From: Psychroserpens sp. SPM9
GTDB lineage: Bacteria > Bacteroidota > Bacteroidia > Flavobacteriales > Flavobacteriaceae
Direction: 5' to 3'
DNA: 64,000 nt
Assembly: GCF_025153525.1 (NCBI RefSeq)
Contig: NZ_JANZNR010000001.1
Coordinates: 558,001 to 622,000, forward strand
Shown: positions 1 through 64,000 of the stretch, one piece after another
Layout: every line of letters begins with the position of its first letter
Position numbering within the stretch: position 1 is the first letter of the stretch
Notes under the pieces: generated by a model
The model's database searches: none
Seen by the model: only the letters and a program-made list of their open reading frames with translations
What the model was told of the DNA's origin: nothing
Position numbers and translations under genes: made by a program

Positions 1-1
1 T

Positions 2-769
2 TTAATGGTTGTTTCTGGTCAAGCAGTTGTACAACACGGTGCGCCAAGTGAAGATATCAACTTACCTTTTCAACCTGTTACTGGTAGCTTATTCTTTGCA
101 TTTGATATGACAGTGCAAAACCCAGGAGCTCCTATTGCTGGAACAGATAATGAGTACTTTGCACATTTTAAAGATGATGGATTTGGTTTCTTTGGTCGTT
201 TAGATATTGTCGCTCCTTCAGGTGGTGGTGATTATACTGTTGGTATTGCAACAGCTAATAGTACTGCAGAAGCTACTTGGGCAACAGATTTAACTTACGG
301 ATCAACTTACCGTATCACTGTAAAGTATGATCAAGATGCGAATATCGCTCAATTATGGGTCGATGCTGCTTTAGAAACAGATACATCTATTTCTGGTACT
401 GATGGAGATGATCCAGGAAACTCAATTGAATCATTCGCTTTAAGACAATCAGATTCTGCTGATAATGAAGGTATTCTTGTTGACAACTTAAGAATTACGC
501 AAACTTTTGCTGAAACTTTATCAACTCAGGAAGTTACTGCAGATACTTTCAAAGTATATCCTAACCCAACAGCAACAGGGTTTGTAAATATTGTTAGCGC
601 TAATAACGAAAATGTTGCCGTTACCGTTTATGATATTCTTGGAAAACAAGTTATCAATGAAACTTTAACTAATAACCGTGTGAATGTTTCTGCATTAAAC
701 ACTGGTGTTTACATCTTAAAGATTTCTCAAAATAATGCTTCAGTTACTAAAAAATTAGTGATCAAGTAA
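2..769 (+). CDS. T9SS type A sorting-domain protein, 3' part only
   Basis: The open frame runs in from the left edge, so the true start and signal peptide lie outside the window; the internal ATG at position 5 is probably not the start. The visible 254 residues begin with a beta-rich region of about 165 residues that resembles a concanavalin/LamG-like sandwich (many G, D and aromatic residues), a fold often found in carbohydrate-binding secreted proteins. They end in a sorting domain with the typical elements FKVYPNPTATGFVNI, YDILGK, LNTGVYILKI and a basic end KKLVIK. Such proteins cross the outer membrane through the type IX secretion system. The sorting-domain call is firm; the cargo function is unknown. 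Confidence 0.85.
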   Translation, partial: LMVVSGQAVVQHGAPSEDINLPFQPVTGSLFFAFDMTVQNPGAPIAGTDNEYFAHFKDDGFGFFGRLDIVAPSGGGDYTVGIATANSTAEATWATDLTYGSTYRITVKYDQDANIAQLWVDAALETDTSISGTDGDDPGNSIESFALRQSDSADNEGILVDNLRITQTFAETLSTQEVTADTFKVYPNPTATGFVNIVSANNENVAVTVYDILGKQVINETLTNNRVNVSALNTGVYILKISQNNASVTKKLVIK

Positions 770-789
770 GCTTTATATAACCGACTTTA

Positions 790-829
790 AAAAAGCGTCC
801 TGATACTCATTATCGGGACGCTTTTTTTA
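790..829 (+). terminator. Intrinsic terminator after the T9SS gene
   Basis: An inverted repeat (AAAAGCGTCCTGATA / TATCGGGACGCTTTT) with a 5-nt loop is followed by a T-run. It sits 20 nt after the stop codon. The stem resembles the one at 8783-8823. Its T-run leads directly into the -7 motif of the next gene. Confidence 0.85.
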
Positions 830-835
830 TTTTTG
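828..835 (+). promoter_or_regulatory. -7 promoter element TATTTTTG
   Basis: An exact match to the Bacteroidetes housekeeping -7 consensus TAnnTTTG. Only 5 nt separate it from the ATG at 841, so transcription would start at or next to the start codon (leaderless or nearly so). No clear -33 TTG is seen. Confidence 0.6.
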
Positions 836-840
836 CAGTC

Positions 841-1821
841 ATGATAAACACAGATTCTATATTTTCAATCGCATCAGAAGCAGACTTTAAAGCCTTGGCT
901 TTAGACATCTTTAAGTTTCAATTTGAAAATAACCCTGTTTATCGCTCGTTTTGTGATTTGCTTTACATTCATCCCAGTGATGTTAAGTGTATTGAAGCTA
1001 TTCCGTTTTTACCCATTCAGTTTTTTAAAAGCCATCAAATCCTGAGTTCTACAGATGAGATTAAAACCACCTTTTCCAGTAGTGGCACAACGGGTTCAGT
1101 AACGAGTAAACATCATGTTACCGATGTATCTATCTACGAGCAAAGTTTTCGAAAAGGATTCAATACTTTCTACGGAAACGTAAGTGATTATGTGATTCTG
1201 GCCTTACTACCTAATTACTTAGAACGTAAAGATTCTTCGCTTATTTATATGGTTAATGACCTGATTAAACAATCTAATCATGCTGAAAGCGGTTTTTACC
1301 TTGATACGATTCAGGAATTAAAAGAGCGACTTATCCAATTGGATGCGGAAGGAAAAAAAGTACTGCTCCTAGGGGTCTCATTTGCCTTATTAGATCTGGT
1401 TGAATTACATCAGTTTCATCTTAAAAACACAATCATAATGGAAACTGGCGGCATGAAAGGTCGCCGAAAAGAATTGGTTAGAGAGGAATTACATGCGATT
1501 TTAAAATCAGGGTTTGGGGTCTCTAAAATTCATAGTGAATACGGCATGACCGAACTATTAAGTCAGGCTTACTCACTAGGCAACGGAAGATTTAACTGCC
1601 CAAAATGGATGCGTATTCTCACGCGCGACCCTGAGGATGCTTTGAGCCTTCAAAAACCAACTAAAACCGGAGGCATTAATGTGATCGATTTAGCGAACAT
1701 CAATTCATGTGCTTTTATCGCTACTCAAGATTTAGGTCGTGTTTATGAGGACCACAGTTTTGAAATTATTGGCCGCTTCGACTCTAGTGATATTAGAGGT
1801 TGTAATTTAATGGTGTTGTAA
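841..1821 (+). CDS. LuxE/PaaK-family acyltransferase (acyl-protein synthetase-like)
   Basis: A 326-residue soluble protein of the LuxE / phenylacetate-CoA ligase-like group in the ANL adenylate-forming superfamily. The phosphate-binding loop is visible as TFSSSGTTGS near residue 80, and a GxxEYGMTE-like element (HSEYGMTELL) near residue 235 matches the family's adenylate motif. LuxE proteins activate fatty acids as acyl-AMP and pass them to a carrier or cysteine. No luxCDAB genes are nearby, so the bioluminescence role is not implied; the substrate is unknown. It is a single-gene unit between a terminator and a 426-bp gap. Confidence 0.75.
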   Translation: MINTDSIFSIASEADFKALALDIFKFQFENNPVYRSFCDLLYIHPSDVKCIEAIPFLPIQFFKSHQILSSTDEIKTTFSSSGTTGSVTSKHHVTDVSIYEQSFRKGFNTFYGNVSDYVILALLPNYLERKDSSLIYMVNDLIKQSNHAESGFYLDTIQELKERLIQLDAEGKKVLLLGVSFALLDLVELHQFHLKNTIIMETGGMKGRRKELVREELHAILKSGFGVSKIHSEYGMTELLSQAYSLGNGRFNCPKWMRILTRDPEDALSLQKPTKTGGINVIDLANINSCAFIATQDLGRVYEDHSFEIIGRFDSSDIRGCNLMVL

Positions 1822-2247
1822 ACTTTGTCGTTTAAAGCTTGATTAAAACACTATAAAAACTAAAATATCTTGTTTACATTTAGACTTAAACGATTACCAT
1901 ACATACTAAGTGTCTAGGTATCAATCCCAAAAAACCTTCGAAATTAAAGACTAAAAAGTTGTATTGATTCTACAATTCTGGGTTTAACAATACATTAACG
2001 TCATGGAAGAAACATCATGTGAAAGGTTTACAAAGTAAAGCCGACCAACATTGGGAAGCTATGAATTTAAACTAATAGTTTAGAGTTCTATGAAAAAGAA
2101 GGATTAGCTTCTATAATAATAGTTGATTGGTTAATGTTAAACGTCCCGTGATTACGGGACGTTTTTCTTTTATATAAAATAACATTAGTGTTTTGAAACC
2201 CGTTCAGAATGACGATACAGTTAGGTTAAAACAAGGCAACTATTCAT
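1822..2247. other. 426-bp intergenic region with a gene-like remnant and repeat fragment
   Basis: No convincing gene is present. A short open stretch at 1968-2075 (+) reads WKKHHVKGLQSKADQHWEAM near its end and has protein-like composition, but it has no start codon; it may be the tail of a decayed gene or chance. A strong hairpin follows at 2139-2166. Bases 2195-2215 (GAAACCCGTTCAGAATGACGA) match one arm of the palindromic repeat found inside leuS. Confidence 0.4.
2139..2166 (+). terminator. Intrinsic terminator, plus-strand orientation
   Basis: AACGTCCCGT / ACGGGACGTT with a 4-nt loop, followed by TTTCTTTT. It lies about 320 nt beyond the acyltransferase stop, so either that transcript has a long 3' region or a short unrecognised transcript ends here. 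Confidence 0.7.
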
Positions 2248-3552
2248 CTAAGACACCTTTATAATGTACGTGTTTTTCTTTCCTTTGTTTAAAATGATAT
2301 ATTTATCATTAATTAAATCATCAGACGATAACTGGTAATCTTCAGTCACCTTTTCTTTATTCACAGACACGGCATTTTCTTTAAGTGCACGTCGTGCTTC
2401 GCTGTTAGAAGCTAAAAAATTTGTTTGAGCAGCCAAAGCGCCAATCATATCCAATTGAGACAAATCTGCCAACGCTATTTCGGCTTGAGGCACACCTTCA
2501 AATACATCTAAAAAGGTAGTTTCATCGAGTGTTTTGATATCGGCCTTAAAGGTTTTACTAAACAAAATGTTTGATGCCTTTTTTGCATTTTCAAATTCTT
2601 CTTGTGAATGAACTAGCTTAGTTACTTCTTCGGCCAATTGTTTTTGTAACTTTTTAAAACCTCTATTTTCATTGTGCTCTGCTATTAGAGCGTCTACAGT
2701 ATTTTTATCTAAAAATGTAAAAATTTTAATATACTTTTCAGCATCCTCATCACTAGTGTTTAACCAAAACTGGTAGAATTTGTAAACCGATGTTTTTTCT
2801 GCATCAAGCCAAACATTACCGCCTTCACTTTTACCAAACTTTGAGCCATCTGCTTTTGTGATTAACGGACACGTCATAGCGTAGGCTTTGGCCTCCTCTC
2901 CAACATTCATTCGTCGTACAAGCTCTGTTCCCGTCGTAATATTTCCCCATTGATCGCTACCTCCCATTTGCAATAAGCAATTGTAGGATTTGTGCAAATG
3001 GTAAAAATCATAACCCTGAATTAATTGGTAAGTAAACTCTGTAAAAGACATTCCAACATTACCTTCTTCTCCACTTAAACGCTTCTTTACCGAATCTTTA
3101 GCCATCATGTAATTTACGGTAATTCGTTTACCCACATCACGTGCAAATTCTATGAATGAAAACGTTTTCATCCAGTCGTAATTATTGACTAAAATTGGAG
3201 CATTTTGCGCTTCCGAAGAAAAATCTAAAAATCGAGCCAATGTCTTTTTTATACCTGCAACATTATGATTCAAAGTGGCTTCATCTAACAAATTACGCTC
3301 ATCACTTTTCCCTGAAGGATCACCAATCATTCCGGTTGCACCACCTACTAAAGCAATAGGCTTATGTCCTGCCTTTTCCAAATGCATTAATAAAATAATA
3401 GGAACCAAACTACCTATATGTAAGGAGTCTGATGTTGGATCAAACCCAATATACGCTGTGGTCATCTCTTTTTGCAATTGTGCTTCTGTTCCGGGCATGA
3501 TATCGTGTACCATGCCTCGCCACGTTAATTCTTCTACTAAATTATAGTTCAT
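2248..3552 (-). CDS. tyrS: Tyrosine--tRNA ligase
   Basis: A class I aminoacyl-tRNA synthetase of 434 residues that charges tRNA-Tyr. The HIGH-type signature is HIGS at residues 45-48 within [13 protein letters not shown], and the KMSKS-type loop is KFGKS at 238-242, both as usual in bacterial TyrRS. The tyrosine-binding [10 protein letters not shown] stretch lies near residue 195-204, and an S4-like RNA-binding domain forms the C-terminus. The length is normal. The gene is divergent from the epimerase gene, and a -7 element lies 27 nt upstream of the ATG. Confidence 0.97.
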
Positions 3553-3578
3553 TTTTTGAGTATTAATCTAAAGTGCAG

Positions 3579-3586
3579 CAAAGATA
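3579..3586 (-). promoter_or_regulatory. -7 promoter element of tyrS (TATCTTTG)
   Basis: Exact TAnnTTTG match on the minus strand, giving a leader of about 20 nt for tyrS. It faces away from the plus-strand promoter at 3628-3635, so the two genes share an 87-bp divergent control region. Confidence 0.6.
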
Positions 3587-3627
3587 TGTTTATCAAACAA
3601 AAGAGAAAAGCGAATACCAAAAAAGAC

Positions 3628-3635
3628 TATTTTTG
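3628..3635 (+). promoter_or_regulatory. -7 promoter element TATTTTTG
   Basis: Exact TAnnTTTG match, 4 nt before the ATG at 3640. It supports 3640 as the true start, because an upstream in-frame start at 3556 would precede the promoter. Confidence 0.6.
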
Positions 3636-3639
3636 TTTT

Positions 3640-4656
3640 ATGATTTTAGTTACAGGAGGTACCGGTTTAGTTGGGTCACATTTATTGTTCAAATTAGTGA
3701 GCAATAACCAAGCTGTTAGAGCCATATACAGACGACCTCATAAATTAGAATTTGTTAAACAAGTGTTTGCTTATTACACACATGATGTTGAAAGCTTATA
3801 CCGTAAAATTGAATGGGTAGAAGCTCATATTAATGATATTCCGGCTCTGGAAGTGGCTTTTAAAAACATCACTCATGTATACCATTGTGCAGCTTTTATC
3901 AGTTTTGAACCTGATAAATATCATGAACTTCGGAAAGTCAACATCAAAGGCACCGCAAATATTGTTAACCTTTGTATTTCTAACGCGATTGAAAAATTAT
4001 GCTATGTGAGTTCCATCGCTGCTATTGGGCATGAACCTGATTCTGATAAACCCATCACCGAAACAACGGAATGGAATCCCGAACGTGATCACAGCGTTTA
4101 TGCGATTACAAAATATGGTGCCGAGTTGGAAGTTTGGCGTGGAACCCAAGAAGGTGTTCCTGCTGTTATAGCAAATCCCGGAATAATTTTAGGACCCGGA
4201 TTTTGGAAAGGTGGCGGCAGTGGTAGCTTATTTAGACAAATTCACAAAGGTCTAAACTATTATGCTAGAGGCACATCGGCTTATGTCGACGTATGGGATG
4301 TTGTCGATATTATGGTAAGTCTTATGAATTCTGAGATTAAAAATGAACGCTACATCTTAATTTCTGAAAACCTCTCATTTAAAACCTTTCAAGAAAAAGT
4401 GGCTAAAGCGCTCCATGTAAAGCCTGCAACTAAAGAAGCTACACCACTTCTATTAGCTTTGGCCTGGCGTTTGGACTGGCTAAATCATAAACTTTTGGGT
4501 AAACGCAGAAAATTATCAAAGCAATTAGCTACATCTATCACTACGCAAACGGTTTATGACCATTCTAAAATAAAATCAGATTTAGGTATTGCGTTCAACC
4601 CAGTAGATGAATCGATTGTAAAGGTTTCTAAATTTTATTTAGAGTCGTCTGGATAG
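3640..4656 (+). CDS. NAD-dependent epimerase/dehydratase (extended SDR)
   Basis: An extended short-chain dehydrogenase/reductase of 338 residues. The Rossmann motif TGGTGLVGSH starts at residue 5 and the catalytic Tyr-Lys pair is in YAITKYGAE. Members modify nucleotide sugars or reduce related carbonyls; the substrate cannot be read from the sequence. The start at 3640 is chosen because the Rossmann motif follows at once, as in the family, and because a promoter element lies just before it; an earlier in-frame ATG would add 28 unlike residues. Its last 22 bases overlap the end of the convergent DUF4296 gene. Confidence 0.85.
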   Translation: MILVTGGTGLVGSHLLFKLVSNNQAVRAIYRRPHKLEFVKQVFAYYTHDVESLYRKIEWVEAHINDIPALEVAFKNITHVYHCAAFISFEPDKYHELRKVNIKGTANIVNLCISNAIEKLCYVSSIAAIGHEPDSDKPITETTEWNPERDHSVYAITKYGAELEVWRGTQEGVPAVIANPGIILGPGFWKGGGSGSLFRQIHKGLNYYARGTSAYVDVWDVVDIMVSLMNSEIKNERYILISENLSFKTFQEKVAKALHVKPATKEATPLLLALAWRLDWLNHKLLGKRRKLSKQLATSITTQTVYDHSKIKSDLGIAFNPVDESIVKVSKFYLESSG

Positions 4657-5111
4657 TCTTTATACTCTAAGCGTTTTAAGAGTTTCGTTGTATCCTTTTT
4701 GTTGGTATTAATAGTAGTGCTTAGTTTTTTTATGGAATCTCTTATTTCCAGTTTTCGTTTTTCGTTAGCGTCAATACGTTTTTGATATTTCTCTTTATCA
4801 GCATTGATACGTTGCTCAACTTTAGACAAGATTACTTCATATTCTTCAACATAAAATCCATAATAAGCATTACTTTGAGCAAACTGTAAGCTATCTATTT
4901 TGTATTTGTTAAAAACATAATCTTGAGGAAAAACACCTTGATTTTCTAAAATACTTTTACTTGAACCTTTCGCTGCATTTAAGATAAAAACATCATATAA
5001 GATGTCTACCATTTTATCTTTGGAAATGAGATTCTCTGGCTTTTCAGGTTTTTCGTAAGTACTACAACCTAAAAAAGCTATCAGCATTAAAAAAAGGACA
5101 AAAGCTCTCAT
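4635..5111 (-). CDS. DUF4296 domain-containing lipoprotein
   Basis: A 158-residue protein with a lipoprotein signal (lipobox LIAFLGC, Cys16). The DUF4296 region follows (MVDILYDVFILNAAK near residue 35), and the C-terminal half is a charged, probably helical K/E/R-rich segment. The function of DUF4296 is unknown; it occurs mainly in Bacteroidota. The ATG overlaps the stop of the dihydroorotase gene by 1 nt (TAATG), which suggests translational coupling as the last gene of a three-gene operon. Its 3' end overlaps the convergent epimerase gene. Confidence 0.85.
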   Translation of the reverse strand: MRAFVLFLMLIAFLGCSTYEKPEKPENLISKDKMVDILYDVFILNAAKGSSKSILENQGVFPQDYVFNKYKIDSLQFAQSNAYYGFYVEEYEVILSKVEQRINADKEKYQKRIDANEKRKLEIRDSIKKLSTTINTNKKDTTKLLKRLEYKDYPDDSK

Positions 5112-6457
5112 TATCTATTAAACGTTAATCGTTTAGCTGCTTTAACATCTAAAACTTTAAAATTATTATACACTAAAGTACCATTTAATAAGGTATGTGT
5201 AATTCTCGATTTAAATGTTGTGCCTTCAAATGGTGACCATCCGCATTTGTACAAGATATTTTCTTTTTTTACCGACCACGGACTGTTAATATCTACAATA
5301 ACCAAATCGGCATAATAACCTTCTCTAATATAACCTCGTTTTTCAACCTGAAATAATATGGAAGGATTATGCGCCATCTTTTCGGCTATTTTAGGGAGTG
5401 AAATTTTATCTCTATGGTACATTTCAATCATAGCGACAAGTGCATGTTGAACCAATGGGCCTCCTGAAGGGGCTTTGGTGTACACATTGTTTTTTTCTTC
5501 TAAGGTATGAGGTGCGTGATCGGTCGCAATGACGTCAATGCGGTCGTCTAATAACGCTTTCCAGAGTTGCTCTCTATCTTTAGCCGTTTTAACCGCAGGA
5601 TTCCATTTGATATGCGTTCCTTTTTTGGCATAATCTTCGTCGCTAAACCAAAGGTGATGTACACAAACTTCGGCTGTGATTTTTTTATCTTTTAACGGAA
5701 TTTTATTGCTAAACAGTTGTGTTTCTTTTCCTGTAGACAAATGAAACACATGCAATCGCGCTCCTGTTTTTTTAGCCAGCTCAATAGCTTTAGATGATGA
5801 TAAATAACAAGCCTCCTCACTTCTTATGATAGGATGCTTCTCCATAGGAATATCGTCGCCAAACTCTTCAATATGCGCTTTCATGTTCTTTCTGATGGTG
5901 GCTTCATCTTCACAATGTACCGATATTACCATATTGGTACTACTGAAAATCTTTTCGATAACCTTAGGATCATCAACAAGCATATTTCCTGTAGAAGAGC
6001 CTAAAAACAATTTTAATCCGGCAACTGTTTTTGGGTTGACCTTTAAAATTTCATCTAAATTGTCATTGGTACCACCAAACATAAAGGAGTAGTTTGCATA
6101 AGAGGTATTGGCAGCAATATCAAACTTTTCTTCCAATTTATCGACAGTAGTCGTTTGCGGATTAGTGTTTGGCATTTCAATGAAAGACGTAATTCCTCCA
6201 GCTAAAGCAGCTCGTGATTCGGTTTCTATGCTTGCCTTATGAGTTAATCCTGGTTCTCTAAAGTGTACCTGATCGTCAATACAGCCTGGAAACACGTAAT
6301 TTCCTTCGGCATCAATAATTGTAACATCGGCAGATTTAGCACTAATAGAATCTGATACTTCTTTAATGTACTCGCCTTCAATTAATATATCGCCTTCTGT
6401 AACCTTACCTTCGTTTACAATTTTGGCATTTTTAATAAGTATGGTTTTGTTTTGCAT
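5111..6457 (-). CDS. Dihydroorotase
   Basis: A 448-residue amidohydrolase-superfamily protein; dihydroorotase closes carbamoyl-aspartate to dihydroorotate in pyrimidine synthesis. Recognisable parts are VHFREPGLTHK (residues 64-74), the lysine expected to be carboxylated in GLKLFLGSSTG (K149), VHCEDE, and ATDHAPHT with the catalytic Asp. The first His of the usual HxH zinc pair is Gln here (DDQVHF, Q63). I recall this substitution in Bacteroidota relatives, so it is probably not a lesion. The gene is directly abutted by the glycosyltransferase upstream (stop and start adjacent) and overlaps DUF4296 downstream. Confidence 0.88.
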   Translation of the reverse strand: MQNKTILIKNAKIVNEGKVTEGDILIEGEYIKEVSDSISAKSADVTIIDAEGNYVFPGCIDDQVHFREPGLTHKASIETESRAALAGGITSFIEMPNTNPQTTTVDKLEEKFDIAANTSYANYSFMFGGTNDNLDEILKVNPKTVAGLKLFLGSSTGNMLVDDPKVIEKIFSSTNMVISVHCEDEATIRKNMKAHIEEFGDDIPMEKHPIIRSEEACYLSSSKAIELAKKTGARLHVFHLSTGKETQLFSNKIPLKDKKITAEVCVHHLWFSDEDYAKKGTHIKWNPAVKTAKDREQLWKALLDDRIDVIATDHAPHTLEEKNNVYTKAPSGGPLVQHALVAMIEMYHRDKISLPKIAEKMAHNPSILFQVEKRGYIREGYYADLVIVDINSPWSVKKENILYKCGWSPFEGTTFKSRITHTLLNGTLVYNNFKVLDVKAAKRLTFNR

Positions 6458-7180
6458 TTATTTAGCAAATAAGCTTTTTAATTTCATATTAATAACTCCA
6501 AAAATAGCTTCAGAAATAATACTGCCACTCATTTTTGATTTTCCTTTAGTTCGATCGGTAAAAATCACAGGGACTTCTACAATTTTAAACTGTTTTAGAT
6601 AGGCTTTAAATTTCATTTCAATTTGAAAAGCATAACCCACAAACTTGATATCGTTAAGGTTTATTGTTTCCAAAACTTTTCGTTTGTAACACACAAAGCC
6701 AGCTGTCGTGTCACAAATTTTCATTCGGGTAATTAACCGCACATACTTAGAAGCACCATAGGATAATAATATTCTACTCATTGGCCAATTAACCACATTT
6801 ACACCATCCACATATCGCGAACCAATAGATAAATCGGCACCTTCAATTGCACAAGCATTGTAAAGATAAATAAGATCGTTAGGATCATGAGAAAAATCGG
6901 CATCCATTTCAAAAATATAGTCGTAATCTTTTTCTAAGCACCATTTAAATCCTTCAATATAAGCCGTTCCTAAACCTGTTTTCTTTAGACGTGATAACAA
7001 ATGGAGTCGGTTTTTAAATTCAGTTTGTAAGCTTTTAACTTTCGTTCCCGTTCCATCTGGAGAATTATCATCAACTACCAAAACATCAAAAGCTTTGTCT
7101 TGCATAAAAACAGCTCTTATAATAGCTTCGATGTTTTCGATTTCATTATAAGTTGGTATGATGACAATAGCATCCTGCAT
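6458..7180 (-). CDS. Polyprenol monophosphomannose synthase-like glycosyltransferase (GT2)
   Basis: A 240-residue family 2 glycosyltransferase. IIPTYNEIENIE at the N-terminus, VDDNSPDGTG near residue 35 and EMDADFSHDPNDL near residue 90 (DxD-type metal site) are typical of dolichyl/polyprenyl-phosphate mannosyl transferases, which move a sugar from a nucleotide donor to a lipid phosphate at the inner membrane. No C-terminal membrane domain is present, as in the short DPM1-like form. First gene of a three-gene operon with dihydroorotase and DUF4296; this order looks familiar from other Flavobacteriia. Confidence 0.88.
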   Translation of the reverse strand: MQDAIVIIPTYNEIENIEAIIRAVFMQDKAFDVLVVDDNSPDGTGTKVKSLQTEFKNRLHLLSRLKKTGLGTAYIEGFKWCLEKDYDYIFEMDADFSHDPNDLIYLYNACAIEGADLSIGSRYVDGVNVVNWPMSRILLSYGASKYVRLITRMKICDTTAGFVCYKRKVLETINLNDIKFVGYAFQIEMKFKAYLKQFKIVEVPVIFTDRTKGKSKMSGSIISEAIFGVINMKLKSLFAK

Positions 7181-7215
7181 GGTTTATTTTATTCGCTTTT
7201 TTTGTTAGTAAGAAG

Positions 7216-7223
7216 CAAAAGTA
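7216..7223 (-). promoter_or_regulatory. -7 promoter element TACTTTTG
   Basis: Exact TAnnTTTG match on the minus strand 35 nt upstream of the glycosyltransferase ATG; it probably drives the three-gene operon. Confidence 0.55.
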
Positions 7224-7343
7224 AGTGTTTTATCGTTTAAAAGTAAGTGTTAAATTCATAAACAATGTTAATCTTATAAGGTCACTTTTAAGTTGTTAAA
7301 AATTAGGTATAAAATCATCAAATATTCTTTATAATTTTACACC

Positions 7344-7997
7344 ATGCTAAGAGAGGTTATTTCTAATGATTGGTTTACACTGTTTCTAATACTCGGATTG
7401 CTTTGTATTACGTTATCTAAATATGTATTTGCGCATCGTTTTAAAGATTTTTTAGCGGTAATTGGCAATTCAAAATATTTAAAGATCTATGCCAGAGAGC
7501 AAAAGTTTATTGACAAATTTGATGCCTTGCTCTTTTTTAATCTTATTATTTCGGTTTCCATTTTTGCTTATATCTGTTACTCAACTTTAGTACATCCTTC
7601 AGAATTTCAGCTTCATCAGTTTTTTAAATTGTTATTTGGTGTTGGTGTTTTATTTTTAATAAAAGTTTTACTAGAACGTTTAATAGGCAGTTTGTTTGAT
7701 ATTGATGAGCTTATTGATGCTTATTTATTTCAGAAAACCACATTTAAAAATTATACTGGTTTTATTTTATTTCCTGTTAATTGTATTTTAATCTACAGTT
7801 TAAATCCTACTAAACCTGTTATTTATGGTGTTATCGGACTTATAATTCTCATTAACTTAGTTGGATTTATTTCTTCGTTTAAGAATCATCAAAAATTACT
7901 TTTAAATAACATATTCTATTTTATTTTGTATCTTTGCGCACTTGAAATTGGACCCTATCTGATTTTATATAAGTTAATTAAAGATTTCAACGCTTAA
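7344..7997 (+). CDS. DUF4271 domain-containing integral membrane protein
   Basis: A 217-residue protein with about six hydrophobic helices (for example FTLFLILGLLCITL near residue 11 and the stretches around residues 60, 85, 130 and 155) and few charged loops. It fits DUF4271, an uncharacterised membrane family of Bacteroidota. The uroporphyrinogen-III synthase gene begins 15 nt downstream, and this pairing is common in the family, but no link to heme has been shown that I can cite. A TAATTTTA sequence just before the ATG resembles a weak -7 element. Confidence 0.8.
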   Translation: MLREVISNDWFTLFLILGLLCITLSKYVFAHRFKDFLAVIGNSKYLKIYAREQKFIDKFDALLFFNLIISVSIFAYICYSTLVHPSEFQLHQFFKLLFGVGVLFLIKVLLERLIGSLFDIDELIDAYLFQKTTFKNYTGFILFPVNCILIYSLNPTKPVIYGVIGLIILINLVGFISSFKNHQKLLLNNIFYFILYLCALEIGPYLILYKLIKDFNA

Positions 7998-8012
7998 AAC
8001 AGTTTAAGTAAT

Positions 8013-8765
8013 ATGACGAAAGTGAAAACCATTTTAGTATCTCAACCAGAACCTAAAATAGAAAATTCGCCTTACTTTGATCTTCAAGAAAAGCAAAAAG
8101 TAAAAATAGATTTCAGACCGTTTATTCATGTTGAAGGTGTAGAAGCCAAAGATATTAGACAACAAAAAGTTGATCTTTCTAATTATACGGCTATTATACT
8201 AACAAGTAGAAACTCTGTCGATCATTTTTTTAGAGTTGCTGAAGAAATGCGCTTTAAAGTTCCAGATACGATGAAATATTTTTGTCAGTCTGAAGCAGTC
8301 GCTTATTATCTTCAAAAATACGTAGTTTACAGAAAACGTAAAATTTACGTTGGAAAACGCTTATTTGCAGACTTATCGCCTTTAATTAAAAAATATAAAG
8401 ACGAAAGTTTCTTATTACCTACAACAGACAAACTTAAACCAGAAGTTCCTGAAATTTTAAATAATTTGGGCGTTAAATGGAAGCAAGCTGTATTTTATAA
8501 AACAGTGATTAGTGATTTATCTGATTTAGCAAATGTATACTATGATATATTAGTGTTTTTCAGCCCTTCAGGTATTGAATCGTTATTTCATAATTTCCCA
8601 GAGTTTAAACAAAACAATACACGTATAGCCGTTTTTGGAAATACAACTATAAAAGCAGTAGAATCTCATGGATTACGGGTTGATATTGCTGCACCAACTC
8701 CTGAAACGCCATCAATGACTATGGCTTTAGAAAAATACATCGATAAAGTCAATAAGGGCAAATAG
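8013..8765 (+). CDS. Uroporphyrinogen-III synthase family protein
   Basis: A 250-residue HemD-like protein. HemD cyclises hydroxymethylbilane to uroporphyrinogen III in tetrapyrrole synthesis. The two-lobe pattern is visible: YTAIILTSRNSVDHFF in the first lobe, and DILVFFSPSGIESLF followed by IAVFGNTTIKAVESHG in the second, ending in PTPETPSMTMALEKYI. Sequence identity in this family is always low, so the call rests on these spaced motifs. It is co-transcribed with DUF4271 and ends at a perfect bidirectional terminator. Other heme genes are not nearby. Confidence 0.82.
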   Translation: MTKVKTILVSQPEPKIENSPYFDLQEKQKVKIDFRPFIHVEGVEAKDIRQQKVDLSNYTAIILTSRNSVDHFFRVAEEMRFKVPDTMKYFCQSEAVAYYLQKYVVYRKRKIYVGKRLFADLSPLIKKYKDESFLLPTTDKLKPEVPEILNNLGVKWKQAVFYKTVISDLSDLANVYYDILVFFSPSGIESLFHNFPEFKQNNTRIAVFGNTTIKAVESHGLRVDIAAPTPETPSMTMALEKYIDKVNKGK

Positions 8766-8782
8766 TTCGCCTTAAAGTTTAT

Positions 8783-8823
8783 AAAAAAAGCGTCCCGATA
8801 CAATTGTATCGGGACGCTTTTTT
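8783..8823. terminator. Perfect bidirectional terminator
   Basis: An almost complete palindrome: an A-run, GCGTCCCGATACAA / TTGTATCGGGACGC, then a T-run. It separates the convergent hemD-like and pckA genes and can serve both. The core GCGTCC(C/T)GATA is shared with the terminator at 790-829. Confidence 0.9.
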
Positions 8824-8844
8824 ATGTTTATTATAAACTACTCT

Positions 8845-10461
8845 CTAAAACGAGTAACGTTGTGGTCCTCCTCTACGGATTTCCTCACTTGCATACTCTT
8901 CAAACTTCTTAAAGTTTTCTCTAAATGCATTAGATAATTTAAATGCTGTTTTATAATAAGCTTCGTCGTCGTTCCAAGTTGTTCTTGGGCTTAACACCTC
9001 TTTTGGAACTCCAGGACATGTTCTTGGTTGTGCAACACCAAATACTGAATGAATGTGATAATCTTCATAGGTATATGATCCTAAATCACCATTTAAAACA
9101 GCATTAATCATGGCACGTGTGTATTTTAGTTTCATTCGTGTACCAATGCCGTAAGGTCCGCCAGTCCAACCTGTATTAACCAACCAGACATTAACCCCAG
9201 AGGCTTTCATTTTATCGCTTAACATCTCAGCATATTTTGTTGGATGTAAAGGCATAAATGGCGCTCCAAAACAAGCTGAAAAACTTGGCATTGGTTCTAC
9301 AACTCCAGCTTCAGTTCCTGCAACTTTAGCGGTATAACCCGAAATAAAGTGATATGCAGCTTGACTTGGGGTTAGTTTTGAAATTGGAGGCAATACTCCA
9401 AAAGCATCAGCTGTTAAAAAGAATATATTTTTAGGATTCTTTCCAATTGAAGGCACTCTAATATTTTCAATATGGTGAATAGGATAACTTACTCTGGTGT
9501 TTTGCGTAATAGACGTGTCTTCAAAATCCACAACACCATTAGCATCCATGATGACATTTTCTAGAATCGCTCCTTTTTTAATGGCATCATAAATTTCTGG
9601 TTCTTGTTCTTGTGATAAGTTAATCACCTTCGCATAACATCCACCTTCAAAATTAAATACCGTATTCTCGTTGGTCCAACCATGCTCATCGTCTCCAATC
9701 AAGCTACGATTGGGATCGGTAGATAATGTCGTTTTACCAGTTCCTGATAAACCAAAAAAGATAGCCGTATCACCATTTTTACCAACATTTGCACTACAGT
9801 GCATTGGCAATGTGTTTTTAAACACTGGAAGAATAAAATTCAATGCAGAGAAAATCCCTTTCTTAATTTCTCCAGTATAGCCAGTCCCTCCAATTAAGGC
9901 AATTTTACGTGTAAAATCTAAAATCGCAAAATTATGTTGTCGTGTACCATCAATTTCAGCATCTGCCATAAATCCTGGCGCATTGATTACCGTCCATTCT
10001 GGTGTGAAATCTTTTAACTCTTCTTCAGTAGGGCGCAAAAACATGTTATAAGCAAACATATTACTCCAAGGATATTCATTAATAACACGAATATTCAATT
10101 TGTAATCCTCGTCTGCACAAGCATAACTATCCCTTACAAATACTTCTTTTCCTGATAAATAATCTGTGACTTTATCATATAGCTTTTGAAATTTGTCAGA
10201 TTCAAAAGGAATATTGATATTACCCCACCAAACACGATCTTTTGTAATATCGTCTTTAACGATAAATCTGTCTTGAGGAGAACGCCCAGTAAACTCGCCT
10301 GTTTTAACAGCTAAAGCACCAGAAGAAGCTTCTTCTCCTTGTCCTTTAGAAATTGTTGTTTCATGAAGTTCATCAGATGATAACTGATATTTTACCTTAG
10401 CATTTTTGATACCGTAGGCATCTAACGAAATCGATTTCGTTGTTTGTGTATGGTCTACCAT
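8845..10461 (-). CDS. pckA: Phosphoenolpyruvate carboxykinase (ATP)
   Basis: A 538-residue ATP-dependent PEP carboxykinase, which converts oxaloacetate and ATP to PEP, CO2 and ADP in gluconeogenesis. The P-loop GLSGTGKTTLS near residue 240, the metal site ENxx/DDEHGW just after it, and RVSYPIHHI in the middle are diagnostic. The start is placed at 10461 (MVDHTQ), because the alternative upstream TTG at 10488 falls on the -7 promoter element. It is a single-gene unit, convergent with the hemD-like gene. Confidence 0.97.
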   Translation of the reverse strand: MVDHTQTTKSISLDAYGIKNAKVKYQLSSDELHETTISKGQGEEASSGALAVKTGEFTGRSPQDRFIVKDDITKDRVWWGNINIPFESDKFQKLYDKVTDYLSGKEVFVRDSYACADEDYKLNIRVINEYPWSNMFAYNMFLRPTEEELKDFTPEWTVINAPGFMADAEIDGTRQHNFAILDFTRKIALIGGTGYTGEIKKGIFSALNFILPVFKNTLPMHCSANVGKNGDTAIFFGLSGTGKTTLSTDPNRSLIGDDEHGWTNENTVFNFEGGCYAKVINLSQEQEPEIYDAIKKGAILENVIMDANGVVDFEDTSITQNTRVSYPIHHIENIRVPSIGKNPKNIFFLTADAFGVLPPISKLTPSQAAYHFISGYTAKVAGTEAGVVEPMPSFSACFGAPFMPLHPTKYAEMLSDKMKASGVNVWLVNTGWTGGPYGIGTRMKLKYTRAMINAVLNGDLGSYTYEDYHIHSVFGVAQPRTCPGVPKEVLSPRTTWNDDEAYYKTAFKLSNAFRENFKKFEEYASEEIRRGGPQRYSF

Positions 10462-10485
10462 AATTTGTTTATGTTGTTTAAAGTG

Positions 10486-10493
10486 CAAAATTA
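10486..10493 (-). promoter_or_regulatory. -7 promoter element of pckA (TAATTTTG)
   Basis: Exact TAnnTTTG match on the minus strand, 24 nt before the pckA ATG at 10461. It decides the start of that gene. Confidence 0.6.
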
Positions 10494-10521
10494 AACATTA
10501 TTTTAAAGTAGACTGCTTATT

Positions 10522-10917
10522 TTAAGATTTATCAGTCTTGATTTTAAAAAAGTTTATCAACAATACGAGCCAAGCTATGATAAATAATAAACCGCCAATT
10601 GGCGTTACAAATCCGATACGTTTAAAATCAAAACTGGAAAGTTCATTAGTGGCCAACCCATAAATAGAGCCTGAGAAGCAAATCACACCAAAAAGAACCA
10701 AATAAAAAATAGCGGTCTTGGCTTTTATGTTAATTTCCTTAAAAGTGCCAACAACCAAAAGAAACAACGCATGGTACATTTGATACCTAACACCAGTTTC
10801 AAAAGTTTGCAGCGATTCACTAGAAATTAAAGACTTAAGGCCATGAGCGCCAAAAGCACCAAGAACAATCGCAATACCTCCTAAAACACATCCCGTAACA
10901 AGAATTTTTTTGTTCAT
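10522..10917 (-). CDS. DUF423 family small membrane protein
   Basis: A 131-residue protein with four predicted membrane helices. The N-terminal GGIAIVLGAFGAHGLK and the YQMYHALFLLVVG stretch around residue 45 are the hallmarks of DUF423 (YgdD-like) inner-membrane proteins. The function is unknown. It lies upstream of pckA on the same strand, 60 nt away, and could be co-transcribed, although pckA has its own promoter element. Confidence 0.88.
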   Translation of the reverse strand: MNKKILVTGCVLGGIAIVLGAFGAHGLKSLISSESLQTFETGVRYQMYHALFLLVVGTFKEINIKAKTAIFYLVLFGVICFSGSIYGLATNELSSFDFKRIGFVTPIGGLLFIIAWLVLLINFFKIKTDKS

Positions 10918-10968
10918 ATATAAATCAAATTTTGGTTTTTATAACCCTTTGTATTTAGTAAATTCGTC

Positions 10969-10980
10969 TAGAAATTTCTA
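10969..10980. promoter_or_regulatory. 12-bp perfect palindrome, possible operator
   Basis: TAGAAATTTCTA lies in the divergent region between DUF423 and the saccharopine dehydrogenase gene, about 90 nt before the latter. The Lrp/AsnC gene in the same operon makes an autoregulatory site conceivable. The same 12-mer also occurs by chance inside the greA coding end, so the evidence is weak. Confidence 0.25.
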
Positions 10981-11069
10981 AGAAGTGCTATAACCTTTTA
11001 AATAGATATTACCCTTAGCTCTTATACTTCCTTGAAATTAAATAACAAAATTACTCAACTCGACCCAGT

Positions 11070-12434
11070 ATGCGAAAAATTTTAGTCATAGGTTCAGGAA
11101 AATCTACATCCTATCTTATAAAATATTTACTTGATAAATCTAACGAAGAATCACTCCATATCATTGTTGGAGATATTAATATTCAGAATGCCAGAAAATT
11201 AATTGGTGATCACGAAAATGCAAATGCTATAACCTTAGATGTTTTTGATAAAACATCTCGACAAAATGCAATTGAAAATGCCGATATCGTCGTCTCAATG
11301 TTACCTGCTAGATACCACCTTGAAGTTGCTAAAGATTGTGTTGCCTACGGAAAAAATATGGTCACCGCATCTTATGTAAGTGATGATATGCAAAAACTGA
11401 ACAAAATAGTTACAGATAAAGGCTTGGTGTTTATGAATGAAATTGGGGTCGATCCAGGAATTGACCATATGAGCGCCATAAAGGTGATTGACAGCATTAG
11501 AGATAAAGGCGGGAAATTGATCTTATTTGAATCGTTTACTGGCGGACTCGTAGCACCTGAAAGTGATAACAATTTATGGAACTATAAGTTTACATGGAAT
11601 CCCAGAAATGTTGTTGTTGCTGGTCAAGGTAGTGCCGCTAAATTTTTACAAGAAGACGCTTATAAATACATTCCCTATAATCGCTTATTTCGTCGAACAG
11701 AATTTTTAGAAATTGATGGTTTTGGACGTTTTGAAGCCTATGCAAACAGAGACTCACTTAAATACCAATCGGTTTATGGTCTGGAAAATATCAAAACGTT
11801 ATATCGTGGTACCATTCGTCGTGTTGGATTTAGTCGTGCATGGAACATGTTTGTACAATTAGGATTAACCGACGATAGTTACACAATAGATGATAGTGAA
11901 AACATGAGTTATCGTGACTTCGTCAATGCGTTTTTACCGTATAGTCCAACCGATTCGGTAGAATTAAAATTTAGACATGCCCTTAAAATTGATCAAGATG
12001 ATATCGTTTGGGACAAATTAGAAGAATTAGATATTTTTAGTAAAACCAAAATGGTTGAACTTAAAAAAGCAACACCTGCTCAAATTCTTCAAAAAATATT
12101 AATGGATAGCTGGACACTTCAAGAGGAAGATAAAGACATGATTGTTATGTATCATAAGTTTGGTTATGAATTAGATGGTAAACCTTATCAAATCGATTCA
12201 ACCATGGTTACTATTGGTGAAGATCAGACCTATACTGCTATGGCTAAAACTGTAGGTTTACCTGTTGCTATAGCGACTTTAGCTATTCTGAATGAAAAAA
12301 TTACAACGCCAGGTGTGCAAATTCCGATTTCTAAAGAGGTTTATGAGCCTATTTTAAATGAATTGGAAGACTTCGGAATTCAGTTTACTGAAAAAGAAGT
12401 GCCGTATTTAGGCTATAACCCCTTGAATATTTAA
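11070..12434 (+). CDS. Saccharopine dehydrogenase-family oxidoreductase
   Basis: A 454-residue protein with an N-terminal Rossmann domain (KILVIGSGKSTSYLI, residues 3-17) and a saccharopine dehydrogenase C-terminal domain. NEIGVDPGIDHMSA near residue 120 and ITTPGVQIP near the end are typical. Relatives catalyse the final step of alpha-aminoadipate lysine metabolism or make lysine-derived ketones; in Flavobacteriia the exact reaction is not settled. The gene is followed after 4 nt by an Lrp/AsnC regulator, a pairing that fits control by an amino acid such as lysine (inference). Confidence 0.88.
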   Translation: MRKILVIGSGKSTSYLIKYLLDKSNEESLHIIVGDINIQNARKLIGDHENANAITLDVFDKTSRQNAIENADIVVSMLPARYHLEVAKDCVAYGKNMVTASYVSDDMQKLNKIVTDKGLVFMNEIGVDPGIDHMSAIKVIDSIRDKGGKLILFESFTGGLVAPESDNNLWNYKFTWNPRNVVVAGQGSAAKFLQEDAYKYIPYNRLFRRTEFLEIDGFGRFEAYANRDSLKYQSVYGLENIKTLYRGTIRRVGFSRAWNMFVQLGLTDDSYTIDDSENMSYRDFVNAFLPYSPTDSVELKFRHALKIDQDDIVWDKLEELDIFSKTKMVELKKATPAQILQKILMDSWTLQEEDKDMIVMYHKFGYELDGKPYQIDSTMVTIGEDQTYTAMAKTVGLPVAIATLAILNEKITTPGVQIPISKEVYEPILNELEDFGIQFTEKEVPYLGYNPLNI

Positions 12435-12438
12435 AACC

Positions 12439-12909
12439 ATGAAAATAGTCAACCAAAATATCCAAATAGATGGAATTGACAAAAAGATATTGCGTGCGCT
12501 AATGGCAGATGCCAGAACACCAATATTAGAGATTGCCAGATTGGTTGGAATTTCAGGAGCAGCCATACACCAACGTCTTAGAAAACTTGAAAAATCGGGA
12601 TTAATTTCAGGCTCAAAATTTGTGATTAACCCAAAAGTTTTAGGCTATACAACCATGGCGTTTATTGGCATATATTTGGATAAAGCCATCAGCAACCCTG
12701 AAGCTGTAAAACAATTACAGAAAATCCCTGAAGTTTTAGAATGCCATTATACAACGGGAAACTGGAGTATCTTCATAAAAATTCTATGTAAGGATAATGA
12801 ACATCTAATGCATGTACTCAATCGTGATATTCAATCTATAACTGGTGTATCAAGAACAGAAACTTTTATTTCATTAGATCAGCAAATTGAACGCCAGATA
12901 AAAATTTAA
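12439..12909 (+). CDS. Lrp/AsnC family transcriptional regulator
   Basis: A 156-residue regulator with an N-terminal winged helix-turn-helix (IDKKILRALMADARTPILEI, then ARLVGISGAAIHQRLRKLE) and a C-terminal RAM ligand-binding domain (GYTTMAFIGIYL through FISLDQQIERQI). Lrp-type proteins form octamers and respond to amino acids. It lies 4 nt after the saccharopine dehydrogenase gene, so it probably regulates that operon. It ends at a perfect hairpin terminator. Confidence 0.95.
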   Translation: MKIVNQNIQIDGIDKKILRALMADARTPILEIARLVGISGAAIHQRLRKLEKSGLISGSKFVINPKVLGYTTMAFIGIYLDKAISNPEAVKQLQKIPEVLECHYTTGNWSIFIKILCKDNEHLMHVLNRDIQSITGVSRTETFISLDQQIERQIKI

Positions 12910-12916
12910 AACCAAT

Positions 12917-12949
12917 AAAAAAGGCAACCTCATGAGGTTGCCTTTTTTT
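12917..12949. terminator. Perfect bidirectional terminator
   Basis: A-run, AAGGCAACCTC ATGAGGTTGCCTT, T-run: fully symmetric, serving the Lrp gene on the plus strand and the T9SS gene on the minus strand. Confidence 0.9.
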
Positions 12950-12968
12950 GTTATAATTTCAAGGGTAT

Positions 12969-13976
12969 TTATTGAATAATAATCTTTTTTACTGTGGAAG
13001 CTGTTTCCGAAGAGATCGTTACAAAATAGAGTCCTGATGACACTAAACTACTTAAATCTAGAACTTTATCCTGAGTAACACCATTTAAATTAAACGACTG
13101 GATTGTTCTACCATTAATATCTGTTAACACTGCTTTTTCTAATGCAATACCAGAGTTTTTAATGGTTACTATACCATTAGAAGGGTTAGGCGACACGAAT
13201 ATCGAATTCCCTAAATCAAACTCATCAACTGAAAGCGCCAATATGTCAAACTTTTCAGGCATACCAGCTACCAATCCATTATATGGAGCATCAGTTATAG
13301 CATTAACTCCAACGAAATTTGCTGGATCTGTAACCGCTATTTTAGCATCTGCTACTGTTGCAAAGGTAAAACCTCCTGTATATACTGCATTATCCCATTC
13401 TTGAGAAGGTGCAGGACCAGCACCTACAGCCACAGCCGTTCTTGGCAGTCCAGTATCTATTAAACCTGTGAATAAGTTAGTTTCTGTCGTACTTACACTA
13501 TCATCACCTGAAAATGTTGAAGAAGATGCGCTTAACATAAAAATAAAATTTGGACTAGAAGGCGTTCCTTGTAAAACAGTAATATGATCTCCTCCAGTTG
13601 AAAGCGCCATACCACTTGTTCCTGTAACTACTGCATCTCCTGCAAAATCAACAAAATCAACTCCAGGCAGACTATCATTATAAGTAACTATTTCTCCTGC
13701 TAATAGTCCTGATGCAGGAGCAGTATATACAATTGCACCTTCTCCACAACCAGCTGGATCAAAAGTACCAGCAGGTACTGCTCCACAATCTGTAAAAATA
13801 ATTTCAGTTCCGGCTTCTAAATCTACAAATGTCGCAAAGGCAAAAGAATCTGGTGTATCAGCCTGATACCAGATTATAGCAATATCGCCTGGCAACAATA
13901 CTGTTTGGGCTTGAGTTTGTTGGATGCTCAATATTGAGCTCATTAAAAATGTCAATAAAAGTAATTTTGTTTTCAT
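12969..13976 (-). CDS. Secreted protein with T9SS type A sorting domain
   Basis: A 335-residue exported protein. The signal peptide starts MKTKLLLLTFL and ends near TQAQ (residue 24). The body (about 26-250) begins LPGDIAIIWYQADTPDSFAF followed by LEAGTEIIFTD, a beta-rich pattern I associate with lamin-tail-like or PEP/T9SS surface proteins of unknown role. The last 80 residues are the sorting domain (SPNPSNGIVTIKNSG, TDINGRTI, SSGLYFVTI, KKIIIQ). Its signal peptide and sorting domain closely match those of the neighbouring gene, while the middle does not. Confidence 0.88.
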   Translation of the reverse strand: MKTKLLLLTFLMSSILSIQQTQAQTVLLPGDIAIIWYQADTPDSFAFATFVDLEAGTEIIFTDCGAVPAGTFDPAGCGEGAIVYTAPASGLLAGEIVTYNDSLPGVDFVDFAGDAVVTGTSGMALSTGGDHITVLQGTPSSPNFIFMLSASSSTFSGDDSVSTTETNLFTGLIDTGLPRTAVAVGAGPAPSQEWDNAVYTGGFTFATVADAKIAVTDPANFVGVNAITDAPYNGLVAGMPEKFDILALSVDEFDLGNSIFVSPNPSNGIVTIKNSGIALEKAVLTDINGRTIQSFNLNGVTQDKVLDLSSLVSSGLYFVTISSETASTVKKIIIQ

Positions 13977-14117
13977 AATAGCTAAGTGTTTTGGATTAAT
14001 TAATTAAATATATTGATTAACAGAGGAATACAACTATTATTCAATATCTTTTCTATGAATTACTTAATTTAACGATGATGCCCCTCTCAAAAGATTTAAA
14101 ACTCAGACAACAATAGG

Positions 14118-14148
14118 AAAAAAGCAACTTAGGTAAGTAAGCTGCTTT
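14118..14148 (-). terminator. Intrinsic terminator after the second T9SS gene
   Basis: On the minus strand AAGCAGCTTA / TAAGTTGCTT with one mismatch in the stem, followed by a T-run, 10-40 nt after the stop of the gene at 14156-15133. Confidence 0.65.
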
Positions 14149-14155
14149 CTTAATA

Positions 14156-15133
14156 TTATTCAATAATAATCTTTTTAACGACAGATCCATTTTCAGAAGA
14201 AATCGTCATAAAGTATAGTCCTGATGATACTTCCGAAGTTAAATCAAGTGTTTTATCTAATGCCGATCCATTTAAATCGTACGTCTTAATTGCTCGACCA
14301 TTTATATCTGTAATTACAGCAGTATGTAATGCAATGCCCGAATTTTTAATGGTTACAATACCTTGCGATGGATTTGGAACTATTGAAATAGAATTCTCCA
14401 AATCAAGAGATGGTGTTGATAATGTCATACCTGCTGTAAAAGAAATGGCATCAAGTCCTAACTCTTCGGCTGCAGAGTTTGATGAAAACTCAATCACTAG
14501 TTGCGCTTTACATCCAGCATATGCTGTTAAATCAGCATTTAAAGTATTCCAGGTGTCTTCAATACCAAGATCGTCTATATCAAGTCCTAAAGTATCAATT
14601 AACGTTAATGTAGGACTTGCACAGTCTGTAAATTGAATGGTTACTCTTAAAAAATCCTCTGCTTCCCAACTTGTAGCTTCTAACACATATTGCATGCTAA
14701 ATTGAGGATTTGTTGTTCCTGCTAAATCTACAATATCAAAAGTCATTGTAATATCCCCATCAGGATCTTCCATAAAAAACCCTTGACTGCCTTCTGGTGG
14801 TGATAATGCAATTTCAGTATTGAAAAAAGCACTGGTTCCTACTCCAAAAAAATCTCCATCACCAAACCCAGATGGTCCATTAGGAGATGTAGGATCTAAA
14901 ATAATAGAATACCCTAGAGTTGCTCCCGACGACGGCTCTGTAACATAAATTAAACCGCAAGGCGCATTGTAATTGGCAAGTGTATGAATTGTAGTGGTAT
15001 CAAAATCAAAATATTGACAAGAACCTCCTGATGCATTAAATGTTACGCCTGGTGTATTCTCAAAGCCATTTCCCACTTGCGCAAACATAATTGTAGGTAA
15101 TAAGAAAGTTAATAAAAGTAGTTTTGTTTTCAT
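14156..15133 (-). CDS. Secreted protein with T9SS type A sorting domain
   Basis: A 325-residue exported protein. The signal peptide is MKTKLLLLTFLLPTIMFAQ. The middle (20-240) is a beta-rich region with many D, G, T and aromatic residues and paired cysteines (SGGSCQYFDF, NAPCGLIY), perhaps a jelly-roll or galactose-binding-like fold; I do not recognise a named family. The C-terminal sorting domain starts at IVPNPSQGIVTIKNSG and ends VVKKIIIE. Signal and sorting domain are near-copies of those of the adjacent gene. Confidence 0.85.
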   Translation of the reverse strand: MKTKLLLLTFLLPTIMFAQVGNGFENTPGVTFNASGGSCQYFDFDTTTIHTLANYNAPCGLIYVTEPSSGATLGYSIILDPTSPNGPSGFGDGDFFGVGTSAFFNTEIALSPPEGSQGFFMEDPDGDITMTFDIVDLAGTTNPQFSMQYVLEATSWEAEDFLRVTIQFTDCASPTLTLIDTLGLDIDDLGIEDTWNTLNADLTAYAGCKAQLVIEFSSNSAAEELGLDAISFTAGMTLSTPSLDLENSISIVPNPSQGIVTIKNSGIALHTAVITDINGRAIKTYDLNGSALDKTLDLTSEVSSGLYFMTISSENGSVVKKIIIE

Positions 15134-15159
15134 AATAATTCTTTTTTTAGATTAAGAAG

Positions 15160-15193
15160 CCTAAAATACTGTAAATAAATACAATACTTTAGG
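15160..15193. repeat. Long imperfect hairpin between T9SS and tail-collar genes
   Basis: Arms CCTAAAATACTGTA and TACAATACTTTAGG pair with two mismatches around a 6-nt loop. It lies 30 nt past the stop of the tail-collar gene, which is transcribed toward it, and so may end that transcript, although the following T-tract is weak. Confidence 0.5.
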
Positions 15194-15223
15194 GATTCTT
15201 TTAAAATTCGATGAATGACGCCT

Positions 15224-15775
15224 TTAGCTTCTTGGTGGATAAAGACCTTCCATACAAATAATATAATAGGTCCCTAAAAATGGGTTTTGAATATCAAATG
15301 GCTGGTTTCCTCCTTGCAATCCTGTATTTCCAGAAACTGATCCTCCTCCAAATGTAGCATCATTAGCTGCCGAGTTATAAGGGGTTCCAGATCCTGAAAT
15401 ACCGATATTGCGTCCTGATGGCTCATTATTATCACCATCATCTTCGTTACATGATAATGTAGCTGTTAATGTACTTCCATCATGACTATGAGAAGGTAAC
15501 TGCCCTGTAGTAAGTGTTACTTGTTCACGACCTGCTCTCTCGCCTAAAGTAACAGGCTGAAGCCCTGGTCCGTTACCAGGATGCTTTGGCACACGTCCTC
15601 TTAAATCTGGTAAGGCAAAAGTTGTTCTACCATCACCACCATAAGTTGTTCCTAAAATTGAAAATAAAGCCGAATAGTTTGAAATTGGCAATAACTGACC
15701 GCTACAAAACGCCCAACCTCTTGGAGCGAAATTACCTCCAAACATCATTACTGTTCCTATATATGCATCATCCAT
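15224..15775 (-). CDS. Phage tail collar domain protein (MdpB-like), copy 1
   Basis: A 183-residue protein of the tail-collar / microcystin-dependent-protein type. The start is taken as the ATG at 15775 (MDDAYIGTVMMFGGNFAPRG), which aligns with the neighbouring copy; a longer open frame upstream runs into the intergenic space. Family motifs are GWAFCSGQLLPIS, LGTTYGGDGRTTFALPDLRG and the C-terminal NPFLGTYYIICMEGLYP. No other phage genes are nearby. The family is found in fibre tips of phage and phage-like particles and as stand-alone bacterial genes of unknown function. Confidence 0.88.
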   Translation of the reverse strand: MDDAYIGTVMMFGGNFAPRGWAFCSGQLLPISNYSALFSILGTTYGGDGRTTFALPDLRGRVPKHPGNGPGLQPVTLGERAGREQVTLTTGQLPSHSHDGSTLTATLSCNEDDGDNNEPSGRNIGISGSGTPYNSAANDATFGGGSVSGNTGLQGGNQPFDIQNPFLGTYYIICMEGLYPPRS

Positions 15776-15815
15776 AATATTATATTTTTTAAGTTGATTA
15801 TTAATTGATTTTAAT

Positions 15816-16364
15816 TTAGCTTCTCGGAGGAAAAACACCTTGAAGTGCAATAATGTAATTGATTCCTAAGAAAGGATTTTGTATGTCTACAGACTGACCA
15901 TTACCTTGTGGACCTGTATTTCCAGAGACAGTACCTCCGCCAAACGTAGCATCATTGGCTGCTGAGTTATATGGTGTTCCAGATCCTGCAATACCGATGT
16001 TTCGTCCTGAAGGCTCATTGTTATCTCCATCATCTTCATTACAAGATAATGTAAGGCTTAAGCTGCTTCCATCATGGCTATGCGATGGCATATTGGCTAC
16101 AGTTATAAGCGTTTCTTCTTTACCGCCTTTTTCACCCCAAGTTACTGCTTGAAGCCCTGCACCATCTCCAACACCTTTTGGAGTTCTACCTCTTAAATCT
16201 GGCAAAGCAAATGTAGTTCTACCATCTCCTCCATAGGTTGTTCCTATTAAAGAAAACAATGCCTGATTCTGGGAGATTGGTAATAATTGTCCGTTGCAAA
16301 ACGCCCAACCTCTGGGGGCAAAATTACCAGCAAACATGATAATTTGAGCAATAAATGGATTCAT
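15816..16364 (-). CDS. Phage tail collar domain protein (MdpB-like), copy 2
   Basis: A 182-residue tandem paralogue of the next gene downstream, with the same motifs (GNFAPRGWAFCNGQLLPIS, TYGGDGRTTFALPDLRGR, NPFLGINYIIALQGVFPPRS). The two proteins share a Gly/Asn/Asp-rich segment containing NEDDGDNNEPSGRNIGI almost exactly, so the duplication is fairly recent or under strong constraint. It lies 40 nt upstream of copy 1 on the same strand, presumably in one transcript. Neither copy has a signal peptide. Divergent from the two-component operon at 16552. Confidence 0.88.
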   Translation of the reverse strand: MNPFIAQIIMFAGNFAPRGWAFCNGQLLPISQNQALFSLIGTTYGGDGRTTFALPDLRGRTPKGVGDGAGLQAVTWGEKGGKEETLITVANMPSHSHDGSSLSLTLSCNEDDGDNNEPSGRNIGIAGSGTPYNSAANDATFGGGTVSGNTGPQGNGQSVDIQNPFLGINYIIALQGVFPPRS

Positions 16365-16521
16365 AATAATCTGTTTTTTTATAATTGGTTAATAATTAGA
16401 AACAAATATCTACTTAAACACGAAAGCATTTAACCGCTAAACCACTATAACTTAAAAACACGTAGAAATACCTGATTTTAAAAAATGATGCTTTTTTTTA
16501 ATTCAATTTAAGTAGCTTTAA

Positions 16522-16534
16522 GGATTATTAATCC
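16522..16534. promoter_or_regulatory. Palindrome in the divergent control region
   Basis: GGATTA T TAATCC is an exact 13-nt hyphenated palindrome 17 nt before the ATG at 16552. It lies between the divergent tail-collar and two-component transcripts and is a candidate operator. No second copy was found in the region. Confidence 0.3.
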
Positions 16535-16551
16535 ACAAAAATTAGACTATT

Positions 16552-16962
16552 ATGAGTGCAACAACACCGCTTACTAGACCCCTTCAAGATGCGATAACAT
16601 GGACTAAAACATGGCAAAACAACCATAAAAATCTTGCCAAGGCTTTTTTAATCCCTGTAGATGATATGATCGCCTGTTTTAACGAAATGGGTGTGAAATT
16701 TAAGACAGATTCTAATGGAAAGTTACAAGTTGATTCTGATGGACATGAGCCTTATGTACGATCCTATGTTGGTACAGATGGAAATAGAGAAGAACACCTT
16801 TTAATTGTTGGTACGACAACTAAAGACGGAATACAATATGATGATATCGTAGAGACACCTACTGGAGAGAGTCTGGTGTACGACTTTACAAAGCCGTGTC
16901 CAAGTGATTGTGATCCAAAAAGTAAATTAAATCATAAAGTAACTATTGCATTTTCAAAATAA
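16552..16962 (+). CDS. Hypothetical protein
   Basis: A 136-residue soluble protein that I cannot place. It has no signal peptide or membrane helix. An N-terminal helical part (ALxDAITWTKTWQ-like, LAKAFLIPVDDMIACFNEMG) is followed by a beta-rich acidic half with a CPSDCD cysteine pair near residue 120. The gene starts a run of four same-strand genes (10 nt to the next), so it may act with the membrane protein and two-component pair. The ATG has an upstream palindrome and no Shine-Dalgarno sequence. Confidence 0.7.
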   Translation: MSATTPLTRPLQDAITWTKTWQNNHKNLAKAFLIPVDDMIACFNEMGVKFKTDSNGKLQVDSDGHEPYVRSYVGTDGNREEHLLIVGTTTKDGIQYDDIVETPTGESLVYDFTKPCPSDCDPKSKLNHKVTIAFSK

Positions 16963-16971
16963 ATCTTTTTA

Positions 16972-17616
16972 ATGAGACAATTCAATGATTTTGTTCAACT
17001 ACTTGGATTATTTTTAATTGTCTTAAATGCAGTGCTGTATACTAAGAGTTACATTTTCAATAAAAAAAATGTAACTCTTTTGTATCTGACGCTATATTTA
17101 CTTTCTAGCGCTACTGTAATGATAATCAGTTCAATATTGGGATACCAAAGTAAAGATAATTTGCATTATTCACATATTTACTTTATTTCGCAATTCATAT
17201 TTTTATCGCTGTTTTATAGAACACTTTTCAAATCGCAACAAAGAAAATGGGTGCTTTTAATTTTAGGAATAATTTTATCAGGATTGACATTTCAGTACTT
17301 ACACAAACCTCATTTAGTACACCAGTTTAACCTCTTTGAGATTTTTATAACCTCACTACCTATAATTATATATTCTGTGATTCATTTATATAATTCATTA
17401 AATAAAAAAGGTGAATACATGTTTATAAATTCGGGTATATTAATCTATATTACTGTAAGTACGCTAATTTTCATATTAGGAAATTATTTAAAAGAATATT
17501 ATGGTGGTACCATAACTAAAATATGGATGATTAATAAAATTCTATATATTGTCTATTTAGTACTAATTTTAGTAGAATGGAAGAAAACAATTTCGCAACC
17601 CAAGAGCAAATTATAG
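16972..17616 (+). CDS. Multi-pass membrane protein upstream of a histidine kinase
   Basis: A 214-residue protein with about seven predicted helices, evenly spaced (near residues 6-25, 35-55, 62-82, 92-110, 120-140, 150-172, 185-205), short loops and no recognised domain. This layout resembles 7TM sensor input modules, but no family assignment is possible. Its last 40 nt overlap the start of the histidine kinase gene, which indicates translational coupling. I infer that it provides the sensing part for the kinase, which has only one helix of its own. Confidence 0.78.
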   Translation: MRQFNDFVQLLGLFLIVLNAVLYTKSYIFNKKNVTLLYLTLYLLSSATVMIISSILGYQSKDNLHYSHIYFISQFIFLSLFYRTLFKSQQRKWVLLILGIILSGLTFQYLHKPHLVHQFNLFEIFITSLPIIIYSVIHLYNSLNKKGEYMFINSGILIYITVSTLIFILGNYLKEYYGGTITKIWMINKILYIVYLVLILVEWKKTISQPKSKL

Positions 17617-18383
17617 GAGCACTTGTGTACAGCATCATTTTTTTAGTTCTGGTGACACTGGGGCTTATTCTGTTTTTCTACTATTCAAGAAAAAAAATTA
17701 TTGAAAAAGAAGTTGAAAAAGTCAATATTAAACTAGACCATCAAAAAAAAATATTACAAACCACAATTAAAGTCCAAGAAAGTGAACGCAATCGCATTGC
17801 TCAAGATTTACACGATGCGATTAGTTCAAAGTTAAACGTGGTAAGTCTAACCACTAATGTCTTACTTGAAGACGACTCGATGACTCCTGAACAAAAAGAA
17901 GCACTAAATCATATTCTAGATATTACCACACGTACCTTGGAAAGCTCCCGAAAAATAGCTCATGAACTTATGCCGCCAATTTTAGATAAATTTGGATTAA
18001 AAGTCGCTTTAGAAGAATTGTTTGATGAGTTTACGTCTAACACCTCCATAAAAATTAATCATCATATTGAAACATTAAACAACCTTGATAAAAGTGGAGA
18101 ACTTCATATCTTTAGAATTGCCCAAGAACTAATCAATAATGCCTTGAGGCATGGTAGAGCAGACCAACTTCAAATGGAACTTAAAAAAGAAGCGCAAGGC
18201 TTTGAACTCGTTTTTAAAGATAATGGTATTGGCTTCAATATAAATGAACAGAATAAGAAATCCGGAATAGGATTACAAAATATAAAGAGTAGAGTTGCTA
18301 TTTTAAATGGACAACTTTTTGTTGAGAGCTCTAAAAAAACAGGAAGTATATTCACTATTAATTGTCACTCTTATGGATACTAA
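17577..18383 (+). CDS. Sensor histidine kinase (HisKA_3 / NarX-DesK type)
   Basis: A 268-residue kinase with one transmembrane helix (about 14-35), a short coiled coil, the HisKA_3 phospho-acceptor in ERNRIAQDLHDAISSKL (His79), and a HATPase_c domain (ELINNALRHG for the N box, DNGIGFN, and SGIGLQNIKSR for the G box). It autophosphorylates and passes phosphate to a NarL-type regulator, which is the next gene (11-nt overlap). It has no extracellular sensor domain; the preceding membrane protein may fill that role. Confidence 0.93.
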   Translation: MEENNFATQEQIIGALVYSIIFLVLVTLGLILFFYYSRKKIIEKEVEKVNIKLDHQKKILQTTIKVQESERNRIAQDLHDAISSKLNVVSLTTNVLLEDDSMTPEQKEALNHILDITTRTLESSRKIAHELMPPILDKFGLKVALEELFDEFTSNTSIKINHHIETLNNLDKSGELHIFRIAQELINNALRHGRADQLQMELKKEAQGFELVFKDNGIGFNINEQNKKSGIGLQNIKSRVAILNGQLFVESSKKTGSIFTINCHSYGY

Positions 18384-19050
18384 AATAACACTTGCAATTG
18401 CCGATGATGAGCTACTATTTAGACAAGGGCTTATTTCAATTTTAAGTAAGGAAAAAGATCTTGATATCGTATTTGATGCGCAAGATGGTAATGATCTCAT
18501 GGAACAATTAAGAGCTACCGAACACCTTCCTGAGATTGTTATTACCGACTTAAAAATGCCTGGACTCAATGGTGTTGAAACGACAAAACTTATCAGAAAA
18601 GAGTTTCCAGACATTAAAATCATAGCCTTAACGAGCTACTTCAGCAAACCCTTTATTATCAATATGATTTCTATTGGAGCTGTAGCATATCTGGCAAAAA
18701 ACAGCACGCCAAAACTCATGTTAACGACGATATATGAAGTTGCAGATAAAGGCTTTTATTACGATGAACAAGTCATGAAATTTATTCATGAAGGTTTATT
18801 AAACAGTAGTGATCAGATTAAAAAATCTAATTTTGATACTACCTATTTCACCAAACGTGAAAAAGAAGTATTAGAACTTATTTGTAAACAATTCACTACC
18901 AACGAAATTGCCGAAAAACTGTTTATTAGTCCGAGAACTGTCGACGGCCATCGCAATAATTTACTTTTAAAAACGGAAGCTAAAAACCTGGCAGGCTTAG
19001 TGGTGTATGCGATTCAGAATAAATTAGTAAACTTGGAAGAACAGTTATAA
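18373..19050 (+). CDS. LuxR/NarL-family response regulator
   Basis: A 225-residue regulator. The receiver domain begins TLAIADDELLFRQGL with acidic D11/D12, the phospho-acceptor is D59 in VITDLKMPG, and conserved Thr and Lys lie in ALTSYFSKP. The LuxR-type helix-turn-helix is TKREKEVLELICKQFTTNEI followed by AEKLFISPRTVDGHR. The start at 18373 is chosen because the receiver domain begins at once; it overlaps the kinase gene by 11 nt. Partner of that kinase; likely targets include the adjacent divergent genes (inference). Confidence 0.95.
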   Translation: MDTKITLAIADDELLFRQGLISILSKEKDLDIVFDAQDGNDLMEQLRATEHLPEIVITDLKMPGLNGVETTKLIRKEFPDIKIIALTSYFSKPFIINMISIGAVAYLAKNSTPKLMLTTIYEVADKGFYYDEQVMKFIHEGLLNSSDQIKKSNFDTTYFTKREKEVLELICKQFTTNEIAEKLFISPRTVDGHRNNLLLKTEAKNLAGLVVYAIQNKLVNLEEQL

Positions 19051-19079
19051 AAAAAAGCATCCTTTACAGAATGCTTTTA
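19051..19079 (+). terminator. Intrinsic terminator after the two-component operon
   Basis: AAAAGCAT / ATGCTTTT with a 10-nt loop immediately after the stop codon of the response regulator. Confidence 0.7.
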
Positions 19080-19101
19080 TATATCATAGTGTATTGACTA
19101 C

Positions 19102-19827
19102 TTAATCTCTAGACATAAAGATTTGTAACACATACCAGAATAGCAACATCAAGGATGCAAATAAGCCTAATGATGCCGGAATGTAATCGTCTTCAGAATA
19201 TTTATGTATCAAATTTGAGGTTTGGTATAAAATCGAACCTCCAGCTAATAAACACATGGCTACAGAAAACCATAAGCCTAAATTAAATCCGAATAATGTT
19301 CCTGCGATTATAAGTCCGATAGCAATAAAAAAGCCAATAGTCAAACCTGTTTTCAGAAATGAAAAATCTTTTTTTGTCACAAAAACAACGGCAGACAATC
19401 CTGTAAATAAAGATAAAGTTACGATAGCCGCCTGATTTAAGATTTTTCCACCATCTTCTAAAAAATTAATGGCGATATAAAGCAAAGGCACAAAAATAAA
19501 GGCTTCCGCCAGAATGTAAAGTCCGTATGCCAGATACTGCTTGTTTTTATCTTCAGTTTTTAAGGCCATGCCTTCAGCATAATTGGTAATAAACATAAAA
19601 CCTCCAAGCATGATAAGCCATCGCCAGCCTTGGGTCATTGACATCGCAAAATTCACAATAGTTTCGCTTTGTAGGAGCATCCATTCAAATAGAATGAACA
19701 CCAAAACACCACCAGCTACGTGGCCGTAGGTTTTTTTGTAAAAGGCTACACGATCTGCATCAGATAATGAATGTACTAACACTTTTCCTTCTAATTGACC
19801 AACAGGTCTTTGATTTGAATTTTCCAT
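19102..19827 (-). CDS. Bax inhibitor-1/YccA family membrane protein
   Basis: A 241-residue integral membrane protein with seven hydrophobic helices after a short hydrophilic N-terminus. VAFYKKTYGHVAGGVLVFIL near residue 27 and the helix pattern fit the BI-1/YccA/TMBIM family, of which some bacterial members are pH-sensitive calcium leak channels and others modulate FtsH. The physiological role here is unknown. It is separated from the upstream Zn peptidase gene by a strong terminator, so it is probably transcribed alone. Confidence 0.88.
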   Translation of the reverse strand: MENSNQRPVGQLEGKVLVHSLSDADRVAFYKKTYGHVAGGVLVFILFEWMLLQSETIVNFAMSMTQGWRWLIMLGGFMFITNYAEGMALKTEDKNKQYLAYGLYILAEAFIFVPLLYIAINFLEDGGKILNQAAIVTLSLFTGLSAVVFVTKKDFSFLKTGLTIGFFIAIGLIIAGTLFGFNLGLWFSVAMCLLAGGSILYQTSNLIHKYSEDDYIPASLGLFASLMLLFWYVLQIFMSRD

Positions 19828-19862
19828 AAGTAATAATTGATTCGTAATATCGAAAATACTAA

Positions 19863-19901
19863 AAACAAAACCGAATTAGGTTTAAAAAACCATAATTCGG
19901 T
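19863..19901 (-). terminator. Intrinsic terminator after the Zn peptidase gene
   Basis: On the minus strand AACCGAATTA / TAATTCGGTT with a 14-nt loop, then a T-rich tail. Confidence 0.75.
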
Positions 19902-19926
19902 TGAATTTTATGCTATTTCAATCTGT

Positions 19927-20634
19927 TTAATCGCGTCCGCCAAAAACTTGCATTGCCCAATATAAAAGTGACGCTAATGCACCAATGGCAGCGACCAAAT
20001 AAGTTCTGGCTGCCCATTTTAAAGCATCTTCAGAACCTTTATATTCTTCTGGAGTAACAACGTTTTTATTTTTTAACCATGCTAAAGCTCTGTTACTCGC
20101 ATCATACTCAACTGGCAATGTGATAAAGCTAAATAAGGTTGCAAATCCCATAAAGACTAAACCTGCAACAGCGACCCAGTAACCGAGACCAACTCCAGCG
20201 GCAGCTCCAAGAACCAAACCACCAATAACAAGCCATTGCGACATGCCAGAAGTAACGCTCACAATAGGCACTAATGCTGAACGCATCCCTAAAGCACTGT
20301 AGGCTTGTGCGTGTTGTACAGCGTGACCCACTTCGTGAGCCGCAACTGCTGCTGCAGCTGCATTACGCTGATTGTAAACCGCTTCACTTAAATTAACGGT
20401 TTTATTTTTCGGATTATAATGATCTGTTAACTGACCCGCAACAGAAATCACTTCCACATCAGAAATCCCATTATCGGCCAGCATCTTTTCTGCTACCTCT
20501 CGTCCACTCATCCCATTACGCAATTGCACTCTTGAGTACTGCGCAAATTTTCGTTTTAACTGACTACTCACTAACCAGCTTACTAATGTTATAGCGCCAA
20601 TTAGAATCCAGTAGCCTATTCCTATTCCTCCCAT
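19927..20634 (-). CDS. Membrane zinc metallopeptidase (YugP / Zn_peptidase_2 family)
   Basis: A 235-residue protein with an N-terminal helix (7-23), a zinc-binding HEVGHAVQHAQ motif (His100, Glu101, His104), and two or three further helices (around 125-180 and 210-230). The arrangement matches the neutral zinc metallopeptidase family PF04298, whose substrates are not known. The conserved EYDASNRALAWL stretch near residue 185 supplies a likely third ligand. It probably acts at the inner membrane. Confidence 0.92.
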   Translation of the reverse strand: MGGIGIGYWILIGAITLVSWLVSSQLKRKFAQYSRVQLRNGMSGREVAEKMLADNGISDVEVISVAGQLTDHYNPKNKTVNLSEAVYNQRNAAAAAVAAHEVGHAVQHAQAYSALGMRSALVPIVSVTSGMSQWLVIGGLVLGAAAGVGLGYWVAVAGLVFMGFATLFSFITLPVEYDASNRALAWLKNKNVVTPEEYKGSEDALKWAARTYLVAAIGALASLLYWAMQVFGGRD

Positions 20635-20710
20635 AATGTTTTTAAATTAAAATTGTTAGTTTAAAGATAACAAAAAGTAAGCCAAATTGTGTTTAGGAAA
20701 TTTTGTCAGT

Positions 20711-21064
20711 TCACTCTTTAGAATGTATGACTTTCGCCACCTTTCCTTCTTCAAAAACTACGACGAGCCGATCGCCAATATAGTCTTTAAAACTAGGAGC
20801 TTTACCCATTTTATAGATAATATAATTTTTAGAATCATCATTAAAAATTTCGGGCGTTCCTAAAAGTGCTATGACCTCGTTTTTTGTTTTTCCGATGAGT
20901 AACTCATTATCGATAATATCATCGGCCATCTGATAGCGTTTCGCCGGATTAGAATGCCAGTTTTCCTGATGAAAACGTTCGTCAAAAAGCCAAATTAATG
21001 AGCTTGCTGCAATGGCTGCAACGAAAAAAAACAGCAGTACTTTATCATACTTTTTGATATTCAA
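20711..21064 (-). CDS. Hypothetical protein, SmpA/BamE-like repeat
   Basis: A 117-residue protein with an N-terminal membrane anchor (residues 8-26) and a periplasmic domain. LIGKTKNEVIALLGTPEIF near residue 56 matches the helix-turn pattern (G.t..eV...lG.P) of SmpA/OmlA (BamE-like) domains, followed by beta strands (NYIIYKMG, DRLVVVFEEGKVAKV). There is no lipobox, so it is not a BamE orthologue. It lies 6 nt after the DUF6370 gene in the leuS operon. Confidence 0.7.
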   Translation of the reverse strand: MNIKKYDKVLLFFFVAAIAASSLIWLFDERFHQENWHSNPAKRYQMADDIIDNELLIGKTKNEVIALLGTPEIFNDDSKNYIIYKMGKAPSFKDYIGDRLVVVFEEGKVAKVIHSKE

Positions 21065-21070
21065 AACCTA

Positions 21071-21370
21071 TTAATTTTTAAGTTCCAGACTGCTCACTTT
21101 AAAACGGTTTTCTAGAATTTCACCTGAAACCTCACCCGTTCTAATCACTTCACAAAATCCAGTATTTTCATCATGAGCATCTCCAAAATCATCAATATGA
21201 GCACCATCAACAAAATAAGCCTTGTCATCAATACGAACAGCTAAATCACAGCCTTCCTGAGTGGTTAATCCAAATTGACATTGCCCACAAGAAACCTCAA
21301 CGATTTGCTTTTCAGAATTTGCACAAGCAAAACTTAAGCTAAGACTTAATAATAATGCTAATTTTTTCAT
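21071..21370 (-). CDS. DUF6370 family small exported protein
   Basis: A 99-residue protein with an N-terminal export signal (MKKLALLLSLSLSFAC; the Cys at 16 could be a lipobox). The conserved cysteines in VEVSCGQCQFG, EGCDLAV and TGFCEVIRTGEV are typical of the small DUF6370 proteins of Bacteroidota; the CxxC may bind metal or form disulphides. Function unknown. Located 14 nt after leuS. Confidence 0.75.
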   Translation of the reverse strand: MKKLALLLSLSLSFACANSEKQIVEVSCGQCQFGLTTQEGCDLAVRIDDKAYFVDGAHIDDFGDAHDENTGFCEVIRTGEVSGEILENRFKVSSLELKN

Positions 21371-21384
21371 CGTTTTCTTATGTT

Positions 21385-24300
21385 TTAACCTACAATATTG
21401 ACGATTTTTCCAGGCACAACAATTACTTTTTTAGGCTCGCGCCCATCCAATTGAGCGATTGTTTTTTCATGAGCCATGACTGTTTTCTCAATGTCTTCCT
21501 TCGTCATATCTAAAGGTAATTCTAAGGTAAAACGCATTTTTCCATTAAATGAAATTGGATAATTCTTACTGCTTTCGACGAGATGTTTCTCTTCAAACTT
21601 CGGAAATGCTGCTGTTGAAATCGATTCGGTATGACCAAGTCGACTCCATAATTCTTCAGCAATATGTGGTGCATAAGGTGAAATTAAGATTAGTAACGGT
21701 TCAAGAATGGCCTTGCTGGTACATTTTTGAGCAGTTAACTCATTCACGGCAATCATAAAAGTTGATACAGAGGTATTGAACGAAAAGTTTTCGATATCTT
21801 CTTCAACCTTTTTAATGGTTTTATGAAGCGTTTTCAGACTATCTTTTGAAGGTTCGGTATCACTAACATTTAAACCATTGTCACCAACATAGAGTTTCCA
21901 GAGTTTTTTAAGGAAGCCGTGTACACCTGTGATCCCAGCTGTATTCCAGGGCTTGGCTTGTTCTAATGGTCCAAGAAACATTTCGTAAAGGCGTAAGCTG
22001 TCGGCACCATATTGCTCGCAAATAGCATCTGGATTGACGACATTGTATTTGGACTTGGACATTTTTTCGACTTCGCGTCCTACTTTATAAACACCATCTT
22101 CTAATTCAAATTCAGCATCTTTAAACTCAAGTCTCCAATTTTTGAAAGCTTCAATATCTAATTCATCTGAAGCATTAACAAACGAAACATCAACATGAGA
22201 ATTACTAAATGGAGTCATAAGATGTAATTCCTTTTTATTAATTTTATTTAATAAGCTTTTTTCAATATAAGGTTTAACAATATCTGATGCTAAATTTGTC
22301 TTATTGCCTTCAGAATGGATTCTATCGTAAGATTCTCTTGAAATAAAAACACTCTTTTTATTTACTAATACTTCTTTGGTATTTTGGTCAATGATTGAAT
22401 AGAAAATATAATAAACAAAAGCACTCGTTCCCAAAATCATCCCCTGGTTAATCAGCTTTTTAAACGGCTCTTCAACATTGACAAAGCCTCTGTCTTTCAT
22501 AAACTTCACCCAAAATCGTGAGTACAACAAATGACCTGTGGCATGTTCGCTGCCGCCAATATATAAATCGACATTTTCCCAGTAGTTCAAGGCATCTTCG
22601 CTTGCAAATGCTTCACCTCTATTGGCTGCTTCTTCCATATACCTAAAGAAATACCAGGAACTTCCTGCCCATCCTGGCATAGTATTGAGCTCTAAAGGAA
22701 AGACATGCTCATGGTCAATCAATTCATTTGAAACAACTTTATTATTCTTTGTATCCCAAGCCCAAACATCGGCACGACCTAAAGGCGGTTCACCTTCTTC
22801 GGTTGGCAAGTATTTCTCTACTTCTGGCAACACGATTGGCAAATGTTTTTGTTCAATCATTTGCGGCATCCCATTCACATAATACACAGGAAATGGTTCA
22901 CCCCAATAACGTTGACGAGAAAACACCGCATCACGTAATCTATAATTGGTTTTGCCTTCGCCTTGGCCCAATTGCTCCAATTCATAAATGGCACGTTTGG
23001 TGGCTTTTTTATAATTCATTCCGTTAAGGAAATCACTGTTGGCAATTACAGTCTTTTCTTTATCTGAAAAAGCTTCTTCGGAAATATCGACACCTTCAAA
23101 AATATTAGGAATCGGAATATCAAAATGTTTGGCAAAATCATAATCACGTTGATCACCACATGGAACACTCATCACAGCTCCTGTTCCGTAGCCAGCCAAG
23201 ACATAATCACCAATCCAGATTGGAATTGGCTCCTTTGTAAACGGATGCTCCGCATAAGCACCTGTAAAGGCTCCAGAAATAGTTTTTACATCTGCCATAC
23301 GATCGCGTTCGCTACGTTTTGCAGTGGCTTCTATATAAGCATCGACGTCTGCTTTTTGAGCTTCGGTTGTGATTTTTGACACCAATTCGTGTTCTGGCGC
23401 CAGCGTCATAAACGACACTCCGTAAATGGTATCGGGTCTTGTTGTAAAAACTTCGATCTTGTACGGATGAGATTCAGAAACAAGTTCGGAATGAGGTTCA
23501 CTTAAGTCATGCTGAACGTGTTTCAGCATCTCACTTGTCATGTTGACATTGAAAGTCACAGATGCACCAACCGACTTGCCAATCCAATTGCGCTGACTTT
23601 CCTTAAGTGAATCGGTCCAGTCTATCGTATCTAAACCTTGAAGCAAACGTTCAGCATAGGCCGAAATTCGCATGCTCCATTGGGTCATTTTTTTTCGAAT
23701 TACCGGATGTCCGCCACGTTCAGACACACCATTAACAATTTCATCATTGGCTAAAACGGTTCCTAGTGCCGGACACCAATTCACTTCAGTTTCGGCCAAA
23801 TAGGTCAATCGGTATTTAAGTAATATTTCCTGTTGCTGTTCTGAAGAAAAACCGTTCCAGTCTTCCGCAGAAAATTCGGCTATAGCATCATCACAAACCG
23901 CATTCACTTTTGTGTTTCCTTCCGACGCAAACTTTGAAATTAAAGTCTCAATGGGTTCGGCTTTATTGCTGTCGTTATTATACCAGGATTCGAACAACTG
24001 AATGAAAATCCATTGCGTCCATTTATAATATTCGGGATTGCTCGTACGTACTTCTCGGCTCCAATCGAATGAAAATCCGATTTTATCGAGTTGTTTCCTA
24101 TAGCCTTTTATGATATTATCTTGATAATTATCATCTTTAATGTTTACGGGAATATTTTTGTCAATTAAGGCTTCATTTTTAATACTTCCATCCTCATTAA
24201 CATATTTTTCTAAAATCTTATTTTCATTACTTAAACATCCATCAATGTTTATCTCAGTAGTAATTTTTGGATGCAATCCCGTTTGAATCGCATATTGCTC

Positions 24301-24555
24301 GGCAGGCAAACCAAAACTATCATAACCCTGAGGATGCAAAACATTAAAGCCTTTATGGCGCTTGTATCGTGCATAAATATCACTGGCAATATAGCCTAAT
24401 GGATGACCAACATGTAAGCCTGCTCCACTCGGATAAGGGAACATATCTAATACATAGTATTTAGGTTTATCACTATTGTTTTCAGCTTTAAATGTTTGGT
24501 TATCGGCCCAATAATTTTGCCATTTCTTTTCGATCTCGTTAAAATGATAACTCAT
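21385..24555 (-). CDS. leuS: Leucine--tRNA ligase, enlarged by insertions
   Basis: A class I synthetase of 1056 residues with HVGH at 48-51, the editing-domain element TTRPDT at 371-376, GTGAVMSVPCGDQRD at 457-471 and KMSKS at 831-835. It charges tRNA-Leu and edits mischarged products. Flavobacterial LeuRS is usually about 920-950 residues, as I recall; the excess comes from three stretches: about 103-149 (after the HPKITTE segment), 338-365 (a translated palindromic repeat at the entry to the editing domain) and about 715-785 before KMSKS. The frame stays open, all catalytic motifs are intact, and two promoter elements are present, so it should be functional. Confidence 0.96.
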   Translation of the reverse strand: MSYHFNEIEKKWQNYWADNQTFKAENNSDKPKYYVLDMFPYPSGAGLHVGHPLGYIASDIYARYKRHKGFNVLHPQGYDSFGLPAEQYAIQTGLHPKITTEINIDGCLSNENKILEKYVNEDGSIKNEALIDKNIPVNIKDDNYQDNIIKGYRKQLDKIGFSFDWSREVRTSNPEYYKWTQWIFIQLFESWYNNDSNKAEPIETLISKFASEGNTKVNAVCDDAIAEFSAEDWNGFSSEQQQEILLKYRLTYLAETEVNWCPALGTVLANDEIVNGVSERGGHPVIRKKMTQWSMRISAYAERLLQGLDTIDWTDSLKESQRNWIGKSVGASVTFNVNMTSEMLKHVQHDLSEPHSELVSESHPYKIEVFTTRPDTIYGVSFMTLAPEHELVSKITTEAQKADVDAYIEATAKRSERDRMADVKTISGAFTGAYAEHPFTKEPIPIWIGDYVLAGYGTGAVMSVPCGDQRDYDFAKHFDIPIPNIFEGVDISEEAFSDKEKTVIANSDFLNGMNYKKATKRAIYELEQLGQGEGKTNYRLRDAVFSRQRYWGEPFPVYYVNGMPQMIEQKHLPIVLPEVEKYLPTEEGEPPLGRADVWAWDTKNNKVVSNELIDHEHVFPLELNTMPGWAGSSWYFFRYMEEAANRGEAFASEDALNYWENVDLYIGGSEHATGHLLYSRFWVKFMKDRGFVNVEEPFKKLINQGMILGTSAFVYYIFYSIIDQNTKEVLVNKKSVFISRESYDRIHSEGNKTNLASDIVKPYIEKSLLNKINKKELHLMTPFSNSHVDVSFVNASDELDIEAFKNWRLEFKDAEFELEDGVYKVGREVEKMSKSKYNVVNPDAICEQYGADSLRLYEMFLGPLEQAKPWNTAGITGVHGFLKKLWKLYVGDNGLNVSDTEPSKDSLKTLHKTIKKVEEDIENFSFNTSVSTFMIAVNELTAQKCTSKAILEPLLILISPYAPHIAEELWSRLGHTESISTAAFPKFEEKHLVESSKNYPISFNGKMRFTLELPLDMTKEDIEKTVMAHEKTIAQLDGREPKKVIVVPGKIVNIVG
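23469..23532. repeat. Palindromic repetitive element inside leuS
   Basis: Two 26-nt arms, 23469-23494 (GAGATTCAGAAACAAGTTCG...) and 23507-23532 (TCATGCTGAACGTGTTTCAG...), are imperfect reverse complements around a 12-nt centre, and each arm is itself partly palindromic (TTC.GAA units). In the leuS frame it encodes MLKHVQHDLSEPHSELVSES. Related arms occur at 2195-2215 and 36705-36723. This matches a dispersed intergenic repeat I recall from many Bacteroidota genomes. Confidence 0.8.
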
Positions 24556-24565
24556 GGTTTGTTTG

Positions 24566-24573
24566 CAAATTTA
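24566..24573 (-). promoter_or_regulatory. -7 promoter element of leuS, proximal (TAAATTTG)
   Basis: Exact TAnnTTTG match on the minus strand, 10 nt before the leuS ATG. Confidence 0.5.
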
Positions 24574-24578
24574 GACCG

Positions 24579-24586
24579 CAAATTTA
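24579..24586 (-). promoter_or_regulatory. -7 promoter element of leuS, distal (TAAATTTG)
   Basis: An identical copy of the proximal element, 13 nt further upstream. Either may be the real -7 element. Confidence 0.5.
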
Positions 24587-24677
24587 ACGGTATTACAACA
24601 CAATTAAAAGTTTAAGCGTTGTAAACCTTATACAAACAAATAGTTTTATATTTTTACAGCATTAATCCGACATATTT

Positions 24678-25556
24678 ATGAGCACATCCTTTGACAGATA
24701 TCAAAAACGAAAATTAATTTCTTCCTACTTTTCTGTGGTGATTAGTATTGCTTTGGTATTGTTTTTATTGGGATGCTTAGGATTATTGGTTTTAAATGCT
24801 AAAAAGGTTGCCGATCATTTTAGAGAACAGGTTGTGGTGACGATTTATTTAAATGATTCGGCTAAAGAGGTTGAAGTAAATCAGCTTCAAAAAAGTTTAG
24901 CTATGGCCGAATACACCAAAGAAGCCAAGTATGTTTCAAAAGAAGAAGCGGCTCAAATTGTCAAATCTGATATTGGAGAAGATTTTATGGAGTTTTTAGG
25001 TGCCAACCCTTTACAAAACTCGATTGACGTTTACCTTAAAGCCGATTTTGTAACCAACGAAACTTTGGATGGGATTACTGAAGAGTTAGCGACCAAAGCT
25101 TTTATTGAAGATATTAAATACGATAATGATCTGGTCGAAATCATGAACAATAATGTAAAGAAAATCACATTTTGGGTTTTGATTTTAAGTGCTTTATTTA
25201 CACTCATTGCCGTATTACTTATTAACAGTTCGATTCGATTGGCAGTGTATTCTAAACGTTTTATCATTAAAACGATGCAAATGGTTGGGGCCACCAAGCG
25301 TTTTATTAGAAAACCCTTTGTACTTAAAAGTATTCAACTAGGAATTATTGGTGCTATCGTTGCATTAATAGGAATGGCTGTGGTTTTATATTACCTTAAC
25401 CAAACCTTCCCAGAACTAGAATTGCTTCAAAAACCCGTATTAATTGCTGCGCTATTTATCGGTATTTTTCTACTTGGTATTTTAATTACATGGATTAGTA
25501 CGTTTATAGCAACGCAACGTTTCTTAAACCTAAAGACCGATCAATTGTATTATTAG
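24678..25556 (+). CDS. ftsX: Cell division protein FtsX
   Basis: A 292-residue ABC-transporter permease-like protein with one N-terminal helix (about 18-40), a periplasmic domain (45-160) and three C-terminal helices, which is the FtsX topology. VVTIYLNDSAKEVEV near residue 51 and MQMVGATKRFIRKPFVLKS (around 198-216) are typical. With FtsE it couples septal peptidoglycan hydrolysis to division; ftsE is not in the window. It heads a plus-strand gene run ending in truB. Confidence 0.93.
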   Translation: MSTSFDRYQKRKLISSYFSVVISIALVLFLLGCLGLLVLNAKKVADHFREQVVVTIYLNDSAKEVEVNQLQKSLAMAEYTKEAKYVSKEEAAQIVKSDIGEDFMEFLGANPLQNSIDVYLKADFVTNETLDGITEELATKAFIEDIKYDNDLVEIMNNNVKKITFWVLILSALFTLIAVLLINSSIRLAVYSKRFIIKTMQMVGATKRFIRKPFVLKSIQLGIIGAIVALIGMAVVLYYLNQTFPELELLQKPVLIAALFIGIFLLGILITWISTFIATQRFLNLKTDQLYY

Positions 25557-25625
25557 TTGTTGGCTATTGGCAAATACTAAAATCTTCAAGGTTTCGTTAT
25601 GACACTACCAACTCATCTTAATGTG

Positions 25626-25955
25626 ATGAAAAGACAACTCCTTATTTTATTATGCGTTAGTTTTTTAACCACAACATCATGCATTATAAAAAACCCGCAA
25701 CCCGAAGACTGTGTGATTACAACAGCTACAATCACCAAAATTACTGAAGGCCCATCGTATGATATTGTTTTTCATGATGATGATGCTTCCTTCTATATTA
25801 ATCGCGGATTAGAATATGGACTAAATTTAGATACTCTTAACGCAAAAGTTTTAAATAAAACTGTTACTTTGCACTTACCAAAATTATTTTATGGTACCAC
25901 AAAACATATTGCTCAGTTAGCAATAGGTGATGAGATTATCTTTACAGAGTTTTAA
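25626..25955 (+). CDS. Hypothetical lipoprotein
   Basis: A 109-residue lipoprotein: MKRQLLILLCVSFLTTTSC gives a lipobox with Cys19. The start at 25626 is chosen because the signal peptide begins there; an in-frame ATG at 25599 would add nine residues before it. The mature part is a small beta-rich domain (CVITTATITKITEG, SYDIVFHDDDASFYINRG) without a recognised family. It lies between ftsX and DUF3098 (6-nt gap to the latter). Possibly an OB-like fold, by pattern only. Confidence 0.7.
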   Translation: MKRQLLILLCVSFLTTTSCIIKNPQPEDCVITTATITKITEGPSYDIVFHDDDASFYINRGLEYGLNLDTLNAKVLNKTVTLHLPKLFYGTTKHIAQLAIGDEIIFTEF

Positions 25956-25961
25956 ATCATT

Positions 25962-26225
25962 ATGGGAGAACAAAAACGCAAAGAAACGACGAAACAGGAT
26001 TTTATCTTCGGAAAGAAAAACTATAAGTTCATGCTTATAGGTTTGGCTTGCATCGTACTTGGATTTATTTTAATGTCTGGTGGCGGCAGTGATGATCCTA
26101 ATGTATTTGATCCTTCGATCTTTAGCTGGAGACGTATTCGACTAGCGCCAACCTTAGTACTTATTGGTTTTGGAATTCAAGTCTATGCGATTTTATTGAA
26201 TCCGAATAAAACTCCTAAATCTTAA
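25962..26225 (+). CDS. DUF3098 small membrane protein
   Basis: An 87-residue protein with a charged N-terminus and two membrane helices (about 24-42 and 66-83). FIFGKKNYKFMLIG and DPSIFSWRRIRLAPTLVLIG are characteristic of DUF3098, which almost always sits between ftsX and uppP in Bacteroidota. Function unknown; the context suggests cell-envelope synthesis or division. Confidence 0.88.
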   Translation: MGEQKRKETTKQDFIFGKKNYKFMLIGLACIVLGFILMSGGGSDDPNVFDPSIFSWRRIRLAPTLVLIGFGIQVYAILLNPNKTPKS

Positions 26226-26283
26226 TCAGTAACTTTTACTGAACAAATTCAGAATCTTTTATCAATTGATACGTCTATTTTGA

Positions 26284-26291
26284 TATTTTTG
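26284..26291 (+). promoter_or_regulatory. -7 promoter element of uppP (TATTTTTG)
   Basis: Exact TAnnTTTG match 4 nt before the ATG at 26296. A TTG lies about 20 nt upstream (26266-26268 region), a plausible -33 element. Confidence 0.6.
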
Positions 26292-26295
26292 CCGC

Positions 26296-27096
26296 ATGGA
26301 TATTTTAGATTCAATTGTATTAGGAATTATTCAAGGACTCACCGAGTTTTTACCAGTCTCTTCTAGTGGACATCTCGAATTAGGCAAGGTCATCCTACAG
26401 GATGAAAATCTGGGAGCAGAAGACAGTCTGCTATTTACAGTGGTATTACACTTTGCAACAGCACTGAGTACAATGGTTATTTTTAGAAAAGATATTCTGG
26501 AGATTGTTAAAGGTGTTTTGAAGTTTGAATGGAATGAAGACCTTCAGTTTATTTCTAAGATTGCCTTGTCAATGATTCCAGCTGTGATCGTTGGCCTCTT
26601 TTTTGAAGAACAACTCAAAAGTCTTTTTGGAGGCAATATCAGACTCGTTGGTTTTATGCTTATCGTGACTGCTGCGCTTCTCTTTTTAGCTGATCGCGCC
26701 AAAAACACAGATAAAAAAGTCACGTTTTCAAATGCCTTTATCATCGGAATCTCTCAAGCCATAGCAATGCTTCCAGGAATATCCAGATCTGGCGCAACCA
26801 TTTCGACATCTGTATTACTTGGAAATGATAAAACCAAAGCGGCTCGCTTTTCGTTTTTGATGGTCGTTCCGCTTATCTTCGGAAAAATAGCCAAAGATGT
26901 TTTAAGTGGAGAAATCACCTATGACAGTTCTAATTTTACAAGTTTAAGTGTAGGCTTTATTGCCGCATTTGTTACTGGCTTATTTGCATGTACCTGGATG
27001 ATCGCTCTGGTTAAGAAAAGTAAGCTATCCTATTTTGCATTCTACTGCATTATTGTTGGGATCATAGCAATCATCTATTCTTATAACTTAGCCTAA
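26296..27096 (+). CDS. uppP: Undecaprenyl-diphosphatase
   Basis: A 266-residue integral membrane phosphatase of the BacA/UppP type, which recycles undecaprenyl pyrophosphate to the monophosphate carrier for cell-wall synthesis. The two signature motifs are present: QGLTEFLPVSSSGHLELG at residues 14-31 (catalytic Glu, Ser) and PGISRSGATIS around 160. Seven or eight helices are predicted. The start codon lies 4 nt after a -7 element. The stop overlaps the truB start (TAATG). Confidence 0.96.
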   Translation: MDILDSIVLGIIQGLTEFLPVSSSGHLELGKVILQDENLGAEDSLLFTVVLHFATALSTMVIFRKDILEIVKGVLKFEWNEDLQFISKIALSMIPAVIVGLFFEEQLKSLFGGNIRLVGFMLIVTAALLFLADRAKNTDKKVTFSNAFIIGISQAIAMLPGISRSGATISTSVLLGNDKTKAARFSFLMVVPLIFGKIAKDVLSGEITYDSSNFTSLSVGFIAAFVTGLFACTWMIALVKKSKLSYFAFYCIIVGIIAIIYSYNLA

Positions 27097-27788
27097 TGAC
27101 ACTTGAAGATTTCAAAAATGGTCAGGTGTTACTCATTGACAAGCCTCTAAACTGGACTTCCTTTCAGGTGGTTAATAAACTGCGTTGGGAAATACGTCAG
27201 GCATTCAACATTAAAAAAATAAAAGTTGGTCACGCCGGAACATTAGATCCTTTAGCTACGGGATTACTCATTATTTGTACAGGTAAAATGACCAAACAAA
27301 TTCACACTTTTCAAGGTCAGGATAAGGAGTACACTGGAACTTTTGTTTTAGGCAGCACGACGCCTTCCTATGATTTAGAATCCGACATAGACCAGCACTT
27401 TCCAACCGAGAACATTTCCGAAGCTTTAATTCACGAGACTACCAAAACATTTATTGGTGCTATCGAACAATTTCCGCCTGTATTTTCGGCTTTAAAAAAA
27501 GACGGAAAGCGTTTGTACGAATATGCCCGAGCTGGAGAACACGTCGAAGTTTCATCGCGAACTGTGCACATTTCAGAATTTGAAATCACAAAAATCGAAG
27601 GGACAACTATTGACTTTAGAGTGGTTTGTAGTAAAGGTACTTATATTCGCTCTTTGGCTCATGACTTCGGAAAAGCGCTTAACTCTGGCGCACATCTTTC
27701 GGTGTTACGTCGTACAAAAATTGGTGATTTTGATGTCGCCAATGCGAGCTCTCCTGAAGATTTTATTCAATCCTTGTCTTCGGAATAA
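27096..27788 (+). CDS. truB: tRNA pseudouridine(55) synthase
   Basis: A 230-residue TruB that makes pseudouridine 55 in the T loop of tRNAs. LLIDKPLNWTSFQVVNKLR at the N-terminus, VGHAGTLDPLATGLL with the catalytic Asp near residue 50, and SKGTYIRSLAHDFG near residue 180 are diagnostic. It lacks a long C-terminal PUA domain, as usual for short bacterial forms. Translationally coupled to uppP by a 1-nt overlap. Confidence 0.96.
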   Translation: MTLEDFKNGQVLLIDKPLNWTSFQVVNKLRWEIRQAFNIKKIKVGHAGTLDPLATGLLIICTGKMTKQIHTFQGQDKEYTGTFVLGSTTPSYDLESDIDQHFPTENISEALIHETTKTFIGAIEQFPPVFSALKKDGKRLYEYARAGEHVEVSSRTVHISEFEITKIEGTTIDFRVVCSKGTYIRSLAHDFGKALNSGAHLSVLRRTKIGDFDVANASSPEDFIQSLSSE

Positions 27789-27820
27789 TTATTGATACTT
27801 GCTTCTAAACCTCTTCAACT

Positions 27821-28360
27821 ATGAAGCAAGCCTCTACACTATTTATGGTGCTGTTAGGTATCAATCTGTATGCTCAAGATGATATCAAAACTAATGGAAT
27901 TTTTTATAAAATATCATTAGCGACCACATTAACTGTCAACGAAGATTTCACCCTTGGTGATGACACAATTGAACGCTTTTTTAGAACAAGTGCTTTCTTT
28001 TTAAACAATACTGTTGGTTTTCAGTTTGATGATCGTTCTGCATTAGGTCTAAATGCCGAGTACAATTGGCATTCTGAAAGTGGTTTACAATTTTTACCTG
28101 TACATTTAAGCTTTCAATACAACATCGTTGATTTTGATGATACATTATTTATTAGAGTAAGTTACGGACGCTTAGTTGGTATCAACAGTGATTTTGAAAA
28201 AGGAACACTTTATAAAGTTGGTCTAGGCGCTCGATTATTTGATGAAAATTTTAAAAACTCATGGCTCATAGGTATTGATTTTACCAGAAAACGATTCGGA
28301 TTTAGACAGTTAGAAAAGCTTTCTAGTCTTTCATTTTTTCTGGAATTTATGCTGTTCTAA
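27821..28360 (+). CDS. Hypothetical outer-membrane beta-barrel-like protein
   Basis: A 179-residue exported protein; signal peptide MKQASTLFMVLLGINLYAQ. The mature chain shows alternating hydrophobic residues in short strands separated by charged turns (LGLNAEYNWHSESGL, LFIRVSYGRLVGI, LYKVGLGARLFD) and ends with a phenylalanine (SFFLEFMLF), features of outer-membrane barrels. No family recognised. It lies 32 nt after truB on the same strand. Confidence 0.7.
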   Translation: MKQASTLFMVLLGINLYAQDDIKTNGIFYKISLATTLTVNEDFTLGDDTIERFFRTSAFFLNNTVGFQFDDRSALGLNAEYNWHSESGLQFLPVHLSFQYNIVDFDDTLFIRVSYGRLVGINSDFEKGTLYKVGLGARLFDENFKNSWLIGIDFTRKRFGFRQLEKLSSLSFFLEFMLF

Positions 28361-28418
28361 TCTTTTTTTGTTAATTTAACGTATATAAGACACCAACTTA
28401 AATTAAAATAAGGCCTAC

Positions 28419-29177
28419 TTGGAATTTATTGAAAAACATAAAGCGCTTCTCATTACGTCCTTACTTACAGGAACGATAATTCTAGCTATGTTCTCGCTTA
28501 GTATCAAGAAAAAAGCAGAATTTATAGCCGAAAGCTATTATGAAATTGAACCTCAAACCATTGAAGAATTAGAACAGCTTGAACGGCTAAAAGCGTTGGA
28601 AGAGCGTGAAAATGCTAATCTGAAAACCAATCAGGCTTTTAATGAAGATGAAGAGTTTAAGGAAATGATGCGTAATTTTAAAACCATGAGTTCGCAACAT
28701 GAAGATGAGATTTCTGAAGACACACCTGAAACACCTTCTGAAGCCTCTTCTCAAACCCCTGAAGCACTTACAGCGTCTAACGCCTCGCACAACGCTTCTC
28801 AAAACTATGCTTTAAAAGACCAAGAACGCAAAACATTTAATAAGGCAAATGATATATTAGCGATGCATTCTCCCAAAAAAGAAGCTAAAAATAGCAAAGG
28901 CAATGCGGCCAGTAGTGTTTCGTTTTCACTTTCTAAAAGATCTAAAGTAAAACTTCCGCCACCAGTCTATTTATGTGAAACTGCTGGTAAAATAGTGGTG
29001 AATATTACGGTGAATTCTAGCGGACAAGTCACAGATGCCTATATCAACTCCTCATCATCAAGCAGCAATCAGTGCTTAATTGATACAGCTTTAGAATATG
29101 CAAAAAATGCATTGTTTTCTCGTGCCGAACGTCAAAGCCAGATAGGTTCTATCACCTATTATTTTCAAGGAAAATAG
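28419..29177 (+). CDS. TonB-like energy transducer protein, TTG start
   Basis: A 252-residue protein: N-terminal cytoplasmic stub, one helix (about 10-28), a long Glu/Ser/Thr-rich spacer (40-170), and a C-terminal domain with the TonB/TonB-like pattern (CETAGKIVVNITVNSSGQV, then CLIDTALEYAKNALFS). Such proteins carry energy to outer-membrane receptors, although ExbB/ExbD are not nearby. The start is read as TTG at 28419: an in-frame stop lies at 28404, no ATG is available before the membrane helix, and the next ATG would delete most of it. Confidence 0.72.
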   Translation: MEFIEKHKALLITSLLTGTIILAMFSLSIKKKAEFIAESYYEIEPQTIEELEQLERLKALEERENANLKTNQAFNEDEEFKEMMRNFKTMSSQHEDEISEDTPETPSEASSQTPEALTASNASHNASQNYALKDQERKTFNKANDILAMHSPKKEAKNSKGNAASSVSFSLSKRSKVKLPPPVYLCETAGKIVVNITVNSSGQVTDAYINSSSSSSNQCLIDTALEYAKNALFSRAERQSQIGSITYYFQGK

Positions 29178-29213
29178 GACAGACTCTATGATTAAATCTA
29201 AGCTTGTAAAAAG

Positions 29214-29837
29214 TTAGGCTTTATCCAATAGCGTAAGTATGTCCTCTACAATATTTTGCCCTTTATCCTTATTATACCAAACTTGTAAATCTTCTTTAAA
29301 TACTGGTGTTAAGATTCCGTGTTTCGCTTTATACTCATTGACCAATTGCGTGGCTTTACTTGGTCGTGGCCCAAAAGTACTGAGAACCTCTCTGGTGTTT
29401 GAATCAATCATAATTAACTTTGCAATAGCACGTCCGCCATTGGTTAAAAATTGATCCATTAAAGCTTCATTTTCATCTCTAAAAACTAATTTTAAGTCGA
29501 TGTTTTCTGAAAGTTGAGCCAATTTATTAAGCACCGGAATCACATGAGCGGCATCACCACACCAACTTTCAGTAATGACCAGCCAGGTGACTTTTTGGTT
29601 AAAACGGGCTATGCCATCTCTGGCTTCTTCAGGAATTTTAACTGTTTTATCCCAACGTTTCATGCGTCGGTCATTAAGCATTGTATAGTTAACTAAAGCT
29701 TCGGTTTTTTCGTTTCCAGATGTGGATCCTTCTAAAACTAACTGCGTTACTAGTTCACGATATTCCTCATATGAAATGGCCTTTTGTAAGCTTTCATTAA
29801 TAAGGTCTTTTACAGGTATAGTTGTCAATGTATTCAT
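29214..29837 (-). CDS. Thioredoxin-fold family protein
   Basis: A 207-residue cytoplasmic protein of the Thioredoxin_9 type. The active-site region is TWLVITESWCGDAAHVIPVL (around 90-109), where the usual CxxC is replaced by CGDA, so only one cysteine remains. Strands LKLVFRDEN and the region AIAKLIMID complete the fold. Without the second cysteine it cannot act as a dithiol reductase; a binding or monothiol role is possible. Divergent from tag across a 153-bp region with strong palindromes. Confidence 0.82.
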   Translation of the reverse strand: MNTLTTIPVKDLINESLQKAISYEEYRELVTQLVLEGSTSGNEKTEALVNYTMLNDRRMKRWDKTVKIPEEARDGIARFNQKVTWLVITESWCGDAAHVIPVLNKLAQLSENIDLKLVFRDENEALMDQFLTNGGRAIAKLIMIDSNTREVLSTFGPRPSKATQLVNEYKAKHGILTPVFKEDLQVWYNKDKGQNIVEDILTLLDKA

Positions 29838-29863
29838 GTTATTTAGGCTTGCAATTTAAATGA

Positions 29864-29894
29864 TTCTGCTCGAGCAGAACATGATTTAAATCAT
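29864..29894. promoter_or_regulatory. Two adjacent perfect palindromes in a divergent promoter region
   Basis: TTCTGCTCGAGCAGAA (29864-29879) is followed after one base by ATGATTTAAATCAT (29881-29894). An ATTTAAAT upstream at about 29854-29861 also pairs with the second one, giving a larger imperfect hairpin. There is no T-run, so this is not a terminator. Likely regulator-binding sites between the thioredoxin-like gene and tag. Confidence 0.45.
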
Positions 29895-29990
29895 CTATTT
29901 TATATTCTAGATCATTTTACTGTAGCTCAGACGAATTTTTGTGCAAAAACTTACTATTTTTAAAATTCAATAGGTCTAAATAGAACTCAT

Positions 29991-30554
29991 ATGAAAAAAC
30001 ATAAATGCGGTTGGTGCTTAGGTGACGACTTATACGAAGCATACCACGATGAAGAATGGGGCGTTCCTGTAAAGGATGACGACACCTTATTTGAATTTTT
30101 AATTTTGGAGACCTTTCAAGCGGGTTTAAGTTGGATTACTGTTTTAAAAAAGCGTGAGAATTTCAGAAAAGCTTTCGACTATTTTGATTATAAGAAGATT
30201 GCACAATACAATCAGAAAAAAGTAGACAACCTGCTCCAAAATGAAGGGATAATCAGAAACAAATTAAAAGTTAAGGCTACCATTACCAATGCACAAGCTT
30301 TTATGAAGGTACAAGAAGAGTTTGGGTCCTTCTCAAAATATATATGGGGTTTTGTTAATGACAAGCCTATTAAAAATAAGCTTAAAGATTATAAAATGGC
30401 ACCTGCTAATACACCGCTGAGTGATGCGATTAGTAAAGATTTAAAAAAACGTGGTTTTAAATTTGTGGGTTCAACAGTGATTTATGCGCACATGCAAGCT
30501 ACAGGAATGGTGAATGACCATGAAGTTAATTGTTTTAGATATGATGAAGTTTAA
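29991..30554 (+). CDS. tag: DNA-3-methyladenine glycosylase I
   Basis: A 187-residue TagI enzyme that removes 3-methyladenine from alkylated DNA. The N-terminal KCGWCLGDDLYEAYHDEEWG carries the first zinc ligands (Cys, and His near residue 17); LILETFQAGLSWITVLKKRE is the helix-hairpin region; the C-terminal HEVNCF supplies the remaining ligands. Length and motifs are normal. The next gene starts inside its last 14 nt. Confidence 0.96.
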   Translation: MKKHKCGWCLGDDLYEAYHDEEWGVPVKDDDTLFEFLILETFQAGLSWITVLKKRENFRKAFDYFDYKKIAQYNQKKVDNLLQNEGIIRNKLKVKATITNAQAFMKVQEEFGSFSKYIWGFVNDKPIKNKLKDYKMAPANTPLSDAISKDLKKRGFKFVGSTVIYAHMQATGMVNDHEVNCFRYDEV

Positions 30555-31128
30555 ACTTGTTTTTGTACTCTGTATATGGATTTCTTGTTTTAGCTTGGAG
30601 GCACAAACGAAAAACGAAAAAGAATCACGCATACCGTTGACCGAATTTCCTAATGAATCACAAATACTTCTAAAAACCATTATAAAAAAGGTGAAGCGTT
30701 CTCGCTTTTACAAAGAAACCGACGGTAGTAAACTGAGTTTTGAAAGCAAATTCAAATATAATAAGTATTGGTTCAGTGTTGAGTTTAATAATTTAGGAAC
30801 TCTAGAAGACATTGAAGTTTTGGTAAAGGAAAAACATTTATCTAAACCTGTTAAAACGGCTATTAGATCTTATTTAAAAACGAATACTACTAAATATGAA
30901 ATTATTAAAATTCAGGAACAATACGTGTATTCTAGCGACCATAGTGAAGCTACATTTTTAAACTCAATTTTAGAAAACAGAACAACATTATCATCAAACT
31001 ATGAACTAATTGTTGCAATGAAATCTCAGAAAACATGGGAACTGAAAGAACTCACATTTGATGAAAAAGGAGATTTTATCAAGGCTCGAAACTTACAACA
31101 AGACAGCTATGAATATATCATGTACTAG
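30541..31128 (+). CDS. Hypothetical exported protein
   Basis: A 195-residue protein with a signal peptide (MMKFKLVFVLCIWISCFSLE ending at AQ). The start is placed at 30541 because the signal peptide begins there; it overlaps the tag gene by 14 nt, which suggests coupling. The mature part is mixed alpha/beta and lysine-rich (FKYNKYWFSVEFNNLGTLE, TYEIIKIQEQYVYS-like), with no recognised family, perhaps a PepSY-like or BLF-like periplasmic domain. Confidence 0.65.
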   Translation: MMKFKLVFVLCIWISCFSLEAQTKNEKESRIPLTEFPNESQILLKTIIKKVKRSRFYKETDGSKLSFESKFKYNKYWFSVEFNNLGTLEDIEVLVKEKHLSKPVKTAIRSYLKTNTTKYEIIKIQEQYVYSSDHSEATFLNSILENRTTLSSNYELIVAMKSQKTWELKELTFDEKGDFIKARNLQQDSYEYIMY

Positions 31129-31792
31129 ACTTCTGGTCGTGCTGCTTCTGCTGGTAACTTTGAGCACAAAAGCACAGGAAGACACCGAAATATTTCACGA
31201 ACAAGAATTTGGTCTTAGACATAGTTTTAGTAAAAAATACAGTGCCAATTTTGAATTGGCCTCACGTGCTTATGTGTATACAAACGAAGATTTTTTATAC
31301 AAAATCAGACAATTACAAATTAGTCATTTTTCAACTTTAAAATTAGACTTAAAACACAGCATGGCTTTAGGCATCATGTATAGAAATCGAAATGCTTTTG
31401 AGAACTCCAGCAATGAAATTAGAATAACCCAACAATTTAATAGAAAATCCTTGTTTAATACTTTGCGAATCGGACATCGGTTACGAAGTGAACAACGCTT
31501 TTATGACAGCTTTACGGCGTTTCGATTTCGCTACCGCTTAGCGCTTGACATTCCTTTGCAAGGTTTAAAACTTGATGTTGGTGAAACCTATTTTGTAGTT
31601 ACTAATGAAGGTTTACTAACCAGCTCAAAAGTTCATAAACCAGAACTAGAATATCGAATATCACCATCTATAGGTATTTTATTATCGGAAGACTTAACTA
31701 TAGAATTTGGAGTCGAACTTCGATTAGACCAATTAAATATTGATACTGAAGACACCTTATTTTTTAATACTTCCGTAGATATAAAAATTTAG
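31109..31792 (+). CDS. DUF2490 outer-membrane protein
   Basis: A 227-residue exported protein; signal peptide MNISCTRLLVVLLLLVTLST then KAQ. The start at 31109 is chosen because the signal begins there; it overlaps the preceding gene by 20 nt. The mature chain is a run of amphipathic strands with conserved arginines (HEQEFGLRHSFSKKYSANFE, IGHRLRSEQRFYDSF, FRYRLALDIPLQG), which fits the DUF2490 barrel family of unknown function. Convergent with aat, sharing 4 nt. Confidence 0.8.
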   Translation: MNISCTRLLVVLLLLVTLSTKAQEDTEIFHEQEFGLRHSFSKKYSANFELASRAYVYTNEDFLYKIRQLQISHFSTLKLDLKHSMALGIMYRNRNAFENSSNEIRITQQFNRKSLFNTLRIGHRLRSEQRFYDSFTAFRFRYRLALDIPLQGLKLDVGETYFVVTNEGLLTSSKVHKPELEYRISPSIGILLSEDLTIEFGVELRLDQLNIDTEDTLFFNTSVDIKI

Positions 31793-32415
31793 TCTAAGTA
31801 GTTCAAAAATTCTTTTCTGGAAATCTCTTCGGCACCTAAACTTTCGAGATGATTGGTATAAACCTGACAATCGATGAGTTGATAATTGGTGTTTTGAACA
31901 AAGGAAATAAAGCCTGCTTTACTCGCATTACTCACACGACTGAACATACTTTCGCCACAAAACACGCCATTATCTAAATCTACACCATACAAACCGCCAA
32001 CCAGTTCATTATGGAGCCAAACCTCAACAGATTTAGCATAGCCTAAACGGTACAAATTAATGTAGGCAGCTTTCATATGTTGTGTAATCCAAGTGCCTTG
32101 TTGACCATCGCGTTTTATTTGTGAGCAGGCTTCAATGACAGACTCAAAATCGGCATTGATGGTCACTTTAAAATCTGTATTTCTAAGCACTTGTTTCATG
32201 CTTTTCGAGACCTTCAATTTCTTCGGAAAAAGGACAAATCGAGGATCTGGAGACCACCAGATAATAGGTTCTTCTTCATCAAACCACGGAAAAATTCCAC
32301 GTTGATAAGCCGCTAATAATCGTTGCGATGATAAGTCGCCTCCAATAGCTACAATGCCTTCTTCAGTAGCCGAAGACACATCAGGAAATTCGATGGTATG
32401 ATCTAGAAATTTCAT
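31789..32415 (-). CDS. aat: Leucyl/phenylalanyl-tRNA--protein transferase
   Basis: A 208-residue Aat, which attaches Leu or Phe from charged tRNA to N-terminal Arg or Lys of proteins and so marks them for ClpS/ClpAP degradation. AYQRGIFPWFDEEEPIIWWS near residue 33 and PDPRFVLFPKKLKVSKSM are diagnostic, as is GLYGVDLDNGVFCGESMFS near residue 137. Normal length. Upstream, on the other strand, lies a possible small RNA. Confidence 0.95.
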   Translation of the reverse strand: MKFLDHTIEFPDVSSATEEGIVAIGGDLSSQRLLAAYQRGIFPWFDEEEPIIWWSPDPRFVLFPKKLKVSKSMKQVLRNTDFKVTINADFESVIEACSQIKRDGQQGTWITQHMKAAYINLYRLGYAKSVEVWLHNELVGGLYGVDLDNGVFCGESMFSRVSNASKAGFISFVQNTNYQLIDCQVYTNHLESLGAEEISRKEFLNYLD

Positions 32416-32465
32416 ATTTGAATAAGGTCAGCATTATTCATCAATAGTGTGTTAAATCTAGGTAA

Positions 32466-32473
32466 TAACTTTG
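32466..32473 (+). promoter_or_regulatory. Orphan -7 promoter element TAACTTTG
   Basis: Exact TAnnTTTG match on the plus strand, with no plus-strand gene downstream. It pairs with the plus-oriented terminator ending at 32612. Confidence 0.4.
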
Positions 32474-32478
32474 AAAAC

Positions 32479-32612
32479 ATCAGATTTTTATTCATATTTG
32501 ATATGACCTTTGTGAATTAAATTTTGTTCATCATTGCTTTTTTTGAGTTTGTTTATAAAGGTCAAACCTAAAACCACAATACTAAGTCCCAAAGCAATTT
32601 GGGGCTTTTTTA
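32479..32612 (+). ncRNA. Candidate small RNA between aat and DUF3127
   Basis: The stretch from a predicted start near 32479 to a plus-oriented terminator would give a transcript of about 134 nt. It contains an 8-bp long-range stem (TGACCTTT at 32504-32511 with AAAGGTCA at 32557-32564) and no open frame of note. Both neighbours are on the minus strand, so neither explains the plus-oriented signals. A prediction only. Confidence 0.35.
32584..32612 (+). terminator. Plus-oriented intrinsic terminator
   Basis: AAGTCCCAAA / TTTGGGGCTT (10 bp, one G-U pair) with a 5-nt loop, then a T-run. On the minus strand it lacks a T-run. Confidence 0.65.
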
Positions 32613-32644
32613 ATAAAAAAAACCTCAATTTTCATTGAGGTTTC
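32612..32644 (-). terminator. Intrinsic terminator of the DUF3127 gene
   Basis: On the minus strand AAACCTCAAT / ATTGAGGTTT with a 4-nt loop and a long T-run, about 50 nt after the stop. Confidence 0.8.
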
Positions 32645-32689
32645 ATTTATGACTCTTTTCATCTTTACAATGAAAATTGTTCTATACTA

Positions 32690-33061
32690 TTAAAACGGTA
32701 AATCGTCGTGATCTTCTTCGTTTAAATTCGTCGCAGGTTCGAAAGCTTCTGTTGGAGCTGCAGGTGGTACATTAGCGCCATCAGCTTGCACAGCTTCAAT
32801 TCTCCAACCTTGTACAGAATTAAAATATTTGGTTTCCCCTTGAGGATTCACCCATTCTCTACCTCTTAAATTGATATTTACTTTGACAGCTTGACCTACT
32901 TGGTAACTGTTTAACAAATCGGTTTTATCTTGAACAAATTCAACCAAAATATGTTGTGGATATTGTTCTTCTGTCGTTACTACCAATTCTCTCTTTCTAA
33001 ACCCATTGCTTCCAAACGTTTGAGTTTCTCCAATCATTTTGATTTTTCCTTGTACTTCCAT
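32690..33061 (-). CDS. DUF3127 protein, OB-fold-like with SSB-type acidic tail
   Basis: A 123-residue protein. The N-terminal 95 residues form a beta-rich domain (MEVQGKIKMIGETQTFGSNG, FRKRELVVTTEEQYPQHILV, VNINLRGREWVNPQG) typical of DUF3127 and resembling an OB fold. A Pro/Ala/Glu linker leads to the acidic tip EEDHDDLPF, very like the DDxPF tip with which single-stranded DNA-binding protein recruits partners. I infer nucleic-acid binding; no function is established. It follows the flavin reductase gene by 40 nt. Confidence 0.85.
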   Translation of the reverse strand: MEVQGKIKMIGETQTFGSNGFRKRELVVTTEEQYPQHILVEFVQDKTDLLNSYQVGQAVKVNINLRGREWVNPQGETKYFNSVQGWRIEAVQADGANVPPAAPTEAFEPATNLNEEDHDDLPF

Positions 33062-33101
33062 TGTTGTATTTACTTATATTTAATTTAGACTATTTTATTC
33101 T

Positions 33102-33971
33102 TTAAGATAGCAGCAATTTCCAGGCACTATCAACGTCGCCATAACTCAAATAGTTTCTGGCAATTTTATGTTTTTCACGATGTGACATTTCTTTGATATT
33201 CGGATAACGTTCACTCACATTGTTTATAAATTCATCTATTTCATTTTGCTCAGGCAGTGCTTCAACATTCCCCAACATTCCTAAGTCATTCCCCGTTAAA
33301 ATCATACTGTTTTTAACTTCCGAAGGCATTGCATCTACGCCAATTCCGATAGTCGTTAAAGGTTTAGGAATTTCAAAAAATCCTTTTTTTGCTCGGTTGT
33401 AATAACTACCTCCTGCTCTCGCAACCAGATCAAGTTTTTCTTGTACTATACTTTGATTATCATCGAGTACATCGTCAGAAATATGAAGCTTTACAACTTC
33501 ACAAATCACTAAGTTCCCTGCACCACCTTCGGTTCCTAAGTGTACAATATCGTTGACTTTACATTCAAACTGCACAGGAGATTCGGCCACTCTAAATGGT
33601 TTTACTATATCAGATTCTAACATAGTTAAACCTGATTTTTCAAACTCATTAACACCTTTAGCATACTCGGTACTACTTAAGGACATTTGCTGTACGATAT
33701 CGTAATTAACGACATTAATAACAACTTCTTTAGTGATTTCAACATTCTCTAAAGTATGCTTCGTGGTATTATCTCTGACGCGTCGCGCTGGAGAAAAAAT
33801 CATAATTGGCGGATTCGCACTAAACACATTAAAAAAACTAAATGGCGATAAATTAGGATGGCCTTCAGCATCTATTGTACTTGCAAAAGCAATAGGTCTT
33901 GGAGCCACGGCACTTAATAAGTAGCCATGAAGTCGTCCTGTTGATAAGTCTTTTGGTGTAAACGAAGCCAT
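33102..33971 (-). CDS. Flavin reductase family protein
   Basis: A 289-residue flavoprotein. The flavin reductase-like (FMN-binding split barrel) domain covers about residues 15-180: PRPIAFASTIDAEGHPNLSP, FSFFNVFSANPPIMIFSPAR, and the KDTxxN-like DNTTKHTLENVE. Members bind FMN and reduce flavins or act as oxidoreductases with unknown partners. About 100 extra C-terminal residues are helical. Probably co-transcribed with DUF3127. Confidence 0.9.
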   Translation of the reverse strand: MASFTPKDLSTGRLHGYLLSAVAPRPIAFASTIDAEGHPNLSPFSFFNVFSANPPIMIFSPARRVRDNTTKHTLENVEITKEVVINVVNYDIVQQMSLSSTEYAKGVNEFEKSGLTMLESDIVKPFRVAESPVQFECKVNDIVHLGTEGGAGNLVICEVVKLHISDDVLDDNQSIVQEKLDLVARAGGSYYNRAKKGFFEIPKPLTTIGIGVDAMPSEVKNSMILTGNDLGMLGNVEALPEQNEIDEFINNVSERYPNIKEMSHREKHKIARNYLSYGDVDSAWKLLLS

Positions 33972-34030
33972 CGTGTTGTTATTTTCACTCTAAACCTAAG
34001 CGTTTCAAGTGCTTGTATTTATTTGAAATG

Positions 34031-34038
34031 CAAATGTA
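34031..34038 (-). promoter_or_regulatory. -7 promoter element TACATTTG
   Basis: Exact TAnnTTTG match on the minus strand 59 nt upstream of the flavin reductase ATG. Confidence 0.45.
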
Positions 34039-34133
34039 ACCATATTGCTAGTGTTATAAAAATGAATTCACCTTATCTCAACACAATATTATTAACATAA
34101 ATCCTTTATATTTAAAAATCAAAAATCAAGTTA

Positions 34134-35339
34134 ATGGCATTAACCATAAACCGCAATATGACACGATGGATTATCATCGTTGCATCCTTCCTCATTATTT
34201 CTCTTATTCTTTGGAACACCTACGTGTTTTTTCAGTATTTTAAATCTGAAGAAAGAGCTAAGATGAAAATATGGACGAATGCTTATATTGAATTTTCAAA
34301 CGATTTAAACGACATTCAAAGTGGCTCTGATGATGTAGAAATCAACCTTGTTGCTGAAAACATAGTAGTAGATTCAACATTAACCACACCACTTTTGCTT
34401 ATTGATAAAAATGGTACAATTCTCAGTTCAAGAAATATCTCACCTTTTTCAAATAGTACTGAGCCTGAAGACATAAAAAAAGATTCTGCTTATGTTGCAC
34501 AAAACTATAAAAAGCTAATTGCTAAATTTAGTGAAGAGAATGAACCCGTTGTGCTCGAAAATTTAAATCGAACTCTTTACTACGGAAACACACCTTTACT
34601 CAATAAATTGAAATATTATCCGCTTGCATTGTTATTAATAATATTTCTTTTTGCTGCAGTAGCCTTCTTTTTTTATCGGAGTACAAAAACGGCAGATCAA
34701 AATAGGCTATGGACAGGGATGGCAAAAGAAACTGCGCATCAAATTGGAACGCCCTTATCGTCACTGGTTGGCTGGACCGAAATTCTTAGATCAGAAAACG
34801 TCAACCCAGATTATTTAGTGGAAATTGAAAAAGACGTCACAAGACTCCAAACCATAACCGAGCGTTTTAGTAAGATTGGTTCTATGCCAACCTTAGAAAA
34901 AACTGATATTGTTAAAGAAACATTAGATTCGTATGAATACTTAAAAGCGCGATCATCTAAACTAATTGATTTTGAAATCTCTACTCCTTCATCGCCACTC
35001 TACGTTAGTCTTAATCAGCAATTATACAGCTGGACCATAGAAAATCTGGTTAAAAACGCTATTGACGCTATGAAAGGAAAAGGCAATTTAAAACTTGCTA
35101 TCACCAACGATGATAAACATGTTAAAGTTACGGTTCAAGATTCTGGAAAAGGTATTTCTAAACAAAGTTATAACGCTGTATTCCAACCGGGTTATACGAC
35201 TAAAAAACGTGGTTGGGGATTAGGTTTATCGCTTGCTAAACGGATTATTGAAGATTACCATAACGGAAAAATTAAAGTGCTTCATTCAGAAATTGGAAAA
35301 GGCACAACCATGCAAATTTCATTGAAATTATTATCTTAA
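34134..35339 (+). CDS. Sensor histidine kinase
   Basis: A 401-residue membrane kinase. Helices at about 11-33 and 162-181 flank a 130-residue periplasmic sensor region of unknown fold. The phospho-acceptor is His202 in MAKETAHQIGTPLSSL, and the ATPase domain has ENLVKNAIDAMKGKG (N box), DSGKGIS (G1), and KRGWGLGLSLAKRI (G2). There is no response-regulator gene next to it, so its partner must be elsewhere. Together with the flavin reductase, HIT and greA genes it forms a gene order I associate with Flavobacteriia. Confidence 0.93.
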   Translation: MALTINRNMTRWIIIVASFLIISLILWNTYVFFQYFKSEERAKMKIWTNAYIEFSNDLNDIQSGSDDVEINLVAENIVVDSTLTTPLLLIDKNGTILSSRNISPFSNSTEPEDIKKDSAYVAQNYKKLIAKFSEENEPVVLENLNRTLYYGNTPLLNKLKYYPLALLLIIFLFAAVAFFFYRSTKTADQNRLWTGMAKETAHQIGTPLSSLVGWTEILRSENVNPDYLVEIEKDVTRLQTITERFSKIGSMPTLEKTDIVKETLDSYEYLKARSSKLIDFEISTPSSPLYVSLNQQLYSWTIENLVKNAIDAMKGKGNLKLAITNDDKHVKVTVQDSGKGISKQSYNAVFQPGYTTKKRGWGLGLSLAKRIIEDYHNGKIKVLHSEIGKGTTMQISLKLLS

Positions 35340-35348
35340 TCGGTGGTT

Positions 35349-35705
35349 ATGAAAGAAAAACAATACTTTACATTAAAAGAGGTACAACTCAATAACAACT
35401 GCCCTGAATGTTATTCTAACGAAGGCTTAGAGTTGACATTCAAACAACGTTTTATTGAAAACAAATTCTACAAATCGATTACTCAAGAAACCATTCATGA
35501 GATGCATTGTAAAACGTGTAATACTGCTATTTTTCCTGTGCGGTGGACCAACGATATTGAGCAAGTTGTGGCCTATCAAGAACGTGCTGTTATACCCAAA
35601 CCAAAATCCCTAAAATTAAAACAACTGGCATGGTTTGTCATTATCGCTGATGCCTTATTGTTTATTGTCGTGTTATTAGTTGTTACAGGCGTCTTGAAAT
35701 TTTAA
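35349..35705 (+). CDS. Hypothetical zinc-ribbon protein with C-terminal membrane anchor
   Basis: A 118-residue protein. Two CxxC pairs (NNCPECYS near residue 19 and MHCKTCNTA near residue 55) form a probable zinc ribbon, and one helix (about 93-113) anchors the C-terminus. The start is placed at the ATG at 35349, ten nt after the kinase stop; a GTG two codons earlier is possible. Family unknown. Coupled to the histidine kinase gene by spacing, it may be a membrane-tied accessory. It abuts the convergent HIT gene with no gap. Confidence 0.75.
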   Translation: MKEKQYFTLKEVQLNNNCPECYSNEGLELTFKQRFIENKFYKSITQETIHEMHCKTCNTAIFPVRWTNDIEQVVAYQERAVIPKPKSLKLKQLAWFVIIADALLFIVVLLVVTGVLKF

Positions 35706-36095
35706 TTACAAAAACGAGACAATCTTATTGGCAATGGCTTCAAAGGCGTCTTTATCTAATTGCACTTTGTTTATAAATCGGGCATCCTCCATAGAGTTCA
35801 ACGGAATTAAATGCACATGTACATGCGGCACTTCGAGTCCGATAACTGCCATCCCAACACGCTCACAAGCAACAGCTTTTTCAAGGGCTATGGCGACTTG
35901 ACGAGAAAATTCCATGAGACCATGGTAGGTCTTTTCATCCAAATCAAAAATCTTATTGACTTCTTTCTTCGGAATGCAAAGTGTATGTCCTTTTGCATTG
36001 GGATTGATATCCAGAAAAGCCAGATAATCGTCCGTTTCAGCAACTTTATAACAAGGAATCTCGCCATTTATTATTTTAGTAAAGATAGATGCCAT
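35706..36095 (-). CDS. HIT family protein
   Basis: A 129-residue histidine-triad nucleotide hydrolase. The triad is visible as EVPHVHVHLIPL near residue 92, and the N-terminal ASIFTKIINGEIPCYKV is typical of the Hint-like branch. Such proteins hydrolyse AMP-linked phosphoramidates; the natural substrate is not known. It lies downstream of greA across a terminator, after which a TATATTTA sequence might serve as its own promoter. Confidence 0.93.
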   Translation of the reverse strand: MASIFTKIINGEIPCYKVAETDDYLAFLDINPNAKGHTLCIPKKEVNKIFDLDEKTYHGLMEFSRQVAIALEKAVACERVGMAVIGLEVPHVHVHLIPLNSMEDARFINKVQLDKDAFEAIANKIVSFL

Positions 36096-36125
36096 GGCTT
36101 TAAATTTTAGAGTCTATGTAAATAT

Positions 36126-36156
36126 AAAAAGATTCCTCTTTTGAAGGAATCTTTTT
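36126..36156 (-). terminator. Intrinsic terminator of greA
   Basis: AAAAAGATTCCT / AAGGAATCTTTTT with a 6-nt loop, about 28 nt after the greA stop. It is nearly symmetric; on the minus strand the T-run continues into a TATATTTA that resembles a -7 element for the HIT gene. Confidence 0.85.
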
Positions 36157-36183
36157 GACTCATATATTAATAAGTTTTATGTT

Positions 36184-36657
36184 TTATCTAGAAATTTCTA
36201 AGACATCAAATTTCATCACACCGTTTGGTACTTGTACTTCGGCAACTTCTCCAACCGATTTTCCTAAAAGGCCTTTACCAATAGGCGAATTAACCGATAT
36301 TTTCCCTGAAGCTAAATCGGCTTCACCATCGGCCACTAAGGTATAAGTCATTTCCATGCCATTGGTTTGGTTTTTGATTCTCACTTTAGATAAAACCAAA
36401 GCTTTAGACGTATCCATCTGAGATTCATCAATAACACGTGCACCAGCCAAAGTTTCTTCTAACTTAGAAATTTTCATTTCTAACATTCCCTGAGCTTCTT
36501 TTGCAGCATCATATTCAGCATTTTCACTCAAATCCCCTTTATCTCTTGCTTCAGCAATAGCCTGTGATGCTCTTGGACGTTCTATATCTTTAAGTTGTTT
36601 TAATTCGTCTCTTAATTTTTTTAATCCTTCCGCAGTATAATAAGATACTTTACTCAT
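36184..36657 (-). CDS. greA: Transcription elongation factor GreA
   Basis: A 157-residue GreA, which binds the RNA polymerase secondary channel and stimulates cleavage of backtracked RNA. The coiled-coil N-terminus has the tip motif DKGDLSENAEYDAAKEAQ (the acidic D and E that place the catalytic Mg) and the C-terminal FKBP-like domain ends VPNGVMKFDVLEISR. Normal length. The leader of about 98 nt holds a promoter-proximal terminator and a palindromic repeat. Confidence 0.96.
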   Translation of the reverse strand: MSKVSYYTAEGLKKLRDELKQLKDIERPRASQAIAEARDKGDLSENAEYDAAKEAQGMLEMKISKLEETLAGARVIDESQMDTSKALVLSKVRIKNQTNGMEMTYTLVADGEADLASGKISVNSPIGKGLLGKSVGEVAEVQVPNGVMKFDVLEISR

Positions 36658-36704
36658 AATTCAATCGTTTACTTAATGTATGCTTAATCACTATATTCAA
36701 AATA

Positions 36705-36723
36705 TCCCGAAACAAGTTCGGGA
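36705..36723. repeat. Palindromic repeat in the greA leader
   Basis: TCCCGAA / TTCGGGA with a 5-nt loop. It resembles one arm of the element inside leuS (GAAACAAGTTC core) and so is probably a partial copy of the same repeat family. Confidence 0.55.
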
Positions 36724-36729
36724 CTAATG

Positions 36730-36753
36730 AAAAAATCTCGCCGTCACGAGATT
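36730..36753 (-). terminator. Promoter-proximal terminator (attenuator) in the greA leader
   Basis: On the minus strand AATCTCG / CGAGATT with a 6-nt loop and six T residues, only about 5-25 nt after the predicted transcription start and about 75 nt before the greA ATG. Transcripts would partly end here unless read through. Confidence 0.55.
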
Positions 36754-36760
36754 AGTAATA

Positions 36761-36768
36761 CAAAGATA
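36761..36768 (-). promoter_or_regulatory. -7 promoter element of greA (TATCTTTG)
   Basis: Exact TAnnTTTG match on the minus strand, about 104 nt before the greA ATG. Confidence 0.55.
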
Positions 36769-36827
36769 CAAAATATTTAATTCAACCTTTAAAATATTGT
36801 AAATTGCACCCAAAAATTACCCAAATT

Positions 36828-37253
36828 ATGAAGAAGTTATCTTTTGTTTTATCGCTCTTAGTTTTAATGAATTGCGGCAGCGATGACAATATAAATAATT
36901 GCAATTTTTTACTCAATGTTGGTGTTAACGCATCGCTAAATTTAAACTTGCCCGAGTATAGCCAGTTGATGTTTACAAGCAATTCTGTATATGTCGCTAA
37001 TCAAGGTAATGGAGGTATTATCGTCACTAATGTTGGTAATAATAACTACAGAGCTTGGGATGCAGCAGATCCTAACCATGTGCCGAGTGCCTGCTCTTTA
37101 TTACAAATAGATGGCGCAAATGCAGTTTGTGGTTGTGCAGATGAAAATGAATACAGCTTATTTACCGGACAAGCAATTGGAGATCCTTTGCCTTGCGGAC
37201 TAAAAGAATACCGAGTGACGCTTTCGGGATCCAATTTGGTGATTAGCAATTAA
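36828..37253 (+). CDS. Lipoprotein with a degenerate Rieske-like domain
   Basis: A 141-residue lipoprotein; signal MKKLSFVLSLLVLMNC with lipobox Cys16. The start at 36828 is chosen for that signal. The C-terminal 70 residues follow the Rieske fold pattern: YRAWDAADPNHVPSAC, then AVCGCADENEYSLFTGQAIG, a proline turn, and LKEYRVTLSGSNLVI. In a true Rieske domain the cluster ligands are CxH and CxxH; here Cys89, Cys101 and Cys103 are present but both His positions are changed, so a normal [2Fe-2S] Rieske cluster is unlikely. Another cluster, metal or no cofactor is possible. Confidence 0.65.
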   Translation: MKKLSFVLSLLVLMNCGSDDNINNCNFLLNVGVNASLNLNLPEYSQLMFTSNSVYVANQGNGGIIVTNVGNNNYRAWDAADPNHVPSACSLLQIDGANAVCGCADENEYSLFTGQAIGDPLPCGLKEYRVTLSGSNLVISN

Positions 37254-37280
37254 ACCTGTTTAAAAAGTAAAACTCATAAA

Positions 37281-37310
37281 AAAACTCCTAATCGTTAAAT
37301 TAGGAGTTTT
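37281..37310. terminator. Bidirectional terminator
   Basis: AAAACTCCTAAT / ATTAGGAGTTTT with a 6-nt loop between the convergent lipoprotein and TonB receptor genes. Confidence 0.8.
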
Positions 37311-37335
37311 CTATTTAAATAATGCTTCGGAAGCA

Positions 37336-39525
37336 TTAAAACTTTAAGGTGACTCCTAATAAAAAGTTAGTGGTGGCTTGCGGATAAAAACCGGCAAAGT
37401 ATCCTGTTGAAATTCCCGTAGGACTATCGCTATCATCAAAATCAAAAGACCCAAAATAGCCATTAGACACGTACTTTTCATTAAAGATATTATTGACTAA
37501 TCCTGAAAACACAACCGATTTAAACACCGATTTTGGTTGCCATTCATAGGTAATATTGAAATCATTAATAAAATAGCTTTCCAATTTTGAATCTGGGTTT
37601 TCGGTATTGCCCATAAATTGTTCACCAACAAATTTACTTAACAAAGCCATTTGAAACCCTTCTCTAGGCTGAAATACAAACGCATTGGCAGCAACAAATT
37701 CTGGAGAAAATGAAATATCGGTTTTGCCTAAATTAAGGAGTTCGCCATTAACAGACTCAAAAGTTTCCTTGTTTTTATTAGAACTTATTGTAAAGTTAGG
37801 CTGTACCGAAAACTTATTAGTAATCGCCACAGCAGCATCAACTTCTAATCCTAAACGATAACTATCACCACTATTGGCTCTTACAGGATCTCCAGTAGTA
37901 TCAATCTGACCTGTCAATACTAACTGTTCATTATAAAGCATATAATAGCTATTAACATTCAACCTGAATTTTTGTGTGTTATGTCTCCAGCCCAATTCAA
38001 AATCATTAAGCTGCTCAGGTTTTACAGTCGCATTATTTTCAAAATCGCTTCGGTTTGGTTCACGATTTGCTCTGGCATAAGAAAAGTATAAGCTGTTATT
38101 AGGATTGACTTTATAGGTAATTCCGGCTTTCGGATTAAAGAAACTGTAATTTTCATCAACGTTAAACGGAACTCGATCTGAAGTAAGTCCAGACGTCTCA
38201 TAACCTACGAGTCGCAATTGTAAATCACCATACAAACTCACTTTATCATTAATGCGATACGTCGCTTTTGTAAACAAACTCCAATCTGATTTTTTTCCGT
38301 TGCCTTCATAATAACGATCTCTAATTTCGCTATCGCTGGCAAATTCTGCCCAAATGATTTCCCCAAAATGATCACCATCATAAATGCTGTAGGAGGTTCC
38401 GAAAAAGAGATTGACCTCATTATTTTTGTAGTTGGCACTCGCATTTATCACATAAAAATCATTATCCAGCCAACGACGTCTAATTAAATCGGTAGTATTC
38501 ACAGTTTCACCGCCAATTTCTATAGGTGTTAAATCATAATCGGCAAAGTCTTCATCTTCTTTATATTGCTCAAAATAACCTCTTCCGTAGGTATAATTCA
38601 AACCTAAATTAGTTGACCATCGGTTGTTATAACGTTGGTTCCAATGTAACTGATAATGGTCTTGATTATAATTATCAACTTCATTATCGTAGAACTGAGG
38701 ATTTCCGTCGGCATCCGTGTAAGCACCAGACGGATTAAAAGTTCGGTTGTCTTCTAAAGTTTCAGCATCAATTCCATTCCAGGCTTGATAAGTAACTTCT
38801 TTCCCACCAAACATTATGGCTTTAATTAAAGTATTGTCATCTACATAAGACCCTTGTAAAAAGTAAGATTTTAAGTCGGTTTCAGCTCTATCAATATAGC
38901 CATCAGAAGAAATATTAGACAAACGACCCGCAATTTCAATATGGTCATTTATTAAGCCTGTACTAAATTTGACCGTATGTTTTCTGGTATTGTAACTTCC
39001 GAAGGCATTAGAAATTTCACCATTTGATTCTGAAGAAACAGCATCTGTAAGGACATTTATACTGGCGCCAAAAGCTCCAGAACCATTGGTTGACGTCCCG
39101 ACACCTCGCTGTAATTGTAAACTTTCAACAGACGATGCAAAATCACCTAAGTTTACCCAAAAAGTACCTAACGATTCGGCATCATTATACGGAATTCCGT
39201 TGATGGTCACATTGGTCGACTGCGCGTTGATTCCACGAACCCGAATTCCCGTATAACCCACACCAGCACCAGCGTCGGTAGTCGTCACCACAGATGGCAA
39301 ATAGTTTAAAAGCACCGGAATATCCTGCCCTAAATTACGTTTGGCCAATTCCTTTTTGGTAACATTAGAATGTGTGATTGGTGATGTTGCATTAACTCTA
39401 ACAGCTTTAACCAGAACTTCGTCAAGTGTTTCGGTCTTTGTTGAATCTTGCTGTTTTTCATTGTTCTGTGCCATAGCACTTACAGAAAGCACAAAAAGTG
39501 CTAAAAAAAGAAATGTGTTTTTCAT
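37336..39525 (-). CDS. TonB-dependent receptor, probably for thiamine
   Basis: A 729-residue outer-membrane receptor; signal peptide MKNTFLFLALFVLSVSAMA then QNN. The plug domain (about 45-165) has LDEVLVKAVRV, IRVRGINAQSTNVTINGIPY and LQRGVGTSTNGSGAFGASIN; the rest is a 22-strand barrel ending in the aromatic VTLKF. TonB-ExbBD energy opens it for uptake of scarce ligands. The TPP riboswitch in its leader indicates thiamine or a derivative as the ligand, as known for OMthi receptors of Bacteroides. It has no SusD partner, which also favours a vitamin over a glycan. Confidence 0.93.
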   Translation of the reverse strand: MKNTFLFLALFVLSVSAMAQNNEKQQDSTKTETLDEVLVKAVRVNATSPITHSNVTKKELAKRNLGQDIPVLLNYLPSVVTTTDAGAGVGYTGIRVRGINAQSTNVTINGIPYNDAESLGTFWVNLGDFASSVESLQLQRGVGTSTNGSGAFGASINVLTDAVSSESNGEISNAFGSYNTRKHTVKFSTGLINDHIEIAGRLSNISSDGYIDRAETDLKSYFLQGSYVDDNTLIKAIMFGGKEVTYQAWNGIDAETLEDNRTFNPSGAYTDADGNPQFYDNEVDNYNQDHYQLHWNQRYNNRWSTNLGLNYTYGRGYFEQYKEDEDFADYDLTPIEIGGETVNTTDLIRRRWLDNDFYVINASANYKNNEVNLFFGTSYSIYDGDHFGEIIWAEFASDSEIRDRYYEGNGKKSDWSLFTKATYRINDKVSLYGDLQLRLVGYETSGLTSDRVPFNVDENYSFFNPKAGITYKVNPNNSLYFSYARANREPNRSDFENNATVKPEQLNDFELGWRHNTQKFRLNVNSYYMLYNEQLVLTGQIDTTGDPVRANSGDSYRLGLEVDAAVAITNKFSVQPNFTISSNKNKETFESVNGELLNLGKTDISFSPEFVAANAFVFQPREGFQMALLSKFVGEQFMGNTENPDSKLESYFINDFNITYEWQPKSVFKSVVFSGLVNNIFNEKYVSNGYFGSFDFDDSDSPTGISTGYFAGFYPQATTNFLLGVTLKF

Positions 39526-39610
39526 TACGATTATAATTCATAATCGAATAAAAAGAGGTCATTATTCTTGGTTAATAATTAAAATTGTGAACATTAATAT
39601 AAATGTGATT

Positions 39611-39634
39611 AAAAAAATGCTAAAGCATTTTTTT
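39611..39634 (-). terminator. Terminator in the riboswitch expression platform
   Basis: Perfect AAAAAAATGC / GCATTTTTTT with a 4-nt loop, ending in a T-run, about 86 nt before the receptor ATG. Its place after the aptamer suggests control by premature termination. Confidence 0.75.
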
Positions 39635-39644
39635 GCACTCACTA

Positions 39645-39665
39645 AAAATGTCCAGTGGACATTTT
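39645..39665 (-). promoter_or_regulatory. Perfect hairpin after the TPP aptamer
   Basis: AAAATGTCC / GGACATTTT with a 3-nt loop, 5 nt after the 3' strand of aptamer stem P1. It is part of the expression platform and may itself act as a weak terminator. Confidence 0.55.
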
Positions 39666-39670
39666 ATTAA

Positions 39671-39754
39671 CGTTCGCTTCCTAAACAGCATTACCTGTTC
39701 TAGGTTCAATGGGTATGATCTCAGCCGATAATAGGCACCCCTTTTTTGAGAACG
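39671..39754 (-). promoter_or_regulatory. TPP riboswitch (THI element)
   Basis: On the minus strand the conserved pieces appear in order: GGGGTGCC, GGCTGAGAT, ATACCC, TTGAACCT, ACAGGTAATGCTG. These are the thi-box sequences that bind thiamine pyrophosphate. Stem P1 forms between CGTTC (39750-39754) and GAACG (39671-39675). Two hairpins follow. It should switch off the TonB receptor when TPP is plentiful. Confidence 0.93.
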
Positions 39755-39757
39755 CTG

Positions 39758-39765
39758 CAAAGATA
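39758..39765 (-). promoter_or_regulatory. -7 promoter element of the riboswitch transcript (TATCTTTG)
   Basis: Exact TAnnTTTG match on the minus strand; transcription would begin within a few bases of the aptamer P1 stem. Confidence 0.65.
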
Positions 39766-39890
39766 AAATAGATTTATTGTTTTACAGTTAAGATTTTAAA
39801 ATAATTTAAAAAGAAACCTATAATTGTAATATTGCTATATCACGATAACATCAACTAATACCAAAGACTTGATTACTTAAAACAATGTGT

Positions 39891-40298
39891 CTACTGAATT
39901 TCAGGTGGTTTACGATTCGCTTTTTTTTCCGAATTTCTGCGTTTGTTTGTAAGTCTTTTTTTGACAACAGCTCTTGGGATTTTAGTTGGGATACGCTCCT
40001 TATCTTCAATTAAATTATCCCTAATAAGTTCTACAAACCGCTGACTAATAATCGTTTTGTTTTTATGCTGACTTCGGCTTTCGCCACATTGCATGATGAG
40101 TACAAAAGTTTTACTTAATCGGGTTTGAAGATTGGATTTAAGTAATTCTTTTTGCGCTTCAGTTAGTACTTCTGAATTCTGAACATCAAAAGCTAATTCA
40201 ACTTTAGAGGCCGTTTTATTAACATGCTGTCCACCAGCACCAGAACTCTTAATGGCTTTAAAATTTACCTCTTGCAATATGGCTTCTGCATCAAACAT
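39891..40298 (-). CDS. arfB: Alternative ribosome-rescue factor / peptidyl-tRNA hydrolase ArfB
   Basis: A 135-residue ArfB (YaeJ/ICT1-like) protein that frees stalled ribosomes. The catalytic GGQ is at residues 22-24 in SSGAGGQHVNKTASKVEL, and the basic C-terminal tail (KKRLTNKRRNSEKKANRK) fits the empty mRNA channel. The start at 40298 is chosen because it lies 1 nt after the stop of DUF4301 and gives the normal length; an upstream TTG/ATT would overlap that gene. Last gene of the operon. Confidence 0.92.
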   Translation of the reverse strand: MFDAEAILQEVNFKAIKSSGAGGQHVNKTASKVELAFDVQNSEVLTEAQKELLKSNLQTRLSKTFVLIMQCGESRSQHKNKTIISQRFVELIRDNLIEDKERIPTKIPRAVVKKRLTNKRRNSEKKANRKPPEIQ

Positions 40299-40299
40299 C

Positions 40300-41856
40300 T
40301 TATTTAATCTGATGAGGCGCTTTAAGTAAATCATTAACTGTTTTCACAGGACTAAACGTAATTAAGGGAACTTCTACGAAAATGGTATTCCAGTTGGCCA
40401 TACTACCATTCCACAACCCAGGAAGTTCAAGAGCTTTGATGTCTTTTCCGGTTTTAGTTTTCATGGTAATAAAAGCTGTTTTAGGATCAACAAACTTTTT
40501 GAGATTAAACTTTTCACCTTTATGGTTTTTGATACCACAGACTAAATCTACAGGGTTAAAATGCGTTGCATTCTTCAAAATTTCTTTTTGGTGCTTGCTT
40601 TTTTTATTGATTTGAGCAGATTCTACGATTTGTAAGGAGATATTTCCGCTTTCATCTTTAACCCAAAACGGGCCACCTCCTGGTTCACCTTCATTTTTTA
40701 CCATCCCACAAACTCGAATTGGACGATCGAGTTTTTCAGCTAAGTATTCTATTTGATATCTACGTGAATACTTTTCAAATTCGGAGCTGATTTTAACATT
40801 CAATTTATTGACTAAAAACTCCCCTATTTCGATTAATTTTTCTTCGGAAGGCTTGCTCGATTCCAGTAACTTAAGGTATTCAAATGCTTGGCTTTGCACT
40901 TCAAGTAAAATGCCTGCCAGTATTTTTTTGAAATTGGCGACTTCTTCCTTGTATTTGTAAGTCACTACATTATCAATGTTTTTAATAAAAACAATATCGG
41001 CATCTAAATCATTTAAGTTTTCTATAAGTGCGCCATGACCAGAAGGTCTAAAATGCAAAGCGCCATCGTCTTCGCGAAATAATTTATTTTTGGAGGTTAC
41101 CGCAATCGTATCGGTAGATTCTTTTTGATAAGAAAATGAGATATCAAATGCTGAACCCGATTTTTCTTCTACTTTCTTTTCGATTCTTTGGAACTCTTCA
41201 TCAAATTTATGGTTGAATTTTTCTGAAATTGTAAAATGCAATTTTGCTGATTCTTTACTTGAAGAGTATAGTGCAGATTCATACAAATGTTCTTCAAAAG
41301 CTGTTGAAATCGTCTGATTTTTGTACTGATGAAACGGCAGCAGGCCTTTGGGGAAATTTCCGTAATTTAATTGGTCGGTATGAAGCATCATTTGTACAAA
41401 CTTTAGCCGTTGCTCATTAATGCTCAAACTATCAAAGTCTGAATAGGTGCTTTGAAGTCTATCCATAACTATATGATAAAACGGAAACTTTTCGAGGCCG
41501 ATAAAGAACATGGACAGATCTTTACTATCGTGCGTATTGATATAAGAATTAATACTTTCTTCCTCAATATTATACTCCTCTAAAAACTTAAATAAAAATT
41601 TAAACATTCGTGTCGCAGCACCAGAGGCTGGAACAAATTTTAAAATAGAAATTTCATCTTTTTTAGTTTCAAAAATCGAAATATAGCTTTCACTTTTATC
41701 TTTTGATAATTTAACAATCCCATTACCAATTGTAGCCGCAGAAACTAAATTTGAAAAAGGCAAACCGGTTTCAAAAAGCTCAATTTGTTTCTTAATTTTT
41801 TTTAAGGTTAAGCCTTTGCGTTCTATTTGTTTTATATCGTTTTCAGAAAAATTCAA
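40300..41856 (-). CDS. DUF4301 family protein
   Basis: A 518-residue cytoplasmic protein fitting DUF4301, a Bacteroidota family. LKFVPASGAATRMFKFL near residue 73 resembles the sugar-nucleotidyltransferase signature (PASGxATRM), and RPSGHGALIENLNDLDADIV near residue 260 looks like the GGHGALxxNL region of UDP-sugar pyrophosphorylases. A nucleotidyltransferase-like fold is therefore likely, but no substrate is known. It overlaps the kinase gene upstream by 4 nt and is followed by arfB after 1 nt. Confidence 0.85.
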   Translation of the reverse strand: MNFSENDIKQIERKGLTLKKIKKQIELFETGLPFSNLVSAATIGNGIVKLSKDKSESYISIFETKKDEISILKFVPASGAATRMFKFLFKFLEEYNIEEESINSYINTHDSKDLSMFFIGLEKFPFYHIVMDRLQSTYSDFDSLSINEQRLKFVQMMLHTDQLNYGNFPKGLLPFHQYKNQTISTAFEEHLYESALYSSSKESAKLHFTISEKFNHKFDEEFQRIEKKVEEKSGSAFDISFSYQKESTDTIAVTSKNKLFREDDGALHFRPSGHGALIENLNDLDADIVFIKNIDNVVTYKYKEEVANFKKILAGILLEVQSQAFEYLKLLESSKPSEEKLIEIGEFLVNKLNVKISSEFEKYSRRYQIEYLAEKLDRPIRVCGMVKNEGEPGGGPFWVKDESGNISLQIVESAQINKKSKHQKEILKNATHFNPVDLVCGIKNHKGEKFNLKKFVDPKTAFITMKTKTGKDIKALELPGLWNGSMANWNTIFVEVPLITFSPVKTVNDLLKAPHQIK

Positions 41857-42428
41857 TCGCTTATTTTTAAAAGTTTATCAATATGTTGTTTGCAGATTTC
41901 TAAGCGCGCTTCAAAACTCCCTTTAACAATCACATAAGGCTTTTTAGAATCTGCTAGTGCTTCCTCAAATCTTTGAAATTGCTGCAATCTGTTATGGGGT
42001 TGATCCCGAATTCCATCAGCTTCCCAAACCGTGTCAATATAAGTTAAAAAATACAAATCATAGGTATTTTCAAGTGCGTATTTTTTTACCATATCTGGAC
42101 AAAAATCATCATAATAAAACTCTGAATACACTTTGGTTTCTAACAAATCGGTATCGCAAATTAATAGTCGGTTAGCATGGTTAAGTTGCTCATTTTCCAA
42201 TTGCATTTGTCCGATAGCAATAGGCAGTACATCGTGTTTGGTTAGCTGTAAATTGTTTTTCGCTTTAGTTTCAGCATAGATACGTGAAAACTCCTCAACA
42301 AAAACCGTATCATACCAATGCGCCAATGTTTTAGCCAACGATGATTTTCCAGTAGACTCCGGACCATATAAAACTACTTTTATACAGTTTGGGTTGGTGT
42401 CTCTATTTTGTTTAAGCTGTTCTTCCAT
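41853..42428 (-). CDS. NadR-like AAA ATPase / kinase
   Basis: A 191-residue P-loop protein: VVLYGPESTGKSSLAKTLA (Walker A at residues 22-29), followed by VFVEEFSRIYAE and LLICDTDLLETKVYSEFYYD. This pattern fits the kinase domain of NadR, which phosphorylates nicotinamide riboside. Its gene begins inside the PnuC-family transporter gene (49-nt overlap). In this setting, with a thiamine-binding-like protein and a TPP-controlled receptor nearby, the substrate might be thiamine instead; this is inference. Confidence 0.85.
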   Translation of the reverse strand: MEEQLKQNRDTNPNCIKVVLYGPESTGKSSLAKTLAHWYDTVFVEEFSRIYAETKAKNNLQLTKHDVLPIAIGQMQLENEQLNHANRLLICDTDLLETKVYSEFYYDDFCPDMVKKYALENTYDLYFLTYIDTVWEADGIRDQPHNRLQQFQRFEEALADSKKPYVIVKGSFEARLEICKQHIDKLLKISD

Positions 42429-43021
42429 GCTAAATAGCCAAATATGGCAATAAATGTAAATCCTAAATATTGAAAACTCGTAAAGGTAAAACCTTTATAA
42501 AAATAAAGTGGAACAGAGATGACATCCCCTACAATCCAAAACAACCAATTCTCTAGTTTTCTTCTTGCCATTAACCACATGCCGACAAAAAATATTGCTG
42601 TCGTAATCGTATCAACATAGGCAACCCAGCCAGACCATTTATCAAATGCTTGATAGACAATATAAACAAACGCTAAAGTCGCTATAAAAATAACGACACC
42701 TATTTGTTTTTCTTTTATGGTTGTTCTAGAAATTGGTGTAACCTGGGTTTCATCTATTTTTCTTGTCCATATATACCAACCATAAACACTCATGATAAAA
42801 TAATATACATTTATCATCATGTCCCCTAACAGTTCCCATTTTATTAATAAATACACAAATATTGCGGTACTTATCATTCCTGTTGGGAATACCCAAATTT
42901 TATTTTGTTTAGAAAACCATACAGATAAGAACCCAAAAATTACAGCTGTTATTTCTAGAACAATATCTGTAGTAGAATAGGCATCATATTGACCAAAAAA
43001 AAACTCAAAAATGTGGTTCAT
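42380..43021 (-). CDS. PnuC-family vitamin transporter (NR or thiamine)
   Basis: A 213-residue membrane protein with seven helices and the conserved NWLFWIVGDVISVPLYFYKG near residue 170, and MSVYGWYIW near residue 78, which identify the PnuC family of facilitators. Family members carry nicotinamide riboside (PnuC), riboflavin (PnuX) or thiamine (PnuT). Overlap with a thiamine-binding-like gene (17 nt) on one side and a kinase gene (49 nt) on the other suggests a vitamin uptake and trapping unit; thiamine is favoured by context, nicotinamide riboside by the kinase type. Confidence 0.9.
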   Translation of the reverse strand: MNHIFEFFFGQYDAYSTTDIVLEITAVIFGFLSVWFSKQNKIWVFPTGMISTAIFVYLLIKWELLGDMMINVYYFIMSVYGWYIWTRKIDETQVTPISRTTIKEKQIGVVIFIATLAFVYIVYQAFDKWSGWVAYVDTITTAIFFVGMWLMARRKLENWLFWIVGDVISVPLYFYKGFTFTSFQYLGFTFIAIFGYLAWKNSLNKIETPTQTV

Positions 43022-43265
43022 AATCGTAGCGATCCGATTTTACAATTTTCATATGTAATAAGCCTCTTTCAATTAACTCAAAAGCTGCTTTAATTTCGAC
43101 TGTTAAGAGCGTCATGACCGCATCATAATCACCATAGACCTGTGTGCTTAACGGATTTTCAAGTACTTTTAAATTAGAAGCACGAAGCTGTTTGATAAAA
43201 TGAATAATTGCAGGTTCGTAATCGTCATGCAATGGTGTTAAAGTAAGTTCTACGGATATGTTCAT
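43005..43265 (-). CDS. Thiamine-binding-like protein (MTH1187/YkoF family)
   Basis: An 86-residue single-domain protein: MNISVELTLTPLHDDYEPAI, then HFIKQLRASNLKVLENPLST and QVYGDYDAVMTLL. This is the ferredoxin-like fold of the MTH1187/YkoF group (PF01910), which binds thiamine or its pyrimidine part. It starts the operon and overlaps the transporter gene by 17 nt. No riboswitch is seen in the 52-nt gap upstream. Confidence 0.82.
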   Translation of the reverse strand: MNISVELTLTPLHDDYEPAIIHFIKQLRASNLKVLENPLSTQVYGDYDAVMTLLTVEIKAAFELIERGLLHMKIVKSDRYDYEPHF

Positions 43266-43317
43266 ATTATTTTTTATAAAAACGAAAGTCTAAGTTATTG
43301 TTTAAACTAAATTTATA

Positions 43318-44058
43318 TTAGGCTTTTAATTCATCGAAGAAGCGTTCATCCTCTTCAAAAGCAGTACCTATAACTACTAAATTGGCTCCTGCCTTATAGG
43401 CATTCTCTAATTGTGTTTTCGTTCTAATGCCACCTCCAACAATCAGCGGAATCTTCAAAGTCTGCTTTACAAAACTAATGATTTCAATTGGCACAGGATG
43501 CAAAGCACCACTACCGGCTTCCAAATACATGAGCTGCATACCCAACCATTCGCCAGCTTTAGCAGTATCGGCTATTTTTTGTACATGTTCTCTAGGTATA
43601 GGTGTTGTTTTTGTAACTCTTTCTACAGCTGTTTGCTTACCGTTTTCAATTAAAATATAACCGGTTGAAATTACTTCTAAATTAGAACCTTTCAACTTTG
43701 AAACGGCTTGTACATGTTTCCCAATCAAATATTCAGGATTATCACCTGAAATCAGCGATAGAAACAATAAAGCATCAGCTTCTTTAGTAATTTGCGATAC
43801 ATCACCAGGGAATAAAACAATGGGTAAACTGGTATGTTTTTTAATTTCAATAACCAATTGTTCTGTGGCGTTTTCACTAACGATACTTCCACCAACAAAA
43901 ATATGGGTGGCTACAGATTGATTTAACTTTAACATAAAATCAGACAAGCCTTCGAGCATCATTTTGTCTGGATCGATTAAAACAGCCAGTAATTTTTCCC
44001 CTTTGGAAATCGATTCAATAACCCTTCTATATACCTCTTTTTTATTGGTCACTAACAC
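43318..44058 (-). CDS. Geranylgeranylglyceryl phosphate synthase family protein
   Basis: A 246-residue TIM-barrel prenyltransferase. LLAVLIDPDKM near residue 25, HIFVGGSIVSENATE, YLEAGSGALHPVP near residue 178 and PLIVGGGIRTKTQLENAYKA near residue 203 match the GGGPS/PcrB family, which joins glycerol-1-phosphate to a polyprenyl diphosphate. Archaea use it for membrane lipids; Bacteroidota carry a group II form whose product role is unclear. The start appears to be GTG: no in-frame ATG exists after the upstream stop at 44077-44079. Confidence 0.92.
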   Translation of the reverse strand: MLVTNKKEVYRRVIESISKGEKLLAVLIDPDKMMLEGLSDFMLKLNQSVATHIFVGGSIVSENATEQLVIEIKKHTSLPIVLFPGDVSQITKEADALLFLSLISGDNPEYLIGKHVQAVSKLKGSNLEVISTGYILIENGKQTAVERVTKTTPIPREHVQKIADTAKAGEWLGMQLMYLEAGSGALHPVPIEIISFVKQTLKIPLIVGGGIRTKTQLENAYKAGANLVVIGTAFEEDERFFDELKA

Positions 44059-44100
44059 AACTTTTACGTTTTCAATCTAATTTAAAGTTCTTCATTTCTT

Positions 44101-44727
44101 TTAAGTCGTCACAAACGCACATGTAAACCCTTCAAATTCTAAAAAGTGCGTTTGATATCTGTATTTTTTATTGTCGTAGTCTATCCAAGCCACGGTTTTC
44201 CCATCTTCCAGCATAAAAGGAATCACTAAAAAATGCTCTCGAAACAACATACCTGGTGTCGCAAATAGTTTGTATAGCGATTCTTTAATACCCCAAATAA
44301 CGGTGAGTCTTTTAATATAATCTGTATCGTTTTCAGAGAGGTAATTGAGCTCATAATCCACAAATTTTTTAGCAATCACCGTAATTTTTTCTCGCTGCTT
44401 TTCGATATCGATACCAACTTCAGCATCGCTAATAATGATTCCCGAAAAGGTAAACGAATGCGTAATCGAGATTTGTTTTCCATCTTTTAAATGGGGTTTT
44501 CCGTTGGTATCATAATACAAATCCTGATCGGTATATCCAGAGTCTCGAAGCAAATGACGCACACTTAAAAAACCACGTTGATGCAACTCACTTTTCATAC
44601 CTAATACGCGCTCTAAACTATTTGGTTTTAAATCTAAGGGCTGCATTAATTCAGTATAAGATTCTGTAATCTTCCAGATTTTAACAACAGTTTGTGAGTT
44701 TGGATGGATAGTTTTATAAAGTGGCAT
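44101..44727 (-). CDS. 4'-phosphopantetheinyl transferase superfamily protein
   Basis: A 208-residue Sfp-like enzyme that activates carrier proteins by attaching phosphopantetheine from CoA. The metal site is in VGIDIEKQRE near residue 104 and in the second-half motif RLTVIWGIKESLYKLFATPG near residue 140-160. The two-lobe length suits the Sfp group. It lies 42 nt upstream of the GGGPS gene on the same strand and is divergent from ahcY. Confidence 0.92.
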   Translation of the reverse strand: MPLYKTIHPNSQTVVKIWKITESYTELMQPLDLKPNSLERVLGMKSELHQRGFLSVRHLLRDSGYTDQDLYYDTNGKPHLKDGKQISITHSFTFSGIIISDAEVGIDIEKQREKITVIAKKFVDYELNYLSENDTDYIKRLTVIWGIKESLYKLFATPGMLFREHFLVIPFMLEDGKTVAWIDYDNKKYRYQTHFLEFEGFTCAFVTT

Positions 44728-44750
44728 TTAATTATCTGAAACTTAATGGT

Positions 44751-44758
44751 TATCTTTG
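44751..44758 (+). promoter_or_regulatory. -7 promoter element of ahcY (TATCTTTG)
   Basis: Exact TAnnTTTG match giving a leader of about 97 nt. The leader contains a direct repeat AAGCGAATT (44769 and 44793 region) but nothing recognisable as a riboswitch. Confidence 0.6.
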
Positions 44759-44860
44759 CTGCGCCTTAAGCGAATTAGATCGTTTTATCAAGCGAATTTA
44801 ACCAAAATTAAACTCTAAAGGCAAAGCATAATTAAAAAATAAGAAAGCAAAAATAAACAA

Positions 44861-46174
44861 ATGGATAAAACAACGACTTACGTACCTTACAAAGTAAAAG
44901 ATATGTCTCTTGCAGATTGGGGAAGAAAAGAAATTGAATTAGCTGAAGCGGAGATGCCAGGACTAATGAGTCTTCGTGAAGAATACAAAAACACGCAACC
45001 TTTAAAAGGTGCGCGTATTGCAGGCTGTTTACACATGACCATTCAAACTGCGGTCTTAATCGAAACACTACAAGCTTTAGGTGCTGAAGTTACTTGGAGT
45101 TCTTGTAATATTTTCTCAACACAAGATCAAGCTGCTGCTGCAATTGCTGCTACGGGTACTGCTGTATATGCATGGAAAGATATGACTGAAGAAGAATTTG
45201 ATTGGTGTATTGAACAAACCTTATTCTTTGGTGACGATAAAAAGCCGTTAAATATGATTTTAGATGATGGAGGCGATTTAACAAATATGGTATTAGATAA
45301 ATACCCTGAGTTAGCTGCTGGAATCAATGGCTTGTCTGAAGAAACTACTACAGGTGTTCACAGACTTTACGAAAGAGTAAAGAATGGAACATTACCAATG
45401 CCAGCAATTAATGTAAATGATTCTGTTACTAAGTCTAAGTTCGATAACAAATACGGTTGTAAAGAATCTGCTGTAGATGCGATTCGTCGTGCTACAGATG
45501 TCATGCTAGCTGGAAAGCGTGTGACCGTTTGTGGTTATGGTGATGTTGGTAAAGGTACTGCTGCTTCTTTTAAAGGTGCTGGTAGTATCGTTACGGTTAC
45601 CGAAATTGATCCAATCTGTGCTTTACAAGCTGCCATGGATGGTTTTGAAGTTAAAAAATTAGAAACTGTTGTAGCAAATTCTGATATCGTTATCACCACT
45701 ACTGGAAACAAAGATATTGTTCGTTCTGAGCATTTTAAAGCCATGAAAGACAAAACTATCGTTTGTAATATTGGTCACTTTGATAACGAAATTCAAATGG
45801 CCTGGTTAAATGAAAACTACGGAAATACCAAAAACACCATTAAACCTCAGGTTGATAAATATACCATTGATGGTAAAGACATTATCATTCTCGCTGAAGG
45901 GCGTTTGGTTAACTTAGGTTGTGCTACTGGTCACCCAAGTTTTGTAATGAGTAATTCGTTTACCAACCAAACTTTAGCTCAAATTGAGTTATGGAACAAT
46001 GCTGATGCTTACAAAAATGATGTGTATATGTTGCCTAAGCATTTAGATGAAAAAGTAGCCAAATTACACTTAGAAAAAATTGGTGTTGAGCTAACTGAGC
46101 TTAAAGATTACCAAGCCGATTATATTGGTGTAACAGTTGAAGGTCCTTACAAACCTGAACACTACAGATACTAA
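44861..46174 (+). CDS. ahcY: Adenosylhomocysteinase
   Basis: A 437-residue S-adenosylhomocysteine hydrolase that splits SAH into adenosine and homocysteine in the methyl cycle. Substrate-site parts are [15 protein letters not shown] near residue 56 and [15 protein letters not shown] near residue 190; the NAD-binding fingerprint is [10 protein letters not shown] near residue 225; the C-terminal PYKPEHYRY is typical. Full length. It stands alone with its own promoter element and terminator. Confidence 0.98.
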
Positions 46175-46218
46175 AACCATTTGCGCTCTTAACCATTAGA
46201 TCGCATAAGAGATAAAAA

Positions 46219-46252
46219 CAAAATCCTGAACATTCGTGTTTGGGATTTTTTT
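46219..46252 (+). terminator. Intrinsic terminator of ahcY
   Basis: AAAATCCTGAACA / TGTTTGGGATTTT with a 4-nt loop and a T-run. Confidence 0.8.
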
Positions 46253-46331
46253 GTAGTTGCACTTACTATTAGGACAAATTCAAACACCTAATACTCTTGT
46301 TTTATTTAGTAACTTCACACAAACAAAATTT

Positions 46332-46796
46332 ATGAGTTTAAAAAAACTAAATACTGCATTAGTTCATATCGAAAATCATATAGAACACCATCATATTTCA
46401 AATCCTGAAATATCAAAAGCTGATGTGGCATGGCATATTGATCACAGCCTTAAGGTTATTAATAGAGTTATTGATTCACTCAAAACATCAGACCCAAACA
46501 CTTATAAAAATAACTTCAGTTTTTTAGGCAAATTCTTTTTTACACTTGGGTTTTTTCCCAGAGGAAAAGCAAAAGCTCCAAAATATGTGAGACCTCCCGA
46601 AACCATTTTAAAAGCAGATCTTATTTCGCAAACTACATTAGCCAAAGCCAATATTGAAACCATAGCTGATTTACCCCAAAATGCTTATTTCAAACATCCT
46701 ATATTTGGAAATGTGAATACGCCAAGAGTGTCTAAATTTTTAGTATTACACACCCAGCATCATTTAAAGATTATCAATGCTATAGTCTCCAAATAA
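46332..46796 (+). CDS. DinB/DUF1569-like protein
   Basis: A 154-residue four-helix protein with histidines spaced as in the DinB/DUF1569 metal-binding fold (HIENHIEHHH, AWHIDHSLKV near residue 37, and LVLHTQHHLKIIN near the end). Members bind Zn or Ni and may act as metal-dependent thiol transferases; the role here is unknown. The start is the ATG at 46332, which gives the expected N-terminus MSLKKLNTALVHIE; an upstream TTG at 46257 would add 25 unlike residues and overlap the ahcY terminator tail. Confidence 0.75.
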   Translation: MSLKKLNTALVHIENHIEHHHISNPEISKADVAWHIDHSLKVINRVIDSLKTSDPNTYKNNFSFLGKFFFTLGFFPRGKAKAPKYVRPPETILKADLISQTTLAKANIETIADLPQNAYFKHPIFGNVNTPRVSKFLVLHTQHHLKIINAIVSK

Positions 46797-46826
46797 GAGT
46801 TGTTGTATTGGGGCAATTGCAACGTC

Positions 46827-46925
46827 GCAAAAGCTATGTTGCACCAGGCTTTCCGTTGTATCTTTTTCTCGTCCCTCAAAAAAGGATGCCACTGCAATCC
46901 TTATTGCAGAACAAGCTCTAACATT
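46827..46925. repeat. Possible dispersed intergenic repeat or structured RNA
   Basis: The sequence around GCTTTCCGTTGTATCTTTTT and AAAAAAGGATGCCACTGCAA reads like an intergenic repeat I recall from many Flavobacterium-type genomes (GGATTGxAxxGGCATCC...GATACAACGGAAAGCC on the other strand). No open frame is present. It lies past the end of a plus-strand gene and a minus-strand gene. Confidence 0.4.
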
Positions 46926-46954
46926 GTTTACAACGACTCCAAATAATAGGTAAA

Positions 46955-47719
46955 CTAATACCCAGTAACGAGTAAACGCTTAGCGCCTTTTAAACCACAT
47001 TTTTGATAATGATGATAAGCCTTTGCAGCGCGTTCACTAATTTGAGCATCCGATTCATTCAAAATCCAACCGTCAATAGCCCATTTTAAAGTATAAGCTT
47101 CTGGTGCCATTAATCCAGTGGTCCAAACCAACGGATTGGCTTTGGTTTGCTTCAAATAGGGTTTAAAATAATCTTTACTAATACATGCTAAGATTATGGC
47201 GTCTCTCTTGGTTTCATTAACCGGTTTAAAATCCCCCTGAACATTAAATTCCATGAGTCCGTCGTGACCAATATAAGTCAGTAATTGAGCATCTCCTCCA
47301 AACTTCAACACTTGCTTTTTGTGTGTTATCGCTACCGAATTTCGTCCTGCCGTAGCTTCCAAAAAATCGATCGTTGTTTGCTTGATGTACTTTCCGTCAT
47401 AGGCATCAGCCAAAAGATAAGTATTGGTGGTGTTATGCTTAAACAAAACCCGTTCTAAAATATGATTTCCTATAGCTTTTTCCGAAGTTATTAAAGTCCA
47501 ATCTTTAGAATTTTTAAAATGAGTTTTCACACCATACAAGGCCGACCAATACAAATTTCCTTTGATATCTTGTCCGTTACCAAGCTTTGCAGGAACAGGA
47601 ACAATACCTTGATTTACATTATCACATAAGGCGACAAATACATGAATGGTTTTGGGTTGAGACTGTGAAAAGACCGTTAGAGACAATAATAACGAAATGG
47701 TGAATAGTAGTGGTTTCAT
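46955..47719 (-). CDS. Exported caspase-like protein of unknown function
   Basis: A 254-residue protein with a signal peptide (MKPLLFTISLLLSLTVFS, then QSQ). I do not know a named family. The centre has YLLADAYDGKYIKQTTIDFL, LLTYIGHDGLMEF with His152 and DAIILACIS with Cys179; a GHxG followed about 25 residues later by strand-ACxS is the dyad layout of clan CD (caspase, gingipain, clostripain) cysteine peptidases. If so it would act in the periplasm. The final part has conserved Trp and Glu residues. Function not shown. Confidence 0.6.
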   Translation of the reverse strand: MKPLLFTISLLLSLTVFSQSQPKTIHVFVALCDNVNQGIVPVPAKLGNGQDIKGNLYWSALYGVKTHFKNSKDWTLITSEKAIGNHILERVLFKHNTTNTYLLADAYDGKYIKQTTIDFLEATAGRNSVAITHKKQVLKFGGDAQLLTYIGHDGLMEFNVQGDFKPVNETKRDAIILACISKDYFKPYLKQTKANPLVWTTGLMAPEAYTLKWAIDGWILNESDAQISERAAKAYHHYQKCGLKGAKRLLVTGY

Positions 47720-47758
47720 ACAAGCTAAACGAACAACTTATAGAAAATCGTATAAAAC

Positions 47759-47788
47759 AAAAACCTTTCTATTGCTAGAAAGGCTTTT
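47759..47788 (-). terminator. Intrinsic terminator of the S46 peptidase gene
   Basis: On the minus strand CCTTTCTA / TAGAAAGG with a 4-nt loop and T-rich tail, 20-50 nt after the stop. Confidence 0.75.
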
Positions 47789-47807
47789 GTATAAAATCGA
47801 GTCATTT

Positions 47808-49898
47808 CTATTTTTTAGGATGAACTAATGTCATCTCTTCAATTAAATGCGTTGCACCAGCGTATTTATCGACAATAAATAAAACATAACGTAAATCGAC
47901 CATAATGTTTCGGCAAATTTCTGGATCGTAATAGATATCACTCATCGTACCTTCCCAGACACGGTCAAAATTTAAACCAACCAGGTTTCCTTCCGCATCA
48001 ATTGCCGGACTCCCAGAATTTCCTCCAGTAGTATGGTTGGTTCCTAAAAAACAAACTGGTAGTTTTCCGTTTTTATCTGCGTATTGTCCATAGTCTTTCG
48101 CGGCATATAAATCTCTGAGGCGCTGAGGCACATCAAATTCGTAATCTCCAGGCACATATTTTTCAATCACACCATCCAGATAGGTCACCGGATTATAATA
48201 AATAGCATCTCTTGGCGAATAACCATTCACTTTTCCATAGGTCACACGTAATGTACTATTGGCATCTGGGAAATAACGTTCTTCAGGCATCACTTCCATT
48301 AAGGCCGTCATATAGGTGGTTTGAAGGGCGTTTATTTCGGTGTTAATTCGTTGAAAATCGGGCTCTAATGTTGTATAAAACTCTTTGATTAACGGTTTTG
48401 CATATTGGTAAGCAGCATCTTTATTTAACTTTTTAAGAACCTCATCAGAACTTCCTTTAAGTAACTTTAAAGTGCTTTCCATAGTTGTAAAAGCTGTCGT
48501 ATTATAAATGGACACATCAACATTTTTTGAATACAATGGCATCACCGACTCATAAACACCTTTATCTACTGCCACATTATAATTTTTATGGATGCTTTCC
48601 ATACGGTTTATAAAATTTGCAATAGCCTTAGTGTTATCCGGATTTTTAATGAGTGCTTGTTCCATTTGATAAGCTCTAAAGGTCATTTGCATTAACTCAT
48701 TGGTACGAAAAAACACTTCAATGAAGTTATTACGCTTAACATTAACGCTTTCAAAGTCTGCGTAAAGTCGGTCAAATTCTGATAATAGGTGACCATATTT
48801 AGCCTCTTTATTTTGAGCTTTTAATGCTTTTGTAAAATCACTTTCAAACTCACGTTTTATAGCAATTGCTCCACTTTTTTCAATCCCAAGGTTTTCACCA
48901 ATCCATTTTTTCCAGGCATTGGCAATACGCGCTTGCTTTGATGCGTATTGAATTCTAATCTGGTCATCAGCTTTCATATTAGCATCTATCACTTTTAAAG
49001 CCGCTTCTCTAATCGCAATATTTGACGGATTTACCTTTTTTGTTATTTGTTCTATAGCAACGGCTGGTAAATATTCGTTAGTACGACCCGGAAACCCAAA
49101 GACCATAGTAAAATCTCCTTCTTCAATTCCGTCTAAAGAGACTGGCAGGAAATGTTTTGGTGTATACGGAACATTATCTTTACTGTATTTTGCCGGACGA
49201 TTATTTTGGTCGGCATAAATTCTAAACATCGAAAAATCACCAGTATGTCTTGGCCAAACCCAGTTATCGGTATCGCTACCAAATTTCCCGATGCTACTTG
49301 GTGGCGCACCAACTAAACGAATGTCTTCAAAACGTTCGGTAACAAATAAAAAGTATTGATTGCCTTTATAAAATGGTGTAATCTTAAGGTTTTGCCATTC
49401 TTCTTTTTTGGTCGCTTTAACTACTGCATTTCTATTAATATCAATTTTAGATTGTCGATCTCTTGGACTCATATCATCTGTAACGCCAGCAAGCATGCTT
49501 AATGTCACATCTTCAATGCTCACAATAAACTCGACATAAAGTCCTTCGTTAGGAATTTCTTCAGCAAGAGACATAGCCCAAAATCCATCTTTTAAATAAT
49601 CATTTTCTAAAGACGAATGCGACTGAATTTGACTAAATCCGCAGTGATGATTAGTGAGTAATAAGCCTTTAGGAGAAATCACTTCGCTTGTACAACCGCC
49701 ATTAAAATGACCAATAGCATCTTTGAGACTCGATTGGTTTACATCGTAAATATCTTGTGCTGTAAGTTTGCTTCCTAAGCTTTGCATTTCACTTTCATTC
49801 ATTCCTTCTAATAAGGAAGGAATCCACATGCCACCTTGTTGAGCAGACATTTGAAACACAATAAAAAAGAAGATAATTTTGAAATATCGCATGGTCAT
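47808..49898 (-). CDS. S46 family dipeptidyl peptidase (DPP7/DPP11 type)
   Basis: A 696-residue exported serine peptidase; signal peptide ends near MSAQ (residue 20). The S46 chymotrypsin-like triad includes His85 in LLLTNHHCGFSQI and the Ser in TTGGNSGSPAID near residue 648. S46 enzymes remove dipeptides from oligopeptides in the periplasm and feed amino-acid catabolism. DPP7 prefers hydrophobic and DPP11 acidic P1 residues, set largely by one residue near the C-terminus; an Arg in EICRNIMVDLRYV is a candidate for acid preference, but I cannot align it safely. A second ATG lies two codons in. Confidence 0.93.
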   Translation of the reverse strand: MTMRYFKIIFFFIVFQMSAQQGGMWIPSLLEGMNESEMQSLGSKLTAQDIYDVNQSSLKDAIGHFNGGCTSEVISPKGLLLTNHHCGFSQIQSHSSLENDYLKDGFWAMSLAEEIPNEGLYVEFIVSIEDVTLSMLAGVTDDMSPRDRQSKIDINRNAVVKATKKEEWQNLKITPFYKGNQYFLFVTERFEDIRLVGAPPSSIGKFGSDTDNWVWPRHTGDFSMFRIYADQNNRPAKYSKDNVPYTPKHFLPVSLDGIEEGDFTMVFGFPGRTNEYLPAVAIEQITKKVNPSNIAIREAALKVIDANMKADDQIRIQYASKQARIANAWKKWIGENLGIEKSGAIAIKREFESDFTKALKAQNKEAKYGHLLSEFDRLYADFESVNVKRNNFIEVFFRTNELMQMTFRAYQMEQALIKNPDNTKAIANFINRMESIHKNYNVAVDKGVYESVMPLYSKNVDVSIYNTTAFTTMESTLKLLKGSSDEVLKKLNKDAAYQYAKPLIKEFYTTLEPDFQRINTEINALQTTYMTALMEVMPEERYFPDANSTLRVTYGKVNGYSPRDAIYYNPVTYLDGVIEKYVPGDYEFDVPQRLRDLYAAKDYGQYADKNGKLPVCFLGTNHTTGGNSGSPAIDAEGNLVGLNFDRVWEGTMSDIYYDPEICRNIMVDLRYVLFIVDKYAGATHLIEEMTLVHPKK

Positions 49899-49926
49899 TA
49901 GTTTTGAATATAGAATGCCGTAAAGA

Positions 49927-49951
49927 TAAAAAAATACTTCTGGTATTTTTT
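49927..49951 (-). terminator. Terminator overlapping a stop codon
   Basis: On the minus strand AAAAATAC / GTATTTTT with a 5-nt loop and T-run, starting at the stop codon of the gene at 49950. Confidence 0.65.
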
Positions 49952-50753
49952 AAGGATTTGGCAGCTGCAAACGCTCATTAAAAATCCAGCGTTTCACTAA
50001 ATGTTTGTTTGTCGATACTTCAGCAAACACATAAATATTGGAAGGAAAACAAGGCGATGTCTCAGCAAGTTCTATCATTACTTTATCATCGTAATAACTC
50101 GAATGTAAAAAGTAGAGTTCTTTATTTTTTACAAGCACATACCCAACATGATTGTCGAGTCCAACAAAATAAACACCATCAGTATATACCGAATTCACTT
50201 TCGCTTTTAAAGATTCAAAAGACAAATTCGAAAAGATTTGCAACTGAGCTTTTGGCTGCAACATTTGCGCTTCTATAAGTCCGGCCTGTTGCGCCATCTT
50301 GTAACGATTCAAATTAAAACCTAAATGCTTTAAAGTTGTCGACACAAAATAACCACACGCAATTTCACCTTGATTAGGAATATTAGTATGACCATTAAAA
50401 TCCCATTCGGTACCATACCAATGTGGCACTATAGTATTTAACAATTTCGAATATAAATACTGTGATGCACTATCAATCGCTTTAGCTGAATTGGTTTGAT
50501 ATAATCTTTTAAAATAAGGTCGGTCTGAAAGTATACGACTTGTCATTGTTGAATACTCCCCTTTGGGCTTAAAATTAATGTCAAGTTTTGCCGAATCTAG
50601 AGTAGGTTCCGCAATTTCGAGAGGAAATTCCTGTAGAGAATTGTTTACAACGGCATTTGGAATCACTTTTGTTTTAGGTGCTTCTACACAGGCCATTAAG
50701 CCCACAAATACAATACATAAAAATGTTTTAATAACAGGTTGAATTGGTTTCAT
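49950..50753 (-). CDS. Lipoprotein with NlpC/P60-like cysteine peptidase pattern
   Basis: A 267-residue lipoprotein; lipobox LMAC with Cys22. A Ser/Thr/Pro-containing linker (25-65) leads to a domain with GEIACGYFVSTTLKHLGFNL (Cys133, at the start of a helix) and VYFVGLDNHVGYVLVKN (His202, on a strand), which is the Cys-helix / His-strand arrangement of papain-fold NlpC/P60 and YiiX enzymes. Such proteins usually cut cell-wall peptides or amides. No close family recognised. It is transcribed away from the transaminase gene. Confidence 0.65.
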   Translation of the reverse strand: MKPIQPVIKTFLCIVFVGLMACVEAPKTKVIPNAVVNNSLQEFPLEIAEPTLDSAKLDINFKPKGEYSTMTSRILSDRPYFKRLYQTNSAKAIDSASQYLYSKLLNTIVPHWYGTEWDFNGHTNIPNQGEIACGYFVSTTLKHLGFNLNRYKMAQQAGLIEAQMLQPKAQLQIFSNLSFESLKAKVNSVYTDGVYFVGLDNHVGYVLVKNKELYFLHSSYYDDKVMIELAETSPCFPSNIYVFAEVSTNKHLVKRWIFNERLQLPNP

Positions 50754-50792
50754 TAATACAACTCGCTTTTCGTATAATTATTATATTTACAT

Positions 50793-51935
50793 ATGCAACT
50801 TTCACCAAAACTCACCAAGGTAGACACCTCGATTTTTTCTGTCATGAGTGCTTTAGCCAATAAGCACAATGCTATTAATTTATCCCAAGGATTTCCAAAT
50901 TTTGAAAGTGACCAAAAGCTCATCGATGCGGTTTCAAATGCGATGAATACTGGTTATAATCAATATGCGCCTATGGCTGGAAGCTTCGACTTACGGCAAG
51001 CCATTTCTAAAAAATTTGAGTATTTATACAATTCCAGTTACCATCCAGAAACTGAAATTACAGTAACTGCTGGCGCGACTCAAGCTATATTCTCTATCCT
51101 ATCAGCCTTTATTAAACCAGGTGACGAAGTCATTATATTTAAACCTGCCTATGACAGCTACCAACCTTCCATTGAAGCCAATGGTGGAAAAGCAATTGCA
51201 ATCGCATTAGAAGCGCCTCATTATAGTATAGACTGGACACATGTTGAACAGCAAATTAGCGCTGCGACCAAAATGATTATCATTAATACACCTCACAACC
51301 CAAGCGGAACTGTAATGCATCAAACCGATATGCTGCAACTTCAAAAATTAACTGAAGGCACCAATATCTTAGTACTGAGTGATGAAGTCTATGAGCATAT
51401 TATTTTTGATGGCGAGTCTCATCAAAGTGTCTGTTTGTTTTCTGATTTAAAAAAACGCAGCTTTATTACGGCATCCTTCGGAAAAACATTTCATAATACC
51501 GGTTGGAAAGTTGGGTATTGCTGCGCACCTAAAGCGCTTATGGAAGCCTTTAGAGCACTCCACCAATTTACTGTGTTTTCGGTGCACCATCCAACACAAA
51601 AAGGTTTGGCCGATTATTTAGCCGAATCTAATCATTATGTCCATTTATCAGAATTCTATCAAGAAAAACGTGATACATTTTTAGACCTCATCAAAGCATC
51701 ACGTTTTAAATTCACACCATCAAAAGGAACATATTTTCAAGTTTTAGATTTTTCAAATATTACTTCGGAAAATGACCTCCTTTTTGCAAAACGTCTCACA
51801 ATTGAAAAAGGATTGGCTTCTATCCCACTATCTGTTTTTAACGATCAGCAACGAGATGATAAAGTGCTGCGTTTTTGTTTTGCTAAAACCAACGATACTT
51901 TAAAAGCGGCAGCTCAAATCTTGAATTCAATTTAA
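50793..51935 (+). CDS. PLP-dependent methionine aminotransferase-like protein
   Basis: A 380-residue fold-type I aminotransferase. INLSQGFPNFES near residue 28, the phosphate and ring-binding NTPHNPSGTV at 165-174 and SDEVYEHIIFDG near 196, and the PLP lysine K231 in SFGKTFHNTGWKVGY match the YbdL / kynurenine-glutamine transaminase group that prefers methionine. Two genes downstream lies an omega-amidase-like nitrilase, its usual metabolic partner, which deamidates the ketoacid of glutamine. The two enzymes together fit methionine-ketoacid salvage. Confidence 0.93.
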   Translation: MQLSPKLTKVDTSIFSVMSALANKHNAINLSQGFPNFESDQKLIDAVSNAMNTGYNQYAPMAGSFDLRQAISKKFEYLYNSSYHPETEITVTAGATQAIFSILSAFIKPGDEVIIFKPAYDSYQPSIEANGGKAIAIALEAPHYSIDWTHVEQQISAATKMIIINTPHNPSGTVMHQTDMLQLQKLTEGTNILVLSDEVYEHIIFDGESHQSVCLFSDLKKRSFITASFGKTFHNTGWKVGYCCAPKALMEAFRALHQFTVFSVHHPTQKGLADYLAESNHYVHLSEFYQEKRDTFLDLIKASRFKFTPSKGTYFQVLDFSNITSENDLLFAKRLTIEKGLASIPLSVFNDQQRDDKVLRFCFAKTNDTLKAAAQILNSI

Positions 51936-51995
51936 CTTAATTTTAAGTGACTTTTCTATTACTTTTGTTTCTAATAAGTAGAACAAAACAAAAAC

Positions 51996-52511
51996 ATGAA
52001 CATGAAATATATAATCATTCTTTTAATGTTAACTTTTAGCATCACTTTACATGCTCAGGAAGTTCAAAAAGACGGAAAAACTTATGAAGTTAAAAAAGAA
52101 AAAATCTTTCTTGATGGAAAAGAGGTTACAGATACTTTAAGCCTCGAAGATAAAACGGCCATTTTAAAGGAAGCTGCAACGATTTCAGAACAAATCCAAC
52201 GAAAAGAAGCAGCCGAAAAGCTAGAAGAGAAAAAGCAAAAAGAAGCTAAAAAACTCGAAAAAGAAAAGAAAAAAGCTGAAAAAGCTCAAAAAAAGGCTGA
52301 AAAAGAGCAGAAAAAAGCAGAAAAGGCTTTAAAGAAAAAACAAAAAGCTCAGGATAATTTTGACAAAGCCACTAAAAAATTAGAAACGGCTCAAAACAAA
52401 TACGACAAGCTAAAAAAGAAAGGCAAATTGTCACCTAATGATGAACAAAAATGGCTTGATAAATTAGAAAAATTAAGAGCCAATGTCGAGAAAACAAAAG
52501 GCAAATTGTAG
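51996..52511 (+). CDS. Exported Lys/Glu/Ala-rich coiled-coil protein
   Basis: A 171-residue protein: signal peptide MNMKYIIILLMLTFSITLHA, a short beta part (KDGKTYEVKKEKIFLDGKEV), and then about 110 residues of K/E/A/Q heptad-like repeats (many KKAEKxQ units) that should form a long single helix or coiled coil. The low complexity makes family assignment unsafe. It sits between the transaminase and omega-amidase genes and is closed by its own terminator. The codon pattern and signal peptide support it as a real gene. Confidence 0.75.
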   Translation: MNMKYIIILLMLTFSITLHAQEVQKDGKTYEVKKEKIFLDGKEVTDTLSLEDKTAILKEAATISEQIQRKEAAEKLEEKKQKEAKKLEKEKKKAEKAQKKAEKEQKKAEKALKKKQKAQDNFDKATKKLETAQNKYDKLKKKGKLSPNDEQKWLDKLEKLRANVEKTKGKL

Positions 52512-52533
52512 CTCGATATTAATAACCAAATAC

Positions 52534-52579
52534 AAATCCATTTTAAGTTTTTCAAAATGAACTAAAATGGATTTTTTTT
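52534..52579 (+). terminator. Intrinsic terminator after the coiled-coil gene
   Basis: AAATCCATTTT / AAAATGGATTT with a 19-nt loop and a long T-run, which runs into an AT-rich sequence directly before the omega-amidase start. Confidence 0.7.
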
Positions 52580-52602
52580 GTTTAAATTTTGTAAATTTAA
52601 AC

Positions 52603-53382
52603 ATGCAAAATCAATTAAGTGTTGCGTTAATTCAAAGCAATCTGGTTTGGGAAAACCCTGAACAAAACCGCATTAATTTCAGTCAGAAAATTAATGCTAT
52701 TTCCAAACCTGTCGATCTTATTATTCTACCCGAAATGTTCACTTCAGGATTCACGATGCATGCCGCACAAGTTTCAGAAGCGATGACAGGAACAACCGTA
52801 TCCTGGATGCGAGATTTGGCACAACAAAACCAAGTTGCTATAACTGGAAGTTTGGTAATCGCAGACCAAAATGCCTTTTACAACCGACTTCTTTTTGTGA
52901 TGCCTGATGGCGACGTTCAATATTATGATAAAAAACACACCTTTACCTTAGCTGGTGAAGATCGCGTTTATAAGGCTGGAAAAAAACCTTTGATTGTTGA
53001 TTATAGAGGTTGGAAGCTCAAACCTTTGGTATGCTATGATTTACGGTTTCCCGTTTGGGCCAGAAACACCGAAGATTATGATGCTTTAATCTATGTTGCA
53101 AATTGGCCTAAGGTAAGAATTTCGGCTTGGGATGCGCTTTTAAAAGCACGAGCCATTGAAAATATGAGTTACTGTATTGGTGTTAATCGTGTAGGTTTAG
53201 ATGGTAACAATTATGAATATTCTGGGCATTCGGCAGCATACGATGTTTTAGGAGAACGCATAGATTATATGTTGCCTAATAAAGAAGCCATTGACGTAGT
53301 AACACTCTATAAAAATCACATCTCTAAATATCGAGAAAAACTAGGTTTTTTAAAAGACAGAGATACTTTTAGTCTAAAATAA
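52603..53382 (+). CDS. Nitrilase-family omega-amidase
   Basis: A 259-residue carbon-nitrogen hydrolase with the catalytic triad visible: Glu44 in ILPEMFTSGF, Lys near 111 in YYDKKHTF, and Cys144 in PLVCYDLRFP. It resembles YafV/Nit2 omega-amidase, which hydrolyses alpha-ketoglutaramate formed by glutamine transaminases; the transaminase gene lies two genes upstream. The start is the ATG at 52603, which gives the family N-terminus; an earlier in-frame ATG at 52567 falls inside the terminator hairpin. Overlaps the convergent gene by 14 nt. Confidence 0.92.
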   Translation: MQNQLSVALIQSNLVWENPEQNRINFSQKINAISKPVDLIILPEMFTSGFTMHAAQVSEAMTGTTVSWMRDLAQQNQVAITGSLVIADQNAFYNRLLFVMPDGDVQYYDKKHTFTLAGEDRVYKAGKKPLIVDYRGWKLKPLVCYDLRFPVWARNTEDYDALIYVANWPKVRISAWDALLKARAIENMSYCIGVNRVGLDGNNYEYSGHSAAYDVLGERIDYMLPNKEAIDVVTLYKNHISKYREKLGFLKDRDTFSLK

Positions 53383-54976
53383 ACACTTCTTCGGGATAAT
53401 CCCATCCTGCACGACCGTCAATAAATCCTTTGGCAAAACTCACGCGTTCGGCTTGGCGTTGTAAAAGATAATTTCCAGAATCCCATTGCTGGTTTCCGTT
53501 GGTATCATAAATCACTTTGATATAGTACTTTGCAGGTGTTAAATTTCTAAAATCAAATAGACGTTCTTCAGTAGCAAATTGTTGGTATTTCATCTCGCCT
53601 TTTTCATTAGTAAGCTGCACAATCACTGGATAAACTGCATTTTCTAAACGCACTCTAATATTGGTATAATCTGAATATTGTTTAGTCTTCAAATTATAAT
53701 TAAGTGTATCATTGACATTTCCGAAGAAATCTTCAAAAGCGCCTGGAAGCATTTGAATTTTATAGGTTTGAAGTTCCTCTTTTTCAAACTGAAACCTATA
53801 GGTATTCTCTAATTTTGAATAGCTGGTTTCGAAAGGCACGTTTAAAGAATCTTTATCTAAAATTGTGATGTGCTGCGTGTTGATATTTTCTAAAGGAATA
53901 TTTGCTGAAACTCCAAATTGATTATTAAAATTTATGGTTCCCGAAACCGTCGATTTTATAACTAATGAATCTCTATCAATCACCCTAAAACGATGGTTAA
54001 GCGTATCAACAAAACTCTTATTTCGCACAACAAACTTCGCCGAATCAGCCTCAATATTAGGCTTGTACCAATAGTATAAGGTATCGGCCTTTTCATCTTT
54101 TGTAATACGGGTTTTAAATCCATCAGGGCGATTACCTAACAGTTCAATTTCCATGTCTTTATAATCACCTTGGTAACCAAAAGCAATTTTTTGACCCGCA
54201 ACTTGTCTTGGTCGTTTCACATCAAAATTGAGTGTTTCATTAAATAATTTTATGGTGTATAAAGAATCGGTAGGTGCAGTAATATAACCTTCATAAAACC
54301 CTATTTTATCAGAACCTTGCTGAAATGTAAAATTCCCGTTTTCATCTTTTAAAGCGACCAGTTTATAGGTTCCTGGTTTGATATTATCAATACTAAAAGT
54401 GGTTAAGCTATCTAAGGTATTTGTAATGTATTTAGGACGTTGCTTAAAGACCGTCGAATCTGTATAGGTCGAATCAATTTCATATAACATCACAGAGATA
54501 AATGCGTCTGTTTCTCTGTTTTGAGCATCCATAACTTGACCTTTTACCGAAAGTGAATCAATTACATCTCCAGTAGAAAACACATATCTGTAGTAATCGT
54601 AAGGGTTTTCTTCGTTATTATCGACAATACTTTGCCCAAAATTAAACGCGTAGGTTGTATTGGCTTCTAAAGTATCGTTAATAATAATTTTGATGTATTT
54701 ACTTGCAGTTCCCAAAGGCGTTACTGTTGGCTCAGGATCCATTGGAGGCGAAATGATAAGTTGCTTTTGAAGATTTTTGATTTTCACATATTCATCAAAA
54801 GAAATTCTAATTTCCTTTCCGTTAAAGTTGGTGGTAAAATTCTCCGGACTTGCCTTTATGATTTTAGGTGCTTCTTCATCTTTTGGTCCACCAGATGGTG
54901 TTCCTCTATTTGCACAACTTACCAGCATCACCAGAATAGCTATTAAAACAAAACCTTGTAAAACGTTTTTATGCAT
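53369..54976 (-). CDS. Lipoprotein with Ig-like (Big_5) domain
   Basis: A 535-residue lipoprotein; signal MHKNVLQGFVLIAILVMLVS with lipobox Cys21 then ANRGTPSGGPKDEEAPKI. The start at 54976 is chosen for that signal. A bacterial Ig-like Big_5 domain covers about 35-130 (PENFTTNFNGKEIRISFDEY, IKIIINDTLEANTTYAFNFG), and further beta domains follow, including an SpaA/CarboxypepD-like repeat near 190-225 (IKPGTYKLVALKDENG). Proteins of this build sit on the Bacteroidota cell envelope; function unknown. It starts a pair with ComF upstream on the same strand. Confidence 0.87.
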   Translation of the reverse strand: MHKNVLQGFVLIAILVMLVSCANRGTPSGGPKDEEAPKIIKASPENFTTNFNGKEIRISFDEYVKIKNLQKQLIISPPMDPEPTVTPLGTASKYIKIIINDTLEANTTYAFNFGQSIVDNNEENPYDYYRYVFSTGDVIDSLSVKGQVMDAQNRETDAFISVMLYEIDSTYTDSTVFKQRPKYITNTLDSLTTFSIDNIKPGTYKLVALKDENGNFTFQQGSDKIGFYEGYITAPTDSLYTIKLFNETLNFDVKRPRQVAGQKIAFGYQGDYKDMEIELLGNRPDGFKTRITKDEKADTLYYWYKPNIEADSAKFVVRNKSFVDTLNHRFRVIDRDSLVIKSTVSGTINFNNQFGVSANIPLENINTQHITILDKDSLNVPFETSYSKLENTYRFQFEKEELQTYKIQMLPGAFEDFFGNVNDTLNYNLKTKQYSDYTNIRVRLENAVYPVIVQLTNEKGEMKYQQFATEERLFDFRNLTPAKYYIKVIYDTNGNQQWDSGNYLLQRQAERVSFAKGFIDGRAGWDYPEEVFILD

Positions 54977-55075
54977 GCTCACTTCAAATTTCAACAAATT
55001 AACAACAAACCTCCTTATCCTCAAAACAATTAATACCAATTTAACCTCAAAATAGCAGTAGTCATAAGGCTTGTA

Positions 55076-55756
55076 TTAATCGGTTATTGCCATGGTTGCC
55101 AAACTTAAAGTGATTCCGTTAATTTGTAATAAAGACGTAGCGCAGTCTTCTATTGTAGCACCTGTAGTTATAATATCATCAACGATGAGAATATGTTTAT
55201 GCTCAAGCGCAGCGCCATTTTTAATTTGAAAATTACTGCTCACATTTTGATTCCGTTTTAAGCGATCTTTAAAAACCTGTGTTTTAGTATTGGTGGTTTT
55301 AATTAATACTGAAGGATTATACTCGGCTTCTAAGGCTTTAGCTAAAGCTTGTCCAAACTTATCCACCTGATTATAACCTCTGGTTTTTAATTTAGATTTA
55401 TGAAGCGGAACTGGAATCACAACATCAATACTGCGATAAGCTTCTATATGTTTTAACTCCTCTCCTAGCCATTCCCCTAAACAATGCCCAATAGTTTCTT
55501 GTCCTCTATATTTTAAATTATGCATCAACTGTTGTACAATACCCTTTTTAGAAAAATGCAAAAGAGCAGTCGCTTGTTCCAGTTTCACTCGTCCGTAAAG
55601 TATTTTATGCACTGCATAATTGGTATCATCATGAAAATGTGTCAGCGGTAATTGATGCCTACAATTAGTACAAATTTCTAACTCATTATCAGATAAATGT
55701 TGACTACAGCCACTACATGTCTTAGGAAAAAATAAGTTTAACAAGTTTTTTATCAT
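55076..55756 (-). CDS. ComF family phosphoribosyltransferase-like protein
   Basis: A 226-residue ComF/GntX protein: an N-terminal four-cysteine zinc motif (CSGCSQHL and CTNCRHQLP) and a C-terminal PRTase domain with VVIPVPLHKSKLKTRGYNQV near 115 and the PRPP loop HILIVDDIITTGATIEDC near 195. ComF is needed for DNA uptake in competent bacteria, but many carriers are not known to be competent. It is divergent from the coiled-coil gene at 55826. Confidence 0.93.
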   Translation of the reverse strand: MIKNLLNLFFPKTCSGCSQHLSDNELEICTNCRHQLPLTHFHDDTNYAVHKILYGRVKLEQATALLHFSKKGIVQQLMHNLKYRGQETIGHCLGEWLGEELKHIEAYRSIDVVIPVPLHKSKLKTRGYNQVDKFGQALAKALEAEYNPSVLIKTTNTKTQVFKDRLKRNQNVSSNFQIKNGAALEHKHILIVDDIITTGATIEDCATSLLQINGITLSLATMAITD

Positions 55757-55825
55757 TTCAACGATTAAAATCAGTTATGAATAACATATTACTTAGTTTC
55801 GCAAGATAAAATAACGATATTAATA

Positions 55826-56710
55826 ATGATAGTTAACCCTCAATCATTTAACTACAGATTAATAATTGGTTCTTTAATAGTTGCTGTCGCCGTTTTAACT
55901 GTTTACAGTTTTACAAGTTATAAATCCATTGTAGCGCATGAGCAATTTTTAGAACAGGAAAAGAAGCTAGTTGAAAGTGAACTCTCCCAAATGATCACCC
56001 GCTATGATGATGTTTCAATTTCAAATGATCTGATTTCTTCCCAATTGGAAGACGCAAAAAAGAAAACCCAATTAGCTTTGGACTCACTTAGAGTGCTTCG
56101 TAGCGATCTTTCTGTATTGGCGAAATTCAAACAACAATTATTTAGCCTAAAACTTAAAAATAAAGCCTTATTTAAAGCAGTTGATTCATTAGAACAAGTT
56201 AATAAAGGTCTTGAAAAGGAAAAACTACTTGCTTACAACGCTTTAAGAAAACAGCAACGCGAAAATTCGACTTTATTAAAAGAAAACGAACATCTGGAAA
56301 AAAGTATAGAAAAAGGAGCTCTGCTTACTGCAAACTCGTTTAAAGCCAGAGGTTATGAAAAGTTTTTTGGAGCTAAACGTTCTAGTACAAAAGCAAAACG
56401 CGTCCACAGCATTGAGGTTTGTTTTACACTAGCTGAAAATTCATTAACCGAAGCTGGAAACAAAGAACTTTATATTCAAATTTTGAATCCCAGAAATAAT
56501 GTTGTTGCCGACAAAGGCGCTGTTCGTTTTGGGGATTCATCATTAATTTACAGTGCAAAAGAAATCATAAACTACACCAATCAAGTTGTTGAAATTTGCA
56601 TTGATGTTGACGCTGATATTGACGAACAACCTTTAGAAAGTGGAACCTATTATATTTCCATTTTTCATAAAGACAGAAAACTTGGAAGCACAGAAGTTAA
56701 ACTTAAATAA
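55826..56710 (+). CDS. Membrane-anchored coiled-coil protein
   Basis: A 294-residue protein with one N-terminal helix (about 12-32), a long coiled coil (35-165, rich in L/K/E/Q/S) and a C-terminal beta domain (195-294: HSIEVCFTLAENSL, LYIQILNPRNNVVADKG, GTYYISIFHKDRKLG). The topology places the coiled coil and beta domain in the periplasm. Close relatives, from memory, sit upstream of glyS in other Flavobacteriia; no function is known. Confidence 0.75.
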   Translation: MIVNPQSFNYRLIIGSLIVAVAVLTVYSFTSYKSIVAHEQFLEQEKKLVESELSQMITRYDDVSISNDLISSQLEDAKKKTQLALDSLRVLRSDLSVLAKFKQQLFSLKLKNKALFKAVDSLEQVNKGLEKEKLLAYNALRKQQRENSTLLKENEHLEKSIEKGALLTANSFKARGYEKFFGAKRSSTKAKRVHSIEVCFTLAENSLTEAGNKELYIQILNPRNNVVADKGAVRFGDSSLIYSAKEIINYTNQVVEICIDVDADIDEQPLESGTYYISIFHKDRKLGSTEVKLK

Positions 56711-56731
56711 CCAACATTATATAATTTCTTA

Positions 56732-56762
56732 AAAACCGTTCTATTAATTGGAGCGGTTTTTT
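56732..56762 (+). terminator. Terminator whose U-tract enters the glyS promoter
   Basis: AAAAACCG(TTCTATTAATTGGAG)CGGTTTTTTA: a hairpin with the stem AAAAACCGTTC/GAGCGGTTTTT, followed directly by TATTTTTG. Confidence 0.7.
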
Positions 56763-56769
56763 ATTTTTG
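56762..56769 (+). promoter_or_regulatory. -7 promoter element of glyS (TATTTTTG)
   Basis: Exact TAnnTTTG match starting in the terminator T-run and ending 4 nt before the ATG at 56774. Confidence 0.6.
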
Positions 56770-56773
56770 CATC

Positions 56774-58312
56774 ATGGCAAACGACGATCAATTTAAAAAA
56801 GTAATCTCTCACGCAAAAGAGTATGGTTACGTGTTCCAGAGTAGTGAAATCTATGACGGACTTAGCGCAGTGTATGATTATGCACAAAACGGAGCAGAGC
56901 TCAAGAAAAACATTCGTGACTACTGGTGGAAAGCCATGGTGCAAATGAATGATAATATTGTAGGAATTGATGCTGCAATTTTTATGCATCCAACCACTTG
57001 GAAAGCTTCTGGCCACGTTGATGCCTTTAACGATCCATTAATTGATAATAAAGATTCCAAAAAGCGCTATCGTGCCGATGTTTTAGTGGAGGATTACTGT
57101 GCTAAAATTGAAAATAAAATTGAAAAAGAAGTCAAAAAAGCTGAAAAACGCTTTGGAGAGGCTTTTAATAAAGAAGAATTTATATCAACCAACGGAAGAG
57201 TATTAGGCTATCAAGAAAAAATTGATACGATTCTAAAACGCTTAGGCCAATCGCTAGAAAAAGAAGACTTAGCCGATGTAAAAGCGCTTATTGAAGAATT
57301 AGAAATAGCAGATCCACTTACAGGGTCTCGAAACTGGACCGACGTCAAACAATTTAATTTGATGTTTGGAACTAAGCTTGGAGCGAGTGCCGATAGTGCT
57401 ATGGACTTATACTTACGTCCGGAAACGGCTCAAGGTATTTTTGTGAACTTCTTAAACGTTCAAAAAACAGGACGTATGAAAATTCCTTTTGGAATTGCAC
57501 AAACAGGAAAAGCGTTTAGAAATGAAATTGTTGCCAGACAGTTTATTTTTAGAATGCGTGAGTTTGAACAAATGGAAATGCAATTCTTTATCAAGCCAGG
57601 AACTCAAAAAGAATGGTTTAATCATTGGAAAGAAACTCGATTAAAATGGCATTTATCACTTGGGATGGGCCAAGATAATTACCGTTTTCACGATCATGAA
57701 AAACTAGCGCATTATGCTGATGCTGCGACTGATATTGAATTTAAATTTCCGTTCGGATTTAAAGAACTCGAAGGAATTCATTCCCGAACCGATTTCGATT
57801 TAAAACAACACGAAGAATTTTCTGGTAAAAAACTGCAATACTTCGACCACGAAGACAATGCCAATTATACACCTTATGTATTAGAAACGTCTATTGGTTT
57901 AGACCGAATGTTCTTGGCTGTGTTTTCTAATGCCTTAGAAGACGAAACGCTTGACGACGGAAGTGTGAGAACTGTTTTAAAATTACCTGCTGTATTAGCA
58001 CCAACAAAAGCAGCTGTTTTACCATTGGTTAAAAAAGATGGCTTACCTGAAATTGCCAAAACTATCATTGATGACCTAAAATGGGATTTCAATGTAGCTT
58101 ATGATGAAAAAGATGCTGTAGGAAGACGTTACAGACGCCAAGATGCCAACGGAACACCATTTTGTATCACTGTTGATCACGATACCTTAGAAGATAACAC
58201 AGTTACCATTCGTCATCGAGACACGATGGAACAACAACGTGTTAAGATTGAGGATTTACGAGACATCATTAAAAAAGAAGTGGATGTAAAAGAATGGTTA
58301 CAAAAAATGTAA
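56774..58312 (+). CDS. glyS: Glycine--tRNA ligase (dimeric, eukaryote-like type)
   Basis: A 512-residue class II synthetase of the alpha2 type, not the alpha2beta2 type of E. coli. The N-terminal FKKVISHAKEYGYVFQSSEI and YGAELKKNIRDYWW-like stretch, motif 2 in FRNEIVARQFIFRMREFEQM near residue 255 and the motif 3 GLDRMFLAVFS near residue 375 are diagnostic; a C-terminal anticodon-binding domain (LPAVLAPTKAAVLPLVKKDG) follows. The start codon is 4 nt after a -7 element. A barrel protein gene follows after 3 nt. Confidence 0.97.
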   Translation: MANDDQFKKVISHAKEYGYVFQSSEIYDGLSAVYDYAQNGAELKKNIRDYWWKAMVQMNDNIVGIDAAIFMHPTTWKASGHVDAFNDPLIDNKDSKKRYRADVLVEDYCAKIENKIEKEVKKAEKRFGEAFNKEEFISTNGRVLGYQEKIDTILKRLGQSLEKEDLADVKALIEELEIADPLTGSRNWTDVKQFNLMFGTKLGASADSAMDLYLRPETAQGIFVNFLNVQKTGRMKIPFGIAQTGKAFRNEIVARQFIFRMREFEQMEMQFFIKPGTQKEWFNHWKETRLKWHLSLGMGQDNYRFHDHEKLAHYADAATDIEFKFPFGFKELEGIHSRTDFDLKQHEEFSGKKLQYFDHEDNANYTPYVLETSIGLDRMFLAVFSNALEDETLDDGSVRTVLKLPAVLAPTKAAVLPLVKKDGLPEIAKTIIDDLKWDFNVAYDEKDAVGRRYRRQDANGTPFCITVDHDTLEDNTVTIRHRDTMEQQRVKIEDLRDIIKKEVDVKEWLQKM

Positions 58313-58315
58313 GCA

Positions 58316-58885
58316 ATGAAAACAGTCGTAATTTGTGTTTTATATCTTCTCAGTTTTAATACCATTTATGCGCAACAGAAGGATGCAAGTGTAGAAAAAT
58401 CTGTTTTTGGTGTACAAACCGGACTCTTAGGAATTTGGGCGAACAACGAATCAAGGTTAAGCAACAGTATCGTTTTACGAACCGAGCTAGGTATGGACGC
58501 TGGCATTTTTGGAAATGACATCTATAACTCTTCAGGTTATATTTTAGGTTTTGTTATAACAGCTGAGCCTCGATGGTATTATAATTTGAATCGCAGACAG
58601 AATAAATCGAAACGAATTGATGGTAATAGTGGTAATTTTATTTCACTTAAAACCAGTTATCATCCGGATTGGTTTTATTTTTCTAGTGATGACAACGTCA
58701 AATTAATAGCCGATATCTCAATCATTCCTACTTACGGCATTCGTAGAAATATAGGAAAACACTTCAATTATGAAGCCGGTTTTGGTATTGGATATATTGA
58801 GTATTTAAATGACAATGACGTGATTATACTTAACGAAAGTGATGTTGCTGTTAACTTACATCTAAGACTAGGCTACCGATTTTAA
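58316..58885 (+). CDS. Hypothetical outer-membrane beta-barrel-like protein
   Basis: A 189-residue exported protein (signal MKTVVICVLYLLSFNTIYA). The mature chain consists of repeated amphipathic strands (GVQTGLLGIWANNES, IVLRTELGMDAGIFG, FVITAEPRWYYNLNRR) and ends in VNLHLRLGYRF, with the C-terminal Phe typical of barrels. No family recognised. It follows glyS by 3 nt and overlaps the convergent large outer-membrane gene by 4 nt. Confidence 0.75.
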   Translation: MKTVVICVLYLLSFNTIYAQQKDASVEKSVFGVQTGLLGIWANNESRLSNSIVLRTELGMDAGIFGNDIYNSSGYILGFVITAEPRWYYNLNRRQNKSKRIDGNSGNFISLKTSYHPDWFYFSSDDNVKLIADISIIPTYGIRRNIGKHFNYEAGFGIGYIEYLNDNDVIILNESDVAVNLHLRLGYRF

Positions 58886-61800
58886 AAATAAGCCTTCAGC
58901 TGAATGGTTCCTGTATGAATGGTTTTGCTCGTCTCTGTTTTTCTTCCGAAGTAATTTAAGTTTAAATCCAGAAACTTCGTTAATTTCTTTTGTGCCAGTA
59001 AGGTCCATGTAAAGTTATTTCCAGGTTGTAAGCCTTCTAAAATCTGATATGCTACAGGTGTATTGGCATTGCCTTCAAATTCATTTTTAAAGAAATTCAC
59101 TTCTCCTGTCAAAGCCAGTTTATTAGCATTATTGTACGTAAATGAGAGTCCGTAATTATTCTGCAACAACTGCTCCAAATTGCCAATCACATTATCTTTA
59201 GACGTGTATTGATAAAAGATATCAAATCGGGCATTTTCATTAAAAATATAAGATAGTTTGGGTTGAAATCTTACTTCTTCCAATTCATAATTTCTAGAGG
59301 TAAAATTCTCATTCAGACTTTCATTGGTTTCTAAACTGGTTTCCAAATTTAACAGCCAGCTTGTCGCAAATTTATGATTGAATTGCAACTGATGACTCTT
59401 AAGCTTATTTTGTAACAAGCCAATAGACAACAAGTTTCTGGTTTTGTTCGATAGAAAGGTATACGATGTGGTATAGCGCTGTTTAGACCTATTAAAAAAC
59501 AACACATTTCTAATACTTTGGTTGATTAGAAAATAGTCTTCAATGTTTAAATTTTCTTGAAGCGCTTCAAAAGGATTTAAATTAAAACCATGACCTTCTC
59601 TTAGTTTTTTACTTTCGACCAAAAATGAACTTTGATTGTAAAAATGGGACCAGAATTTCTTAGTGTTATCTTCGGAAACTGCCCATTGTTGCGGATTTAT
59701 AGTCAAGGTTTGACTGAACCTATTTTGATGGGTTTTAACAAACACCTGATTAGGTAATAAAACTCTAATATAGCTACCTTGATCGGCAAATTGAGCCACT
59801 TCAAATTCGTTGAGTTCTTGAATACCGTTTTCGTTATAATCTATCCAAGTGTAAGCACCTTGACCTGGCTCTACTTCAACATAGGTAAAATCCTGTTGCG
59901 GCAAGGTTCCCGAATTGGTTTCATAAACGGTATTCCATAACACTAAATTATTCCATAATTTCTGGTTAAAATTCAACCTAGAGTTTAACGAATTTTCATC
60001 AGCTATAGCTTCATCTTCACTTTTTAAGGTTCGGTAATTTGCATAAATCCCCAAATTGGTTGTTGCATTTTGAATGATTTTCGATTTCAGATAAAACGTA
60101 TTAGAGGAATTGACGCGTGTAACAATATTATCGCGCAAACTATCATTAACTCTATGTTTGTAACCAATTTCAACAAAAACACCAGTACTATCTCCATATC
60201 CTGTGAAGGCTTCATAGGAATTGAATCGCTGACTTAAATTAGTTAATAAATTGGTGTCACGTTCTCGCTGCTCACTATCTTCTAAAGCTATTTTGGCACC
60301 AACCCATTGCTTTTTAAAGTTGTAAGTCACACGGTTAAATGAACGAATAAAGGTTGAAGTAGATATACTGCTTTTATTATTTAAAACACTAGAATTTGTA
60401 AAAATATTAAACTGTTTAAGCTGAAGGTTTGCTAATAGATTATGACGATTTCCATTAAAATTTTCAGTGTAATTTAAATGTTCAAATTTGTAAGTCGCCA
60501 GCCCTTTTTTAGGATGAATAAGTTCAACCCCTGAAGACAATAAGGCTTGATTCCCTTGAGGATCCTCTAAGTTCCAGTCCCGATTAAATTCGGCACGATA
60601 CAAACGCTGAATCGTTTTAAAATTTTTGTGAATTATATCGGCATCAGCATAAGCATTCAGGTTCCATAAGCTATCTGTTTTAACAAGGCTTTGATGAACG
60701 CGCAGCTTTCCTGCAAATCCATCATTATTAGTATCGTCTAAATTTGAAAACAAGTTTAAATCATTTTTACTCCCAGCGAGCTCAAAATATACCGCTGTTT
60801 TTTCAGAAGGCTGATAGGTTCCGTTAACGACTGCTACTTGCAACCGTTCTGGAGCAACTAACCTGACGATAGGCTCATAATTTCCTTGAGGAATACCGTC
60901 AACAGGCGCTATATATTCAAAAATATTTTCAACAGCATTACTATTTATAAGAATATAATTGCCTTGATTGGGTCCGACAAGTGTGAATCGAACACTAAAT
61001 AAATCATCGTCCGGATTATTAGAAAACACAAATATTTCGGTACCATCTACGGTTTCCTTTTTATATAAAATTCGGTTCTCATCAAACGCCTGAGCTACAT
61101 CAGAAGGCGCTACCATTAAGGACGTATCATCACCTGCATTGGATAAAATATCGACCTGTTCAGAAGATAAATTTTGCTGTAAAGGTTGATTTTTGGCATC
61201 AGATTCTGAATACACCGACACCCCTAATTTTAATTGTTCTGTTTCATAAGTTCCGCCGCCATAAATGGTAAACCTTGAATAATTGCGCTCACTAAACTGA
61301 TAATCTACGGTGATTCGCATTTCAGAAGTGATGGGATAGGTCGAATTAAAAATGATTTCGCCAGCATTATAATCGATCACATAATCTTTGTTTTCGCCAC
61401 GTTCAATAGGAATTCCATTCACATAAACCGTTTCGCTCCCAGAAACAATCAAAACAAACAGTTCGTTATTAGGTCCTGAGAGTTTATAAGGCCCTTGATT
61501 GCCTTCTTGCGCAATAAACTGACTTGTTGTAAACTGGCCTCGCACCAAAGCACCCGAAGCAAATACATTGGTTTTTGAATCTTCGCCACCCAAATTGGCA
61601 GCCACTTGTAAACCTTGAACACGCTTGGTAAAATTCGCAAAATAACTATTGGTATTTGTTAGATCAATATCACCTGCTCTAATGTTCCAGTTGTCGCTAA
61701 ACAGTTCAATAAATACCTGATCAAATTCGTCTAAGCGTTGCGAATAGCCACTTTCTTGTAAGGGGATGTTTGCATCTTGAATGGAGGCTCGCAAGGAAAC

Positions 61801-62307
61801 CTTATCGCTTAATTTTCCGGAAATTTGCAAATCCAACTCACTATTTAATACCGAGTTCTGGTTGTTTCCAAGGGTGACACCTCTCGAAATACTTCCGGAA
61901 GTACTCAACCCACTAAAAGGAATGTAATTGTTCTGAATATTGGATTGATTCAGCTTATATAACCGCTGAAGACCATCGGTATTTTCAACAATAATCTTAT
62001 CATCCAACTGAAAATATTTCCGTGTTAAAAAATCGGGATATCGCAAATAACTAATTTCTACGGAATCGACTTCAACAGGTTTTTTAAAAGTGAGTAAAGC
62101 TTTTGCAAAATCAACATGATAATAAGAAGAATCGATCGTGGTATTATCGTTGCGTTTGAGCTTAAACCAACTGGAATTGATACTAACTGTATCAATTTTT
62201 ATGGAGTCTCTAACGGCTACTTTTTTCGTTTTATAGTTAGAGCTTTCCTCTTGCGCAACGGCACAAAAAGACAGCATCAAACAAATAAGTGAAGTAGCAA
62301 TTTTCAT
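58882..62307 (-). CDS. Large outer-membrane protein of unknown function
   Basis: A 1141-residue exported protein; signal MKIATSLICLMLSFCAVAQ. The N-terminal 350 residues look like modular beta repeats with YVNGIPIERGENKDYVIDYN and GEIIFNSTYPITSEMRITVD, patterns that recall parts of the SprA-type translocon and related large barrels. From about 360 on, long alternating strands with aromatic girdles suggest a many-stranded outer-membrane barrel, ending in LKAYF. No TonB box, plug domain or sorting domain is seen. A T9SS-related role is possible but not shown. Confidence 0.75.
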   Translation of the reverse strand: MKIATSLICLMLSFCAVAQEESSNYKTKKVAVRDSIKIDTVSINSSWFKLKRNDNTTIDSSYYHVDFAKALLTFKKPVEVDSVEISYLRYPDFLTRKYFQLDDKIIVENTDGLQRLYKLNQSNIQNNYIPFSGLSTSGSISRGVTLGNNQNSVLNSELDLQISGKLSDKVSLRASIQDANIPLQESGYSQRLDEFDQVFIELFSDNWNIRAGDIDLTNTNSYFANFTKRVQGLQVAANLGGEDSKTNVFASGALVRGQFTTSQFIAQEGNQGPYKLSGPNNELFVLIVSGSETVYVNGIPIERGENKDYVIDYNAGEIIFNSTYPITSEMRITVDYQFSERNYSRFTIYGGGTYETEQLKLGVSVYSESDAKNQPLQQNLSSEQVDILSNAGDDTSLMVAPSDVAQAFDENRILYKKETVDGTEIFVFSNNPDDDLFSVRFTLVGPNQGNYILINSNAVENIFEYIAPVDGIPQGNYEPIVRLVAPERLQVAVVNGTYQPSEKTAVYFELAGSKNDLNLFSNLDDTNNDGFAGKLRVHQSLVKTDSLWNLNAYADADIIHKNFKTIQRLYRAEFNRDWNLEDPQGNQALLSSGVELIHPKKGLATYKFEHLNYTENFNGNRHNLLANLQLKQFNIFTNSSVLNNKSSISTSTFIRSFNRVTYNFKKQWVGAKIALEDSEQRERDTNLLTNLSQRFNSYEAFTGYGDSTGVFVEIGYKHRVNDSLRDNIVTRVNSSNTFYLKSKIIQNATTNLGIYANYRTLKSEDEAIADENSLNSRLNFNQKLWNNLVLWNTVYETNSGTLPQQDFTYVEVEPGQGAYTWIDYNENGIQELNEFEVAQFADQGSYIRVLLPNQVFVKTHQNRFSQTLTINPQQWAVSEDNTKKFWSHFYNQSSFLVESKKLREGHGFNLNPFEALQENLNIEDYFLINQSIRNVLFFNRSKQRYTTSYTFLSNKTRNLLSIGLLQNKLKSHQLQFNHKFATSWLLNLETSLETNESLNENFTSRNYELEEVRFQPKLSYIFNENARFDIFYQYTSKDNVIGNLEQLLQNNYGLSFTYNNANKLALTGEVNFFKNEFEGNANTPVAYQILEGLQPGNNFTWTLLAQKKLTKFLDLNLNYFGRKTETSKTIHTGTIQLKAYF

Positions 62308-62442
62308 TCTTTATATAAACTTGTAAAGACAAAAATTATTTTATGGTTAAAATGCCCTTAAAATAATAGTGTAAAAGTACAGTATTATTTAATTTAGGCC
62401 GATAATAGGTATTTTATAAAAAACACCTAATAAATTTATATT

Positions 62443-63204
62443 ATGAAAATAGTTTCTTACAACGTTAATGGCATACGAGCCGCCATGAATAAAGGCTTTA
62501 TAGATTGGCTTAAAAGTGCAAATCCTGACGTGATTTGCCTTCAAGAAATCAAAGCGATGAAAGAACAAGTAGACATTGAAGCTATTGAAAATGCTGGCTA
62601 CATCTACAATTATTGGTTTAGTGCTCAAAAAAAAGGCTATAGTGGTGTTGCTATTTTAAGTAAGATAGAACCTAAACATGTCGAATACGGAACAGGAATT
62701 GAATCTATGGATTTTGAAGGGAGAAACCTAAGAATCGATTTTGACTCACTTTCTATTATGAGCATGTATTTACCTTCAGGAACAAACGATGCCAGATTAG
62801 CTCATAAATTTGAATATATGAATATGATTCATCAGTATTTAAATGAACTGCGTACCGAATGTCCTAATTTGATCGTTCTAGGAGACTATAATATTTGTCA
62901 CGAAGAAATTGATATTCACAACCCTAAAATGAAAGGTGTTTCAGGGTTTTTACCTGAAGAACGTGAATGGCTTGGAGATTTCATCGCTAGCGGATTTATA
63001 GATTCGTACCGCTATTTACATCCTGATAAACAAGAATTTTCATGGTGGAGTTACAGAGCAAATTCAAGAGCTAACAACAAAGGCTGGCGTTTAGATTATG
63101 CTATGGTTAGCGAACCATTACAAGAAAATATCAAACGAAGCGTTATTCTAACGGAAGCGGTTCACAGTGACCATTGTCCGATTTTAGTAGAAATAGAGCA
63201 CTAA
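62443..63204 (+). CDS. xth: Exodeoxyribonuclease III
   Basis: A 253-residue exonuclease III/AP endonuclease of the EEP superfamily, acting in base-excision repair. Asn7 in SYNVNGIRAAM, the metal-binding Glu35 in ICLQEIKAM, GDYNICHEEIDIHNP near 147 and the C-terminal HSDHCPI are all present, so the active site is complete. Single-gene unit. Confidence 0.96.
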   Translation: MKIVSYNVNGIRAAMNKGFIDWLKSANPDVICLQEIKAMKEQVDIEAIENAGYIYNYWFSAQKKGYSGVAILSKIEPKHVEYGTGIESMDFEGRNLRIDFDSLSIMSMYLPSGTNDARLAHKFEYMNMIHQYLNELRTECPNLIVLGDYNICHEEIDIHNPKMKGVSGFLPEEREWLGDFIASGFIDSYRYLHPDKQEFSWWSYRANSRANNKGWRLDYAMVSEPLQENIKRSVILTEAVHSDHCPILVEIEH

Positions 63205-63274
63205 TTAATAATCGCTCTTTTCTTAAAAAAGCAAAAAATAATTAACAAAAAAACAAACCCAAATTATAAATAAC

Positions 63275-64000
63275 ATGATTAAAAAATTGTCATTAATAGC
63301 ACTCACATTAATACTTAGCACATCTTGTGTTTCAAAAAAGATTTATACCGATTTAGAAGACAAATATGCAACTCTGAAAAAGGAAAATCGCAAACTGGCT
63401 GATAGCAATAGAGATTTAGAAACCGCATTGAATAAAGCCGAAAATGATTTGGCCAAACTCCAGAAAGATTATAAAGATACAGTAGCCAAGCGCAATGCCT
63501 TACAAAACGATTACGATGCGACTAAATCTAACTTAGACAATTTGAAAGCGTCTTACGATGCCTTAGAAAAAAACAGTAGTGCATCCATTGCAGCAAATTC
63601 GAAAAAGAACAGAGAATTATTAGCGCAATTAGAAGCCAAAGAGCAAGCCTTAGCTGCTGAAAATGCACGACTAGAACAACTCAAAAAAGAGTTAGAATCA
63701 CGTTCACAACGTGTTGCCGAATTAGAAAATGTCATCGCTTCTAAAGATGCTGCAATGACCAAATTAAAAAATGCCATTTCTAAAGCCCTAACCAATTTTG
63801 AAGGTAAGGGTTTAACCGTTGAGCAACGCAACGGTAAAGTTTATGTCTCTATGGAAAATAAGCTCCTTTTCGAATCTGGAAGCTGGGCAGTTGGATCTCA
63901 AGGAAAACAAGCCGTTAAGCAACTTGGAGAAGTTTTAGCTGTAAATCCGGAGATTGCTATCCTCATTGAAGGACATACCGATAATGTGCCTTATAAAGGA
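63275..64000 (+). CDS. OmpA-family lipoprotein, 5' part only
   Basis: The gene runs off the right edge; 242 codons are visible. Lipoprotein signal MIKKLSLIALTLILSTSC (lipobox Cys18), a long coiled coil (about 25-165, rich in K/E/L/A with many NRDLE, KAENDLAKLQ units), then the start of an OmpA-like peptidoglycan-binding domain: KLLFESGSWAVGSQGKQAVK and the signature IEGHTDN near residue 237. It would tie the outer membrane to the cell wall. The start is the only ATG with a signal peptide behind it. Confidence 0.9.
   Translation, partial: MIKKLSLIALTLILSTSCVSKKIYTDLEDKYATLKKENRKLADSNRDLETALNKAENDLAKLQKDYKDTVAKRNALQNDYDATKSNLDNLKASYDALEKNSSASIAANSKKNRELLAQLEAKEQALAAENARLEQLKKELESRSQRVAELENVIASKDAAMTKLKNAISKALTNFEGKGLTVEQRNGKVYVSMENKLLFESGSWAVGSQGKQAVKQLGEVLAVNPEIAILIEGHTDNVPYKG

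Follow-up and report, generated by a model that had tools for sequence, protein, structure and literature searches.

The leucyl-tRNA synthetase gene (leuS) of Psychroserpens sp. SPM9 raises the question of how a palindromic repeat came to be translated within an essential enzyme, and what carries such repeats through a genome. The gene lies on the minus strand at positions 21385-24555 of the window, as we call the whole 64,000-nt stretch of DNA that was analyzed, which was taken from a genome of 3.81 Mb in 41 contigs (hereafter G000). It is an open frame for a protein of 1056 residues, whose product scored 879.6 bits against TIGR00396 (cut-off 548.4) and carries the Pfam editing domain PF13603 at residues 322-524, according to the profile search. 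The frame is intact and runs straight through a 66-nt pair of inverted palindromes (23468-23533, minus strand), so that the initial annotation was correct in placing a palindromic element in frame in leuS.

Inspection of the sequence, together with repeat search and folding, indicates a head-to-head dimer of CGTC-type palindromic arms, lying in opposite orientation with their heads inward. Arm A, TGAGATGCTGAAACACGTTCAGCATGAC (23506-23533, minus strand), is read as EMLKHVQHD, and its best other genomic copy is 96% identical over 28 nt. Arm B, TCATTCCGAACTTGTTTCTGAATCTCA (23468-23494, minus strand), is read as HSELVSESH, and its best other copies are 93% identical over 27 nt. The two heads are separated by a spacer of 11 nt (23495-23505, minus strand), and the peptide of the whole dimer is EMLKHVQHD-LSEP-HSELVSESH. 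An inverted-repeat tool delimited 27-nt arms at 23468-23494 and 23507-23533, which are 81% complementary and 12 nt apart. Both arms are palindromic in their own right, with a stem of 8 bp around a loop of 5 nt; arm B has one mismatch. When the 66 nt were folded as single-stranded DNA, the energy was -11.4 kcal/mol (z = -3.0), and 2 of 200 shuffled sequences folded equally well.

The peptide occupies a variable loop of residues 338-364 (23464-23544, minus strand), in place of a hairpin turn of 5-6 residues in relatives. This position was obtained from comparison within the genus and from alignment with the Thermus thermophilus enzyme (1h3n), where the gap falls at about residue 237, ahead of the IPVFTTRPD strand. 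From GKSVGA to RPDT there are 51 residues in this LeuRS and 28 in genus relatives with a plain loop; the net gain is therefore 23 residues and not the approximately 28 first estimated, because the old loop of 5-6 residues gave way. The insert sits in the beta-hairpin turn where the editing domain leaves the core. An AlphaFold model of this LeuRS places the insert between predicted strands 331-337 and 365-371, but the model is poor overall (mean pLDDT 56.0). The same dimer, with few changes, is found in leuS of another genome of the genus (G001), and the frame being kept in G000 and G001 suggests that the extra residues are harmless. In a scan of named genomes, which possibly does not cover the genome itself, the nearest LeuRS sequences were those of Lacinutrix, Winogradskyella and Aestuariibaculum, with 75-76% identity in the best segment.

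We searched the 66-nt dimer against its own genome and obtained 47 matches at E ≤ 10, only one of which had the full length; the other 46 covered 13 to 36 nt, and the weakest of them are probably due to chance. Since the whole dimer is single-copy and the other matches are arm-sized or shorter, the repeating unit is the arm of 26-28 nt. The whole element, first described as a 64-nt genomic repeat, was accordingly rejected as a repeat family. Further genomic copies of the arm do exist as foreseen, the exact pattern GTCANNCTGAANNNGTTTCAGNNTC occurring 30 times in this genome and its reversed control 0 times. Single arms prevail among the other genomic matches, and the leuS copy is head to head. 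Within the window, a 22-nt consensus arm with up to three mismatches matched once, in leuS, and never in 100 shuffled sequences. Two related arms had been pointed out elsewhere in the window; sequence matching identified the one at 2190-2214 (minus strand) as a decayed single arm with a GACG head, and the one at 36705-36723 (minus strand) as a palindrome related to the arm but without a preserved head.

The expectation that the repeat is mostly of intergenic type agrees with the finding that, at 24 of the 30 arm loci of this genome, no open frame of 80 codons or longer covers the copy. Such a frame is present at the remaining six, which are leuS and five others. A PrmC-type methyltransferase contains the arm peptide as ...DDILNP-GHAELVSASH-YYDIIVSNPPYV, by reading just ahead of NPPY; further in-frame copies lie in a 3-hydroxyacyl-CoA dehydrogenase, near the N-terminus of a DJ-1/PfpI protein, in a frame without a Pfam match, and at the N-terminus of a small methyltransferase, where the copy is possibly outside the true start. 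Read in all six frames, the consensus arm is open in three (one forward and two reverse), which is why the peptides EILKQVQHD, GHAELVSASH and VMLNLFQHH recur.

CGTC-tagged REPs are a published class which, according to the parts of Di Nocera et al. (2013, PMC3733652) used here, includes Rickettsia RPE-4 and RPE-6, so that the likeness to Rickettsia palindromic elements drawn at first is apt. The same parts of that paper describe an unpaired CGTC head, often TGTC or CCTC, a stem of 8-9 bp beginning with AT, a loop of 4-5 nt, a tail that is mostly CCA, and a predominance of head-to-head dimers, and state that these REPs are 'apparently' without a dedicated transposase. A CGTC or GACG head is found in the majority of the 30 genomic copies, and the heads in leuS have drifted to CCTC in arm B and AGTC in arm A. 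The stem of arm A is ATGCTGAA / TTCAGCAT around a loop of 5 nt, and that of arm B has the one mismatch. In most genomic copies the tail is TCTCA or TCACA; since this does not fit CCA, as most but not all published tails do (PMC3733652, same parts), we name the repeat CGTC-type by structure and place it outside the four published families. Taken alone, the leuS insert is another case of a known repeat class.

A RAYT was rejected as the mover in this genome, where PF01797, which we take to be the Y1 transposase domain of RAYTs, had 0 matches at E ≤ 0.001; five of the 23 genomes of the genus have a match. A 92-residue GIY-YIG nuclease gene (PF01541) of the same genome has inverted arms on both sides, CGTCATGCTGAATTTATTTCAGCATCTCA upstream and TGAGACCCTGAAACAAGTTCAGGGTGACG directly past the stop codon. 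Its neighbors are presumably trpB and trpA, with the gene between them, and among the seven PF01541 matches in the genome only this arm-bounded gene matches its own homologue query. Homologues at E ≤ 1e-8 were found in 192 of 299 family genomes. The best 30 close homologues were scanned for arms in the orientation seen here, with the upstream arm CGTC-first and the downstream arm GACG-last, i.e., with the GTC head pointing away from the gene. Using 130-nt windows, we found an arm upstream in 22, downstream in 24 and on both sides in 19 of the 28 usable loci (L270 and L288 were dropped because their coordinates gave no frame). The control, 31 arms in 67,200 nt lying more than 300 nt away or about one per 2 kb, is inflated because any GTC-headed hairpin was counted, the window alone giving 14.

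With a strict arm pattern, all 26 usable loci of the best 30 had an arm within 150 nt, and there were 127 matches in 7,800 nt near the gene, 31 in 59,902 nt far from it and 53 in 637,819 nt of leuS loci. The strict scan dropped 4 of the 30 close and 13 of the 40 divergent loci, which its ORF pattern missed, and the 3,839 nt of far DNA in the divergent set are too little for a control. Orientation was taken from the orientation-aware scan only, because the strict pattern can match one palindrome on both strands, near and far alike. By the orientation-aware scan, both arms were present in 14 of 40 more distant homologues. Grouping by eye indicated that subfamilies of the nuclease tend to carry their own palindromes: TGTCATTCCTGC..GCAGGAATC with YYLYIL-like proteins, TGTCATTCCGCAC..GCGGAATCC or similar with several of the YYVYILSN type, and TGTCATGCTGAA..TTCAGCATC with most of the YWVYI(L/I)TNKP type, L312 being an exception to the pairing. 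In L268, L276 and L287, a head-to-head dimer stands on each side of the gene.

Other small GIY-YIG genes adjoin tRNA genes and are flanked by directly repeated tRNA ends (L260, 1413-2200, and L262, 1453-1794; in G000, contig C33 at about 430.2 kb and contig C22 at about 431.6 kb). In one case, three copies of a 70-nt stretch that contains the 3′ end of tRNA-Arg are spaced by 359 nt with nuclease genes between them; in the other, the repeated sequence is 25 nt from the end of a tRNA-Met. These units look like mini-elements targeting tRNA genes.

The presence of arms was compared with that of the nuclease in the 299 family genomes. Where a close GIY-YIG homologue was present (E ≤ 1e-30), 37 of 40 genomes contained the exact arm pattern; where all homologues were distant, the figure was 57 of 152, and among genomes lacking any match it was 12 of 107 (close versus rest, Fisher P = 7e-16). 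Shared descent makes these counts non-independent, which the P value ignores, and arms flanking the nuclease gene were counted too. Five or more arms were present in 26 of the 40 genomes with a close homologue, versus two of the 107 without a match (7 and 14 arms).

Homologues of the nuclease were also found in 33 plasmid records, all with less than 60% identity. Twelve were examined, the other 21 including two Neisseria gonorrhoeae, Aeromonas, Photobacterium and near-duplicates. Inverted CGTC arms stood on both sides within 250 nt in nine of the 12, all from Alphaproteobacteria, the main source of CGTC REPs according to the parts of Di Nocera et al. (PMC3733652) used here. The nine are Sinorhizobium meliloti, Novosphingobium, three Sphingobium, Rhizobium, Azospirillum, Shinella and Neorhizobium; the three Sphingobium loci are not independent, since their neighbors are the same. 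A tenth alphaproteobacterium, Sinorhizobium K101, had one unconvincing hairpin, and no arms were found in the 250-nt flanks of the Planktothrix and Spirosoma homologues.

One shared intergenic site lies ahead of a gene that we take to be bioA, judging by its start ...RDKKHLWHPLTQH. The order arm-nuclease-arm was found at this site in 10 of 13 loci, from ten genera, a proportion that means nothing because 12 of the 13 were chosen for holding a GIY-YIG gene. At the same site, 7 nt separate the two arms of G000, which has no gene there (L009); in L293, the arms are separated by about 70 nt in which no gene was recognized; and L290 has another palindrome pair. The arm pairs without a gene look like gene-less derivatives, or precursors, of one unit. 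A second shared site is marked by a TrpB-like C-terminus, found in 6 of the 30 GIY-YIG loci and in five genera (L266, L267, L269, L270, L272 and L275).

From these results we consider it likely that the leuS insert is a head-to-head dimer of CGTC-type REPs whose arms are moved by the 92-residue GIY-YIG nuclease. That CGTC REPs spread through the genome and are occasionally caught in frame inside genes is the best explanation for the copies described above. We propose the nuclease, to which the initial annotation did not extend, as a candidate mover of the family; the circumstantial support for its moving the arms is good. The nuclease would recognize the arm, perhaps as a hairpin or cruciform, and would cut beside the CGTC head, and the cut would lead to copies of the arms, or of the arm-nuclease-arm unit, at new sites. 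In leuS, the dimer may have survived in frame because the loop tolerates insertions. In the parts of PMC3733652 used here, the means by which CGTC REPs move was still an open question in 2013, and it becomes testable in vitro because a specific nuclease lies between inverted arms in two phyla, loosely matched by subfamily.

The leuS loop was readable in 22 of the 23 genomes of the genus (21 by script and G022 separately; in G017 it is split over contigs). The plain 84-nt form was present in 11 of the 22, and the rest consisted of four with a CTGAA-type palindrome (G000, G001, G006 and G003, the second arm differing in the last two), three with another short palindrome-like sequence, one with another insert and three with a DUF559 domain. 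The survey was extended to 170 leuS genes, made up of 150 family rows (150 of 164 matching genomes were taken, 146 being parsed by script and 4 by eye) and 20 more of the genus. Ninety-eight were plain, 6 had a CTGAA-type pair, 18 a DUF559-sized cassette, 18 another short palindrome-like sequence, a weak class defined by ad hoc peptide patterns, and 30 something else. This comparison within genus and family upholds the view that the in-frame peptide of this essential gene is sited at a loop that is missing from relatives or filled by something else in them. The fillers are unrelated sequences of very different length, and make the loop up to about 180 residues longer.

In the named-genome scan, 57 of 80 loci could be parsed at the loop; the uncounted 23 did not match the anchors, and none of them is Flavobacteriaceae by name. 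Cellulophaga baltica DSM 24729 has a DUF559 cassette at the loop. A groundwater Bacteroidetes MAG with 58% identity has a palindrome pair of the same kind there, judging by its peptide RHPELVSGSQEMLKQVQHD. The loop is therefore an insertion hotspot for unrelated inserts, including a whole nuclease, a point that goes beyond the earlier description, and it appears to tolerate insertions. Length also varies elsewhere in LeuRS. At residues of about 104-149, the present enzyme has a 45-residue insert (DGCLSNENKILEKYVNEDGSIKNEALIDK...) absent from the other genus members read; an 11-residue version occurs in G007 and G004, and a clear relative in another genus (G224, L101). At residues of about 715-785, ahead of KMSKS in what is presumably the leucine-specific domain, the span from KLINQG to MSK ranges from 86 to 170 residues in the genus, with unrelated sequences.

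DUF559 was found in 187 of 397 family genomes. In the best 30 loci, which are a non-random sample, 21 domains lie in open frames of at least 374 codons and nine are free; the hosts identified by profile include LeuRS (L412), MetH (L061), HisD as a C-terminal fusion (L096) and HemD as an N-terminal fusion (L084). All 18 in-frame cassettes among the 170 leuS genes lie at the one loop. By eye, a hairpin-like arm is present at each end of the 16 intact leuS cassettes and of that of C. baltica, and in 11 of these 17 cassettes, but not in the other 6, the end-to-end inverted-repeat score exceeded that of every one of 50 shuffles. The cassettes of L211 and L245 have no recognizable arms and have lost the aspartate of E-x-D, presumably the motif of the DUF559 nuclease, with the frame kept. 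In C. baltica LeuRS, DUF559 was the sole Pfam match between the LeuRS domains at E ≤ 1e-8, and the AlphaFold model has a mean pLDDT of 59.9, with block means of 60-86 in the DUF559 domain. Two MetH proteins are worth recording here: that of L081 has two in-frame DUF559 domains at two different places, and that of G009 (L061) has a cassette and a palindrome-type peptide near GHAELDSASHKE.

On the LeuRS tree, which is weakly supported (33 of 167 branches starred), the 18 DUF559 carriers need 18 changes, at least 11 of them forced by starred branches; 500 of 500 shuffles were as low (mean 17.3), so that the carriers are as scattered as random labels. On a tree of the 36 DUF559 domains caught by our search pattern, the uncaught ones being dropped, the leuS-borne domains need 3 changes versus a shuffled mean of 12.4, and the five metH-borne domains form one side of a branch, as do the nine free ones. 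DUF559 identity follows LeuRS distance only loosely (Spearman -0.32 for the 16 intact copies). Recurrent transfer into one leuS site is the best explanation for this pattern, the alternative being that the cassette entered long ago and was cleanly lost many times. Related nucleases patchily distributed at a single site are a trait of homing genes that the leuS cassettes share, and the pattern looks like homing of DUF559 at the loop. As a mover of the arm family, DUF559 was rejected, since G000 has no DUF559 match and the strict arm pattern did not occur in the 52,050 nt of 16 free DUF559 loci; the palindromes found next to those loci are of another type than the leuS arms.

Arms beside the GIY-YIG gene could also mean that the nuclease inserts into arms. 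It would then be a parasite of the repeats, a homing gene that places itself next to or into REP arms moved by something else, and this we regard as unlikely. The recurrence of the gene at the same intergenic places, ahead of bioA in ten genera and beside a TrpB-like C-terminus in five, is homing-like; IS elements targeting REPs have been published (PMC1525189, in the part consulted); and the dimer on each side of the gene in L268, L276 and L287 points in the same direction. Several counts also speak against the nuclease as mover: two of the 12 genomes with arms and no nuclease match have 7 and 14 of them, only 14 of the 40 distant homologues have both arms, the subfamily pairing has exceptions, and 3 of the 12 plasmid homologues have no arm or an unconvincing one. 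However, a parasite of the repeats predicts that arms are frequent without the nuclease, whereas any arms at all were found in 12 of 107 such genomes and five or more in 2 of 107, compared with 26 of 40 genomes with a close homologue. Moreover, a complete arm stands on each side in inverted order, and not one arm split in two, and this genome has no Y1 transposase, with one present in 5 of the 23 genus genomes. Movement of the arms by the GIY-YIG nuclease thus remains the reading we prefer.

For the leuS loop, it is quite possible, though we lean slightly against it, that the site is a homing target of DUF559 cassettes, and perhaps of palindromes, and not merely tolerant. Cassettes at one loop in 18 of 170 genes, scattered on the LeuRS tree and grouped by host on the DUF559 tree, favor a target; the decrease of DUF559 identity with LeuRS distance is what partly vertical descent gives, the LeuRS tree is weakly supported, the two other variable places in leuS indicate that general tolerance is real, and the short palindromes come from several families, a fact that speaks against their having a common target sequence. 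Recruitment of the insert to alter LeuRS function, e.g., editing or drug sensitivity, would suit its retention in frame with few changes in G001, but a conserved role is difficult to reconcile with the unrelated sequences, differing widely in length, that occupy the same place, and we consider it very improbable. Least credible of all is removal of the extra residues at the RNA or protein level to leave a mature enzyme without the insert. LeuRS is essential and the inserts of some relatives are large, which would favor splicing; against it, Rfam at gathering thresholds gave 0 matches in five insert-bearing leuS loci, with no splicing domain or catalytic RNA found for the cassettes, inspection revealed no intein-type ends, and the 66-nt dimer is far below known intron size.

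With tolerance of the loop and movement by the nuclease as our preferred reading, a wider one can be put forward, for and against which we see about equal weight. GIY-YIG and DUF559, which are unrelated small nucleases, may drive two families of hairpin-ended mobile elements: the former would move CGTC REPs in Bacteroidota and Alphaproteobacteria, filling the gap of the missing transposase, and the latter would home and persist in LeuRS and MetH as a translated, unspliced domain. The DUF559 cassettes would need no splicing because they are sited where an essential protein tolerates a domain, and, if this is true, their lifestyle would be intermediate between inteins and free-standing homing genes. 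Certain unusual insertions in tRNA synthetases and other housekeeping proteins would then be living mobile DNA and not adaptations.

The literature was searched by title and start of abstract, most subscription papers lying outside the search. Within this scope, no paper tied GIY-YIG to a REP or palindrome, the word GIY-YIG was absent from the REP and REPIN papers found, and no DUF559 paper treated embedded cassettes. In the parts consulted, a Moraxella genome paper (PMC9465073) mentions both GIY-YIG and RAYT, each in its own row of a gene table, the stem 'palindrom' does not occur in the paper on the GIY-YIG superfamily (PMC1564403), and a review of prokaryotic MITEs (PMC10969869) contains neither a word starting with 'nuclease' nor CGTC. 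The link between the nuclease and CGTC REPs appears to be new within the literature searched.

The present repeat resembles CGTC-tagged REPs, including RPE-4, RPE-6 and Neisseria dRS3, in its 8-bp stem beginning with AT, 5-nt loop, unpaired GTC-type head and, for the leuS copy, head-to-head dimer, and in being mostly intergenic with some copies in frame within genes, including those of tRNA synthetases. It differs in its Flavobacteriaceae host, in a TCTCA tail instead of CCA, and in the nuclease gene between inverted arms. The RAYT/REPIN system likewise combines a small REP-flanked nuclease gene with many gene-less copies, but it has a GTAG head and a Y1 tyrosine transposase, neither of which is present here, where the head is CGTC, the nuclease belongs to an unrelated family and PF01797 is absent. 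Translation within proteins (leuS, the PrmC-type gene and other frames) is shared with Rickettsia palindromic elements, the kinship being drawn through the published CGTC class. EDxHD or Vsr-like homing endonucleases, which we take to be a superfamily related to DUF559, occur in introns or split genes, whereas DUF559 lies here in frame inside LeuRS and MetH. The ShiLan element in a phage methylase is, in the part of the report consulted (PMC11855218), also a homing-type nuclease insertion that keeps the host frame and has no known splicing element; its nuclease, however, is hidden out of frame, whereas the DUF559 domains described here are in the host frame of bacterial housekeeping genes and have hairpin-like ends.
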